From Anadara kagoshimensis (taxonomy: Eukaryota; Mollusca; Bivalvia; Arcoida; Arcidae), in contig CM037870.1 of assembly GCA_021292105.1 (NCBI GenBank), forward strand, positions 15,905,234 to 15,969,233: a stretch of 64,000 bases of DNA, written 5' to 3'. Positions 1 to 64,000 of this stretch are shown here, piece by piece; within the stretch, counting starts at the first letter, position 1, and the number at the start of each line of letters is the position of its first letter. Under the pieces are notes generated by a model. The model was not told the DNA's origin, did not search any database, and was given only the letters and a program-made list of their open reading frames with translations. A program made the translations under genes and the position numbers.

Positions 1-8
1 AAGGGAGA

Positions 9-181
9 TGTAGTGTAATCTAATGAAACAGACTATAGTTTTATGTCATGATGACGTATGCTTTTACGTCATATATTGTAACATGTGCGGGAGCCATCTT
101 TAATAAAACGTTCATCATGTCAAAGATGTCTTATCGTCTGTTTTAAATAATAGAGATAAAACCCGCCCTGGACACACAACA
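9..181 (+). repeat. LTR, left copy
   Basis: 173-bp repeat starting TGTAGTG and ending CACAACA, so with the usual TG...CA ends. It contains CRE-like TGACGTA and TACGTCA motifs. It is preceded by a purine tract and matches 1078-1250 in reverse complement almost base for base. Confidence 0.8.
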
Positions 182-997
182 TCCAAGGCAACATTTCACG
201 AAATGTCCCCGTTTCTTGCATTTACTGCAAGTTTTGTCCTTAGCAGGGCATCTGTCTCTAGGGTGATTTGGTGAATATCCACATCTTTGACATGACGACT
301 GTTTCTGTGTCATTGACATAGTTGTATGTAGTCTGCCACGACCTCGTGTTGAGCCTCTATTTTTGCTACCATGTCCACGAAACGTCGGTCTGCCCCTACT
401 GTGAACTACATCAGTATTTACATTTTTATTGTCACTTTGGTGAGATTGCAGTTCATTTCTAACAACACTTTGTTGCTTTTTAACAGCTTCTGACTGTCTA
501 GCTTGTTTCACAGCTTTTTCTAAAGTCAGTTCTGGGTCCAATTGCAGTTTTTCTGCTACATGTAATCGTTCGTCGCGCAGCCCTACGACAAGTCTATCTC
601 TAATCATTTCGTCGTGTAGGACGCCATACCCGCAGTGTTCGGCTAACTGGTATAATGACGTAATAAATGTGTCAACTGATTCGCCTTCGTTCTGTTTCCT
701 TTGGTTGAACTTGGCTCGTTCATATATTGTGTTACGCCTAACCATAAAATAGTCATTCAGTTTTTTCTCAACTGTTTTGTACTCACCCCGCTCTGTTTCT
801 GTCAATTTTAATGACACTAATATATCTTCCGCTCCACTGCCCATTGTGTAGATGAGCGTGTTAACTTGTGTCTCATCGTCTTTCTCGCTTAAGCCTGAAG
901 CTTGGCGGAATCTAGTGAATCGCCTTATCCATTGCTGCCATTGTTCTGGTTTAGAAAAATTGAACTGTTCTGGCGCGGAAACTTGATAAGTGGCCAT
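143..997 (-). pseudogene. gag-like frame of the LTR fossil
   Basis: A 284-codon frame that starts just downstream of the primer-site-like sequence on the minus strand. The N-terminal two thirds resemble a Ty3/gypsy gag capsid region (WQQWIRRF near residue 20, YTMGSGAEDIL near 50). A basic Arg/Gly-rich stretch follows (about 200-225). The C-terminus has two Cys/His clusters; the second, CSKCKKRGHFVKCC, has zinc-knuckle spacing. The frame reads out into the adjoining LTR, and no protease or polymerase follows. Treated as a fossil fragment. Confidence 0.7.
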
Positions 998-1077
998 TTC
1001 AAACTTTTACTCACGTTTTGGCGTGTTCACAATTATGTCCATATGTGGCGTATAGTCCATCTAATATTCTGACACCA

Positions 1078-1250
1078 TGTTGTGTGGCCAGGGCGGGTTT
1101 TATCTCTATTATTTAAAACAGACGATAAGACATCTTTGACATGATGAACGTTTTATTAAAGATGGCTCCCGCACATGTTACAATATATGACGTAAAAGCA
1201 TACGTCATCATGACATAAAACTATAGTCTGTTTCATTAGATTACACTACA
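1078..1250 (-). repeat. LTR, right copy (5' LTR of the minus-strand part)
   Basis: Reverse complement of 9-181 with about one visible difference. On the minus strand it is followed by TGGTGTCAGAA, a probable primer binding site, and then by the gag-like frame. Confidence 0.8.
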
Positions 1251-1361
1251 CTGGAGGTCCATGGTTCGATCCTGCATTTTTCTCTTTCCAGATACAAAAT
1301 GTTGTATTGTTTATGTACGATTGGCCATTAGGTTTCTGACCAGTTTAGTACCTCATACTAC

Positions 1362-1622
1362 AGTAGAAGCGCATGGCCTAGTGGTTAAGGCATTGGACTC
1401 ATGATTCGAAGGTCGTGGGTTCGATCCCTGGACCGGGCGATGTGTTGTGTCCTTGAGCAAGACACTTAATTTCACGTTGTTCCAGTTCACTCAGCTGAAA
1501 AATAAATGAGTACCAGCAAAAATGCTGGAGGTTAACCCTGCTTGTACTCTCAGTCGCTTAACGCCACCGAAACCGGGATAAGCTCCGGCCTGATGGGCCT
1601 AAATTATGACTCGGGACAGACT
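1362..1622 (+). mobile_element. tRNA-derived SINE, family I
   Basis: A tRNA-like head carries an A box (TGGCCTAGTGGTTAAGG, about 1374) and a B box (GGTCGTGGGTTCGATCCC, about 1411). A central domain with TGTCCTTGAGCAAGACACTT follows, of a kind shared by several animal SINE superfamilies. The tail holds GCTCCGGCCTGATGGGCC. A second copy lies at 53893-54183 on the minus strand and has about 30 bp more in the middle. Confidence 0.8.
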
Positions 1623-2035
1623 TTAACTACAGTAGTCAACAGGTCAACATGATCACCATCCAAATAATTTGTGGAAACCACATCTCAAACAAAGGAATCT
1701 TTGGATTTACTATGTCGATAGTGAAACGACAGGTTCATGTGTTTTTTCTATTATGTAATATTGGCATTGGAAAGCCCTCTTACCTTAAATTATAATTTGT
1801 CACGGGAACTGGGAGGTCATTGAACCTATCCCTTTGAATTTCCCACCATCACTCATGCGACACACGTGTCTCAGCATGCGATATACCTCTATCATTTTGA
1901 TATTCATAGCGATTATTCCTGATTGTTCCGAATGACACGGATGTTGCTAAATGGATATAAATAAGAGTTACAAAACGGCTTGGGACCATCCCGGATTTAC
2001 TTTTTTCAGTGGTTATGCAAATAGTATGGACACCA

Positions 2036-2285
2036 GGGGCCAGTTGTTCGAAGCTTAATTAGTTTAATCAGACGATTAGTCAAAATTGTAAATTTTGTAA
2101 AATTTCAGATATACTGTGAATGTAATGCTGAAATTATCGAAAATAAATAAAATATCATCAAACTATTTAAAGCACATTGTTAACAAATTATCAGTTTCAT
2201 ACTGATGTCTTGATTTTTATCGATGTTTTTAATTTAATTTTTGTTAATCATTGATTAAACTAATCAAGCTTCGAACAACTGGGTC
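2036..2285. mobile_element. MITE with about 40-bp terminal inverted repeats
   Basis: Left end CCAGTTGTTCGAAGCTTAAT and right end (reverse complement) CCAGTTGTTCGAAGCTTGAT, both continuing TAGTTTAATCA. About 250 bp, AT-rich, no coding capacity. The target duplication is not clear. Confidence 0.7.
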
Positions 2286-2289
2286 CAGA

Positions 2290-3467
2290 TATGTATTTTA
2301 AACAACATGTACATATATACATGTTCTATGTCATAAAAAAGGTTAGTTGACAATGAGCGCAACAGAAAGAAAAATTCCGTGGTATTTTTCTATTGTCAAT
2401 ATATTTAAATTTAGTTTTGAACTTCAACGGCATGGGATATGTTGTTAAATGATAAAATGTTAATTTTGTTATTATTTTTGAAAAAAAATGAGATTAATAT
2501 TTTAGGTTTCACAGACAAACTCAGCAACATTTTTTGGTGTAAAAGTTAAACAAAAATTAAAAAGTTTTGTCGCGGAGGACCTTTAAACTTGAACGTCGAT
2601 TGAAAATTGTGATTTCGCAGAAATTCTGAAACTTGACATAGCAAATGGTATTATGGCATGCTTGCAATAGTTAGGATCTTCGTTGTGATAAAATTTGAAT
2701 TATTGTCGGTGAAAACGGGGCTAATTTTGCTATTCTATGTCTGTTGATTCAGAATTTTAGCGGTGAAAATGGGAAGTTTTTATGTTTTCCCGGAAAACCA
2801 CCTATATTCGGAAGTAATTTCAGGCAAAAAAAAAAAAAAAACCAACAAACAAACAAAAACAAAAAAAAACACTACACAAACTAAGCTTAATTGGAATAAT
2901 ACCAAGATATACCTAGAGTTTTTCAAATGCAAATTGTATTTTTATGTTTAAAAGATATTTTCGTTTTTTATTATTGGGTTAATCATTATAATCACGGAAA
3001 CAAATCAATTTGATTCTGTATTGAAATATTACTCATATGCTTTGTAATGTTGTGGTATTTTAAAACCATTTGATTGATTTTCCATTGATAACATTGCTAA
3101 AACAATTAATGAAAACATATTTGGCAGCGTTATTGGTATTCTGGTAATTCCTGTTAACCGGGATTTCCCATGCAGCACTCATTCTACTTTCTGTTCAAGG
3201 CCGCGGTTGTTATTCATTTGGGACAATATTGATGGTAAGTGTACTTTATCATAATTATCATTTATATCATCAGGTCAACATCCAACGGATCAAAGTCATT
3301 ATTTATTTTTTAATTTTTTTAATTTTTTGTTTGCTTGTTTATCAAAGGCGCAATTTAACCAACGATCTGCGTAATATTAAATATCACATTAGTGAATTGC
3401 ACTATTTCACAATATACGTTCAAGATTTTATTGATATGATGATTTTGACTTTGGGAAGATGAATAAT

Positions 3468-3501
<34 letters not shown>

Positions 3502-3570
3502 ATAGTTCTGTCAGAAAAAGTTCTAATTAAAGAGTACAATAATTTCCTTATTATTGATTCTCAATGAATC
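2290..3570. other. AT-rich non-coding stretch
   Basis: No exon-like reading frame or RNA gene is seen. It holds an A-rich run at about 2826-2876 and a TAA trinucleotide microsatellite at about 3466-3499. The short frames here are low-complexity. Confidence 0.5.
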
Positions 3571-3571
3571 A

Positions 3572-3668
3572 AACATTCTGGTCCATGTTCAAATCACAAT
3601 CCGAAAAGCACATTATAAACTTTGAAAACTTATGCAAATTATGTAGAAGTGAGATCGGGTGCTCCGTG
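3572..3668 (-). mobile_element. Decayed 3'-end copy of the Penelope-like element
   Basis: Diverged match to the reverse complement of the 3' tail at 22150-22345: GTCCATGTTCAAATCACAAT, then GAAGTGAGATCGGGTGCTCC. Confidence 0.5.
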
Positions 3669-3875
3669 AGGGATAGACATTAAATACCATACCGAAATCA
3701 AGGAGATAATAATCTAGTCCAAACCGGACCAACAGTCTACATACAATATTGAATAAAAATACAGAACCAGCAAACATGTGCAGGTACTTGGAAATAGCCA
3801 ATGCATCATGAAGACCTGACAACAAGTGCGCGTTACGGACACTTGATACTAGTGTGATGTTTTTTGTTAGGTTGG

Positions 3876-4256
3876 TTGGTTTATTGAATTTTGCTTAACG
3901 TTGCATCAGCAATTTTTCAGCTATTCGTGACGAGAACTATTTTATTGATCTCTATAGATTAATCTATGAACAATTTCGTGTATGCATGTGAAGTGCGAGT
4001 GTGTTGTATTATATGGTCTGCCTTGTACTAGCGCGCACTCAGTGCGACTTTAGTGCTAGCTCACCGAGTCAGTACGCCGCAGACAAGCGGTACCACTCCC
4101 TCAGTCACATTATACTGACACCAAGTGAACCAGTAAAGGTCAACGGCAAGGAAAAATGACTTTCCCACATATAGTCTGAACGGGACTCGAACTCACTGCG
4201 ATGAGAGGCCCTGAAATTGTGGACTGGCGTCTTATCCATTAGGCCACAGCGGCCTC
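3876..4256 (-). mobile_element. tRNA-derived SINE, family III
   Basis: On the minus strand a tRNA-like head (GTGGCCTAATGGATAAGACG, then B box GAGTTCGAGTCCCGTTC) begins near 4256. A body of about 300 bp runs leftward and ends near TTGCATCAGCAATTTTTCAG. A second, more diverged copy lies at 46772-47110. Confidence 0.65.
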
Positions 4257-4454
4257 TAAATTGGTTCGCTTGCCAAAGACAAACTGTTAAAACGGACACA
4301 GTTAAATTTTTAAAGTCAGTAAGCGGACAGTTCAATATTCTTTGCTGCAACAAACGCATTGCAGACGAGGTTAGAATGACCCCCCAACTGGTGCAATTGG
4401 TCCTATGTGTTGAAGCTTTAGTAACATTGATATAACTTCACTATATTATTTAAA

Positions 4455-4635
4455 AACAATATACTAATCCATGTCCAAATCACTATCCAAAGAACAAATC
4501 AAAAACTTTGAAAACTGGCTAATTAAATGAAACACGTAAACTTCTCTTCCACCATTGTTCAAGTGAGGTCGAGTGCTCCGGAAGGGTAAGCACCACAAGC
4601 CTTGCTAGCTGCAATCACCACGTATGAACGAGTCC
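4455..4635 (-). mobile_element. Truncated Penelope-like element 3' end
   Basis: Reverse-complement match to the 3' tail of the element at 20438-22350, including CTAATCCATGTCCAAATCAC and GTGCTCCGGAAGGGTAAGCA. It stops before any coding part. Confidence 0.65.
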
Positions 4636-5102
4636 AAAACTTTATGGTGGTGCTTATGATAATAATTTATTCATGTTTTGGCGTTATTTATTTATTAATT
4701 TATTTCTTTATTTTATTTTATTTTGTATTTATTTGCGCGATTTTATTTCGTCTTTTCACGTGACAGTTTTAGTGGGGGGGGGGTGCTTTCGCGCACGCGA
4801 GAGTTTATTTTGCATCATAAGCGACACTTACTTAATTTTTTCGCCTAGTAAACACACCACAAGAAAAAAAACGAAATCAGCCGGGATTTGTGTTTGTTTC
4901 TTTTAAAAGTGTCATATTTTTATTTTTAATATATCTATATATATAAGAGCTAAAAGGAAAATACTGGTTTCATTTGAGATGTTCATCTAGCAACAAGAAG
5001 CTGTATTCTAGATTGACGATGCCTCGTTTCATAAGGCCGAAAAAATCGCGGTGTATAACTATTTGCCATTGACCTTTCTTAGGAATATGTTCTTGTTGCT
5101 GT

Positions 5103-5162
5103 TGTCATATACCATTTTTTTTAATTTAATCATAAAATACATTCAAAAAATGGTATATGACA
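5103..5162. mobile_element. 60-bp palindromic mini-element
   Basis: TGTCATATACCATTTTTT at the left and its inverse AAAAAATGGTATATGACA at the right, around a short core with AATCATAAAATACATTC. The same sequence recurs two to three times at 15230-15391. Confidence 0.6.
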
Positions 5163-5164
5163 TT

Positions 5165-7120
5165 GTCTGAAGACGTAAACGTATACACTACCAAGGGCGT
5201 AGATAGGATTCCTAATTTTGCATATCAGTTGAACCATAAAACAACTCTGAGCTTATAAAATATTTGTTCACTTTACATTCTTTTCTATCCTTTTCTATTT
5301 TTTTCGTGTTTCTGTAAAAACATGTAAAAAATACAACCTGTTCTTACCGAGTCGGTTGTCTCGGTTGCCTAGCCTATAGTCACACATTTAACACTTAAAG
5401 CTAACGAATTGTCGAATCGTCATACAGCTCACCTTGGTCCCTCGTTACCTATAACTGCATGCCCAGCTGCTTTCTAGCTATCAGCAGTTTAAAATCAATC
5501 ATTATAGCTATCCACAGATCTGCCATCCGACAGTTGAGCTTTGACCACCTCCCGTTAGCTCAGTGTTTAACTTTTGACAGCTGTGGCACTGTAGCTTCAT
5601 AAATAAGACATTGGAACTGATGAACTCATACGTGCATTAGGGTACGTCAAACATTTTTATTTCAGAATTGAAAAAAACGATTTATATCCCGATTTTAGAA
5701 GTTTTAACTTCAGAATCCCTTTGTATTTATGTACAAGTTATTCCGTACTATTAAACATACCCCCATAATGCATTCGTGACAATTGTCAGGTGCTACGTTT
5801 GAATGCAGTATTTTATAAAAATTCTAAAGAAGCTCATAACAACCCTATTTTGTACCTCTGATTATCGGATATCTATGTAGACTATTATGTAATAAATGTA
5901 TATTTGATTGTATCTTATCGTCTGGGACACATTTTTTGGGGATTTCCAATATTTACTTTCGTTTTAACTAGATCAAGGTAAACAACACAAACGTAATTCC
6001 AGGAACTTCACTTCCTGGTAGACCAGTTCTTTTGTTTATTTACACTTTATATAAGAGAAAGGTAGGTATATAATTTAGATAGTTGTACTTTTTAATGAAA
6101 TCAAAGGAAATTGTAAATGCATAAATATGGACGAATTTCGATCATTTTTGCTGAAATAGTTTCCCCCAAAGGTTGTATTTTTAAATGGACTGGAGTATGC
6201 AATATTTGAATATGACATCAAACTTTTTTTTCAACTTTTAATTAAATTAAATACAAGTTGAAACTTGTGTCATCTCGGCGCTATTTAAAGTAAACATATG
6301 AAACTCTAGAAGGGGACATATGACATTGACCCCCTTTTCGCCAAATGACCCCATTGTCAAAACCTTAGTGGATCATTTCATTTCATTTATTTCAAAATAA
6401 ATAACCTCAGCCACTCTGAGAGTGGAACATGAGGGCATGTTACATATATGCAAATATATGCAATATATATCATATTTAACGTTACATGAATTCGAAAATA
6501 ATGTTGTTATATTGTTTGAGACAAAAGATTTTGATTATGTACGTCCCGTCTGAAAAATCTCAGATTGAACACTTACAATGAAAAAATTAGGTACACAAAA
6601 CGTATCTGAAATAGAAATAATTCTCAAGTGAAACTGTATATTATTTGATACTTTCATTATGTTAAAAATAATGAGCTTTGGTTTTTATTAATTCGGTTTT
6701 AATGTACTCATTTTACAAAAATTATGAAAACTAGCACATGACAGTTCCACAAAGTCAAAAATCAATTTTCTTTTCCTACTCACACCGCTTATGTAAAATA
6801 TCCAATTTCCAATTTTTTTATTATTATTATCCTGTATTTAAAACCATGCAAGTTCCTTCTAAATTTCTTCCTATTTCTCTGTATTTCAACATTCTTTTAA
6901 GCCTTTTATTGTTTGTGTTTTTTAAAAGGTCTAACATTTGCATGCTTTGTACACGCATTTAATATACATGACTTTTCATGACATATCTGACGCACTTTCA
7001 TTGTGAAACATTTTATAAATGATTATTTATCACTAAATAGATGTCCGTGCCTGGTTTTTTTTTAAACATTATTTATTTATTTATTAGTATGGTATTTTCA
7101 AATGTTTCATTCTATAAAAT
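5165..7120. other. Intergenic AT-rich DNA, no gene seen
   Basis: No supported exon, RNA gene or full element. All frames are short and low-complexity. Confidence 0.5.
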
Positions 7121-7121
7121 T

Positions 7122-7305
7122 ACAGTCAAACCTGTCTATAAAGGCCATCCAAGGGAACTAATAAAAGTGGCCTTTATGGGCAGGTGGCTTTTATATACAG
7201 GTTCAAATAATATGAATAAAGAACAATTGGGATAGAATTTTACTGGCCTTTATAACCAAGTGGCCGGCATTATATAGAGGTGGCCTTTAAGGCAGGTTGG
7301 ACTGT
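7122..7305. mobile_element. MITE family 2 (ACAGTCAAACCTG ends)
   Basis: 184-bp element with ends ACAGTCAAACCTGTCTATAA and, inverted, ACAGTCCAACCTGCCTTAAA. The interior repeats GGCCTTTAT/GGCCACC motifs. Related copies lie at 16454-16845, 36070-36251, 55672-55765 and 59685-59860. The flanks are compatible with a TA target. Confidence 0.75.
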
Positions 7306-7309
7306 AATT

Positions 7310-8405
7310 CTGTTATGTCAAAACTGCTTTAACAATTTACTCTTTATTGTATGTTTTCTACCTTTTTTGTTTGATACTTATTTGCTTTATTTCACCACTT
7401 AAACGATAGCGCTAGGTGATGTCTAGTTATTTGTGGTAAAGGACACGGTGTTATTTTAAAGATTTCATCGTCGCTGACTAGATGAACATCTCCAATTAAA
7501 CCAAGACGTGGGAGATAATATTTGCGACACATTCTGCTAAGATCGTTTTCAGAAACTGTTGTCTCTGTTTTATTCTGACACCAATACAGCCAAGATCAAA
7601 TGAGTAAAATATATGGTATGGCATTCATGATTCCGACATATATATGATGACCATTTTTTCAGGCACAACATTTTATATGTTATTATGAATAGATATGCAT
7701 GTGCTGATTTTGAATTTCTATTCAAATAATAGATTCAAAATTATTTTGAAAGCATTTTTTAATAGTAATCCATAATCAACTTTTGGCAGATATTAGGTAA
7801 CTTTGTAAGGGAATACTTTATAACAAGAATAACTCTCCTAGTGTTTTCCCTACACTAGTAATTTAAAATCAACGAAATAAACACGCTGGTTTAAGGAATC
7901 CCAACAGACTAATTGTGCTGAATGATTTATTTCTTTTTTTTATCTATTAGATATTTTGTACCAAGTACAATTTCGTTTTAACATAAAATTTGGATCAATA
8001 TAGATGTACTTAATGGCCGTAATTTTATATTCAATACATAAAACACTCCCTTTATTTACCTATTTGCTTAGCTACTTAATATACCACAATATAATCATAA
8101 AATATATTGAACTTTTACGAGTAAAAACAAGTTTTATCAGAAAACAACTTAATAGACACAACCATCGAAAACGTAGACGTTACTGTTACTGTCATCTCTT
8201 TTAATTTACTAGTAATTCCTTTTATCTTTGCGTTTCATCATATTTAACAGAAATGGTTGTTTCCGGTACGTCAACCATTGCCGGAAGTCATGACTCTTTT
8301 TAAAGGTTCGTTTCATCCAGCTTATACCTAATCATTTGTATATTTCTTTGTTTTTGCCCAGTTTCATGTCAATTTCATTTTCAATTTCGATTTCTCGTGG
8401 CGGAT
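7310..8405. other. Intergenic DNA with one dispersed repeat
   Basis: No gene is recognised. The stretch 7411-7520 (CTAGATGAACATCTCC region) resembles 38605-38690, so it is probably an old dispersed repeat. Confidence 0.4.
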
Positions 8406-8406
8406 G

Positions 8407-8531
8407 TAGCTAGCTAAAAAGGAATCACTTACACTTCCGGAGCACCAATTCTCACTTTCCTGGTGGAAGTGCACGTGCTTAACTTTTTTTGACAGTTTTC
8501 AAAATTTTTGCTTTGCTTCTGAACATGACAC
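8407..8531 (+). mobile_element. Truncated Penelope-like element 3' end
   Basis: Forward match to the 3' tail: AGCTAGCTAAAAAGG, CTTCCGGAGCACC, CCTGGTGGAAGTGCACGTG and TTTGCTTCTGAACATGACAC. About 125 bp, diverged. Confidence 0.6.
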
Positions 8532-9067
8532 GGTGTTTTTGTTTTGATTACTGTCTTGTTCATCATTCTGATTCCCGTTCTAAGTAAGAACTTTTATAGT
8601 TGTATACACAATTTTGTCTTGTCTTCTCGTCTCGTTTTTTCTTCCGTTTGTCGTTTTGTTTATTTGATTGTTGCATTTACTTATGTCAAGTATATGGGTT
8701 TTTAAGTCAACATGCTTCCTTCTATTTTAAATTAAGTGACACTTCGCGAAAAAACAGATACATTTATTTTTACCTTCAGGTTTCCAGTTTAATTTTAGGC
8801 AAGATTCGTTTCACTTCCTGTGAAAATTGACATATTATGTGCGATGTAATCGTTAAGCATAATATAGAAATGAAAATAATTTGTTTATTATGGAAACATG
8901 CAAGAATTGAACATTTTGCACACTGCATAATTCGTTGCTGCATGATGTCACTGAGAACCAATTCGTTCATCCAAAAACAAACAGAAAAGATCTGGTCTAT
9001 AAAATGATTGAAGCAAAGTAGAATGCATTATTTACTTTTAATTGAATTTCATATATTTTTAGTAACC

Positions 9068-9269
9068 ATGTCCGTGGGATTACGTGTTGTTCGAGGGCCG
9101 GACTGGAGCCATGGAGACAAAGATGGCGGTGAAGGTCATGCGGGAACAGTTGTCCATGACAACAACGATAATACTTGGGATATTATTTGGGATATGGGTA
9201 ACAGAACACAATGTAATGCTGGTAAAAATGGAAAATATGATCTGAGAATTATAGACAATGCACCTGTTG
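9068..9269 (+). CDS. MIB2: MIB2-like exon 1: first MIB/HERC2 domain
   Basis: ATG in context ACCATGTCC, 5 bases after an AG acceptor (9061-9062). Encodes [19 protein letters not shown] through IIDNAPVG, the first MIB/HERC2 domain. Donor GTAGGT at 9270; ends in phase 1. Confidence 0.85.
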
Positions 9270-12200
9270 GTAGGTCTTTGAATTATTCTATATAGAAACT
9301 ACAACTGTCTCTTGAGAGACAACATCTACAAGGGTTTAATATTTTCCAAAGACCGTGACCTTTCCAATATGCCCTTGGTTCAAGGTCCTGACATATTTTT
9401 GGACCATGGGAATTATTCGTGTGAACGTTTACGACAGTCGCCCAAAGCAATAATGAGATGTGGTCTGGACACGGTTTTACACGGACATACATACAGACGG
9501 ACAGACATGGTGAGTCCTATATACCCCCTTAAACCCTTCCCGTTCCTACCGGTACAATTGTACCGGTAAGCATATTTTTAGCCTATGCGTCATGGAAAAA
9601 CTGCGATAATTTGGATATTTCTGAAGCGATTTTCTCGCGGGATATCTCATTTGAAACGGCAAAACATACAGAAAACAATGGTATAATTTTCAAAATGAAT
9701 CAATTTCATTTTCAATAAAAAATCTTCCGTTCAAAACGCCGACAAAGAAATATTTTCTTCACTTTTTATGAGAGAGCCGTAATTTTACATAGATTTAGAA
9801 AGAGATTACTCACTTCGCCATTATACCAAAAATAAGAGACAGATATCAAAAACTTGTATATCACAGTATTCACAAGAATTTACGGGTTTAAACAATATAA
9901 TTTTTATTGTAAAAAATTCATCAGCCGGGTCATAACAACCGAAATTATAGAACGGTCATATTTTCCAAGGTTTAAATTTTAGGTTACACGGTCGATAAAT
10001 GGAAAAAAATTCTTCTGTTGAACTTTTCTCATAACTGAAACCTTAAATAGGGAAAACAAAATCCAGTTACAGAAACCTCATCATTTTCTCTTTCATTTGA
10101 TATAATTTTGTATATGTTTAATCGTCTTCATCACATTTGAATCACCGTGTGAAGTTACGACCTTGACGCAATATTTTCAGAAAATATTGGAAAAGATTAC
10201 CCATTTACGTTACGCAACTTTCTTGTACATGCCGGCTTATGACGTTACTTCAAGATTACCACAATTCAGTAAATATTCCATATATCCTAGAAAATTCACA
10301 CCACAATAAACAAAATTTATTGTAGTATCATTTTATGTAAAGAAAATGTCGATCTCCGATCACTTTTGAGACAGTTCATTGAAAAGAAAATTAACCATAA
10401 TTTCGGTATAGAACTTGCTGGGTACACATCGGTATTTGTCTAAGAAACAGATACTAGTCGTGTGTCATTGGGATGAAAATAAAAATAAATACAATCCAAT
10501 AACAAAAAATAATAAAAGTCCTTAAATAATAACAAGAATATAATGTTGTTTTGATGGAATTACGTGAAAAAACGATGGATACTCTGTGCACACCGCCACC
10601 GTACGCTCAAAGTATTTAGTATGTCGATCACATGTCTTCTACTACGTCCGTAACATATTTATAAATAAACAAAAATAGGGGTCAAATATTAGACCGCTGT
10701 TCGAAAAGATTTTGTGTTCACTATTCACGACAATAAAATACCATTCAAACTGTCATATTAAGTCAAAAGTTACTATCAGTTAGAGTAATTTAAACGATAG
10801 GGAAAAAAACCAAAAAAAAAACAAAAAAAAACAAACAAAACAAAACAAAAAACACACATGAATAAATGAGTATTGTTGCGGTCGAGGTGGTCATGGCGTT
10901 CACCTTAAAACTTAAGGTGTGGGCTTGATTATCGAAACAAGTGCTTTAAAAGAAATTTATCATTGTCATATATCTCTAGTGCATGATGAACCGAGAGACA
11001 CCATATTAACAAGTGTTCACGGTAACAACTAACGAGAATTATGTAAATGTAATGCATGTACATAAAAGTGCAGTACAGGCCTGTCTAAAGTTTAACACTG
11101 AGATAACGAAAAAGGTCGACGCTCGGCTACCGAGTAGCCGAGTTATATTAGAAGATAGCTAGTGGACAAGAGATAGATAATAGCCATGCCGAAAAGCTGT
11201 TGAGTTGAGTCATGGCGTTTAACGTCCCAGTCAAGAATATTTCACTTAAAATATCGAGTCGTCGCCAGCTGTAGACGAAGGTGAAGATATTTTGCCTGTG
11301 CGTTGCGCTGATGGCCGAGTAGCCGAGTTATATTAGAAGATAGCTAGTGGACAAGAGATAGATAATAGCCATGCCGAAAAGCTGTTGAGTTGAGTCATGG
11401 CGTTTAACGTCCCAGTCAAGAATATTTCACTTAAAATATCGAGTCGTCGCCAGCTGTAGACGAAGGTGAAGATATTTTGCCTGTGCGTTGCGCTGATGGC
11501 ATTATACAGCAGGATTCTTTAGTGTGCCAAGCCCACCATGACACGAGACCTCGTTTATTTTAAGTTCCCATCCGAAAGAACCGTGGCTTTCATTTCGTAA
11601 TGCTGAGTGTTTGGCGAAAGAACAGTCACTACCCACTTTCAAATCTTGTGTCAAACCCGGCTTGGGATCAAACCAACGACCCCCACTTACGGTGTGAGCA
11701 CTCTACTAACTGATCTATGACAGTGGTTGCGAAAAGCTGCCGAGATGTACATAGCTATCGAGGGTATCAAGACAACTCGTACCATGTGTTTCCACATCAT
11801 GACAACCCCCACCCAACCTTAGACAACTCGTACCCAAGAAGCAAGGAAATTAATACATTTTTTAAATCTTAAACTTAGATATTTTGCTACCTTTAAATCA
11901 ATTTTATGTAATTAGTTCAAATTAATTAGGTATTGCTAGAAAATTGTTTTTCTAAATAAATCTTATAAACTCTAATTGATAGGAAGACAATAACAAAAAC
12001 GGATGTAAGTTTTCTTGTCTCGGCTTGGGTACAGGGTGTCTTGGGTTCTTGTTGTCTCATTATGGGTTCGAGTTGTCCTGCGTGCGAGTTGTCTTGGGCA
12101 CGAGTTGTCCAGCATTCGCTAACGAGGGATCGATTTGAACGGTCGATTCGGCACAATTTCGTTAGCTTACGGTTAAACTTTCGACAGGCATGTACTGTTA

Positions 12201-15200
12201 GTTTTACAAATCAACGTGTGTTACATATACACACATTTGCATATTTTGTATTAAAAAAAATAAAAATACAATCACACTCTTATTAAGTAATTAGTACGAA
12301 GTTTAATTTCAACAGTTTCTAATACAATCCGACGAAGTCCCATGAAATGGTAAAACGTAACTCTAGAAGACTACGGATACAAACATATCAGGAGAGCTTA
12401 GTCATTTTGACAGTATCACTTTTCGATCGAAAACTGCTTAGACACTCTATGAATAGTTGATCTTTAACATAAACGATTTCAACTTTTAACGTTTCAACAT
12501 AAAATATTAAATTTGTGTATTTATTCAATTTCGTTCAATTTTACTATAGATTAATCTGTATAGAAAGCATGAAATTAAAATCGCAGAAGGTTTCATGTTG
12601 ATAATAAATAATTCCCTGACGAGTCACGATTTTTTTATTCATAAACCATATGAAGTACCAACCCGATATGAGGATTTTTTTCGATACACAAGCCATCCGA
12701 AGTACGAACCCGGGTGCGGATTTTTTCGATACTTAAACCATCTGAAGTACGAACCCGGTGTGAGGATTTTTTCGATACATAAACCATCTGAAGTACGAAC
12801 CTGGTCTGATTGGGAAACTTTATTAACTACACGCGGAAAATCAGTTGCTTTCTCCAGAAATTTGAAATTTCAATCAAACTACTGGTTCGCAAAGTTTTAC
12901 TTCCAACTTTGAACAAACGTTTTATATTTTAGTACCAAACTGGTGCGGCTAGAGATTTGAACTATCAAAAGATACAGGGAAAAAGTAATTCATATGGTCT
13001 ATAGAATTTAGAAAATTAAGTTCTAATTTAAAATCATATAGGGGTTATGTATGCCCCCAGATCCACCACAGCAGATTATTGTTTTAGTATAGGACCTTCT
13101 ATATACCAAATTATATAAATACTTAGTATAAGAGGCCCTATACTGAAACAAATGTCTGTATATTAGCTATCCATTAGAGGCGCATTGCTGTGTAATGAAA
13201 TAACTTTGCATTTGTAAAGAGCCAGATGCGAACAAAATACAATGTATCTTTATACAAACGCATGATATAGTTGATTTCAGATTATCCATGTGACCTTTGA
13301 CCCCTAATCACGTGTCCTCTCATGCTATTTTTAGAAACAACAATTACTATTTTATCTGCCTTACCTCTAACATATGATACCGTACGCTTGATACAGGTAT
13401 AACAATGTAATTAATTGATTATTCAAATTGTCCATTGATTATTCAAATTGCCCACCCGATTTCCCATTCAATTTTAGCAGTTTCTCAACAACAGAGACTT
13501 TGACCTTTGACCTTCTGGTTGCCATGGGAACCGTGTTATTATGAAAATAACATCCGAAATTCTTCAATACTCGTTCTTGCTGATTATTTACAAGTGATCT
13601 GGTCTTGTCTTTACTCTTTGATGTAACAAATGACAAATAAGCAGCAAGACAGAGTGATTTTCTCTTAAAGTCTAGATTAAGTTTGACCTTTGACCCGATG
13701 TCACGTGACCTTTTATGCTATTTTAAGACAGACTAATTTCGGCGTGAAATTTCTCCTGATACTCAATCTTCGGACTCTACATAAAATTATTACAATTAAT
13801 GTTGATTTTAGTTAACAGGTAACTTTACGTTGATTATAACACCATTTAAGCATGACATTTGGTAAAAAGTACACGTGACCTTTGACCTTCTAGTTGCTAT
13901 GGGCAATGTCTCATTTTCAAAATTTCATAAGTATTATTTTAAGGACTAAATATTCTTTAAGAATCAAGAGTCACTGCACCCTATTTGTACAAAGGTTTGA
14001 CAGAATTGAGATGTTTGTTCCGGAAAACGCTAATTTTCGGCTAAAATTCGTGATTCATATTGACCTTTGACCCCAGGTCACGTGACCTATTTTCTATTTT
14101 TAGAATCGGCAATCACTTTAAAATCTTGCCAGACATATATGCTCTACAATGATACCACATACCATAGCACTGTCCCTTTCAATCATCTTGTAATTTACAT
14201 TTAATAAACCGCACCTGAAATCCCACCAAAACCTGGCATTTTATCCAGAACGGGAAAGGGTTAAACTAGTTTGCGTTAGGGGTATAAAAACAAATATAGC
14301 ACCCTATCAGTTAATACTGTCATGTCGCTTAAAAAAATTAGTTCGATATTGAGCATATAATGACACGGGGTTTTCAGTTTTGACATTTTGTTGAAATGAC
14401 CTTTAAAATAAGGCCAATGTCATAATTTACTTTTAACCTTTGTGAGTTTTTTATGTTGCTATGTTAGCTATTTTTGAAGATATATTGATGCAGATCTGTG
14501 CAGCACCTTTTTTCAATTATTATGAATAGAAAATGTCATTTAACATACATGCTGTGCAATGAAATATGAGTGCAAGACTTTAAAAGTATTGTGTCATTTT
14601 GTTATGAAATGTTGGTGCATGACTCTAAAAGTTTTGAATAAAATATAGTGTTCGTTCAGAAAATATAAAAAAATGACATTGCATTTTATTGTTTATTAAA
14701 TTAACTTCGCATGTTGTAATTTCTGAATCGAAATTTTTGTTCATGAATTAAAAGTACATGTACACAAATGCAATGCTGGATGTAGTCAGGGTTATTTATT
14801 TATTTATGTATGTATGTATGTATGTATGTATGTATGTATGTCATGGTATTGGCGAAACAAGCCACTTCTTCCGGAACACCTGATCTAAATACCTTATGAT
14901 TTGTTCGGATACGCTTGCATTTTACGGATTCGACATGTAGTAGATTTCAAGGAAATGCTATCCCTTATTTACTTTAACGTGTACACTTTGGATATTTTAT
15001 ATTTTAAGGCGTTCGACATAACCAAGTGACCTGCGATATCTGCAGAAAGAGTGGAATTATGGGGATAAGGTGGAAATGTTCAGTTTGTCATGACTTTGAC
15101 CTTTGTGCACTGTGCTACTTACAAGACAAGCACGATTTGCATCATGCCTTCATAAGATTTGACAAAGCGTCATCAGATGGGTAAGTGCAATTAATATATC

Positions 15201-18200
15201 GTCATATGCCGTTTTTTAATGTATTGAATTGTCATATACCATTTTTTTGAATTTAATCATAAAATACATTCAAAAAATGGTATTTATTGTCATATACATG
15301 TACCATTTTTTGAATGTATTTTATGATTAAATTAAAAAAATGGTATATGACAGAATGATTAAATTTTAAAAAATGGTATACCAGTATGACAGTTTCACAA
15401 AAAGTAAGTGCATTAATTGTTTTTTAAAGTCATCTATAACAAATATATCCGATACAAAAATACAGCATAATGTTGTATAAATTTTTATGTAATAGTTGCA
15501 AAAATGTTTAAAACCTTCAAAAGTTGTTCTTTGATTTTTAGTCATTATGTGCAGACCTATTTGAAAAATGTTCATGAAAAATACCTGTCAAATGAAAAGA
15601 AGAATGGTGGATATTGTTTACAAGCTGGCTAAGTTTGGAAGTAATTTCCACCAGCCAACTAACAATTAAATTCGGGTTTAAGTTGAAATGTGGTTTAACC
15701 ATACACTGTCGTGTATGCAAGTGTATGCAACTATGCAAGTTTATATTTTCCATAGGGTTTATATTACAATTATCATGTCAAAAAAAGAATCGAAGTTTTT
15801 ACATAGATGAAAGTGATATTTTAACTTGATGATCAAAATGTATGCAACAAAGCATATTAAGGAAAGTATAAAATATATTTTCAAGATAATAACATTAATT
15901 TAACTGAAAAATACGCCGCTATACCAGAATAATGCTTTCAACCTATAGTTTTGTGAAGTTTTTGAGTCTGAAATGATATGGCCAGTTTTAAATGTACAAT
16001 AATTTATTGATGGCAGTGTATAGGTTCCTGGTTGATATGCTTAGACTAAAAAGGGTATACCATCTTGCGAGTGGTGTATTGTAATTTTCAGAGTTAATGT
16101 TCCAAAACGTGCAGCAAGTCAGAAGACCAAGTTACTCGGTATATATCCGGGAGCGGAAGTTGTACGAGGTTCAGACTGGGAATATGGATCCCAAGATGGT
16201 AAATGTTACTTAGATTAAAAACTGGATTAATCATGTAAACGATGTGTTTGGTATTTTGGTCCGGTCATGTTTTTAATCGAACACAAAGATACCATCACAA
16301 TCTAAAAAGCAAAGCATTTTAACCTTTATAAACTGGCAAATTAACTTGATATAATAATGCACACCGCATAGAGAACATTTTTCAAAGAAATAAAAATAAA
16401 CTACATGTACTATTCACAAATGCAGTAACTGAAAATGTACTTTTAATACATGTGCAGTCAAATCTGCTTTAATCGCCACCTTATATATAAGTGTGCCTGG
16501 TTTAAAGGACATTAATATATATTTATTTGTGTTATTTTAGCCTGTATATAAGGACCGCTAATCACAGGCACTTGTTTTTATCATTAACGGGAGATCGATA
16601 CAATGCAAGTACTAATGTTATCGATCTCCCGTTATTGATAGAACAAGTGCCTGTGCCACTGATCCATAAAGCTACACGTACTGGTTCCTGCAGGTGTTCT
16701 TTAAAGACAGGTTTAGTCGTATTTGTTATTGTTTTTATCCAATTTGATCTTTATTCATGTTATTGGAACTTGTATTTAAGGACCACCTACCCATAAACGT
16801 AACTTTTACCAGTTCTCTCGAGTGACATTCATAGACAATTTTGACCATATATTAATGCTGCTTTATATTTTACAGGAGGGGCTGGAAGTAAGGGTGTTGT
16901 TGTGGACTTGCGCGGGTTTGGAGCAGATATGGGTGGTCGCAATGCTGTAAAAGTCCGCTGGAACAATGACGAAGCTAACGTGTACAAAGTGGGATGTAAG
17001 GGGAAAGTTGATGTTAAATGTGTTGTTCCTGCTCCTGGTGGATTTTACTACAAAGAACACCTGCCTCTAGCTGGTAAGAGTCATATAACATACAACTTCA
17101 TGTCCTAATCACAATCCGAAAAGCAAATTAATAACATGCAAGACTGACCAAATACGTTAATAACGTGAACTAGGGAAGTAAAGTCTCTCAACATCAGCAA
17201 TTTTTAGAGGAAAAATGACAGAACACATTGATAACAAACACAATGTCATATGTTCACAATGAAAAAAATCGATAACATAGGTATTTTAACTAGTGTATAC
17301 TTAGAATATCACGCTGTTCTAAGAGCTATTGGTAAGCAGCGGTTCTGAGATTTGACTGGTGAACCTACACCTGGAAAGTTAGACCTGGTACTCAGGAAGG
17401 ATAAGCACCTCCTTTAAGGCTTATTACACCCACCACGTGTGAAGTCAAAATTGGGGTTAAAAAGCTTCGAGATAAAACAAACCATATAACAAACCAATAC
17501 TAGTAGTCATATGTAATATAATTAAATTAAACATGTCATAAAACCATGTTATCTATCAAAAACAAACATACTAATTCATATCCGGATCACAATCCAGAAG
17601 CAAAGCAAAAACTTTGGAACTGACAAGTTACGTTACACACGAAGCTTTTACTAGGGAAGTGAGACCGGGTGCTGCTTCGGAAGGGTTAGCACCTCCTGTT
17701 TAGCTATCTACACCCGCCACTTGTGGAATCAAAATTATGTGAAAGGAACATGGAACTATGGGACGTCAAATATATCCAGGGAAATCCTGGACAGAGATAT
17801 CAAATTATCAAAAATACTGTGACGGCCATACAACTTTTTGAGGGCTTTGATAAGCCTAGGTTTTCAATATCCCTGGGACAAACTATTATATGGAAGCAAT
17901 TTGCATCGAAGTTCCTGCAGTAGGAACAAACTCTACCATAATTTAAAAACAAATACATCATAAACATGGCAAATTACAATCTTTAATATTTAGAAGACTT
18001 ATTTTGTGACGTATTTCTCCTTTAGGTGCAAAAGAGGGAGCAGGAAAAGGAAGCCCGGAAATGAACCAAAGTATACTTAAAATTGGGGATAAAGTGTGCG
18101 TGGACATACCGGAAAACGCACTAAAGGAGGTGCAAAGAGGACATGGAGGCTGGAGTCTTAGAATGGCTGAGGTATATTTGACTTTACATCAAAAAGTTAA

Positions 18201-21200
18201 AACAGATCTATGGAAATAATCACTAATAAGAACATTTAAGAACTTAGAATAAAGAAATACATGTGCAAAATCATTTACATGGTGGCTACTGATAGATAAA
18301 GCATTTCTCTACAGATGACCCTTGGACATAATTATAGTGCCTCAAAATTGACCTGATCGTTTGACCTTTAATGTAGATTGGGCTAATAAACTGTGTGATG
18401 AAGGCATGTTTCATTACCATATACACACAGTACCCAGTATTACTATCATCTATCCTTATATATTAACTTTATATAACTCTTAAATTTCACAGTGGATATG
18501 TCCGTTTGAATATTAAAATTAAAGGTCAAACTTGACGCTTTATACAAATGTTGCTGAAAATGGATAACAAAAGTGGTAACCAATGCAACGAAGCAATGAC
18601 CAGTGGTGTAGTTCAGTACAGAATGTTACAAATGGTACATCACAAGTTGACCCTAAACACGTCTATTTGAAAAATCTAAATGTAGGCTTATTTTACTCAA
18701 CAATGCAACATAAATAAAATTTATTGTATTGTGGATATTATTTGATTTTTATATACTAGGGCATTAATTAGAATGTTTGTAAATATCAAAAACAAACATA
18801 CTAATCCATGTTCGAATCACAATCTAGGGGCAAAATTTTTAAAACTGACAAGTCAGGTTACGTGAAATTCCACCAGGGAAGTAAGGGCGGATGCTCCGGA
18901 AGGGTAAGCAACTGTCGTTTAGCTAGCTACACCCGTCACGTGTGTTATCAAAATAAAGTGAAAGGAACATGAAACTATGGGATGTCAAATATATCCAGGG
19001 CAATCTTGGACAGAGACATAGAAATTCGATGGTACCATAACTGGTACCTGAACAATCATTTATGTTTATTTACCATTAATAAAGATAGGAGAGATGACTT
19101 CTCATTATACATTTGATAATTGTTCAAAATGTAATCATCATCAGAGGTGTTATAAATGACATGACCGTCAACTTATTGTTGATAAGTTTGATGTCTCTGT
19201 GTCCAGGATTGTCCTGGATATATTTGACGTCCCATAGTTCCATGCTCCGTTCTTACACATGACGCGCGTAGCTTTCTAAACAGGGGGTGCTTACCCTTCC
19301 GGAACATCCGGCCTCACTTCCCTTATGCAAGTTAAACGTCTGAAACCTAATTTGTCAGTTTTACTTTGCTTCTGAAATGTGATTCGAACATGGATTAATA
19401 TGTCCAAATCACAATCCACTGCACCCACTGCTTAGCTAGCTAGACCTGATTGAAATCAAATTTGAGAATGAAAGTAAGATTGAAATATGGAACGTTAAAT
19501 ATTAGAGTAATTTCGGATACAGAGACAACATTAATAATTTCATAAAATATGTACATGTATATTAGTTTATTATTCACTGTTGTATAATCAAATGATTTAG
19601 GAAGTTTTAAATTTAAAAATTGACTTTTGTAGTGCGTTGGTAAGGTTGGTATTGTTAAGGCATTCCATGGAGACGATACAGTAGAGGTGCGATATGGTTC
19701 AGATAACTGGCAGTTTTATGCTGGAGCAGTTAGAAAGGTAAGCCTATAAGAGTGCCCGATATTTAATAGATGTATAATTTATAAAGTATACCACGCACAT
19801 ACTAATCCGTGTCCGAATCGCAATAAAGAAGCAAAGTAAAAACTTTGAAAAAAGACAAGTTAGGTAAAACACGTGAACTTCCAACAGGGAAGTGACACTA
19901 GCTATTCTGGAATGGTTAGCGCCTCCTGTTAAACTAACTACACCACAAATAGTAGTCCAAGTCACAATCCCAAAAGCAAAGTAAAAGCTTTTTAATGGTA
20001 GTTAAATACGTGAACTGTGATCAGGAAAGTAAGACTTGTTACTCCCGAAAGAAACACACATCCTGTTTAGCTAGCTACATCCATCATAAGTGAAAACAAA
20101 CTTGAAAATGAAAGGAATTTGGAACAACGAGACAATGTACATTAGGAAAAGGGCGTAGGCAACTGATGAATATCATAATGTCAGTAATGACTATCCACAA
20201 TCTCGATATATGTTAGTTTATGTTTGGTATGTTTATAAACAGGTTCATAGTATCAAAGTCGGCGATACAGTGAAAGTTCTCGAAAATGAAGATAAAGCGA
20301 AACTACTACAAAAAGACCATGGTGGCTGGGAAGATGACATGAAAAAGGTAATTTCCATGACATTATTAAATCAATATTTTACTCCTTATTTATCTCTCTG
20401 GAAAAAGTGAACTTAGACTACTCATTCGGGCACTACTTTGTACCACAAAATACGCATTTTTTTTATTTTGTTATTAGGTCTTTTACAAGATTTTCTCTTT
20501 AGGACGCTGTTTTTAAGTCGAAGTTGCTGTATAGATATTTTAACTAAGATTTTTTATCCTGAACCTTTTACTTGGGGACAGAATTTCCGACTTGTCATGG
20601 ATTCCGTTGAAGAGTACGCCAGACGTTGGGCTAAATTAGAAGATGTTGAGCTTGATACCTTATCCGACTGGATAAAGGTTGTTAGATCTTTCGTTAAAAC
20701 TAGGATTGCCAAACTTAAAGGGTTTATGAGTACTAAACCGTCTTCAGTACTCAAGGATCCAGAAATCAAGGCAATTCTTACAGACATACACAACAAATAT
20801 GTTGTTGTCCCAGCTGATAAGGCTTCCAACAACATTTTTCTCGTTTGTAAGAGATTCTACCTTGAATGTCTTATTAAGGAGCTTGGTTTAGATAGTATAT
20901 CAAATAACCCTGCATATTCTAGAACTAATTTGACCAAAGATGAAGTTCTTTCCAACCATAGGGGAGTTCTCGAGTCTTTTGGTATCAATCCTAAAGAGGA
21001 AGATCTTGATCTTCCTTACTTGTATTGGATTCCTAAACTTCATAAAAATCCATACAAGGAAAGATATATAGCAGGCTCATCTAAATGTACTACTAAATCA
21101 TTATCGGTAACTCTAACACAAATTTTGACAATCGTCAAAGATGGTCTTCAGTCTTATTCAGAAAAAGTATATTCTACATCTGGAATCAACCAAATGTGGA

Positions 21201-24200
21201 TTCTAAAAAATTCTAAAGAATTACTTGAACATCTTGCTTCTAATACTTTATCTCATGTAAAAAGTATAAAAACATTTGATTTTTCTACACTATACACCAC
21301 AATCCCTCATTCTAAATTGAAAGAACGTCTTAAAGAAATTATTCACTTGTCTTTCTTCTACAAAAACGGTAAGCCAAGATACAAATATCTGGTGCTGAAC
21401 AGGGATTCTGGTTATTTTGTCAAGCATCATACGGATTCCAAACAAAAATATACTGAAGATACCATCAACAAAATGTTGGAGTTTTTGATAGATAACATAT
21501 TTGTTGTGTTTGGTAATATAGTATTTCAGCAAACAATCGGTATACCAATGGGTACAAACTGTGCACCATTGCTTGCTGATTTGTTTCTTTATTCTTACGA
21601 AGCAGAATTTATGCAGAACCTTGTTAAATCTGGAGAGAAAACTGTCGCCAAATCATTTAACTCAACATACAGATACATAGATGACGTTCTGTCTCTTAAC
21701 AATCCTAAATTTGGAGACTATGTAAATGTCATCTATCCTAGTGAGCTTGAAATAAAAGACACGACTGATTCCCCAAGTTCTGCTTCATATTTAGACTTAT
21801 ACCTGAATTATGACGCACAAGAAAGGCTACATTTGAAACTTTATGACAAACGTGATGATTTCAATTTTTCTATTGTCAACTTTCCTTTTTTATGCAGCAA
21901 TATACCTGCTTCTCCTGCTTATGGTGTGTTTGTTTCCCAATTAATACGCTATGGCAGAGCTTGTTCCCACTACGGGGACTTTGTACAACGAAGTAGGCTG
22001 CTTGCAAATAAATTGTTGACTCAGGGATATTGCAAGCCTAGGCTTATCAAGGCCCTCAAAAAGTTTTATGGCCGTCATCACAGTATTGTTGATAAGTTTG
22101 ATGTCTCTGTGTCCAGGATTGCCTTGGATATATTTGACGTCTTATAGTTCCATGTTCCTTTCACACAATTTTGATTACACACGTGACGGGTGTAGCTAGC
22201 TAAACAGGAGGTGCTTACCCTTCCGGAGCACCCGGCCTCACTTCCCTGGTGGAGGTTCACGTGTCTAACCTAACTTGTCAGTTCCAAAGGTTTTACTTTG
22301 CTTCTGGATTGTGATTCGGAAATGGATAAGTATGTTTGTTTTTGATTATCTAACATTGTAGGAAATCTAACGAATATCTAACAAATGCCATAATCTGGAA
22401 CAAAATAGCAGTCATAACCAAGGGGATGTAACTCTTATTCCAAAACAATTTCGATGTACTCAAGATATTAGTGTAAAATCTTTATATAATCATTTGAAAG
22501 ATAATTTAAAACCTATTTTATTTATTTGGTAAAATAACACGTCACACAATAGCCTCTGAAAACAGTTTTACCTGCTTCGCTGTGCATTGAATACCATATT
22601 TTGAATACTAATAAAGTTCTGAAAAATGTTAGATCTTTAAAATTTAAAAAAAAATAAAAAAAAATATTGCAAATAGTAACCTCCACTTACATTTTAATTT
22701 AAACTAAATAAATTAATCAAGCCATTTTAATCGTTTCTGTGAAAATATTTCAAATAAAATTTAATGTGTGAACGGTAAAATAAATAGCTTACCATAGAAT
22801 GTTCATTCAGTTTGCCAATATGACATCTTCAATACAGTTTTGTTACTTTCTATAACAAATGACAAACGCCTTAATCTTAACAATATATATATATATATAT
22901 TGGAATGTTTTGTTCAGTCTTTAGGGAAAATAGGAAAAGTAGTAAAGTTGGATTCCGATGGTGATGTTGTTGTAGCGTTCGGACACCAAGCCTGGGTATA
23001 TAACCCTGCTTGTCTTATCCCAGCACAAGGAATGAAAATAGATGAAATACAAGAGAAACAAGACTTCAGTCGCTCTACAGGTTTGTCTTTTCTTCTTGTT
23101 TATTAAGATGATATATGTATATATCTAAGCTGGAATATTTATATATTTATTACCACTTTGGTAAAATACTTACAATCTGATTGGTTAATATCTCATTTAT
23201 ACCATCCCATATATTTAATTTTCCAAGGCAATACGGTCGCCTGAACGGGTAATACGGATACCACGTGATCGGGTAATACGGAGCTTCAAACCTGTCGGGT
23301 TATGGCCGCCCCCATGGTCCGCTTCAAGTATTGCAGTATATTTTTAACCTGTTGGTTTTCAAAAAAGTATTAAAAGTAACAAACGATTTTTAATTTTATA
23401 AATTACAGAATATTTTAAAATTAAAATTTTGTGTCTGACGATAAGAAAATAAGATTCAAAATTCGAGAGTTAAAAGTTCGTATCTGCGGCTAAAGGGGAA
23501 CAACTCGCACAGAAACGTCGATTGCAAAAAGTGATGACGATTTAGGGAAATTATATTCTAGCATTCACATAACTCCAAATACGCCCACGGGTACAATTTG
23601 AATAACGTTTATATTTTCTGTCGTCGGGGTGGTGAAAACATTCCTGAAATGTCGAAATCTATTTTTTCTGTGGCTACAGATCCCTCACCAAGGACCAAAT
23701 TTATAAAGAAAACTGTAGATGAGTTAACAAAAAATCGTCGCGAAAATGAAAAGGAAAGATACACAGGAAATAATGCCCGTTGACAACACGCCAATGTGTC
23801 CTGTAGCTTCCTACGAAAAGTACATATCCGTTTACTCTGCTGGAGAGAAAGGAACAACGCTAATATTTCAAAGGTTTGAATGACACGGTTAAAAATCAAT
23901 TAATCATTTACTTACATGAGGCGAGTCGATACTAACAATCCTAATTTCGATCTAGTCCATACATTATAACTCCTTTAATACACCAAAACGTATTTTGGAT
24001 GGGTGTTTACAATGGTAAAAATTTTGACAAAATGGCGGTGTCTTTTGTGTGACGTAATGATGACGGAAGAACTTATTCTTTACGTAGGCGCGCAAGGGGT
24101 ACAATGAAGGGTAGCTCCAGTTTGAAGAGTTATAATTTTCAATGAGATAAATGACATTTTTAAAACTTACTTATCTCAGAAATACTTATTAAATTTAATA

Positions 24201-26832
24201 TTTCCGTATTTTCAATTAATTAAAAAATTTGATAGAAAAGATTGTTGAGTTGTTCCAATTTAATTATTTTATACTAATATTTTAAACCTTATTACAATAT
24301 TCCAGTAACTGCAGCATGAGCTTAAATTTTCAAATGTTGATCGAGATCAGACCAAAGTGGTAATAAATTCGTTATTCGAGATTTTCCCGGGGTATACGGG
24401 ATGGTATGACCGTCTTTGGTTTAGTATTTCCTTCGGCTGCGCCTCACGAAATACGAAACCCAAGACGGTCATACCATCCCGTATACCCCGGGAAAATCTC
24501 GAATAACTAATAGTATACAGGTTTATATAGCAATTAAAACAAACATACCAGTCCCTGTCCAACGCTCAATTCCAAAGCAAAGTATAAACGTTGGAACTGA
24601 AAAAAGTAAAACAGGTAAAATCCGGTGCACCTGGGAAGTGAGGCTGATTGCACCAGTAGGGTGAGCACCTCCTGCTTAGCTAGCTACACCAGCCTTATGT
24701 GGCTTCACACCCAAATAAAATTTGGAATAAAAGGAACATGGAACGATAGGACGTCAAGTACAACTAAGGTAATATTTGATACAGAGACATCGCACTTATT
24801 ATCAATATTGTCATGACGGTGATAAAATTTTGAAGGCATAAATAAGCCTAGGCTTCCAATATCAATATGTTTGTATCAACATGTATGCAAGATTCTAAGA
24901 ACACATGTTAATATAAAAATCAAGCAAATAACTACAGATCACCTTAAAACTTAATATATACATTCTTTTATAAAGATTAAACTACGAATAATGCACTGAA
25001 ATTGAAAACAACTAATCTGAGGAAATCATATCATAAAAGTACAAAAAATGTATAAAAAAAACCGAAAATACTAACCCATGTCCAAATCACAACCACAAAG
25101 CAAAGTTAAAACTTTAAAAATGGCAAATTAATTTTGACGTGAAGCCCAGTGCTCCGGAAGGTTACCTTCTGATTAGCTAGCAGCACTAAACACGGGTAAA
25201 ATCGAACCCGAGAAGGAATGGAACAAGGAACAATGGGATTTAAAATATTTATGATAAAAAGTTTAAGTTCGAGTGAAATACTTATCTATTAAAAGATAAC
25301 CTGATAAGAGGGAAATAAAAACCCTGAGGAAAACATGTATTTAAAGTAGAAAAATAGGAAATCTGATCGAATAATCAAAAGCAGAATTAAACAGAACATC
25401 TTTATTCATGTACAAGGCACGTAACTGACATTTTATATTTGGTCAAAGCAACCTTACCAGAAAAAATTAATCCACATAAGTCATAATATTAAGGTAGATC
25501 CATACCTTACAAATCGCTTGAAAACATATATTGAATTTTTGATATGCTGTTCATGGGCATAAACCATTCATTTTTGACCGTGTAAATTATACAGAATTGT
25601 ACCCTCAACAGTGTAGATTTTTCTTATTTCTATTAAAATATCATTTAGTTACGTTCTTTAAAATCGTACTCAAAATTGATATTGTGAATTACAATCTTTT
25701 GTGAATGCAGAAAATAATTTTAAATGATACGCGTAATGTGTTCAGCGTTACCGCCATAATTCTGTAGGCGACAAAGACCGCATATTCGTGACGTCATAGA
25801 TAAAAAAGACGTCAAATCGGACATTTCGACCGTACTCACAAAACGTCGACGTCACCATGGTATGGATCTATCTTAAGAAAGGATCAAAGGTAAACCAGTG
25901 ATCATTAACCATTTACACATCACAATAATTAAAAAACCATCATTTTTTTCAGGTGATGCAGGCGAAGAAGTAAACGCTGGATTAGCTCGACTTTTTGCAC
26001 ATCTTATGGTGCTAGATGCACTTGGTCGCAGGCAGATTGGCGCTGAACAGATTGTGGCTGCAGCCGCTAAGGGCGATTTAGCTGCTGTAAAAGCAATTGT
26101 TCAACAGAATCCACAACTAGTAAGTGATATATCCCGTTTTATTATATGATTATATAGAATACATTTTATCGACGTTTTACGTCTTAGTCAAAAGTTTTGC
26201 ATTTATATCGATGCGGTCAGTTTCGTAATAGTGAAAGAAAACGGACTGTTCAGAAAATCATCGACCCGCGGCAACCGAACAAAACAACTGTCTCACATTA
26301 GGATCTGTCCCTAGTAGGATTCAAACCTAAGCGTTAAGAGATTTGCCTGTTGTGACCAGTAGTCAATAACATATTATACCAGTTTTAATTTTACAGCACT
26401 AGACGGCCGTTTCGGAATACATTTCCTCATCAGTAGTGCTTGGACCAAAATTATGAAACCAAAATTATTTTGAAGCTGTTGAAAAGCTACCCAAATGACC
26501 AAAATATATTTACCAAATCAAGCTAAGGAAATACTTTGCATGAGGGAGTATACCTTAGTTTTTGAGAAATTTCAAATTTTAACTTGCAGGAAATTTAGAC
26601 AATTATAGTATTTTTCTGACAATAATACGAAATTATTGCCTACTGAGTTGGTGATATCCTCGGGGCACCAGCCACCAGCAGAGATAACCTAGGCCTCTAT
26701 AGACTTTGAAGTCGTAGATTGTGATTGTGATTTTTTGCAAACAACCTTTAAGCGATACCGACATCTGAATCGAAAATAAACATGTTGATGACGGATGAAT
26801 ATACCTTTTCATTGTGATATGGGATATTAAAG

Positions 26833-26888
<56 letters not shown>

Positions 26889-29636
26889 ATTTTACAAAGT
26901 ACATTAACGTTTACAATGTCAAATTTTGTTTCATTTATTAATAGGTAAATGTCAAATACAAAGAATTAACACCCCTTATTATAGCAAGTCACCAGGGACA
27001 TAAGGAAATTGTGCAGTTTCTTTTGGATACAAATGCTAATATTGATGCAACGGATGGTAAAGGAAACACAGCCTTGATAGCTGCATTATCTGGGTAAAGA
27101 CACAATATCTTGACTTAAAAGTTGTATTATCAAAAACAAACATACTAATCCCTGTCCGAATCACAACCCAGAAGCAAAGTAAATCATTGGAACTGCCAAA
27201 ACAGGTTAGACACTGTAACTTCCACCAGGGAAGTGAGGCCGGATACGCCTCCTGTTTAGCTAGCTACACCCGCCACGTGTATAATCAAAATTGTGTGAAC
27301 CGAACATGGAACTATTACACGTCAAATCACATATTGAAATGGTATATTTTACGACTTTTGGTGATTTCATTGATGAAAGGTAAAATACCTTCAGTTTATT
27401 CCTTGACGCGTATTGGTCACATTCAATAATTATCCGAATGACTGGATCGGTTCTGGTGTCATCAATAACAATGCAATCGTGCTGAAATTTCCTTTGACGG
27501 ATGAAGTGACATTTATTTTTATTTATTTTTTTATTGATATTTGAGAAATAATGCCTAAGGTTGGCAAAATGACATTAACTATTTCATTTCTTACAGAAAA
27601 GTTTATTCTAATATTCGTTTTATATAGAAATAACATCAATTAACGTTGTGCACAATGGGTAGGCGTTTCGCAAAATACAGCAGGTTGTATCTAAATTGCT
27701 CAAAAAATAATTCTTTGATCTGAAAGAAAAGTTTACTTATATAAAAATCTCATCTTCGTAGTTGTCTTTTCAATTGTTAAGAATTTACCTTAGGATTAAT
27801 AAAATAAATTTGTTTAGGTAAATGCACCCAACAGATTCTAGATGGAACTATTACGAACTATTATATATTACAAAAAACTAAAATACAAATTATAAGATAT
27901 AAAATTCTTAAGAAAATATTAATACTGGCATTATTTGTCAAAGCATGGGGTTTTTCTAAATTCGAACTAATTAAAAAAATAGAGGTGGTTAGAAATATCG
28001 GACCTGCACATACATCAGACGTGTGCGTAGAACAAATATGATAAAACAACAGATTATTTTATAGAGTCGATTTTTTCTAAACAATTATTACAGGAAGGAA
28101 GAAGAGATAGCTCGTCTTCTGATAGAGAAAGGAGCAGATGTGAATGTTGCAAACAAAGATGGTAGAACTGCTGCCCATGCTGCTGCATTCGCATCACTTT
28201 GTACAGCACTAAAGCAGATACTACAGAAAGGCTGTAATCCCTCAGTAAAAGTAATACTATAACTTTTTCATAACAACTCTAGTCAAATTTGGATACACTT
28301 ACATGTGTAACAACGAATCTTTGATAGGTTCTATTTTTGTGTGATGTTACATTGGTACACTTACATGTAACAATGTACATTTGTAAGGTCTTATTTTTAT
28401 GTGGTGTTATATGGGTACATTAACTGTTTTATTGCCGAACGAGGTCCTGAACTAATGAAATAAATACTTCGGAAACCATTTTCTTCAAGTACTTCAGACT
28501 TAGATTTATACCTTAATTATGATACCATCGAAACACTACATTCAAAGCTGTATGACAAACATGATGATTTTTTTATTTTATTTTTCTATACAGCAATATA
28601 GCTGCTTTTCCTGCTTACTAGTAGTGTGTATTTGTTTCACAATTATGATGTTATAGAGGAGATTGATCCCACTACGGGAACTTTATACAACGAAGAAAGC
28701 AAACACATGAATTGTTAACGCAAGGATATAACAGACCTAGCCTTATCAAGGTCCTCAAAAAGTTGCATGGACGTCATCACAATATTATTGTTAAATATGC
28801 TGTCTCATTGTCCAAAATTACCAAAGTTTCTTTCATTCCAAATTTTGATTACATACGTGCGGTTGTGACGAGTTAAACAAGAGTTGCTTCCCTGATGGAA
28901 TTCTGCGTGTTAAAGACAACCAAGAACAATAATTTATGAAATCTGTATTTAGATAAAAGGCAGAATCGTTAAAATTCTTAGGTTTCGAGACATTATTACT
29001 GTGTGCGAAATTTCTGCAAAATGAACTTCGCTGAATTTAACAGCGATTTTGATTTGATTTTTAGGATGACGATGGTGATACGCCTCTACATGATGCGATA
29101 TTTAGGAAATGTGATAGAGCCGTTGCTTTACTCACTAATCATGCGAAATGTGATATGAAGTGTACAAATAAAAAAGACTTCAATTCCCTCCAGTGGGCCG
29201 CACTGAAAGGACACGATTTGTGAGTATTTTTAAGACAAGGGACATATCCATTTTGAATTTTCCGTTGAATAAACTAATATGAACGATTTTGTCTATATAT
29301 TGGTTTTTCGAATGGTTGTAAGAAAGCTTTTAAACTATTATTGTATAACTTAGTTATATGCCCTATTTAACGAATAAGACAAATATAATATACATATTTG
29401 TATAATATATATTTATAATAATTTCATTTGTTCAAATTGTATATTTTATTATCTATGTCAATCAGAGCTTCTTATTTAATAATTGGTTTATGGTAGTTGT
29501 CCACAAAAAAAACATATATTTGAAGCGTCAGTCAAGAAAAAATATCCATCTTTGTTTTTTAACGTTTTGAGGAAATCAAATTAAAAAATCAAATCTTAAG
29601 CGTTTTTTCTATGAATAATGATAATTATGATCTGTC

Positions 29637-29684
<48 letters not shown>

Positions 29685-32600
29685 CTACATGTACCTGTAC
29701 TTATGTGACGCCATATGCAATACATAATCATGTATTTTAATAGATAATCAAAAAACAATCCATGTCTAAATCACTATACCAAAGCAAAGTTAAAACTTTG
29801 GAACTGCCAAATTAAGTTAAATACCTGAATTTCCATCAGAGAAGTGAGATCGTTTGCTTCGGAAGTTTTAGTTGCTGTACACGCCAATGAAAATCGAGAA
29901 CGAAAGGAACATGAATTTAAGGGACGTCAAATATATTCAGAGTAAACAGGAAAATAGGATCGCTGATTACAAATATGTTTTGATATAGCATAACGTCGCG
30001 TGGATCATGCACAACTTTGAATTTAATTTAATCTTTATTTAATGAACAGTGCATTAGATTTCGTTTTATTTCACTTGATTTTAAATATTTTCAGTGTTGT
30101 ATATATCGCAATAATCGGCCACTTATATAGTGTGAGAAAGTACCACAATACCAAAGTCGAAAAATAGTCCTTCGATATACATATAGTTTTCGACTTGCAT
30201 TTCCTGTTTTTCCTTTGATATTAATTGTGGTTTGTATGCCTTATATTGTAACTAGTGCTGTAGAGAGGATTTTGGAGAAATCTCCAGGGATAGCTCACAT
30301 CACAAAATCAGACGGTTTTACTGCTCTTCACATCGCTGCTATCAACGATCACAAAGAAATAGCTTCGATACTCATACTAAAGGTACTCGGTTACTTTTCT
30401 CTCTAAATACATCAATTGTGAAATTTGATGCTTATTAGTAGAACTTCACGAAAAGCATGTTGCATAACTATAAAAGGAAACTGTCAACAACAAACTGTTG
30501 TATTTTTAAACAAATACAGCACAAAACAAATCAATACAAACATCCACTCAAAGAATGGCAGTTATCAATAAGATTAAATTTTTTATACAGAAATGAAATA
30601 AAAAAAAACAAAAAATGTGTTTCATAAACGTAATGCAATCAAGTGAAAAAATAAATGAAAGAATATTTAATTGGTAAACGATTGCTTATTGGTTATTATT
30701 TAAAATAATTGAAATCGTGTACTTTAAAATAGATATCGCAACTAAGGATACAACTTATTAAATGATATAAATATCTTAACAAAACTAAAAAATGACAGTA
30801 ATAAAAAAGAATAACAGATTGCATAAAACAAAATTGACATTAAGAACAAACGTATATAGCTATTTGTACATGTTAAGCATATTTCATACATTATATTTTG
30901 GATATTTAGGGAAAGGCAAAACTAAACTGCACAGATCATCGTGGCATGACGCCGTTACACTTAGCCGCACATGAGGGATATTTTGAGATGGTGAAAATAC
31001 TTGTACAAAATGGTATGTGTATTCTTAAAACATGTATGTTACAAAAAATACAAATAAGTGATAGAATTAGCCAACCAAAACAAGATAGCTCAAAAACTAA
31101 CAAATTAAGAAACTGTATCTTTAAAACTAGTACTCGATTGTAAAACTTTTGAGTTGTTTCATATATATATATTATATATGTATATATATATGAAATTAAG
31201 TTTTAAGTTTTCATAATTTACCAAAAAGTAAAAGTATCCAAATCTTGCGAAAAACACAAATGTAACAAACTCAAAATTAGTACTTTGTAATATATTCCTT
31301 TTTATCTACTAGGAGCTGATATGAAGCTGAAGGACGTGGACGGTGATACTGCACTTCATCTTACCATGTGTGGGAGAAGAACAGGAGAGGGAGACCTGGT
31401 AATAATTTTCATTATTTTGATATGTTGAACTCTGATAGACATATTTGTTGTGTTGGTAATATACTTTTCCATTAAACAATCGGTTTATGCCAATAGGCAC
31501 AGCCTGCATACTAATACTTGTTGATTTTTGTTTGTACTTTTGGCGGGTGTAGCTAGCTAAACAGAAGGTGCTTACACTCCCGGAGCACCCGGCCTCACTT
31601 CCCTGGTGGAAGTTCACGTGTCTATCCTAACTTGTCAGTTCCAAGGTTTTTACTTTGCTTCTGGATTGTGATTGGGACATGGATTAGTATGTTTGTTTTT
31701 TATTATTACAATATTTGTTCAATTCATGCATGCTAAAACTATATGTACCGGTATTTTATTCATTAATATTTGATCATGTTTCCATTTTTAATAATCTATT
31801 TTTTACAGTTTTTACAATTGCTTGGAATGACCACATCCAATCAAAACAATGACAGATTCAAAATAGCATGTCTTATGATTCAAAATGGAGCTGAAGTGCA
31901 AGCTAGAAATAACAGGGGAGGGACACCTTTAGATGTGTGTAGAAACGATAGATTGAAAGATGCTGTCAGGGAATTTATTGCAAAAACGTCAGTAAATTAG
32001 ACAATATACACTATTTATACTGCTTGTACCTAGGATAGTTCAGATCTCGATTTCACATTCATCCCTTAACTAAGATTTTCATTAACTTAAATCAGGCAAA
32101 TTTTGTCGATCTTTTATCATACTAAAAATAAAAACTTTCAATAACATTAGAATAATGATGTTTTAATCATCAAGTGGTTTTAAAAAACTACACCTTAAAT
32201 TTTTCAATATCTTGAAAACTAACAAAAAATAAGATTTCAAATTTGCCAGATTCAAGTTAGGGAAAATCTTATCTATCTAGGAAATGATTGTTAAACTGGG
32301 GCCTGGATCTTCTTACCATGCCACCAGGAAAGCGCCCATCCAAATTTTTTACTTTATAATTCCTGGTCCAAATATCTGTCTGTCTTTTTTGTCTTGTGCG
32401 GCTTTTTCTTCATATAGTTTCGTGCCATGCATACGTTGGCCACTGTCAAGCACATTTTTCAATTATTCATATTAATTTTGTTTTATATCAAAATGTGTGC
32501 TGTGAATTACGTAATGTACGAGTTTTTATTTTGCAGCACTAAAAAAAATAATTTCCGTAATGTGTTTATGATTGTATTTTGGCAATAGTTGTTTTAACAA

Positions 32601-34364
32601 ACCTTCCTGATCTGAGGTTAGGATTTATAACAGTCGTCAACTTATTAATGTTACTGCTCTGAACTTTCTTTTCATTCAAAATTATCTGCTTCTTCAATTC
32701 TTCAAAAAACTAATTTCAGTCTTGTTATAAGATATTATCTTATCTTAGTATTGGCTTCGGTGAATTTTGTAAAATACACTTAAGTCCTTCTATTTTTCCA
32801 ACTTCTTGAAAAATATTAGTATTTTCCACAATTTTGGCCCAAGCACTACTAATGAGGAATTTGATTCTAGTACTGCAAAATTAAATCAGTTTTAATAATA
32901 ATTAGCTACTCCTAAATTTGTTTCAGGAGACCAAGACCAGCAAGCGCTAGAACAGAAACATTGGCTGATCTGTTTGCTGAACTCCCTCTTCCATGTTCGT
33001 TATGCATGGAAAAGATGGCCGATGCTCGACTCTTGCCATGCTCACACAAGATTGTATGCAAGGTGTGCAGTTTCCGCCTTAAACGTTGTCCAATGTGCGA
33101 AACACCAGTCACTGGGAGAACTGATTTGAGTAAGTACACATGTTTCATGTACACTATGACTTCTTTATGAAATGCTGCTTAAACATTGTGCTATTTAATT
33201 TGACAGAATATTGTATCGTAGTTTACCATACCATTTTATTTAGTACCCTGGCCTCATCTCTGTAACTACGTGTAAACGTATAACACCATTTAATCCAAAA
33301 ACCAGTATTAAGTTAAAAAAACGATGTCTAAAATAAATGGGTTTAGCGGAATTTGCCCCAAAAGTTTACCAAAACCATATCATTTTCGGTTTGACGTGCA
33401 TTTATTCGGTCAAAATGAAGTTTTCAATATGCCACAAAGTGTCTCTTACCATAATTGAGAAGAAAAAACAAGGGTCTTATCTGGATATTTAGAGTTTACA
33501 TCACATGTTTCAAAGGATAATTTATCATCAAAGTGTATTTCTGTATCAATATGTCATGCAAGTTGCAATACCAACACAGCAAGTGAACTTTTTTATTTTT
33601 GTATCAGTTTGTCATGCATGTCGCAATACCAACACTGCAACTAGGTACTTGTGACAAATCTTACCAAAGTACTTGGTTAAAACACTGGCTATGATTTACT
33701 TAATTTCTCCTGTTTTACTGCTTATGTCTGAAAGTAATCAGACATAAATATGCTGATCTTTGCTTTTGGGATTGTCATTTTAACATGGACTGTTACTTTT
33801 GTGTTTGATTATAATGTTCATTCAATGTTTGAAAACAAACATACTAATCCATGCCCGAATAACAATCCACAAGCAAAGTAAAAACTGAGAGTACAAGGAA
33901 CATTGGACTATCAGGTCTGGGATCAGCCCGAAACGGGGGATCTCCCGATCGGGGGACATTCAAAGGGAGGTAATTCTCCCGGATGTTAAACGCGAGTACA
34001 CAGGAGAGTTCCACTGATCGCGAGTAATACTACCTTATGTAAACTTCCGGTAGATTATGCATATAAACTAGTGGTTGTCAATAAAGCTAACTGTTGTTTT
34101 TTATCCGAATTATCTGGCTTTATTTTACAGATTTTAACTTTTACCCCCCCCCCATAATTAAACTTAAAAACCAATTCTTGTGGTTGCAAATGAACTGTTA
34201 CAAACGTTTTTGTGCCTTTTTTAAAATTTATATAAAATCGGTTATATATGCCAATTGATATATTTTTTTATGAAATACACTAATGTGAATAGAGTAACAC
34301 AATCAGAAGCCCTCGGCCAACTAAAAATTAAAACAATAAGTTCCTATTGTGTAACAATTACATA

Positions 34365-34397
<33 letters not shown>

Positions 34398-35717
34398 TAT
34401 GATAATAATAAAAATATTAATAAATTTTATTATAGTCTCATCGTGATATATACAACATATAGAACATTATAAGCACACATAAAATATATAAATATGCCAC
34501 TCTTAAAAGAGTTATAAGAGACTGTAATTATAGAAACTTTAAAACAAAAAACCTTATTAAAAACATGTCATATACATGTAATTACAGGTGTGAAGCCATG
34601 AGTTTAGCTTGGAGTGTCTCTGTTGTGTTTCCTAGGTCTACTTTCGTTGATGGCTTCTATGCGAACGTTTTTTTTTGACAACTGGCCAGCTGTTAAAACG
34701 TTTTAATAATATTTTGTTGTAATATAATTTTGTTATATGTGTACCGCCATTGTATATAGATATATATTGTATAGTTTAACCTCTAATACCATCTCCGTGG
34801 TACAGAGTGTAATAAAGAATCTTGAATCTTGAATCTTAAAACAACTACTCAGTTCGGAGTCATTATAAAGCATTTTGATGCGATAATTAAACCTGATTAA
34901 CTTCAACTATTCTGTTGTTTCGTTATTGTTTGTGCTTACTGCAATTCTTTCAGTTCTTGATTTTTTAGATGGGCTAGCCATATTTTGTACATCATTCTCC
35001 AAATTTAAACATGTTTAAAAGTTCGTCCTATCATTTTGTAATATTAAAGATAATTAACTTTGATTGTACCTCCCATCACACATCTGTACAAGGTAAAACA
35101 ACAATCCTTTCAGTAATTCTGTACCCGTAACTACGGTGTAATTTTATCTGTAGTTTTTCAACCGGAAGTACGTTTTTGAGAGTCTATAACTTTCGTTCCG
35201 CACGATAAATTTTTTTTCCGCACGACAGATCGTTAGAAAAATATGTTTACTATTACTCCTCAAAATTTCAAGCCCCCGAACGTAGAAATGAAACCCCGCG
35301 GCCGTTTTTAAGAAAGGTATATCATTTTAGGTCGATTTTCAGCCCGTTTCTATGCAAGCAAATGTAATGCGCATGCGCGATGTTATAGTCACAGAAACGC
35401 TTAGACGCTTTATCCCCTGAACGGGCGATTTCAATTTATCCCCCGTTTCGGGCTGATCCCAGACCTGACTATGGGGCGTCCAAATATCCAGGTTAATAAT
35501 TGACATCACACTCATTAACATTGTGATGATGACCGTAACCCTTCAGAGCACCGATATGCCTAAGCTTGCAACATTCCTAGGTCAACAATTTATCTGTGGG
35601 AACAAGCTATACAGTCTTAATGTTATGTTTAGAATCAACTTAATATTTATTTTTACATTGCATTTTTGTGTTACAGGTGGAAACAGACTCGTTATTGATC
35701 CATGTAAAGTTCAGTAA
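9068..35717 (+). CDS. MIB2: Mind-bomb-type E3 ubiquitin ligase, MIB2-like, 18 coding exons
   Basis: Spliced coding exons: 9068-9269, 15009-15180, 16092-16198, 16876-17073, 18026-18171, 19633-19737, 20243-20347, 22918-23080, 25953-26119, 26945-27093, 28094-28250, 29065-29219, 30256-30382, 30910-31012, 31313-31398, 31809-31987, 32927-33129, 35677-35717. They sum to 2565 nt, i.e. 854 residues plus stop, with all phases matching. Domain order: MIB/HERC2 ([17 protein letters not shown]), ZZ finger ([19 protein letters not shown]), second MIB/HERC2 ([15 protein letters not shown]), two MIB repeat blocks ([22 protein letters not shown]), ankyrin repeats, one C3HC4 RING. MIB proteins ubiquitinate Notch ligands (Delta/Jagged) and promote their endocytosis; that role here is inferred from family. 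Human MIB2 is about 950-1010 residues and ends in a further RING that is absent here. A splice acceptor just before the ATG implies an upstream non-coding exon, which I could not place. Confidence 0.88.
9296..9528 (+). repeat. Probable dispersed repeat in intron 1
   Basis: Non-coding DNA ending in ACAGACGGACAGACATGGTG just before a TTAA. It reads like the tail of an interspersed repeat rather than gene sequence. Weak call; no second copy is seen in the window. Confidence 0.3.
10795..10858. repeat. A-rich simple repeat
   Basis: CAAAAAA/ACAAAC-type low-complexity run. Confidence 0.7.
11131..11500. repeat. Perfect 185-bp tandem duplication
   Basis: 11131-11315 and 11316-11500 read the same throughout, each starting CGAGTAGCCGAGTTATATTA and ending GCGTTGCGCTGATGGC. 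The duplication joins part of the TIR element to part of the nested SINE, so it arose after both insertions. Absence of visible differences implies it is recent. Confidence 0.9.
11400..11735 (-). mobile_element. tRNA-derived SINE, family II, nested in TIR element C
   Basis: Reads on the minus strand from a tRNA-like head near 11735 through CTTTCGCCAAACACTCAGC and GGCACACTAAAGAATCC to GGGACGTTAAACGCC near 11400. Related copies: 41415-41745 (minus), 51987-52335 (plus) and 53440-53735 (plus). Confidence 0.7.
12641..12805 (+). repeat. Minisatellite, about 50-bp unit, 3+ copies
   Basis: Repeated CATCTGAAGTACGAACC followed by GAGGATTTTTTCGATACATA. The 105-codon frame through it is a product of the repeat, not a gene. 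Confidence 0.75.
13286..14100. repeat. Tandem repeat of about 190 bp with five nuclear-receptor DR1 motifs
   Basis: TGACCTTTGACC occurs at 13291, 13501, 13684, 13876 and 14061, spaced 183-210 bp. Units alternate: those at 13291, 13684 and 14061 continue with a CACGTG box and a TATTTTTAGA-like stretch, whereas those at 13501 and 13876 continue TTCTGGTTGCCATGGG-like. The true unit is therefore a dimer of about 385 bp. TGACCTTTGACCT is the inverse of AGGTCAAAGGTCA, the DR1 element of RXR/HNF4-type receptors. Whether any receptor binds is unknown. Confidence 0.65.
14795..14842. repeat. TATG tetranucleotide microsatellite
   Basis: About nine TATG/ATGT units following a short ATTT run. Confidence 0.85.
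15009..15180 (+). CDS. MIB2: MIB2-like exon 2: ZZ zinc finger
   Basis: Encodes [19 protein letters not shown] and on to [11 protein letters not shown], a ZZ finger (CDIC, CSVC, CALC, then paired His HDLHH). AG acceptor at 15007-15008, donor GTAAGT at 15181; ends in phase 2. Confidence 0.9.
15189..15391. mobile_element. Cluster of 60-bp palindromic mini-elements
   Basis: Copies of the TGTCATATACCATTTTTT palindrome at about 15230-15285 and 15294-15352, a partial at 15360-15391, and a diverged trace near 15200. Adjacent copies lie in opposite internal orientation. Confidence 0.6.
16092..16198 (+). CDS. MIB2: MIB2-like exon 3: start of second MIB/HERC2 domain
   Basis: Encodes [19 protein letters not shown] then [18 protein letters not shown]. 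Acceptor CAG at 16089-16091, donor GTAAAT at 16199. Confidence 0.88.
16454..16845. mobile_element. MITE family 2 composite with nested hairpin
   Basis: Diverged MITE 2 halves (CAGTCAAATCTGCTTTAATC at the left; CTTTAAAGACAGGTTTA and CACCTACCCATAAACG at the right) are split by a hairpin at 16564-16654. Its arms are ACAGGCACTTG...GGGAGATCGATA and the inverse, 36-37 bp each with an 18-base loop. Confidence 0.6.
16876..17073 (+). CDS. MIB2: MIB2-like exon 4: second MIB/HERC2 domain
   Basis: Encodes [20 protein letters not shown], then [15 protein letters not shown] and [15 protein letters not shown]. The VYRVG..GKVDLKCV and GGFYYKDHLP signatures are characteristic of MIB proteins. Acceptor ACAG 16872-16875, donor GTAAGA 17074. 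Confidence 0.92.
17094..17455 (-). mobile_element. Decayed Penelope-like element 3' fragments
   Basis: Two diverged reverse-complement stretches of the 3' tail (17094-17200 and 17370-17455) around an unmatched middle. Confidence 0.45.
17561..17860 (-). mobile_element. 5'-truncated Penelope-like element copy
   Basis: Reverse complement of the element's last codons plus 3' tail: CAAACATACTAATTCATATC through GGAACTATGGGACGTCAAAT to TTTGATAAGCCTAGG. It matches 22040-22345. Confidence 0.8.
18026..18171 (+). CDS. MIB2: MIB2-like exon 5: first MIB repeat block
   Basis: Encodes [20 protein letters not shown] then [14 protein letters not shown]. The GHGGW motif is shared by MIB repeat (SH3-like) blocks. 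Acceptor TTTAG 18021-18025, donor GTATAT 18172. Confidence 0.88.
18785..19033 (-). mobile_element. 5'-truncated Penelope-like element copy
   Basis: Reverse complement of the 3' tail from CAAACATACTAATCCATG to CAGGGCAATCTTGGACAGAG. Confidence 0.8.
19165..19411 (+). mobile_element. 5'-truncated Penelope-like element copy
   Basis: Forward copy beginning GTTGATAAGTTTGATGTCTC (last codons of the RT frame) and running through the tail to GAACATGGATTAATATG. Confidence 0.8.
19633..19737 (+). CDS. MIB2: MIB2-like exon 6
   Basis: Encodes [20 protein letters not shown] then [15 protein letters not shown], the second half of the first MIB repeat block. Acceptor TGTAG 19628-19632, donor GTAAGC 19738. 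Confidence 0.88.
19795..20130 (-). mobile_element. Two decayed Penelope-like element 3' fragments
   Basis: Adjacent diverged reverse-complement copies of the tail at 19795-19945 and 19952-20130, each starting near CTAATCCGTG/TAGTCCAAG and each including a GAAGTGA/GAAAGTAAG block. Confidence 0.5.
20243..20347 (+). CDS. MIB2: MIB2-like exon 7: second MIB repeat block
   Basis: Encodes [19 protein letters not shown] then [16 protein letters not shown]. Acceptor ACAG 20239-20242, donor GTAATT 20348, phase 0. Confidence 0.88.
20438..22147 (+). CDS. Penelope-like element reverse transcriptase
   Basis: Uninterrupted 569-codon frame in MIB2 intron 7, same strand as the host gene. Visible motifs: [18 protein letters not shown] (about residue 122), [20 protein letters not shown] (about 193), [15 protein letters not shown] (about 285), [20 protein letters not shown] (about 370), catalytic YIDDVL (about 414) and SYLDLYLN (about 454). 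The [21 protein letters not shown] block fits Penelope-like RTs rather than LINE or LTR RTs. No GIY-YIG endonuclease follows before the stop, and none is visible at the N-terminus. The first 30 residues are hydrophobic and may not be native, so the copy may be 5' truncated. Its 3' end is the source sequence for about 20 truncated copies in the window. Confidence 0.82.
   Translation: MYHKIRIFFILLLGLLQDFLFRTLFLSRSCCIDILTKIFYPEPFTWGQNFRLVMDSVEEYARRWAKLEDVELDTLSDWIKVVRSFVKTRIAKLKGFMSTKPSSVLKDPEIKAILTDIHNKYVVVPADKASNNIFLVCKRFYLECLIKELGLDSISNNPAYSRTNLTKDEVLSNHRGVLESFGINPKEEDLDLPYLYWIPKLHKNPYKERYIAGSSKCTTKSLSVTLTQILTIVKDGLQSYSEKVYSTSGINQMWILKNSKELLEHLASNTLSHVKSIKTFDFSTLYTTIPHSKLKERLKEIIHLSFFYKNGKPRYKYLVLNRDSGYFVKHHTDSKQKYTEDTINKMLEFLIDNIFVVFGNIVFQQTIGIPMGTNCAPLLADLFLYSYEAEFMQNLVKSGEKTVAKSFNSTYRYIDDVLSLNNPKFGDYVNVIYPSELEIKDTTDSPSSASYLDLYLNYDAQERLHLKLYDKRDDFNFSIVNFPFLCSNIPASPAYGVFVSQLIRYGRACSHYGDFVQRSRLLANKLLTQGYCKPRLIKALKKFYGRHHSIVDKFDVSVSRIALDIFDVL
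22148..22352 (+). repeat. 3' tail of the Penelope-like element
   Basis: Non-coding tail after the stop. It includes AGCTAGCTAAACAGGAGG, a potential hairpin GGTGCT...AGCACC at about 22210-22232, and a terminal GATTCGGAAATGGATAAG TATGTTTG. This tail is the part retained in most truncated copies. Confidence 0.75.
22355..22915. other. Rest of MIB2 intron 7
   Basis: AT-rich, no feature beyond an A-run near 22650 and a short TA run at about 22882-22900 just before the acceptor. Confidence 0.5.
22918..23080 (+). CDS. MIB2: MIB2-like exon 8
   Basis: Encodes [19 protein letters not shown] then [15 protein letters not shown] and a charged linker. The GKIGKVVKV...W.ysPaCL pattern matches the end of the MIB repeat region. 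Acceptor TTCAG ends 22917, donor GTTTGT 23081, phase 1. Confidence 0.87.
23598..23883 (+). pseudogene. Crypton-type tyrosine recombinase (DUF3504-like) fragment
   Basis: In one frame [19 protein letters not shown] then [13 protein letters not shown]; from about 23746 in another frame [19 protein letters not shown] then LIFQRFE and stop. The series RRG.EN, DELTKN.RE, CPV.S.EKYIS and FQR is the C-terminal signature shared by Cryptons and Crypton-derived host domains (DUF3504). The two parts lie in different frames, so this is a broken single fragment in MIB2 intron 8 with no start or catalytic region. Confidence 0.6.
24371..24507. mobile_element. Fold-back hairpin element, about 60-bp arms
   Basis: Arms GTTATTCGAGATTTTCCCGG...GACCGTCTT and the exact inverse, extended by a near-perfect TTTCGTATTTC part, around a loop of about 17 bases. 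GC-rich relative to its surroundings, so clearly a separate insert in intron 8. Confidence 0.75.
24535..24866 (-). mobile_element. 5'-truncated Penelope-like element copy
   Basis: Reverse complement of the tail and last codons, from ACAAACATACCAGTCC to AAGGCATAAATAAGCCTAGG. Confidence 0.75.
25060..25265 (-). mobile_element. Truncated Penelope-like element 3' end
   Basis: Diverged reverse-complement tail: CTAACCCATGTCCAAATCAC, then GTGCTCCGGAAGGTTACC. Confidence 0.65.
25780..25860. promoter_or_regulatory. Cluster of three CRE/ATF-like sites
   Basis: TGACGTCA at 25789-25796 (palindromic consensus), GACGTCA at 25808-25814 and CGACGTCAC at 25847-25855, locally CpG-rich, about 100 bp upstream of MIB2 exon 9. 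A regulatory role is inference only. Confidence 0.35.
25953..26119 (+). CDS. MIB2: MIB2-like exon 9: lead-in to ankyrin repeats
   Basis: Encodes [20 protein letters not shown] then [20 protein letters not shown], the first ankyrin-like helix pair. Acceptor TTCAG ends 25952, donor GTAAGT 26120. Confidence 0.88.
26355..26460 (-). repeat. Hammerhead-bearing dispersed repeat, copy A
   Basis: Minus strand reads CATAATTTTGGTCCAAGCAC into the ribozyme (26395-26440) and out through TGTAAAATTAAAACTGGT. The same 85-bp sequence recurs at 39135-39223 and, decayed, at 32828-32905. Confidence 0.75.
26395..26440 (-). ncRNA. Type I hammerhead ribozyme, complete core
   Basis: Minus-strand order: stem I strand AGCACTA; core CUGAUGA; stem II GGAAAUGUAUUCC (4 bp plus loop); core GAAA; very short stem III around CGGCCG; cleavage triplet GUC; stem I return UAGUGCU, a perfect 7-bp complement. 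All conserved hammerhead positions are present in the right order and spacing. A minimal stem III is typical of metazoan type I hammerheads, known from Penelope-like elements and retrozyme-like repeats; such forms often act best as dimers. It is antisense to MIB2 (intron 9). Confidence 0.8.
26826..26888. repeat. TA dinucleotide microsatellite
   Basis: About 30 AT units at the end of intron 9. Confidence 0.95.
26945..27093 (+). CDS. MIB2: MIB2-like exon 10: ankyrin repeats
   Basis: Encodes [19 protein letters not shown] and on to [32 protein letters not shown] is a standard ankyrin helix pair. Donor GTAAAG 27094, phase 2. Confidence 0.9.
27127..27330 (-). mobile_element. 5'-truncated Penelope-like element copy
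   Basis: Reverse complement of the tail from CAAACATACTAATCCCTGTC to GAACATGGAACTATTACACG. Confidence 0.78.
28094..28250 (+). CDS. MIB2: MIB2-like exon 11: ankyrin repeats
   Basis: Encodes [19 protein letters not shown] then [20 protein letters not shown]. Acceptor TACAG ends 28093, donor GTAATA 28251. Confidence 0.88.
28480..28905 (+). mobile_element. 5'-truncated Penelope-like element copy with RT C-terminus
   Basis: Starts in the RT region equivalent to [13 protein letters not shown] and continues through decayed C-terminal coding into the tail. It is the longest truncated copy after the full one. Confidence 0.78.
29065..29219 (+). CDS. MIB2: MIB2-like exon 12: ankyrin repeats
   Basis: Encodes [20 protein letters not shown] then [14 protein letters not shown]. 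Acceptor TTAG ends 29064, donor GTGAGT at 29220. Confidence 0.87.
29637..29688. repeat. TTGA tetranucleotide microsatellite
   Basis: About 12 GATT units. Confidence 0.9.
29745..29940 (-). mobile_element. Truncated Penelope-like element 3' end
   Basis: Diverged reverse-complement tail from CAATCCATGTCTAAATCAC to TTAAGGGACGTCAAATATAT. Confidence 0.68.
30256..30382 (+). CDS. MIB2: MIB2-like exon 13: ankyrin repeat
   Basis: Encodes [20 protein letters not shown] then [19 protein letters not shown]. Matches the KKEDGFTALHLAALNNHREVA region of MIB2. Acceptor CTAG ends 30255, donor GTACTC 30383. Confidence 0.92.
30910..31012 (+). CDS. MIB2: MIB2-like exon 14: ankyrin repeat
   Basis: Encodes [20 protein letters not shown] then [15 protein letters not shown]. 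Acceptor TTTAG ends 30909, donor GTATGT 31013. Confidence 0.92.
31313..31398 (+). CDS. MIB2: MIB2-like exon 15: ankyrin repeat
   Basis: Encodes [20 protein letters not shown] then RRTGEGDL. Matches NAEDEEGDTALHVAL of MIB2. Acceptor CTAG ends 31312, donor GTAATA 31399. Confidence 0.9.
31425..31705 (+). mobile_element. Penelope-like element copy with internal deletion
   Basis: An RT fragment around the [12 protein letters not shown] region (31440-31535) is joined directly to the 3' tail (31545-31705), skipping about 600 bp present in the full element. Confidence 0.75.
31809..31987 (+). CDS. MIB2: MIB2-like exon 16: last ankyrin repeat
   Basis: Encodes [20 protein letters not shown], then [20 protein letters not shown] and VREFIAKT. 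Acceptor ACAG ends 31808. The only donor in the needed phase is GTCAGT at 31988, a less usual donor. If the intron is retained the frame stops after four more codons (TSVN, stop 31998-32000), which could give a RING-less isoform. Confidence 0.85.
32842..32877 (+). ncRNA. Decayed hammerhead repeat, copy B
   Basis: AGCACTA then CTAATGA (one change from the CUGAUGA core) then GGAATTTGATTC; the GAAA and GUC parts are missing. The flanks ATTTTGGCCCA and GCAAAATTAAA match copies A and C. Lies in MIB2 intron 16, sense strand. Not expected to cleave. Confidence 0.6.
32927..33129 (+). CDS. MIB2: MIB2-like exon 17: RING finger
   Basis: Encodes a linker [20 protein letters not shown] then a complete C3HC4 RING: C-SL-C, 11 residues, [10 protein letters not shown], 6 residues, C-PM-C. 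RINGs recruit the ubiquitin-loaded E2. Acceptor TTCAG ends 32926, donor GTAAGT 33130. Confidence 0.9.
33762..33815 (+). mobile_element. Terminal fragment of the Penelope-like tail
   Basis: About 54 bp: TTTGCTTTTGGGATTGTCAT...GTGTTTGATTA. It lies just before an opposite-orientation copy. Confidence 0.5.
34362..34400. repeat. AAT trinucleotide microsatellite
   Basis: About 12 AAT units. Confidence 0.9.
34701..34837 (+). mobile_element. LINE 3' end fragment
   Basis: TATGTGTACCGCCATTGTAT and TTTAACCTCTAATACCA...CTCCGTGGTAC match 62478-62570 downstream of the LINE C-terminal frame. The fragment ends in a repeated GAATCTT, as LINE tails often do. Confidence 0.75.
35677..35717 (+). CDS. MIB2: MIB2-like exon 18: C-terminus
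   Basis: Completes Ser, then [12 protein letters not shown] and TAA (35715-35717). Acceptor TTACAG ends 35676. No further RING is encoded. A polyadenylation signal AATAAA lies at about 35943. Confidence 0.8.
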
Positions 35718-35942
35718 AATCTTACTAAGTGACTAAAAGGAAGGCAGGATCAACCATGTGTGTTTTAACACGTGTATGATGAAGTTCTGATTATAATAAT
35801 AGATTCAAACTTTTGAATAGCACCAAAACAAGCAGGAGTAACACTTATATTAATTCAGAAGCTATAATAGTGATTTTACTACATAAGTTTACATATATAG
35901 TATACAATACATAACATATATATGATTTTAATGCTGATTTGA

Positions 35943-35948
35943 AATAAA
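35943..35948 (+). terminator. Probable polyadenylation signal of the MIB2-like gene
   Basis: AATAAA about 225 bp after the stop codon, the first good match downstream. Confidence 0.45.
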
Positions 35949-36017
35949 TTTTTCGTGAAATCCGTTTATCTTAAAGGTTGTGTCTCATAATTCGTATATA
36001 ATACATATTCTCATTCA

Positions 36018-36021
36018 TATA

Positions 36022-36068
<47 letters not shown>
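36018..36068. repeat. TA microsatellite
   Basis: AT repeat directly adjoining MITE 2. Confidence 0.95.
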
Positions 36069-36069
<1 letters not shown>

Positions 36070-36071
<2 letters not shown>

Positions 36072-36251
36072 AGTCAAACCTGTCTGTAAAGGCCACTCAA
36101 GGAAACTAGTAAAAGTGACCCTTATGGGCAGGTAGACTTTATATACAGGTTCATATAATATGAATTAAAAAACAATCGGGATACAATTTTATTAGCCTTT
36201 ATAAGCAGGTGGCTCTTATATAGAAGTGATCTTTAGGGCAGGTTGGACTGT
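36070..36251. mobile_element. MITE family 2
   Basis: 182 bp, ends ACAGTCAAACCTGTCTGTAA and inverse ACAGTCCAACCTGCCCTAAA. It is inserted between TA and CA microsatellites. Confidence 0.78.
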
Positions 36252-36252
36252 A

Positions 36253-36253
<1 letters not shown>

Positions 36254-36302
<49 letters not shown>
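36254..36302. repeat. CA microsatellite
   Basis: About 24 CA units. Confidence 0.95.
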
Positions 36303-36304
<2 letters not shown>

Positions 36305-36786
36305 TCATAGTAGATTATTACATTGTAATGACTGATATATAATGTTGTCATGGAAGTGCTAATTCTTAACTTCTATCATAATATCATGATGGTTGATTGA
36401 TAGATTTAACTAACTCTAGTGTTTGTGTTGATGAAATATCCAGTGCTTTCAATATATATTTTATTTTATTATATTTTCTTATTGCTGTTTTGCGGTGTTA
36501 AGCTACTTTTGAGGGGGTATTTAACTTTGATATTGTTACATATATTTAATTTAATATGATGTTAGGTAATGTAGATTCAAATAGGAAGAAAGAAATGTGT
36601 CCTTAAACATGAACTTGTCAACACACAACACAAAAATGAATGATAGACACTGCTGAATCAGACAAGACATGAAGACATCCCAATGTTGTTTTCTTGTCTA
36701 TTTTGCTTGCTTCGGCTTCTTTATTTAAGTTGTTGCATGCTCTTAATTGTTTTTGGGTTTTTTTGTGTTCCTGGTTGTTTTACAAT

Positions 36787-36937
36787 CAATCAAAAACAAA
36801 CATACTAATTCATGTCCGAATCACAATCCAGAAGCAAAGTAAAAACTTTGGTACTGACAAGTTAGGTTAGACACGTGAACTTCCACCAGGGAAGTGAGGC
36901 CGGGTGCTCCGGAAGGGTAAGCACCTCCTGTTTTACA
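36787..36937 (-). mobile_element. Truncated Penelope-like element 3' end
   Basis: Clean reverse-complement tail from CAAACATACTAATTCATGTC to GGGTAAGCACCTCCTGTTTT. Confidence 0.8.
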
Positions 36938-37294
36938 AGTGTGTTTATGATATACATGTATATTGCTGTCTTTCAATTTGTTATTTGCTTCAACTTGAAA
37001 ATAATTTACACTATCATTATAAGTTTTATTGTTGTATCCAAAATTACTTTTCAGATAAAGAAAATTTCCTATTATTTTGTTTTAGTTTAATGATTTAGTT
37101 TACAAGTGATTTCGTCATTGGACATGCCACATTGTGTCACATTAACATAATTATCCATGTGATATATAATATTATATTGAAAAAATACTATATGTACATT
37201 ATTTAGAATTTTTGTTTAAATCATTTTCTTTACATAGTGTATTGCCTCATTAATTAATTACTAATTAGTTATAGTGGCTGTATGTATATTGTAT

Positions 37295-37495
37295 ATTGCA
37301 AGTATTGGTGAAATCCGTTGAGAATTTTTTTTATTGCATTCAGAATTTATTATGAATGGGATTGTCTCATAATTATCTTTGTGACAATTTTGTACATGCA
37401 TGATTATGTTGTAATTTTGATGAAATCCGTTAGCATTTTGTGACATTAAGAATTAATTTTGACTCGGTTTGTCTCATAAGGGTTTGTGACAATTG
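37295..37495. repeat. Short tandem repeat of about 110 bp, two units
   Basis: GTGAAATCCGTTGAGAA and GATGAAATCCGTTAGCA each lead into a TTGTCTCATAA...GTGACAATT block. A third trace is at 35955-36000. Confidence 0.5.
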
Positions 37496-37727
37496 AAAAT
37501 CAAACATACTGTAAAACCGCTTATGTTCGTGGGGATTTATTTTCACTATTTTGAGGGTTAGTAAATGTAACAAAATTTAATATAAACAAAACGTTTTTTT
37601 CGCTTAGAAAGTTTCCAAATGAGATTTCTTATGATGCAATTTCACAATTATTGTCTCACAACAAAATTATTTTGAATTACAAAACTACAAATTGTTAACT
37701 TGTTGAATATTAATGATTTATTGTTTA

Positions 37728-37960
37728 TTATACCCCCCGCTTAAAACGTGGGGGTATATAGTGAGTCCGTGTGTCCGTCCTTCCGTTACACCTTAGGGTA
37801 CCTATCTCTTATCCGTAACTCCTCCTAAACCCTTTAATGGATTTTCATGAAACTTTCACACAATCTTTGTGATATAATGTAGATGTGCACCTCCTTTTTA
37901 AAAATTTGATCCGATGGATTTTTGGGACCAGGTGTATTTTTGTGAGCTTGTGGCTCACAG
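37728..37960. repeat. Dispersed repeat with TATACCCCC end
   Basis: Starts TATACCCCCCGCTTAAAAC then GTGGGGGTATA and a GTCCGTGTGTCCGTCC block. Similar starts occur at 44558 and 52548. Confidence 0.5.
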
Positions 37961-38140
37961 TTTTTCTAGTTTATTTAGTATTTGTTGTTGTTTTTGTTAG
38001 TGTGTTTACATGTATATATATCTTAAATAATTATTTCTTGCCAAGCATATTGTTATGGTTATGTTAGGAAAACATTTAAAACCTGTAAACTGTGTTTTAT
38101 GCTACCCTTTATAATATTGCTTCAGTCGCGCCGAAGTGTT

Positions 38141-38586
38141 ACATGTTTTATAGGTTTATTTTCTAAATTTTTTCAAAGTTCAAAATTCAGTTATACGGTA
38201 TATTATAGTATAGAAACTCAAGTTAATTTTGAAATAAGAACGAGTACGGAGTTCAGATACCGTAGATTGCAAACAGGGAATAATAAAATAATTAATTATT
38301 AACTTGTTAAATTCTAGAAGGTCAGCTTGACCAGAATACACTATATTTGGCACAAAATTACAGAACTTTTCAATTACTTTATCATCAATTGAAATAAACA
38401 AAATCAATAAGGAATTAAAGTTGAGACCGAAACTGCACATATTTTATATCATGAAATATGATATCTGAACTTTGTACTCGTTCTTATTTCAAAATTAACT
38501 TGAGTTTCTATACTATACTATAATATACCGTATTACTGAATTTTGAATTTTGAAAAAAATAAAGAAAATAAACCTATAAAACATGT
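38141..38586. mobile_element. Fold-back element with about 120-bp inverted arms
   Basis: Left arm 38141-38262 (ACATGTTTTATAGGTTTATT, ACGGTATATTATAGTATAG, AATAAGAACGAGTAC) is inverted at about 38458-38586, with a spacer of about 195 bp. No coding capacity. Confidence 0.75.
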
Positions 38587-39013
38587 ACATGTATAAGGTG
38601 TTTAGTCACTTGTGGTGTAGGACAGTTTGTGCATATTGCAGACTTCGCCATTGCTCAGTAGATGAACACCTTCAATATAACATGAGATACGAATGTTGGT
38701 TCTTACCTTATTAGCTATAGTTCTGATCCGTTCTGATCAATTAAGCATTTTTCGGAACATCGTGTTTGTTGTTATTATCATCGAAAATTATGCAACTACG
38801 CCTGATGACTGTTCAAATTCCGACATTATATTAACATTGGTATCAGTGGGTATACATGCCTTTATTTCTCATATTATAATTATGATTTTAGTTATGTTTC
38901 CTTGGTTACTCTGACAATTGCAAAGGGACTCTAAAATAATTGAACATTGAACACGTGATCTTTATACAGAGATGGTCGTTATAACCACTTTATACTTAGT
39001 ATGTTTATTATTT

Positions 39014-39520
39014 CATTTGAATAGTGTATGTAACTTATAGTATGATATGTATTCTTAATTATTTGAACCGACTGTATTGTAAAGTGTATAGTAAAGTGTT
39101 GGTGTTGATAAAATCAAAAATTGTTTTGTATAATTTCATAATTTTGGTCCAAGCACTACTGATGAGGAATTGTATTCCAAAACGACCGTCTGGTGCTGTA
39201 AAATTAAAACTGGTATAATATGTAATTAAAGGTTTTGTATTGGATGTTTTGGTGATAGTTTAATCAAACCAATTTGTACTTTTACTTGTAAATAAAATCC
39301 CAATAAACAAATGGTTATTTGGTACTTTTTATTTCAAACCTTTATTCAAATAGTGCATGGTACTTATATTATAATGTATATTAATATCTATATGAATTAA
39401 TTGTGGTGTAAGTGTTGATAAAAACGACAATTATTTTATAAATTTTTTAAGATTTTGTCTTAGATGTCTTGGTGACGATTTAATCAAAAAAATTGTTATT
39501 GTACATATTACTAAAAATTA
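39014..39520 (+). repeat. Two-unit tandem array of the hammerhead repeat, about 329-bp period
   Basis: ATAGTGTATG...GTGTTGATAAAATC in unit 1 (from 39021) recurs as ATAGTGCATG...GTGTTGATAAAAAC in unit 2 (from 39350). GATGTTTTGGTGATAGTTTAATC at 39244 recurs as GATGTCTTGGTGACGATTTAATC near 39460. Unit 1 holds the ribozyme at 39152-39197; unit 2 lacks that segment (about 95 bp). Confidence 0.7.
39152..39197 (+). ncRNA. Type I hammerhead ribozyme, one core change
   Basis: AGCACTA, CUGAUGA, stem II GGAAU-UGU-AUUCC (perfect 5 bp), then AAAA where GAAA is required, CGACC, GUC, and UGGUGCU pairing back to stem I with one G-U pair. Structure is kept, but the G-to-A core change should strongly reduce cleavage. 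Confidence 0.7.
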
Positions 39521-39650
39521 AAAAAAACCTAATATGGTAATAGATGATTTGTGATTTATTTGTCATGTTTAAAGGCTTGCAATGAACTTATTAATAAAAC
39601 ATTTTAAAGACATTCTTATTGGAGTAAATTTGCTCTCCTGATATACTGTA

Positions 39651-39930
39651 AAGCAAAAACAAACATACTAATCCATGTCCGAATCACAATCCAGAAGCAA
39701 AGTATAAAACTTTGGAACTGACAAGTTAGGTAAGGCACGTGAACTTCAACCAGGAAAGTGAGGCCGGGTGCTCCGGAGGGGTAAGCACCTCCTGTTTAGC
39801 TAGCTACACCCGCCACGTGGGTAATCAAAATTGTGTGAAAGGAACATGGAACTATGGGACGTCAAATATTTACAGAGCAATCCTGGACACAGAGACATCA
39901 AACTTATCTGTATTATACTGTGATGATGAC
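39651..39930 (-). mobile_element. 5'-truncated Penelope-like element copy
   Basis: Clean reverse complement of tail and last codons, from CAAACATACTAATCCATGTC to AGAGACATCAAACTTATC. Confidence 0.82.
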
Positions 39931-40129
39931 CATAAAATAAGTAATTTTTGAGGTGCTAATATTCTCATTGTTTTTGTGGCCAACCAGTCCCTGAAATTTT
40001 CTTGTTAACGAAATAGTATATATTACAAACTTGCCTTAAATAGAAACCGAAAACTAATAACCTACTTCCCCATGAAATAGTTTTTTTTAAACACTAAAAT
40101 TGGACAGCGCTGTTGATTCATTTATATTG

Positions 40130-40425
40130 CGAACCTAGGCTTACCAAGGTCTTCAAAAATTTTATGACAGTCATTACAATATTGTTGATAGGTATGATGC
40201 CTATGTATCCAAAATCATTTTGGATATATTTGACGTCCTATAGTTCATCCTCAGTTTTAATTACACATGTGGCTAAATTAGCTAGCTAAACAGGAGGTAC
40301 ATGCATTTGCTCTTCCGGAACACCCGGCCTCACTTCCCTGGTGGAAGTTCAAGTGTTCAAATTTATTTGTCATTTTTCAAACGTTGCTTTTGGAATTGTG
40401 ATTTAGACATGAACCAGTATATATA
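40130..40425 (+). mobile_element. 5'-truncated Penelope-like element copy
   Basis: Forward copy: CCTAGGCTTACCAAGGTC, ATATTGTTGATAGGTATGAT, CTTCCGGAACACCCGGCCTC and CCTGGTGGAAGTTCAAGTG. Confidence 0.78.
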
Positions 40426-40429
40426 ATCT

Positions 40430-41290
40430 TCTGTTTAATTTTACATAATTTTTTTTTTTACACTTTTGTAACTTTAACATTTTCTAGTCACAAATAGCTG
40501 AATGCCGATTGGCTCACTCACAAAAAATTAACGCAAGATGTCATACCTACTATTTATTTGTAAATATTTAAATGTATTTCTCTACTTTAAACTGAAGACT
40601 TTATGAGGAAGTAAGAATCAGATATATGCGGTTGGTACTGTTTGTGCAGTCGTGTAACTGCATGTACAAGCATACGCATGAACTGATATGTAGATTTGAG
40701 CTAGTTTTATAAGTAATTTGTTCGAATGTGTCGACTTTTTATATGATTACGAAAATCTATTTAATTAAATTACAAAGAGTTATTAAACTAATTAACCAAC
40801 AATTATAAATGAAAATATTATTAAGTATATTACTGTTAATTGGGAATTTTTTGTATGCCGAATGATTTTATTTTTGCGTAAATTTCGCGATGTTTGCAAG
40901 AAGCGAAAATCTAACTTCCGCAAATACTTCATTTTGATATGATTCGCCATATCCAACATCCGACGACTCGAACATAAAAGTACGCAAATATCTTAAAATT
41001 ACGATTTTCACGAAAAATAGCTTGTCGTCAACGCAAAAATTTCCCGATTTATGACATCGACACATCAACAACAGCTCAAAACATGTTGCTTAAACTTAAA
41101 CAATATATACATGTGATCACTGACCGAATTTTCCTCTTTTGTTCTTTAATAACAACTTGATAATTATTGCTTAATACTGGTGCTCCATACAAGTGCATAT
41201 GTGCATGACGGCTAAACTATACATTTTTGTTACACACGTATATACATGTAGTTGAAATTCCTCTGCATCATTTGTTTCTGTAATTTAAAA
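40430..41290. other. Intergenic DNA, nothing recognised
   Basis: AT-rich with no exon-like frame. A 67-codon minus frame (40868-41071) has no recognisable motif. Confidence 0.5.
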
Positions 41291-41291
41291 A

Positions 41292-41860
41292 TACAATACG
41301 GGCCTGTTGAAAGTTTAACACTGAGGTAACGAAAATGATTCGAATCTCGTCTTCGAAATAGCCAAAATGTGGATAACTAATGGTAAAAAACCTTCCGAGT
41401 TGAGGTAACTAATGGTGTTTAACGTCCTATTCCAGAATATTTCACTTATATCGAAACGTCGTCAGCTATATGAGAAGGTGCAGAGATATTGCCTGTGCGT
41501 TGCGCTGATGGCATTATACAGCAGGGTTCTTTATATTGTGCCAAGCCTATTGCGACAACGGAACTAGTTTATTTTAAGTTCCCATACGAAAAAACCGTGA
41601 TTTTCATTTCGTAATGCCGAGTACTTAACGAAAGAACAGTCAATACCCACTTTCAAGTCTTGGGTCAGACTCGGTCGGGGTTCGAACCCGCAACCACCCA
41701 CTTACAGAGCGAGCTCTCTACCAACTGAGTAACCGCAGTGGTAAAAATAGATAGAAACTGTCGATATATAATGTAGCTGATGAGGGACCGAGATGAGCTG
41801 CCTATTCTACACTAGTTTATTAGCTTAGTGTTAGTTAAACTTTCGACAAGTCGGTACTGT
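41292..41860. mobile_element. TIR element family 1, copy D, carrying a SINE
   Basis: Left end ACAATACGGGCCTGTTGAAA GTTTAACACT; right end inverted ACAGTACCGACTTGTCGAAA GTTTAAC. The interior is mostly the family II SINE (41415-41745), placed as in copy C. Confidence 0.7.
41415..41745 (-). mobile_element. tRNA-derived SINE, family II, nested in TIR element D
   Basis: Minus-strand tRNA-like head (TCAGTTGGTAGAGAGCTCGC; B box GGTTCGAACCCC) near 41735, body to GGACGTTAAACACC near 41415. Confidence 0.75.
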
Positions 41861-42086
41861 ATAACCATAACCAGAAGTACATAAATTAAATACTATTTTC
41901 ATGTACTTCTTTGATTACGTGATTTCATTCATGACACCATATAATTATTAACAGATCGTTTGTGATTAGGCTGACTTATCTGCCCTAACTATGGTATGGT
42001 ATTTTATATATCGATAGTGGCAATTAAAAAAAAAATAAACATACCATCATAAAGACAGATAATTCGGCCTATTATCTGATGCAATC

Positions 42087-42880
42087 ACAGTACAGACCTG
42101 TCGAAAATAACAAAAAGGAATCGAAGCTCAGCTGCCGAGTAGCCGAGATATGGATAGCTAGTGGTCGAAAAGCTGTCGAGAGATATATAGCAGCTGCCGA
42201 GAAGCTGTCAAGAGATATATAGCAGCTGCCGAGAAACTGTAGAGAGATATATAGCAGCTGCCGAGAAACTGTCGAGAGATATATAGCAGCTGCCGAGAAC
42301 CTGTCGAGAGATATATAGCAGCTGACGGGAACCTGTCGAGAGATATATAGCAGCTGCCGAGAAACTGTCAAGAGATATATAGCAGCTGCCGAGAAACTGT
42401 AGAGAGATATATAGCAGCTGCCGAGAAACTGTCGAGAGATATATAGCAGCTGCCGAGAAACTGTCGAGAGATAGATAGCAGCTGCCGAGAAACTGTCGAA
42501 AGATATATAGCAGCTGCCGAGAAACTGTCGAGAGATATATAGCAGCTGCCGAGAAACTGTCAAGAGATATATAGCAGCTGCCGAGAAACTGTAGAGAGAT
42601 ATATAGCAGCTGCCGGGATACTGTCGAGAGATATATAGCAGCTGCCGAGAAACTGTCGAGAGATAGATAGCAGCTGCCGAGAAACTGTCGAGAGATATAT
42701 AGCAGCTGCCGAGAAACTGTAGAGAGATATATAGCAGCTGCCGAGAAACTGTCAAGAGATATATAGCAGCTGCCGAGAAACTGTAGAGAGATATATAGCA
42801 GCTGCCGAGATATAGGTAACGAGGGGCCGAGATGAGCTGTTAATTCGGTCAGTTTAGTGTTAAACTTTAGACAGCACTGT
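42087..42880. mobile_element. TIR element family 1, copy E, filled by a minisatellite
   Basis: Left end ACAGTACAGACCTGTCGAAA; right end inverted ACAGTGCTGTCTAAAGTTTA ACACT. Between short unique flanks (GCCGAGTAGCCGAGATATGG; GGGGCCGAGATGAGCTGTTA) lies a 32-bp tandem array. Confidence 0.75.
42178..42810. repeat. 32-bp minisatellite, about 20 units
   Basis: Unit GAGAGATATATAGCAGCTGC then CGAGAAACTGTC, with a few substitutions (GTC/GTA, CGAG/CAAG). Because 32 is not a multiple of 3, each strand frame shows a 32-residue repeat, which explains the long spurious minus frames here. Confidence 0.95.
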
Positions 42881-43271
42881 AAAAAATTATAAACAAACAA
42901 CTTTGACCTGTGCAGTTGACCTTTAATTTAAATATTTATTATGGACGAATGCATTTATGTATTGGGATGGCATGGGTTTATTTTGTCTACATAATGAGAA
43001 CACTAATCATGTACATAGTGAACATATTATTAACTGCGAATCCTACCATTACCCATTATGAAGTGGTAGAGCCTTATAGATAAAAGGTCAAGCGGACAGG
43101 TCAATATTGTTTGTCTATGACTTCTGTGATACAAATAAAAGACAAGCTGATCTAAATACACAATCTCTCAAGAAGATAATGCAGTTTATTATTTCAGTTG
43201 TTTAATTGTTATGGTTGACAAATTAACCAGACGTTTATAACCTTAAGGTCCTCATAATCATACTCAACATA

Positions 43272-44014
43272 ATGGTGGAACTAAGTAACTCGAATTACTA
43301 CAGAAATCCCAGGAACATTTTATATAATGTCCATTTTTGGGGAATTTTGTTGATTTTTGTGTGTTCAATTATTGTAATCAGATATTCTAATTTAAAAATA
43401 ACGGAATCTGTACAAGATACACGTGAGTATTACTTATTTATTAAGAGTAAAATCTAGATAGGGCCATTAACCCCCCTCCCCCTTATTTTTTTTCAAATCA
43501 CACCATTGTTAAGGTTTTAATTGATCATATTACACTAAATAATTATGTTGTTGTATTTTAAAAAGGTTTTTAAAGTCTCCCTTCCAAAAAATGTCAAGGT
43601 TTATAACTACATGTATTGTCATGTACTATTTTAAATTTTAATAAAATAAAGCTTATACAAACTGAGAGCTTCAGTTTATGGTGAATTTATGTCATACATA
43701 AGTGTCACAATTTGATCATTCATGGACAATTTGTTGTTGTATACATGTGGCCTTTTTGTACTGGTACCTGGGGTGGGGTGCGCATCAATTCTCGAGAGAT
43801 GTAAAGGGCACGTCACGTTTCATCATGCGCAGTAGCTCTCGCCGCCAACTCGGACAAGTCTAAATGTGAGAAAATTTGTCATTTCACCAGTGTATGACAC
43901 TCCGATTTTCTCCACCATCTAAGAACACACCGTCTCGATATAAGTAAAAGAATTTTGACTGAGGCGTTTATGAAACCATTCCTGCATATCACTGTACTCT
44001 TACTGAGAAATTCA

Positions 44015-44061
<47 letters not shown>

Positions 44062-45048
44062 GTGTATATGACAATGTGTGTGTGTGTGTTTGTGTGTGTT
44101 ATTCATTTTCAACTTTTTAGGAAACACGATTAATACCTATTATAGCTTAAATTCGAATCCTGCTCGAGACAGATCCTAGTGTAAACAATTCGCTTGCCAT
44201 AGATCGATGGCTTTCTCCTGGCATTCGTCTTGACATAGGTTAAAGAATCTTGAGCCATAATTCCACACAAATATTTACGGTTTTTTTATTCGATTAAGTT
44301 ACCTTTTCAATTTAGTGTATCTAAAATGAAAACACTTTAAATACTTAAGTCCTAATATAGAATTGTATGTAAATGGCATGCAGAGTTGTAAACATTCATA
44401 CAATTAAATATTGAACTATGTACACTTTAAAAAACACAACACTAACGCCTTACAGTACAGACCTACCAAAAGTTTAACACATGAGCTAAGAAAAAGGAGC
44501 CAAAGTTGGTCTGTCGAGTGGCCGAAATGTAGTCCGAAGATGGTATGTTAGTTTTTATACCCCCCCCCCCTCCCCCAACTAGTTTGATGGGGATATATAG
44601 GAATCACCATGTTTGTCTGTCCGTGTAAAATCGTGTCCGAGAAATATCTCATCAAAGCTTTGGACGACTGTCATAAACTTCACAGGTCAAACGTTGTGGC
44701 ATGACCTTGAACCAAGGTCATATCAGAAAGGTTAAGGTCGCGGGAAAACTAAAAATGTTGGGGGAGGGGGGTATTTGGCTCTTAAGAGACAGTTCTAGTT
44801 GATATTGCTACATGTACTATCGTACAATAAAATATCATACCATTGTTAAGGCGGATAATTTAGCGTGGCCGATATATAGATAGCTAGTGGCCCGCTAAAA
44901 GCTATCGATTGATAGACAAAAGCTGTCGAGATATAGCAAAAGAAGAGCTGAGATGAGCTACTAAATCGGCAACAATTCATTGGCTAAGTGTTAAACTTCC
45001 GACATGTCTGTACTCTTAAAATACAAATGACCAAAATAATCTCAGCAT

Positions 45049-45087
<39 letters not shown>

Positions 45088-46720
45088 ATCGCCGTAAACA
45101 AAGTTTTTCAATATACCAGTATACCAATACGGGTATAAAGGAAGCATCCTTGTTCCTCTCCATGTCTATTTGTCACTAAGCACTACTGTATTTCCAGTAA
45201 TTCAGTGCACATAGAAAATGCAAGAATTAAGTCGTATTTTCCAACAAACTAACAAAAAATTGTCAAAACTTAATACAAAATATACTGACCTAATAGGAAA
45301 AAATATTTTTCATTCAGTAAAAAGTGAACTTAATTCTGTACATAGAGCAATTTTTGAATTTTTTAACAAAACAACAAATATGACTTTGTCAAAATTATCC
45401 CTTCTGTACCTTCTGACTTGGAACAACTATATACGTTATGCCATAATTGGAATATTCAAGATGGTCACACCTGAAAAAAAACCCGAACAACTATGACCTA
45501 CCTGACCCTAAATACCCGGATGTAACTTTGAATGAGGCCCATTTGGTGTATAAACGTGACCAATTTTCCAAAATTTTTGCAAAATTTCTCAATGTACAAG
45601 AGAACCGAACAATAATGGTTTTAATTAAAAATATATTTTGGTTAGGTCAGTGCATTTTAAATGCATTTGATTGATAATTTATTGGAAACATTTTCAATTA
45701 AAAGAAATAAATAACAAAAATCATGTGCACTCAATTTATGGAAATACAGTAGTCACTTAATGTATTAAAATTCTATGGTTTCTTTATTGTAGTGAAAAGA
45801 CTCAAGATTTCATATGGCAGATGACACATCCTACAACGCAAGTATATGCAGTTGTAAGTATACGAGAAAAGTATTTTCTACACGCCTTCACACTCCACTT
45901 ACATCATTTTAACAAAAATGACCTATTGATGGAAAACGTACTAAAGATTTGTCCAATGAAGTAGATGTTGCGTCTCAATTTCATGAAGACTGTTTGGCGG
46001 ATCATAAAATTATGAAATCCGCTTTAAAATGTGATCCACTGTGTACATTTCACTTGAACCAATAAATAGTTCTTTCACATGAACTCAAAAGCATTTCTTT
46101 GAACTTCTTTCTCATGAACTCATAAGTGGTTCTTTCACGTGAACCTAAAAAAACAGTTTTTTCACGTGAACAAATAAGCAGTTCTTTTACATGAACCTAT
46201 CTAAGCATTTCTAAATTGCCAACCTTGCTTTAACAGCTTATTATGCAGAAATGAGACTGTTGATGGCAAACCTTGTGGTACCCGTTAGATAAAAATCTCC
46301 AATTAGACTGGAGATAATACGCTTTTAGACTGTATATGTAGTTGCATCATTATGGTTCTTGTTCATGAAAAAATTCCATTTTTCTCTACTTTAATACATT
46401 TTGCTATCTATTTTGCAGATGGCCATGTATCGGTTTCATGATGATGTTTACGGGTATGCGGTGACAGTGATTGTTTACATGTAGAAAGGCGGATATAGGC
46501 GCGAGAAACACGAAGGATGTGGAAATGCGTGTATTGCATGATTTCTGTTCGTCAACTTTGATCATTCAGTCCAACGTTCCAGCTGTCATGAACGAGGAGT
46601 TTAAATAACTTATTTATTTGTCATTCGTTTTTCTCTAGTGAAATGAGAGGGAAGTTGATATGTATATATTCTAAATAAATTCTAAGAATTTTGCAATAAA
46701 ATTGTATGTTTACTAATGGT
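43272..46720 (+). CDS. Candidate small single-pass membrane protein gene
   Basis: Coding exon 43272-43422 begins MVELSNSNYYRNPRNILYN, has a hydrophobic span HFWGILLIFVCSIIVI, and ends at donor GTGAGT in phase 1. An acceptor at 45791-45792 (TTGTAG) continues in phase as LKRLKISYGR and stop (45822-45824), giving 60 residues. Non-coding splice sites follow (donor GTAAGT 45854, acceptor TTTTGCAG ending 46418) and AATAAA at about 46695. Not recognised as a known family. The intron holds TIR element F and microsatellites. The exon pairing is inference from phase and splice signals; it may not be a gene. Confidence 0.35.
43880..43985 (-). repeat. Dispersed repeat (CACTTATATCGAGA family)
   Basis: Minus strand TTTTACTTATATCGAGACGG then TGGTGGAGAAAATCGG. 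Related copies at 47400-47485 (plus), about 51840-51965 (minus) and 59385-59455 (plus). Confidence 0.5.
44017..44057. repeat. CT microsatellite, then GT-rich run
   Basis: About 20 CT units, followed by TG runs to 44100. Confidence 0.95.
44452..45014. mobile_element. TIR element family 1, copy F
   Basis: Left ACAGTACAGACCTACCAAAA GTTTAACAC; right inverted AGTACAGACATGTCGGAAGT TTAACACTT. The interior contains a TATACCCCC-type repeat (44558-44800) and family motifs such as GAGCTGAGATGAGCTACT. Confidence 0.72.
44558..44800. repeat. TATACCCCC-type dispersed repeat nested in TIR element F
   Basis: Starts with a long C-run, has TTTGTCTGTCCGTGTAAAAT, and ends GGGGGGTATTTGGCTC. Confidence 0.5.
45050..45087. 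repeat. CA microsatellite
   Basis: About 19 CA units. Confidence 0.95.
45218..45674 (+). other. Two overlapping short frames, unrecognised
   Basis: Frames 45218-45496 (MQELSRIFQQTNKKLSKLNT...) and 45447-45674 (...NNYDLPDPKYPDVTLNEAHL...) overlap around an A-run. I recognise neither. They could be remnants of one transposon or pseudogene frame, or chance frames. Confidence 0.2.
46050..46205. repeat. Degenerate minisatellite of about 30 bp
   Basis: Repeated AGTTCTTTCACATGAACTCA/GTTCTTTCACGTGAACC, about five units. Confidence 0.65.
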
Positions 46721-46771
46721 AGTGTTTGTTTGTTTGTTTGTTTTTTTTCATTTCTAAAGATGTTGTTGTTG

Positions 46772-47110
46772 TTGTTTTAATGTTGTTTAATTTGCATCAG
46801 CAATCTTTCAGTAATGTTTGCGACGAGAGCAAGATTTTAATACCTAAGTACAAGATCCTATATGCGTAAGATGTGCGAGTGTGGTTTGTGATCTGCGTTG
46901 CACCATCGTGAACTCAGCGAGACTTTAAGGCGGTAGCTCACAGAATTAGTATGTCACTCCCCCACTCAAAATATATTAAGAACGTGCGAAGCAGTCGATA
47001 TGCTACACTCCTAATACTGAGTCCAAGGCGAGGAAGCAGTATTTTAGACTTAAATGGCTCATGTGTTCGAACCCAAAACCTCTAAAGTATTACATTATAA
47101 TAATTAACTA
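46772..47110 (-). mobile_element. tRNA-derived SINE, family III, diverged copy
   Basis: Shares with 3876-4256 the stretches TTGCATCAGCAATCTTTCAG, GATGTGCGAGTGTG and GGTAGCTCACAGAATTAGTA. The tRNA-like head is decayed. Confidence 0.55.
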
Positions 47111-48023
47111 TGTAAACTGGCCTGGTTCTTTAGCCAACCGAGTAATGTTAACCCAATAATGTATGTACAATATGTATGGAATCTTGGAAAGAATATTAAT
47201 GACGTTACTAGTTCCGGGAATATGCGAAATCAAATTCTACACCTTTTGACAAAAATAGTTTCACAAGAACGTCGTCTTATATTTGTGTTATCTATAAACA
47301 CATGTACATGTATTAAGTGATTCTGAAGACGCTACGCTAGAATTATTTTAGGAATACCGTTCTCCTTCAACAATGTCAGGAGAGCGGAGTCGAGTAATGG
47401 TGATGTACGACCGATTCAAGATTGTTTCACTTATATCGAGAGGGTCAGTTCAAGGGTGGTGGAGCAAACCGGAGTTCCCATCGGCCTTTGGTAAACTAAA
47501 CTTCTCACACTACAATCTGTTCCAAGTGGAACGCGAACCTAGGAGCGAGTGGCGCTGTGATCCGGAAGCGCTCGCTTTAGCCCCCCCCCCAACAATGTAA
47601 TGATATAATGAGTTGAATACCAAAAAAATATAATCAATGTCGACAGACCAAACAAAAGAATAGAATAAAAAGAGGTATGTCACAATAATATATGTCTCGT
47701 ATAAGGATAATTCGGAAGAGAGGATGTAACCTACCATCCCATATCAGGATAAGCAGCTACACAATGTAAGTATATAAATACTCGACAATATAAGCAACCC
47801 ACTGGATGAACAGCTTCAATCAATCCAGAGATGGTTTTTCAAATGGATTAAAATCATAACTAATCAGTCTTGTTCTAGAGTTTCCAAAATTTTAAAATTA
47901 TATGCAGCCAAATTAAAAAAAATCCCACCTTAGATTTTTAGACGACGTGTGTAGAATCCATACATGATAAAATTATAAAAGGGTTATCAAGACAGCTTAT
48001 GTCCATGAGCCACCTGAGCAGGT

Positions 48024-48085
48024 GTGCGGAAGTCGGAAGTTGTCCCCCTTTGATTAGGCGCGGTAATTTCCGTTCGACTTCCGTA
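48024..48085 (+). promoter_or_regulatory. Candidate promoter with ETS-type sites
   Basis: GCGGAAGTCGGAAGT at 48026-48040 and the inverse ACTTCCG at 48077-48083 give three CGGAAGT cores in a locally GC-richer stretch, 100-165 bp upstream of the ADAM17-like ATG. ETS/GABP sites are common in housekeeping promoters. Inference only. Confidence 0.35.
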
Positions 48086-48189
48086 TTATTATTAGCAACT
48101 GATTAGTGATAATGATTTTGAAGTATTTATCCCTGGATTAATTGCTACTGTAAATAATCTGCTAGAAAAGTCATGTCAGATGAAAAAAC

Positions 48190-48244
48190 ATGAGAAAAAT
48201 CGCGTTATGTCTGGCAGTATTTGTTATAACAAGTGTCTGCTGGG
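48190..48244 (+). CDS. ADAM17: ADAM17-like exon 1: signal peptide
   Basis: MRKIALCLAVFVITSVCWG with a basic start and hydrophobic core. Donor GTAAGA at 48245, phase 1. Confidence 0.75.
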
Positions 48245-51200
48245 GTAAGAAACTTTCAATTTTGTGTTTCAAAACTTTTCTTCGGGTATTTGCTTACATA
48301 ACACCAAAACACATTCTTTTAAATCCAAAACATAACATTCCCCAGATAACAAATAGTCGTATTCTTTAGTTATTTGACCACAAAAAATTAATATATGTGC
48401 ACAAGTGCGTGTTAAGTTTTAAAAATGTGAAAGTTAAAAATTGGTTGATTTTTAAAATGAATGAAATTATAGTGAATATAAATATTTATAAAACTCTGAT
48501 AAAAGTAGGAAAAAATTTCAGAATGAGAATGGTTATTGCCCTTATTATTTGTTATTGCCATGTATGCTTATTTCATATATGTGTGCTATATAACAGTTGG
48601 AATAACTTCAATACACCAGTTTAGTGATGTAACAGGAGGGAGGAAACACCAGAAAAAAACCACTTCCTCACCGAATGCCCTGGCTGAGGATCGAACCCGG
48701 CCCTCCCGGGTGAAAAGCGAGCGTTCTACCACAAGGCTAAAAGATCCGGACCAGAAAGTCTGGCAGTAAATCATTCTATTATATCTACTACATGTATATA
48801 GTATACACAACACAACAATACTACGACTAGCTGAGTAGCTCAGTCCTGCTACAGTGATAAATTATAAATAAAGTGGTTATAATGTGTTATTACTCTGTAT
48901 TTTTTATACCTGTATTTTATAATATACATGTACATGGACTTTATAACTTTATAATTAGCTATAAATACATCAGTTTAGTGATAATTAAAGTAAAAAAGAA
49001 AAGAAATTTGCCATCTTTAAATTTGTGTCAAATTCACATGAATTTTCCCGCAATACGTCGTCATATTGAAACTCGAATGAAACAGGACGTGAGATCATTT
49101 TCTTTCCGGAGATTCTGCCACTATCTGGTGCACCACTGTTAACAGTGTAAAAACAGAGAATGTGTATGTCTGTAACTTAAATTTTCGTATTATTTCCATA
49201 TTTTTCCTAAGGAATATAGAAAAGTAGATTAAAGTTTCAAAAGGTTTGACCTAGTAAATAATCTGCATTTGGCCTATGCTGAAATTTGAATAAAAGCTTC
49301 TGTCATAGAACTTTGTTGGCTGTGCTTTAAATTCTTAACGGTCTCAGCATCAGCCATATTAATTAAAGTATAAAGAAAAGAAATTTCTCATTTTCCCCCA
49401 GGTCGGATAGTTTTTGAAATCCACCTAATCTTCCGAAAAATTCAAACAAAACAAACAACATTTATCATACATAATACTTTTCTTATTTGTGTCATAATTT
49501 TGTTGCTTTATGAATTTTTTCTCTCATTCATATTTTAGGAGAAGCAAGGAAAAGACTTGCTTACTTTGAAACCTTGAAGAGGTCGGATATCTATTCAAGA
49601 ATCAAGAGAAGTGCTAGTTTGAATCCCAGAGACCATTTACATGAAGTCTGGTTTGCATCTTTTGGCAGGTATGGTATATAAAATACTTAATCTTCATGCA
49701 AGCTAAGCTGCTGTTTTGATAGCCCTTGTTATCCCCCCCACCCCCATCACTGTAAATGTGGAGCTGGGTATATGGAATTACCTTCATGTGCATTATTGCT
49801 TCCACATCAGAGCTATCTCTCAATTTTAACTTTGAAAATAACCATTCAAATAGCCAAAATTGTGAAAAAGAAATTATTGTAATAAAATGTAAATCTAAAA
49901 CGCATGAAACATATTTAACCTAAAACTAATATAAATTAGTTGTGCTTGTTTCCAGATTGATTTTTGACATGAATTTATTTTGATTTTGATTGATTTCACC
50001 CCATTATAGTCAGTTTTTAAAGTCTTTTTTTTTGAACTTGTGAAAAGGTTCATTCACGTTTATCCAACATTTGAAAAATCACTATTCACACTTATCCAAC
50101 ATTGGGTTTACGCACCATTGCTTTAAGATATTTTTTACCTGTAGTGTGATCAGTTAGTTTCCCCTACCAGAATAAAAGTGCCTTTAATTAAAAAGTATGT
50201 AATAACATGTCATATTTTTACTGAAAGTTTAAAATAGCCAAAATTTTAACTTATATTGAATAAATATGTTAAATTTTAGAAATTCAAGTTTTTTTCCTAC
50301 CTTAATAAATTTCAATAAAGTTATATTAAAGAATAATTATATTTATTCTTAATTGAGATTTAAAATAACTATAAATAAGAATAAATATGTCACTTTTTAG
50401 TAATTAAATTTTTTTCCCTACCTAACTAAATTTTGATAACGTAACTTTTTGACAAATAAATATGAATTTTTCTCAAATGTATTCATTAATTTATTCTTTC
50501 ATATATTTTCCACCATGGAGTGATTAGAGGTTGGATTGATTGAGAAATTGATTATATTGCTTAATCATTTGAATTTCATGCGTATCTTAAAAAAATATCA
50601 CAAAGTAATAGTGGTTTTAAAAATGATGTTACAGTTAAAAATGTGACACCTGTTTGATGCTTTAACCGAATGGAAAAATAAAATATATACTTAATAAAGG
50701 TTATGTTCTTGGAATATCTTTTTTTCCAAAGTAGAGCATATTTGGGATTTTTTCCAATAAGGTTCCTTTCTTGCAATGTTTTTTTCCAAAATGGAGAATA
50801 TTTTGTATATTTTCCAATTGGATTTTTTTTGGTTCTGAAATGGAGCATAATTTGGATATTTTTTTTTAAATAAAAGTTATTTTGAATTTTCTTCCTATAA
50901 TATTTTTGATATTTTTTCCAAAATAATTAAGTTGGATTTTTTAAAAAAAAAATTTTAAAAACAATAAAAAATAAATCAATAAATAAATTAACAATTCAAA
51001 ATAAAACTTCAGTTTTCATTTTACAAGGGACCCGGCTTCACAATCATTCCATTACTAAGATTTTCCTAAACTTATATTTAGCGAATTTTGACAGTCGTTG
51101 GAACATAGAATAAACATTTTTGACAAAGGTTTATGTGATCTTCAAAATCACAAATTAAACTCCAGGGTATTTTAAAATTTACCAAAATCATTAATGTATC

Positions 51201-54200
51201 AATTTTGCCAGATTTAAATTAAGGAAAATCTTAGTAAAAGAATTATTATGAAACTAGAGCCAGGTATATTTAATCTTCAAAAAGGTAAAGGTATGAATTT
51301 CCATGTTCACAGTACCCAAGCCAACCTATTGTTCCCATTTTCCTTTGATGTCATTTATCCAACATAGAATTTACCTTTCCCCATATCAAAATATGGAATG
51401 TTGGATAAATGTGAAGACACCGATTTTTAGTTGTGACTGGGGCCAAATACCAGCCCCAAATATTGCCCAATGAGAGCCCTAAAGAATGGGACATTGTAAG
51501 ATTGAAGCACTGTTTTAAAAATGATGCTGTATAATACTATTAGACCCATGAATCATTGATTGTTAAAGTATACAAATTTTTATACATCTTTGTAAATATA
51601 TATATGTTTCAGGGAATTTCAGCTAGAATTAAAACAATCAACTATTTTACGTAATGGTTTTAAATTGACTGTAGTGGATGGTAAAGGAAATACAAGGAAG
51701 GAAGAAGTAGATAAAAATGTTTACTTAACTGGTAACTTGCAAGGTCTGTTTTATACATTATTATACCCTCACATACACTTGAACAATTAATATTTTAAGT
51801 GTTTTGCCTCTTTCTTTAGTATCACAGCGTTTTTCACCATCCAGATTTATAGATCCTAATGTATCATTTTGCTTGCCAAAGATTGTTGGCTTTCTACAGA
51901 TACTCTGGTTTCCTCTACTTTTCAGAACTAGTGAAAATATCTTGACTGGTTTGTAAAATCCTATTACCTTGCTCCTTGCAGTAGGGGCCACTACAGTAGC
52001 TCAGATGGTTGATTGCTCACTTTGCATGTGCGAGATTGGAGTTTGAACCCTGGCCAGTGTCTGACCAAGACTTGAAAATAGGTAGTGACTGTTTTTTCAC
52101 CAAATACTTGGCATTTAGAAATGAGAATCATAGGATCCTTCTGAAGAGACCTTAAAACCAATGTCCCTTGTCACAGCAGGCATGGCACTTTAAAGAACCC
52201 TCCCTGCACATTGCCTTGAGTGTATTGCAAAGGTAAAAATTTCTTCCAATCACTTTTAACTGATGTTGTTTTTATATATGTAAGTGAAATATTCTGCATG
52301 GGGATGTAAAACACCATTTAATCAGCCAATTAATCAGTCATTCTTGCAGCAAGACAGTAACTAAGCGTGTCAAAATAGATGTGGTAATTTAAAAAAAAAA
52401 AAACCCTATGTTTTATTTGTTTTTGTTTTTTGTAGGAGACAAAAATTCTCATATAGAAGCTCACTGGGAAGATGGTTTGTTAAGTGCCAGTATTAGTACA
52501 ACAGAAGATATATATGTCATAGAGGTATAAGGACTGTCATATCCCATTTTTATACCCCCGGCAAACAAAGTTTAGTTTGGCATATAGGAATTTACCTGTC
52601 TGTCTGTCTGTTTGTCCTAGTGTCTGTATGTTTGACTCAATACTATATCTGCTCCATATACACGTATTACATGTCTATGGATTTTTTTTATCGAATCATC
52701 ACAAATGTAAAGTGTGTATCATACCAAATTTAAGTGCATTGGTCAACAGTCATGACTCAATGACAAAACTTTTGTAGGGCTTTAAGTCAGCTTTTATGGA
52801 AGTTCTAGTGGAACTGGACCCTGGACCTTCAAAATGGGATTGGGAAAACCAGCATCATTCCATGCAGTTTTGATTTAAAAAATCTAATGGGAACAAGAAA
52901 ATGTAATAGAAATGTAAAGTTATAAAAGTTTGTACCCCATATATTCCATTTGGAAAAATGCATCAAAATATTTGAGAACAAAACAAGTTTTGAACCTTGG
53001 GAATGGGGTCTCATTTTCAGCCCAAAAGGCATAGGGTACCAGTATTAATTAAAATTTGTGACAAAATCACTGAAAATATGTTTTCTTTCAAATTGGTAAT
53101 TTTTGGTCACCATCACATCATTTTTGGTCCCATTTTGAAGTAATTTATTCACAAGTTGGAGCTCTGCAGTAGCTTTACCATCTTACTTATCTCCACAGTA
53201 TTTTATAGTCCCTAAATCAAGAAAGCAGAATGTACTAATTAAAATTTGTAACAAAATTGCTAGTACTAGTATGTTTTCTTGGCTTACATGGTATGGAATT
53301 TTTTAAATGTTTGTGTTTGTGTTTTTTCCAGCCATCTTGGAGAATTCTGGAACAATCTGTAAACCATAGTTTGATAGTTTATCGCAAATCAGATGTTATT
53401 TGGGACACAAATAGCAAAGTTGCTGGTCACAGGTAACTTTCTCTTATGATGCTCTGGTTGTGGGAGATTGGGGTTAGAACCCCTGTCTGGGTTGAAATTA
53501 GGTATTGCCTGTTCTTTTTCCAAGCACTCTGTATTTAGAAATAAAAGTCATGATATCCTTCTGAAGAGACCTTTAAACTGATTGCCCATATCACAGTAGG
53601 TTTGACACATTAATGAACCCTCCCTGTAACATTACCCTGAATGCCCTGCAAAGGACTTCACCTATTGCTGATGATGTCTCAATTTAAGTGAAATATTCTT
53701 GACTTGGATGTAAAACCCCATGCAATCAATTGATCAATCTCATTTTAAAATTTTAGATTTAAATTCTGTTTCATATTTAATGGAATTGAAAGGTAATTTA
53801 TCAGGTCTTTGGAATGTTACGTTGAGACAGACTAAAATAAATTGACTCATTATATGCAAATAATAGAGAGATATCTAAGTTCAATGTTAAAGTTAAAGTC
53901 TGTCCCGAGCCATTAGGCCCATCAGGCCGGAGCTTATCCCGGTTTCCGTGGCGTTAAGCGACTGAGAGTACAAGACTCTCCCCTGAATGGGACGCCGGTC
54001 CATCGCAGGGTTAACCCCCAGCAGTTTGCTGGTACTCATTTATTTTTCAGCTGAGTGAACTGAAACAACGTGAAATTAAGTGTCTTGCTCAAGGACACAA
54101 CACATCGCCCGGTCCAGGGATCGAACCCACGACCTTCGAATCATGAGTCCAACTCCTTAACCACTAGGCCACACGCTTCCATGTAACAAGATTCAAACTA

Positions 54201-57200
54201 TTCCTAAGCAGCTTTACCAGACTGATATCGATGAAGACTGAACAAAAACTACTTCCACATCAGCTGTTTGTCAAATAGAGGGTTTATCCATGTGACGTCA
54301 TAGATAGAGGACAAGTCAAGTTGTTAGTGAGCAATGGAACTCTGTTTTGTTGGTGGCACATTTGTTGATGTCTTTAATTGCAAACTTCAAAATAAATGAT
54401 GCAACTTTTGTGGAACTAACCATTGATCAATTTTTACCATGTCTCTCCAACATGATTTAGAAGATGACTTATTATTGCATATTGTATACATGTATATTTT
54501 TGTTTTGTAGAGAAAGTTTTTGTGATCAGCATAGCACACAAACTGGTGACGATGAATTAACTCGTACAGATTTTGAAGTGTCTTACGATAATCATGGTAA
54601 AATAATTTACATTTTCATCTATAAGTTTTATGTGTTATTTATTGACTCATATTATATTTTACATGATTTCATGTACAGTTAAAGCTTGAGTCTGTGCCAC
54701 CATTCGTTCTGTCAGATCTTGGCATTAAAGGGCAGGGTTCGCACAGGCCTGAAATAGTCTTTAAATTTTGAAGTTAGCCCTTAAAAAACTCTAAAAACAA
54801 GTGACCCTAAAAAGCCCTTGAATTTATCCCGAAGGCCCTCAAAAGCCCTTGAATTTGGCCAATTGGGTGTCTGTATTTTGATATTAAGTGGTTGCAAATA
54901 GACTGATATAAATAAATAAATTTGTTTATAAATTACATTGAAATGAGCAATTTAAAAGTACTTGGCCCTTCAGAACGCCCAACTTCAACCTTATCCACTT
55001 CAAATGTCGTTACTATGGACACGTAATTGTTTTATTGATTTAATTGTCTTTTCACCAATATTTATTTTGCTAAAATTGTCTTTCTGATTAGGCTTTTAAT
55101 TTGCAAATAAGACCCTGAAAAGACCATAAAAAGTCCTTAAATTTGAGTCCAAATTTCTGTACTACCCCTGAAGGGGTTTGGCAAGAAAGTAATTAAGGGT
55201 GATTTATATATAGAAACATTTACATAGATTATATTTGGCATTTACATGGCTGATGTATTTGTGAATGGGTTTAAACTAGCATTCACAAATGAAGATGGTG
55301 TTCCCTTTGCACAATATAAGGGAGGAATTGGTGAAAATCTTGTTAAAAGGTACATGTATAGATAGTAGACCTTAATCATGTCTTATCTAGCATCCTTAGG
55401 ACAAGTAATGTTTAATTTGCAAAAAAAAAAACCAAAAAAAAAAAAAAAAAAAAAAAGTTGGAATGGAAAGACTGTTAAGGACCCTATAAATGTATTGATT
55501 AAAATAATTAGTTAAGTGAGGTTTTAAGTTTTACATATAGTTCACTTTGGACAGATTTTCATATTACTTGGGGTTCAATTTAGACACATTTTCATGTTAC
55601 TTAGGATTCATTTTATTCATGTTTTTTTTGCTCAGGTTCCATTTGTCAAAAGCTCTTGTCTTTTTAACATTACAGTCTGGGCCTATATATAAGGGCCACC
55701 TCCCCATACATATAGACCACTTTTACCTGTTCCTTTAGGTGGTCAGTAAAGACAGGTTACACTGTATAATTAATATTTTCTATTCTAGATGAAGACCGTG
55801 TAAAACGTCAAGTTTTTGAAGATTTAGGATCCCATGACACCTGTAGTTTATTTGTTGTAGCTGATTATTTATTTCATAAACATGTTGGAGGAGGAAATAC
55901 TCACACAACTGCTAACTATATAGTAGGTGATAGAAGAAAGATATCAAAAACTGAAAAATTTGTACTTGGCGACATAAACAAGAACAATACATGTACTATT
56001 GCAACAGCCAATTAAGACAAGAGTAGATTAAGATAGATAAAAGACAAATACATATTTGGACCACTGAACATAAAACTCCTGACTGAATAAGTACTGTGGT
56101 TTGGCATAAAACAGAGAGACACAGAAGAAATGGGTTTTTGTATTTTGTGAGGTTACAAAGTTATTGAAGGCATTATAATGAGGTTTTTAATTTACATCAC
56201 TAAAATTACATAAAAATAAATAAATTGATTTTCAAAAACAAAAAACAACAACAACAAAAAACCCAAAAAACTGATATTTTATTTCTACTTGCACATTCGA
56301 TTATGTATCCTGAGGCAAGTAACTACATTAGTATATACCAATATAAAGTTCAGTTCATAATTAAGATTTACAATCCTCACACTTCCTGCTACTATGGAAG
56401 CATTGTTTGTATCTTACAGACAGACCACTTTTTGTGATTTCGTGGTGTGTCTGCATGACCGTATACGCGTCTACTTTCAATCTGTGGTTTCTAAATATGC
56501 ATATTTCAAGTTTTGAAAAACAAAACATTTGTTGTTTTTTGATATTTACAATTTATCTGATTTATTTAGATTGGAATCATTAACAGAGTAAATGGCATTT
56601 ACAGACGTACAAAATGGCCTGATGACTCGTCAGTAATGACTGGATTAGGATTTGAAATAGCAGAGGTAGGTTATATGATCTAATAGCTGTCCAATTGCAT
56701 ATTTTTATGTATTATATATTTATATTTTTAAAGATGTAAATCTTTAAATCCTAAGTTTGTTTGCCATTTTTAGCTCACCTGACCGAAGGTCATGTGAGCT
56801 TATGGCATAGCGCAGCGTGTGTATGTGCGTGCGTGTGTGCGTGTGTGCGTCGTTAACACCTATTTTCGACTTCTCCTCTGAAACTACTGGACAGTTTTTA
56901 ATGAAACTTTGTCAGAAGTATATATGGGCTGGTGCAATTCAGATTTGTTCGTGGCGTTGCTATGGCTACCATAACTAGGTCAAGGTGACCTAGGGGTGCA
57001 AAAATCTTAAAAATCTTCTTCTCCGAAAGTACTGATTGGAGAAAAAATCTGATGTGATATTTGGCTTCTCTAGGGTCTTAAGCCTATAGTTTGTTCATTT
57101 TGTGAAATTCGGATAAAAAATAGGTTACGCGTTTTTGCGTTTAATTTTGAAAAAATCGTAAAATAGCTTCAAATTGTTATAACTTGACTATTTGACCAGA

Positions 57201-59628
57201 TAATGACATGGGATTTTCAGTTTTGACATCTTCTTGTTAGTATCTTCAAAATGAGGTCAAGGTCGATTGTAAAGTTCGTGACCTAATTTTTTGTACCTCT
57301 GATTATAATTATTATCTCGAAAACTATAAACTTTTTGTATAGGCATGTATATTAGAATGTTGTAGGTATTGATACAACGATCATTTTGATGTATAGAAAA
57401 AGGTCATAGGTTAAAAGGTCAAGGTCACAGATGTGAAACAATACTGAAATGGTTAATTATCTCGAAAACTATAAACTTTTTGTATTGGCATGTATATTAG
57501 AATGTTGTAGGTATTGAAACAACAATCATTTTAATGTATAGAAAAAAGACATGGGTTCAAAGGTCAAGGTCACAGATGTGAAACAATACTGAAATGGTTA
57601 ATTATCTCGAAAACTATAAACTTTTTGTATAGGCATGTATATTAGAATGTTGTAGGTATTGATACAACTATCATTTTGATGTATAGAAAAAGGTCATGGG
57701 TTCAAAGGTCAAGGTCACAGATGCGAAACAATACCAAAATGGTTAATTATCTCGAAAACTATAAATATTTTGTATAGGCATATTTATTAGAATGTTGTAG
57801 GTATCGATACAACAATCATTTTGATGTATAGAAAAAGGTCATAGGTTCAAAGGTCAAGGTCACAGATTCGAAATAATACCAAAATGGTTAATTATCTCGA
57901 AAACTTTAAACATTTTGTATAGGCATGTATATTAGAATGTTGTAGGTATTGATACAACGATCATTTTGATGTATAGAAAAAGGTCATGAGTTCAAAGTTC
58001 AAGGTCACAGATGCAAAACAATACCGAAATGGTTAATTAGCTCGAAAACTATAAACTTTTTGTATAGGCATGTATATTAGAATGTTGTAGGTATTGATAC
58101 AACAATCATTTTGATGTATAGAAAAAGGTTATGGGTTCAAAGGTCAAGGTCACAGATGCGAAACAATACCGAAATGGTTAATTATCTCGAAAACTATAAA
58201 CTTTTTGTATAGACATGTATATTAGAATGTTGTAGTTATTGATACAACGATCATTTTGATTTATAGAAGAAGGTCATGGGTTCAAAGGTCAAGGTCACAG
58301 ATGCGAAACAATACCAAAATAGTTAATTATCTCGAAAACTATAAACTTTTTGTATAGGCATGTATATTAGAATGTTGTAGGTATTGATACAATGATCATT
58401 TTGATGTATAGAAAAAGGTCATTGGTTCAAAGGTCAAGGTCACAGTTGCAAAACAATACCAAAATGGTTAATTATATTAAAAACTATCAACTTTTTGTAT
58501 AGGCATGTATATTAGTATGTTGTAGGTATTGATACAATGATCATTTTGATATATAGAAAAAGGTCATAGGTTCAAAGGTCAAGGTCACAGATGCAAAACA
58601 ATACTAAAATGGTTAATTATCTTAAAAACTATAAACTTTTTGTATAGGCATATATATTAGAATGTTGTAGGTATTGATACATTGATCATTTTGATGTATA
58701 GAAAAAGGTCATTGGTTCCAAGGTCGAGGTCACAGATGCTAAACAATACCGAAATAGTTAATTATCTCGAAAACTATAAAGTTTTTGTATAGGCATGTAT
58801 ATTAAAATGTTGTAGGTATTGATACAACAATCATTTTGATGTATAGAGAAAGGCCATGGGTTCAAAGGTCAAGGTCACAGATGCGAAACAATGCTGAAAT
58901 GGTTTATTATCTCGAAAACTATTAACTTTTTGTATAGGCATGTATATTAAAATGTTGTAGGTATTGATACAACGGTCATTATGATGTATAAAAAAAGGTC
59001 ATTGGTTCAAAGGTCACAGATGCGAAACAATACCGAAATGGTTTATTATCTCAAAAACTATTAACTTTTTGTATAGGCATATATTAGAATGTTGTAGGTA
59101 TTGATACAACAGTCATTATGATGTAAAGAAAAAAGTCATTGGGGTTTTAGTATTTATGTTTTTTTAAATCTATCAGCTAGCCATTAGTTATCAGGTGAGC
59201 GTATCAGGCCCATGGGCCTCTTGTTCTTAAAGTTATGGTCCTTTAAAGTTTTCAATAGGAAACTGTTATTCTGAACAATTAAAAAAATTACAAAGACAAA
59301 TATCAATGCCCCAACAAAATTTAATGTGGTATAATATAGGAATATAGGCAATGTGTTGCATACCAAATAAATGTTGTTTTAGATTTCATTCAAGATTCTT
59401 TCACTTGTATCGAGAGAGTCAGTTTTTGGATGTTTGAATAAACCAGTGTGCTGAAGTTTATTCATATCCATGATCGGAGGATACTTATTGGCTGAATTTG
59501 TTTATTTTTGTCATGTTTTATTTTATTGTCTGTTATCCATTAAGTTGAAGATACATGAAGGTTTTACAAGTGGCAGTGTTCATTACAATATGAATAATAG
59601 AAATATGAATACAACACAGTTATTAAAG
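48190..59628 (+). CDS. ADAM17: ADAM17/TACE-like metalloprotease, 5' part, 9 coding exons
   Basis: Coding exons 48190-48244, 49539-49668, 51613-51743, 52436-52524, 53332-53432, 54511-54596, 55789-55922, 56570-56665, 59545-59628; phases all agree (906 nt, 302 residues) and the frame is open at the end. Order: signal peptide MRKIALCLAVFVITSVCW; prodomain with LAYFETLKRSDIYSRIKRSA (ADAM17: LEYFETLSLSDIV...KKRSA); a candidate cysteine switch in ESFCD; furin site DRVKRQ; then SLFVVADYLFHKHVGGGN and IGIINRVNGIYRRT, matching KLLVVADHRFYRYMG and IDRVDDIYRNT of ADAM17. ADAM17 sheds membrane proteins such as TNF and EGFR ligands. HEXXH, disintegrin and membrane parts must lie to the right of the window. 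Confidence 0.85.
48640..48770 (-). mobile_element. tRNA-like SINE fragment
   Basis: Minus strand TTTAGCCTTGTGGTAGAACG (A box) and GGGTTCGATCCTCAG (B box). Lies in ADAM17-like intron 1. Confidence 0.6.
49539..49668 (+). CDS. ADAM17: ADAM17-like exon 2: prodomain
   Basis: Encodes GEARKRLAYFETLKRSDIYS then NPRDHLHEVWFASFGR. Acceptor TTTTAG ends 49538, donor GTATGG 49669. Confidence 0.88.
50690..50880. repeat. Degenerate T-rich minisatellite, about 60-bp unit
   Basis: Repeats of TTTTTTTCCAAANTGGAGNA with ATTTTCCAAT-type links, about three units, in intron 2. Confidence 0.6.
51613..51743 (+). CDS. ADAM17: ADAM17-like exon 3: prodomain
   Basis: Encodes EFQLELKQSTILRNGFKLTV then DKNVYLTGNLQG. Acceptor TTTCAG ends 51612, donor GTCTGT 51744. 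Confidence 0.85.
51987..52335 (+). mobile_element. tRNA-derived SINE, family II
   Basis: Head with GTAGCTCAGATGGTTGATTG and B box GGAGTTTGAACCCTGG. The body has CTTGGCATTTAGAAATGAG and the tail GGATGTAAAACACCATTTAA. Intron 3. Confidence 0.78.
52436..52524 (+). CDS. ADAM17: ADAM17-like exon 4: prodomain
   Basis: Encodes GDKNSHIEAHWEDGLLSASI then STTEDIYVIE, parallel to SRVLAHIRDDDVIIRI. Acceptor TGTAG ends 52435, donor GTATAA 52525. Confidence 0.85.
52548..52700. repeat. TATACCCCC-type dispersed repeat
   Basis: TATACCCCCGGCAAACAAAG then CTGTCTGTCTGTCTGTTTG. Related to 37728 and 44558. Confidence 0.45.
53332..53432 (+). CDS. ADAM17: ADAM17-like exon 5: prodomain
   Basis: Encodes PSWRILEQSVNHSLIVYRKS then DVIWDTNSKVAGHR. 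Parallels [20 protein letters not shown] of ADAM17. Acceptor TCCAG ends 53331, donor GTAACT 53433. Confidence 0.88.
53440..53735 (+). mobile_element. tRNA-derived SINE, family II, diverged copy
   Basis: Parallels 51987-52335: GGGTTAGAACCCCTG, ACTCTGTATTTAGAAATAA, CTTCTGAAGAGACCTTTAAA and GATGTAAAACCCCATGCAA. Confidence 0.7.
53893..54183 (-). mobile_element. tRNA-derived SINE, family I
   Basis: Reverse complement of 1362-1622 with A box GTGGCCTAGTGGTTAAGGAG and B box GTGGGTTCGATCCC. It contains an extra CGCCGGTCCATCGCAGGG segment. Intron 5. Confidence 0.85.
54511..54596 (+). CDS. ADAM17: ADAM17-like exon 6: cysteine-switch region
   Basis: Encodes ESFCDQHSTQTGDDELTRTD then FEVSYDNH. The lone Cys lies where ADAM17 has PKVCGYL, the inhibitory cysteine switch. 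Acceptor TGTAG ends 54510, donor GTAAAA 54597. Confidence 0.85.
54733..55170. mobile_element. hAT-like non-autonomous element
   Basis: Left end CAGGGTTCGCACAGGCCTGA, right end inverted CAGGGGTAGTACAGAAATTT; the first 14 bases match imperfectly. Repeated GCCCTTGAATTT/GTCCTTAAATTT motifs inside. A clean 8-bp duplication is not seen. Confidence 0.5.
55421..55456. repeat. A-run
   Basis: Near-pure A stretch with two C interruptions. Confidence 0.9.
55672..55765. mobile_element. MITE family 2, short copy
   Basis: 94 bp, ends ACAGTCTGGGCCTATATATA and inverse ACAGTGTAACCTGTCTTTAC. Internally deleted relative to 7122-7305. Confidence 0.68.
55789..55922 (+). CDS. ADAM17: ADAM17-like exon 7: furin site and start of catalytic domain
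   Basis: Encodes DEDRVKRQVFEDLGSHDTCS then LFVVADYLFHKHVGGGNTHT and TANYI. RVKR is a proprotein-convertase site. Acceptor TTCTAG ends 55788, donor GTAGGT 55923, phase 0. Confidence 0.9.
56570..56665 (+). CDS. ADAM17: ADAM17-like exon 8: catalytic domain
   Basis: Encodes IGIINRVNGIYRRTKWPDDS then SVMTGLGFEIAE. Acceptor TTTAG ends 56569, donor GTAGGT 56666. Confidence 0.88.
56772..59228. mobile_element. Composite repeat bounded by AGCTCACCTGA / CAGGTGAGCG
   Basis: Left end TAGCTCACCTGACCGAAGGT, right part ATCAGGTGAGCGTATCAGGC then CCATGGGCCTCTTGTTC. This bounded form is a style common in mollusc introns. The interior is almost all a 145-bp tandem array. Confidence 0.6.
57306..59150. repeat. 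145-bp minisatellite, about 13 units
   Basis: Unit includes GGTTAATTATCTCGAAAACT, TTTTTGTATAGGCATGTATA, GAATGTTGTAGGTATTGATA and TTCAAAGGTCAAGGTCACAG. Starts at 57451, 57596 and 57741 give the 145-bp period. Each unit carries AAAGGTCAAGGTCA, a nuclear-receptor half-site pair. Confidence 0.92.
59545..59628 (+). CDS. ADAM17: ADAM17-like exon 9: catalytic domain
   Basis: Encodes LKIHEGFTSGSVHYNMNNRN then MNTTQLLK, parallel to IRILKSPQEVKPGEKHYNMA of ADAM17. Acceptor TTAAG ends 59544, donor GTATGA 59629, phase 0. Short, so less certain than its neighbours. Confidence 0.72.
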
Positions 59629-59684
59629 GTATGATTCACATATCTCTTATTAAGGCTGGGACAATACAACCATGCCATAATATT

Positions 59685-59860
59685 ACAGTCAAACCTGCCC
59701 TAAAGGCCACCTCTATAAAAGGGCCACCTTCTGATAAAGGCCAGTAGAATGTATCCCAATTGCTCTTTATTCATGTTATTTTGACCTGTATATAAGGGCC
59801 TCTTGCCTATAGAAGTAACTTTTACTGGTTCTCTTAGGTGGCTTTTATAGACACGTTTGA
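59685..59860. mobile_element. MITE family 2
   Basis: Left ACAGTCAAACCTGCCCTAAA; right end decayed (GTGGCTTTTATAGACACGTT). Confidence 0.7.
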
Positions 59861-59939
59861 TTATATATACATGTACAATGTATATGGTGATACATATTAA
59901 CATTTCTCACGGTACAATATGCATTATGATATATGGGTA

Positions 59940-60565
59940 CAGGGCCCCACAAACGCCGACAAGGTCATTCGGCAGTAAAGATCACCGCTAAAAAAAAGGT
60001 CATTCAGTCTTCCTATGAATAAGGAATATATAGTAAGGTAATTATTTTCATTTTTCTCGCATGGTTTACCTAGCTCTGTTCCAGAACAGATGGGGAGTTT
60101 CTCTTTGGTGCCAAATATTCAAATAGGATTCAAATAACAGCCCACTAATGTTCAAATGTTTAATTTTGGTATTCTTTTTAGCTCTATTGATCCACCTCGC
60201 TGTTTGAATCATCTCCATGAAACAAGGCATAAATAAAACGGGCCTCATACTGGATTTTGTTTGTAACACTGTTTGTTGAACACATGTGGTCTTGGTAATT
60301 TAGTGATTAGAGGATTAACTCAGGTGTTGATTATACACTGTCAATGATTACTTATTACACAGATTTTACACCTGTGGGACAATATTGAGACATGTGGCTT
60401 CATCTTAAAGTCTTGTGTGATTACTCGACCGTTAACTAATCTCAATTGACAAGACAAAATTTAGTAGGTTTGTTGGGGAAAAAAACGAATGACCGATTTT
60501 CAATTTGGCATTTTATTTGCCAATTGGGTGATTTTTAGCTGATTTCGGCAATTTGTGGGGCCCTG
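59940..60565. mobile_element. hAT-type non-autonomous transposon, 626 bp
   Basis: Ends CAGGGCCCCACAAACGCCG and inverse CAGGGCCCCACAAATTGCCG. Flanks TATGGGTA (59932-59939) and TATTGGTA (60566-60573) differ at one of 8 positions, as an old hAT target duplication would. No transposase. Confidence 0.78.
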
Positions 60566-60656
60566 TATTGGTAATACATGTATACATATGGCTCTTTGAA
60601 TTTAAATGTTACATATAACTTTCTTAATATTATTCCCTGAGGAGGAAAATCCATTT

Positions 60657-60870
60657 GAAAATGACAATATAAAGTCAACTTTTTGTCAGTATTTGGCTTT
60701 ACACCCTTTATCAAGACACTGATAATTTAGAAATCTACAACATTGTGATATATGACTTGGAAATGTAGTAGAACAATGTAGATTTCTAAATTATCAATGT
60801 CTTGATAAAGGCTGTAAAGCCGAAATATTGAAATATTGACAAAGAGCTGACTTTACATTGTCATTTTTAA
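60657..60870. mobile_element. Fold-back element, about 90-bp arms
   Basis: AAAATGACAATATAAAGTCA...TCTACAACATTGT inverted as ACAATGTAGATTTCTAAATT...TTACATTGTCATTTTT, with a spacer of about 30 bp. Confidence 0.72.
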
Positions 60871-61254
60871 ATGTTACAAAAAATTTGTTTTACATTACAT
60901 TAAACAGCAATACCGTATGTAATTTCTCAACCATGTGATATTAAAAAGTGACTTATTTAAGGCCATTATCATGATTTTGTATTGATTTCTCGCCATCTAT
61001 GGACTTGCTTTTATCCTCACTGTGTTAGCAAAACTTGACCTTATGATAAAGTGACACAATACGGGAGTTTAATAATTTTATCTCCCTTGATTACTCTCTA
61101 TGGTTAGAGGTAAGAAAGTGTACCGTCTGCAAGCCAGGGGCATTCCCCTATTACCTACATGTATACATGTGCTAGTATGAAACTTAGTATATGTAATACA
61201 TATAAATGTATCTACATTATATTTTATTTTCTTAAAGTGTTTCGTCTGAAAATA

Positions 61255-61357
61255 AATAAATAAATAAATAAATAAGACTGAAAAGTAATCTTGACCCAAT
61301 AAGTATCAACAATGTAATTGAATAATGATTAATTGATGCAAGGTTGCATTATAGTAT

Positions 61358-61406
<49 letters not shown>

Positions 61407-61620
61407 AAATAAATAAATTTTGAAACATGACCTTGAATGCCGCATCAATATACACTTTAAATATTTTAAATCTTCATTTTATTTTTTATTTTTATTTATT
61501 CATTTTTTTTTTACTTTTTTTCTTTTTTTTTTCATTGACACACAGTGAAAAAAAAATCATGTCATGTCTATCAATTTATTTATTTAGTTATTTTTTTATT
61601 TAAATTTTATTTTGGAAAGT
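61255..61620. repeat. AAAT tetranucleotide microsatellites and T-rich DNA
   Basis: AAATA runs at 61252-61275 and 61360-61420, then T-rich sequence to 61620. Confidence 0.9.
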
Positions 61621-61889
61621 AACTTTATAAGGGAATGGTTGGTTACTTTAGTTAAAACGTTTGAAATAAATAGGGATTTTTTTCTAAAAAGTATTGAATC
61701 GTTTACCATTTCATATGCCATTTTTTATGAAATCAAAATTTAAAAAAATATGACAACCAAAAAACGGATAAAATTATTGAAACCATACAGATATTTAATG
61801 TTAAAGTTTATTTTAATTTTTTTATTCACATTCTAAATACTTTTACAATATTATCTAACATTCATACATTTCATTTATAAGTTTATACG

Positions 61890-62590
61890 TTTTGATATTA
61901 TCTTGTATATTGAATAAGTTTGATGAAGTTTGTGTAATTAATAAAAACGATACTTGTAAATTCTTAATGTTATCAATTGATGCTGACCATAAAAGGGTTC
62001 ATTTGTCGTTTGTCGGTACGTGTCATGTATTGAGTCATCCGGTAATGTTGACAGGTGTGCGGAGGTATGTGAATTACGGATACTAATTAACAGATTAAGA
62101 CTTCAACACCATCATCATTTTCTTCCAATTGAAAAGGGAAGATGGGCAAATGTTGAAAGGAGCTACAGAACATGTAATTTATGTAATCTAAACAGAATTG
62201 GTGATGAGTATCATTTTTTATTGGAATGTAGCTTTTTTGAAAATAATAGAAAAAAATATATAAAGAAAAAATATTATATCAGACCAAATATTCTAAAATT
62301 ACAAATGTTAATGACTAGTACAAATAAAGTTGAACTGTTAAATTTATGCAAATTTCTAAAAGAGGGTTTAAAATATTATACTTAAATATCAAGTTTTATT
62401 TCTTTTTTTCCTGTTTATAACATGTATCTATTGATATCTATCATCCTGAGTAATTATTGTAAATCGTTTTAATATATATTTTGTTGTAATATAATTTTGT
62501 TATATGTGTACCGCCATTGTATATAGATATATATTGTATAGTTTAACCTCTAATACCACCTCCGTGGTACCAGTCCAGGGACTTACTAAA
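61890..62590 (+). mobile_element. 5'-truncated LINE, C-terminus and 3' UTR
   Basis: Frame 62020-62385 encodes INRLRLQHHHHFLPIEKGRW, then RTCNLCNLNRIGDEYHFLLE C, ending FLKEGLKYYT. The C..CN....DEYHFLLEC motif is the C-terminal zinc-finger-like region of many LINE proteins. The 3' UTR (62470-62575) matches 34701-34837. An upstream frame 61892-62086 may belong to the same element. Confidence 0.72.
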
Positions 62591-62599
62591 TATTGTAAT

Positions 62600-62960
62600 A
62601 TTACAGTTATCTGTAATATAACAAAGTAATTAGAGTTATCTCTCTTTACTTTGTAATGTTTGTATTACAAAAAACTGTAATTTAACAATTTTCTATAATG
62701 GTTATCTCCCTTTCAAATACAAAAAACCTATAATTTAATACATTTGTAACAATTCTCTGTAGTGGTTATTTCCCTTTAATTTTTTTTAAATTAACATGAA
62801 TAAATCAATTATAAGTTGAAAAAGGTTATTTAAAAAAAAAAAGATTTCTAAAATTTCTACAGTAGAATATTTGTATATTCAGCAATTAAAACATCAAATA
62901 TAACACAGTATTATATGAATAATGCCATTTATATTACAGAATTTTTTAATTGTTTAATTG
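62600..62960. repeat. Short tandem motif TAATTACAAAGT / GTTATCTCCCTTT region
   Basis: GTTATCTCTCTTTACTTTGT, GGTTATCTCCCTTTCAAAT and GGTTATTTCCCTTTAATT recur at about 70-bp steps between runs like TGTAATTTAACAATT. A decayed tandem repeat. Confidence 0.45.
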
Positions 62961-63379
62961 ACAAAATATGGGTCATACAGTATATAAACCAAATCTACAT
63001 TTTTTAATTTCAAAAGTCTATGCAGCAGAATATACCATGGAGTCATTCCAAAATAATATCGTAGCGTTTAACGTGACTATGGTTTTTCTTGTCCTTGGAG
63101 ACAGATTCTGGAAGGAAAATGTGATGTTTGAGCATGTTGCAATAGCAATATGTAAACTTTCAGAGCCGATATTATAGTTTTTAAATGGAACCATTTTACA
63201 AATTCTATCAGATTCATTTCTTAACATCAGATAGGGTCTTGAACCAAGTAGATTTTCTAAAAGTGATTATTCATAATTTTGAACCGGTTATTTTACATGT
63301 GTCGGAAAAAATTCCTAACCTGTAACAGATATTTCATTACGTGCGGAATTCATAACTAAAAGCAATAAAGATATGAAAC

Positions 63380-63787
63380 TTATTTCAGATTACAATGATG
63401 GCCTAAGAGTACAGGGGGAAACTTTATATTAGATAGGAATTTTTGTACAGCGTTCACGATAGTGGACGCGTGTACATTGCTGTCACTTTCTTCCAAGATA
63501 TCGAGCTTCTTTGCTATGAAATTATAAGATATGAGTACACCTGGAAATAGTGCGCCTGGTAAATGAGCGTGAAAGAAGTATATCTGTTTATCGTGAGATA
63601 TGTTATTCTGAGACGGGTAATGCATTTGGTTACATATGCACATTTGGAATAATTTTCGGAATACATTTCGGAATCTAGTAAAATATTGCGACTGGATGCA
63701 TCTAATAATTTCTGCAATTTGGCGAACTGATCTCATGTTTACAATAAAAATAGTTCGAGAAGTTTGCGTCCTACGATGTAAAATCAT
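63380..63787 (-). other. Unrecognised 135-codon frame
   Basis: Starts MILHRRTQTSRTIFIVNMRS and ends FPPVLLGHHCNLK. Composition is more protein-like than most frames here (LPGALFPGVLISYNFIAKKL), and a second minus frame (63018-63227) follows. No known family recognised and no clear splice sites. It may be a transposon remnant or chance. Confidence 0.2.
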
Positions 63788-64000
63788 AACTTTTTATGAA
63801 ATGAACAGCAACGGCAGGTTGTTTAATTAATTCTTCGTGAAATCTACGGAAATTTAAATTTATTTTGAAGGTATGAAAACGTATTTTGATGTTGAGGCAA
63901 TTGTGTCATATTTTAAACTGTTTATCGATTAGATTTTACTTTCGTGAAAGGGAGATAATTCGTACAGTGTTGTGTACAAATTTTAAACAGTCTATTTACC

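Follow-up and report, generated by a model that had tools for sequence, protein, structure and literature searches.

The window, by which we mean the whole stretch of 64,000 nucleotides of Anadara kagoshimensis DNA that was analysed, holds on its plus strand a mind bomb gene in which a domain search found SH3_15, ankyrin and RING exons. One of its introns (26120..26944, plus strand, 825 nt) was read from the sequence, with its GT at 26120-26121 and its AG at 26943-26944, and the ankyrin exon on its 3' side (26945-27097, plus strand) was placed by a domain match. This intron harbors a 322-nt copy of a repeat on the minus strand (26365..26686) and, within the copy, a type I hammerhead motif (26395..26440, minus strand). 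A (TA)n stretch lies at 26834-26890 of the same intron. The reading made from the sequence alone (hereafter the sequence-only reading) had spoken of a MIB2 intron, of which the intron and the mind bomb gene stand, the gene being either MIB2 or MIB1; the SH3_15 exon matches solved MIB1 chains. The same reading rightly placed the hammerhead antisense to its host gene, so that the gene's own transcript carries the complement only.

Read on the minus strand, positions 26440 to 26395 form a complete type I hammerhead core that agrees to the base with the sequence-only reading. It runs through the first strand of stem I (AGCACTA, 26440-26434), the core stretch CTGATGA (26433-26427), stem II with its loop (GGAA-ATGTA-TTCC, 26426-26414), the core stretch GAAA (26413-26410), CGGCCG (26409-26404), TC (26403-26402), and the second strand of stem I (TAGTGCT, 26401-26395). 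The motif thus has the CUGANGA ... GAAA ... NUH core and the open-ended stem I of its type, and its GUC triplet (26404-26402) puts the predicted cut between 26402 and 26401. Stem I is the perfect 7-bp helix that had been described, and stem II has 4 bp and a 5-nt loop. Stem III had been given about 3 bp and is here corrected to 2 bp (A-U and C-G) with a GGCC loop; its 8-mer, ACGGCCGU, is self-complementary. The hammerhead may be of the "minimal" form attributed to it or of the canonical form with a loop 1-loop 2 contact: stem I could extend beyond an internal loop (UAAUUUU/AAAAUUA), with an outer helix whose cells are 90.1% paired across copies and for or against which covariation does not speak.

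The core pattern CTGATGA-N5-30-CGAAAC-N2-12-GTC matches the 64-kb window once and none of 100 shuffles of it. A looser pattern gives two matches for 0.46 expected, a number reached by 7 of 100 shuffles; we take the second match (60637), where no stem arrangement is visible by eye, to be due to chance. The sequence-only reading had proposed a covariance-model search as a check, with a score below threshold counting against the motif. When a 66-nt slice was searched with Rfam RF00163 (Hammerhead_1), the motif aligned over the full length of the model (1-45 of 45, E 9.5e-6) at 28.2 bits, short of the curated gathering score of 34. The two share the core and the size of the 8-nt stem III; the letters of stem I differ. 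The window hammerhead was absent from the RF00163 results on the 64-kb and 801-nt stretches, and a whole-genome search with the family returned no matches but did not detect any of its controls either. Seven intact tandem copies in two other loci (L010 and L020) score only 17.9 bits in a 10-kb search, a single one of them cut to 66 nt (from L010) scores 28.1 bits, and the hammerhead copies of a third locus (L005) are not listed at all in such a 10-kb search. Intact tandem copies score equally low, and the low score thus stems from how the model and its filters work and not from decay of this copy.

The motif is part of an abundant repeat. We searched the window's own assembly (1,115,223,567 bases in 36 contigs) and found 7,116 matches to the exact core pattern, against 8 for the reversed pattern. 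A similarity search of the same assembly, in which 40 of 2,835 first-look candidates were scored, gave 54 matches. The segment common to these matches corresponds to window positions 26365 to 26686, and tandem neighbors lie about 339 nt apart, with most spacings between 333 and 345 nt. The repeat hence consists of units of about 339 nt with one type I hammerhead each, found alone or head to tail, which bears out the earlier suggestion of a small retrozyme-like repeat. The unit falls within the range of short tandem repeats of about 150-450 bp that occur in many copies as dimers to multimers, and the G+C content is 0.34 in two monomers, below the 50% expected of retrozymes. We found no tRNA genes, as a tRNA-derived SINE would have, in one locus of more than five units (L005), no occurrence of the exact 25-mer of the hammerhead in collections of viral or prokaryote contigs, and no match in the genome to a stem II pattern of the Schistosoma type. 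In an array at C3:19505258-19508639, which has at least 11 units, the spacings are 338-339 nt except for two of 322 and 325 nt.

Within the window, the intronic copy is solitary and 97.2% identical to a genomic monomer in L005. It lacks the first 16 nt of the 339-nt monomer, being 5'-truncated at 26686, and it ends at 26365, which is the fixed 3' end of the family described below. A second, strongly 5'-truncated copy (39134..39227, plus strand) is 97.9% identical over 94 nt and has a broken core, with GAAA changed to AAAA and G12 lost. A third copy, which is old (32747..32867, plus strand; 73% identity), also has a broken core and has no stem III region.

The ends of the copies were analyzed by aligning them to one real monomer, on which the predicted cut falls after phase 302 and the 3' end is phase 339. 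Three samples were pooled, picked by similarity, by the hammerhead pattern, and by a 24-mer outside the hammerhead; they comprise the best matches of the similarity search and, for the rest, copies from contig C1, rather than a random draw. Eight loci were dropped for overlap with others (L031-L034 and L037-L039 with L029, L030, L035, and L036; L078 with L077). After removal of duplicates and of copies that ran into the end of a fetched locus, 75 distinct young copies (at least 90% identity and at least 60 nt) were kept. A single 3' end, within about 6 nt (phase 335 to phase 6 of the next unit), is shared by 70 of them. It lies 37 nt beyond the predicted self-cleavage point; in the window the segment from the cut to this end, which contains the putative start of reverse transcription, is 26365..26401 on the minus strand (from the cut after phase 302 to phase 339). 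The 5' ends of these 70 copies fall at all phases, most commonly at phases 1-42 (17/70), and only two are within 3 nt of the cut, for 1.4 expected. The lengths of 35 of the 70 exceed one monomer (339 nt) and those of 8 exceed 678 nt. The 24-mer sample, which favors young copies as it requires an exact 24-mer, gives the same picture when taken alone (27 loci), with 26 of 27 copies at the fixed 3' end. In the first sample the fixed site holds 70 of 91 3' ends when old copies are included and 49 of 53 when they are not. One fixed 3' end with scattered 5' ends is the pattern expected in the DNA if reverse transcription always began at the same site and often stopped early.

Counts of 24-mers across the genome, with up to 3 mismatches, rise along the unit from 4,989 (phases 44-67) to 9,296 (201-224) and 21,813 (316-339), against 0, 1, and 18 for the respective reversed controls. 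The 3'-end 24-mer is thus 4.4 times commoner than the 5' one. Part of this gradient may reflect uneven decay, given that in old copies the 5' half diverges more than the 3' end. Among 100 listed exact matches to the 3' end, we chose by eye 17, none beside a listed hammerhead match. Unit sequence extends at least 83 nt upstream in 14 of them and only 25-32 nt in the other three, and short copies of this kind, down to 25-32 nt, carry different flanks. We did not see an autonomous element sharing the 3' end of the repeat among these 17 loci. Target-site duplications, which in retrozymes exceed 4 bp when present, were clear in only 1 of 53 copies (L044), as a perfect 28-mer, with a mismatched-flank control of 0.4% at the lowest threshold; the same locus is again the only case among the 27 copies of the 24-mer sample. 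A search for the empty site of three tiny insertions returned repeats about 78-80% alike for two of them and nothing for the third, with no exact empty allele.

The fixed end constrains the RNA template. On a linear unit cut by the hammerhead, copying begun at the fixed site would yield no more than about 37 nt, whereas copying begun at the 3' end of the RNA would yield DNA terminating at the cut. Neither is seen in the sample, which implies a template continuous across the cut, a circle or an uncut multimer; this holds for copies of at least 60 nt, a length above that of run-off products (about 37 nt) on a cut linear RNA. The arrays bear on the choice between the two. Monomers differ by 1.5% on average within arrays (57 pairs), against 4.1% between loci (2,352 pairs), and 37 variants are common to all the monomers of an array, against 1.1 expected by label shuffling (largest value 8). 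A further 121 array variants occur in only some of the monomers and show that later mutation or conversion also acts, and in arrays such as L016 the divergence differs little, 4.3% within and 5.0% outside. The uniformity within arrays favors a circular template, though not cleanly.

We then considered the fold and the conservation of the hammerhead. The nearest-neighbor minimum of the 46-mer monomer is a non-catalytic fold (-11.7 kcal/mol, against -7.2 for the hammerhead), whereas two copies are predicted to co-fold exactly into a double hammerhead (-33.3 kcal/mol, against twice -11.7, tertiary contacts being left out of the calculation). Of the 73 rows that match the core pattern, 49 have a palindromic 8-mer in stem III. 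RNAalifold found no consensus pairs in 86 copies. Pairing of the named structure holds in 92.7% of the cells, against 92.3% in shuffles (4 of 500 as high), and sliding the partner by 1-3 columns reduces the paired cells to 30-47%. Changes on both sides of a pair are at chance level (249 and 76 of 500 shuffles). Lacking covariation, the hammerhead fold rests on the identity of the core. Two monomers folded as circles were no stabler than their shuffles, of which 29 and 45 in 100, respectively, reached the same stability.

The core is intact in 73 of the 86 rows of the alignment, in 34 of 37 hammerheads of the loci picked by similarity, and in 19 of 35 in the 24-mer sample, which is blind to the hammerhead. 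Four of the 16 broken cores of the latter read CCAAAA for CCGAAA (L080, L085, and two in L093); the missing base is G12, which belongs to a CpG, and CpG decay would produce this change. In young copies picked by similarity, the differences number 3 in 746 positions for the core, 15 in 1497 for the stems, 34 in 2012 for the 3' tail, 76 in 1896 upstream, and 332 in 12474 for the rest. We do not claim selection on the core, since the conservation of the hammerhead block is equalled by 39 of 500 blocks of 47 nt drawn at random.

The age of the window copy can be gauged from a second mind bomb locus (L002), on the same contig and 1.36 Mb away, which is about 90% identical over window positions 24712-27346. 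It holds the same insertion with identical ends, so that the window copy must have been in place before the two loci separated. We regard this locus as probably a duplication (a true paralog) and a misplaced haplotype as less likely; the insertion is common to both either way. The element differs by 6 substitutions in 322 positions between the two loci, and the neighboring stretches by 22 in 321 and 19 in 294, a flank level of 6-9%. A similarly low value is found in another stretch, 25312-25811 (13 substitutions in 500), and we read the low divergence of the element as the probable result of patchy conversion. The sequence-only reading had seen a recently active repeat. This fits the family, which looks recently active, with young arrays such as L010 and L005 whose monomers differ on average by 0.16 and 0.24%. 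It does not fit the window copy, which is lone, truncated, and shares its ends with the second locus: what the window preserves is a fossil of the family, and antisense solo copies like it are ordinary by-products.

Several features of the repeat have parallels in known systems. The metazoan non-LTR retrozymes (Cervera & de la Pena 2020, PMC7229834) are described as tandem units of about 170-400 nt, every unit carrying a type I hammerhead; their G+C is low, their copies number in the thousands, and Penelope-like elements occur beside them. All of this applies here. Those of the mussel Mytilus galloprovincialis are 350-390 bp repeats with about 5,000 hammerheads that accumulate as circular RNA, and the authors suggest that the circles serve as templates and that enzymes of Penelope-like elements could be the helpers. 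According to the same paper, amphibian (newt, axolotl) hammerhead repeats have units of about 330-350 bp with a very short helix III, like the present one; the tetraloop of one axolotl family is palindromic, and amphibian dimers are more active than monomers, a dimer being here a prediction. By description, the two-pair helix III resembles that of a second axolotl family and of invertebrate motifs. Unlike what is reported there, dispersed truncated insertions dominate our sample, and the two circular folds are no better than shuffles, in contrast with highly self-paired published retrozyme circles. The Anadara family was set beside these families by description, and its 3' end was measured here. 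On this basis, the repeat matches the known animal non-LTR retrozymes as a new family of them. What is new is the anatomy of its ends, a fixed 3' end with scattered 5' ends; in a search of open-licence literature we came across no animal retrozyme described as having a fixed start site beyond the cut.

Penelope-like elements with hammerheads offer the other parallel. As described by Frangieh et al. 2024 (PMC11167929), they too have DNA copies that terminate at one internal position beyond the cut, and they also form tandem or partial tandem copies. The anole protein initiates internally in vitro, with insertion unaffected by mutation of the hammerhead; in that element the cut falls 26 nt inside the ORF, the main start falls 111-118 nt inside it, and a second start is close by. 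Unlike in the anole element, the site is here 37 nt past the cut and the unit is too short for a reverse-transcriptase gene. The repeat is accordingly not itself a Penelope-like element, about 339 nt being too short for an ORF with reverse transcriptase and GIY-YIG, the layout given, in this order, for such elements in the same source. The genome does encode them: the GIY-YIG domain scores above the Pfam cut-off at 50 places, one of which (L122) has a 728-aa ORF with RVT_1 and GIY-YIG both above cut-off, and another (L123) a 521-aa frame with GIY-YIG above and RVT_1 below it. Comparison of these two loci with the repeat gave no match better than E 0.17, and a loose hammerhead pattern matched once in the former, without evident helices, and not in the latter. 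The link to Penelope-like retroelements in the sequence-only reading is therefore plausible for a helper only, and we infer the partnership from the presence of such elements in the genome.

Taken together, these data lead us to conclude, with a probability of about 0.92, that the window copy is an old, truncated member of a family of non-LTR retrozymes that is non-autonomous, and for which the following mechanism may be proposed. Tandem copies would be transcribed, and the hammerheads, most likely paired through their self-complementary ACGGCCGU, would cut the RNA to unit length, after which a host ligase would close the unit to a circle. A reverse transcriptase from another element, most likely a Penelope-like one, would start at the fixed internal site and travel around the circle until it dissociates, which would leave insertions that are 5'-truncated or multimeric. 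The copy in the window would be such an insertion, antisense in a mind bomb intron and shared by two diverged loci; its single hammerhead would allow no more than one cut in a minus-strand transcript and cannot release a unit. More tentatively, and at slightly less than even odds, the copies would be the genome-scale footprint of reverse transcription initiated internally, 37 nt past the cut, round a circle made by the ribozyme. The 37-nt segment would then act as both recognition and start site for the helper, and the hammerhead would serve to produce the circle in which this site stays intact. By analogy, such chemistry fits the internal initiation described in vitro for the Penelope-like protein (PMC11167929). 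For the way in which animal retrozymes re-enter DNA, the family, with its scattered 5' ends, lengths beyond one unit, and some 22,000 instances of a single 3'-end sequence (counting those inside arrays), offers a mapped candidate start site, and this makes the question of the helper directly testable.

The most serious alternative, which we consider unlikely on balance, is that the template is an uncut multimeric transcript and the hammerhead dispensable for insertion, as for the anole element in vitro. A 3' end past the cut requires only an RNA continuous across it, mutation of the hammerhead left insertion unaffected in the anole system (PMC11167929), and the variants confined to some monomers of an array are easily accommodated; yet monomers resemble each other more closely within an array than from locus to locus, as if one circle had been copied repeatedly, and mussel repeats of like type accumulate as circles (PMC7229834). 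The tandem arrays, one with at least 11 units, and the near absence of target-site duplications would also suit a satellite DNA spread by unequal crossing-over, with the hammerhead as a passenger and single copies arising from the break-up of arrays. Such a history predicts random ends on both sides of dispersed copies, however, and the sampled 3' ends are not random: the sharing of one 3' end by 70 of the 75 young copies, whose 5' ends scatter, together with the copies of 25-32 nt with different flanks, is a signature of reverse transcription with 5' truncation rather than of array break-up, which makes the satellite very improbable.

It is more improbable still that the intronic hammerhead was kept for a role in the host, for instance acting on an antisense transcript. 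Its core is intact and the element has diverged less between the two mind bomb loci than its adjacent flanks (6/322 against 41/615), but 25312-25811 is about as similar, which suggests patchy conversion, and with 19 of 35 hammerheads intact in the hammerhead-blind sample such intactness is unremarkable. As for a chance look-alike of a hammerhead, to which the sub-threshold RF00163 score and the lack of RNAalifold pairs could be attributed, its probability is close to nil: the complete alignment and the number of genomic copies remove this reading despite the score, with no match in 100 shuffles and 7,116 genomic matches against 8 reversed.

A few other arrangements were observed. One locus (L023) has a perfect 214-nt inverted repeat (1460-1673 / 3178-2965), each arm of which is made of a retrozyme 3' part and the same flank, and another (L026) has two direct retrozyme copies with the same 3' flank (855-994 and 1485-1624) amid degenerate tandem repeats. 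The window itself encodes on the plus strand a 576-aa reverse-transcriptase ORF (20417-22147; RVT_1 at 24.7 bits, below cut-off), which a single comparison shows to be distantly related to that of L122 (24%, E 3e-9). Fragments of its 3' part lie at 28482-28819, 17762-17908, and 40104-40240 and in many of the fetched loci. We rejected this ORF as a direct partner of the repeat, as no link was found and, by a rough estimate, its fragments are about as frequent near the copies as in the window. Finally, inverted pairs of GIY-YIG frames, separated by 2-5 kb, lie at C15:54986423/54989902, C15:59520667/59523173, C3:1658447/1660515, and C6:15379015/15384018.
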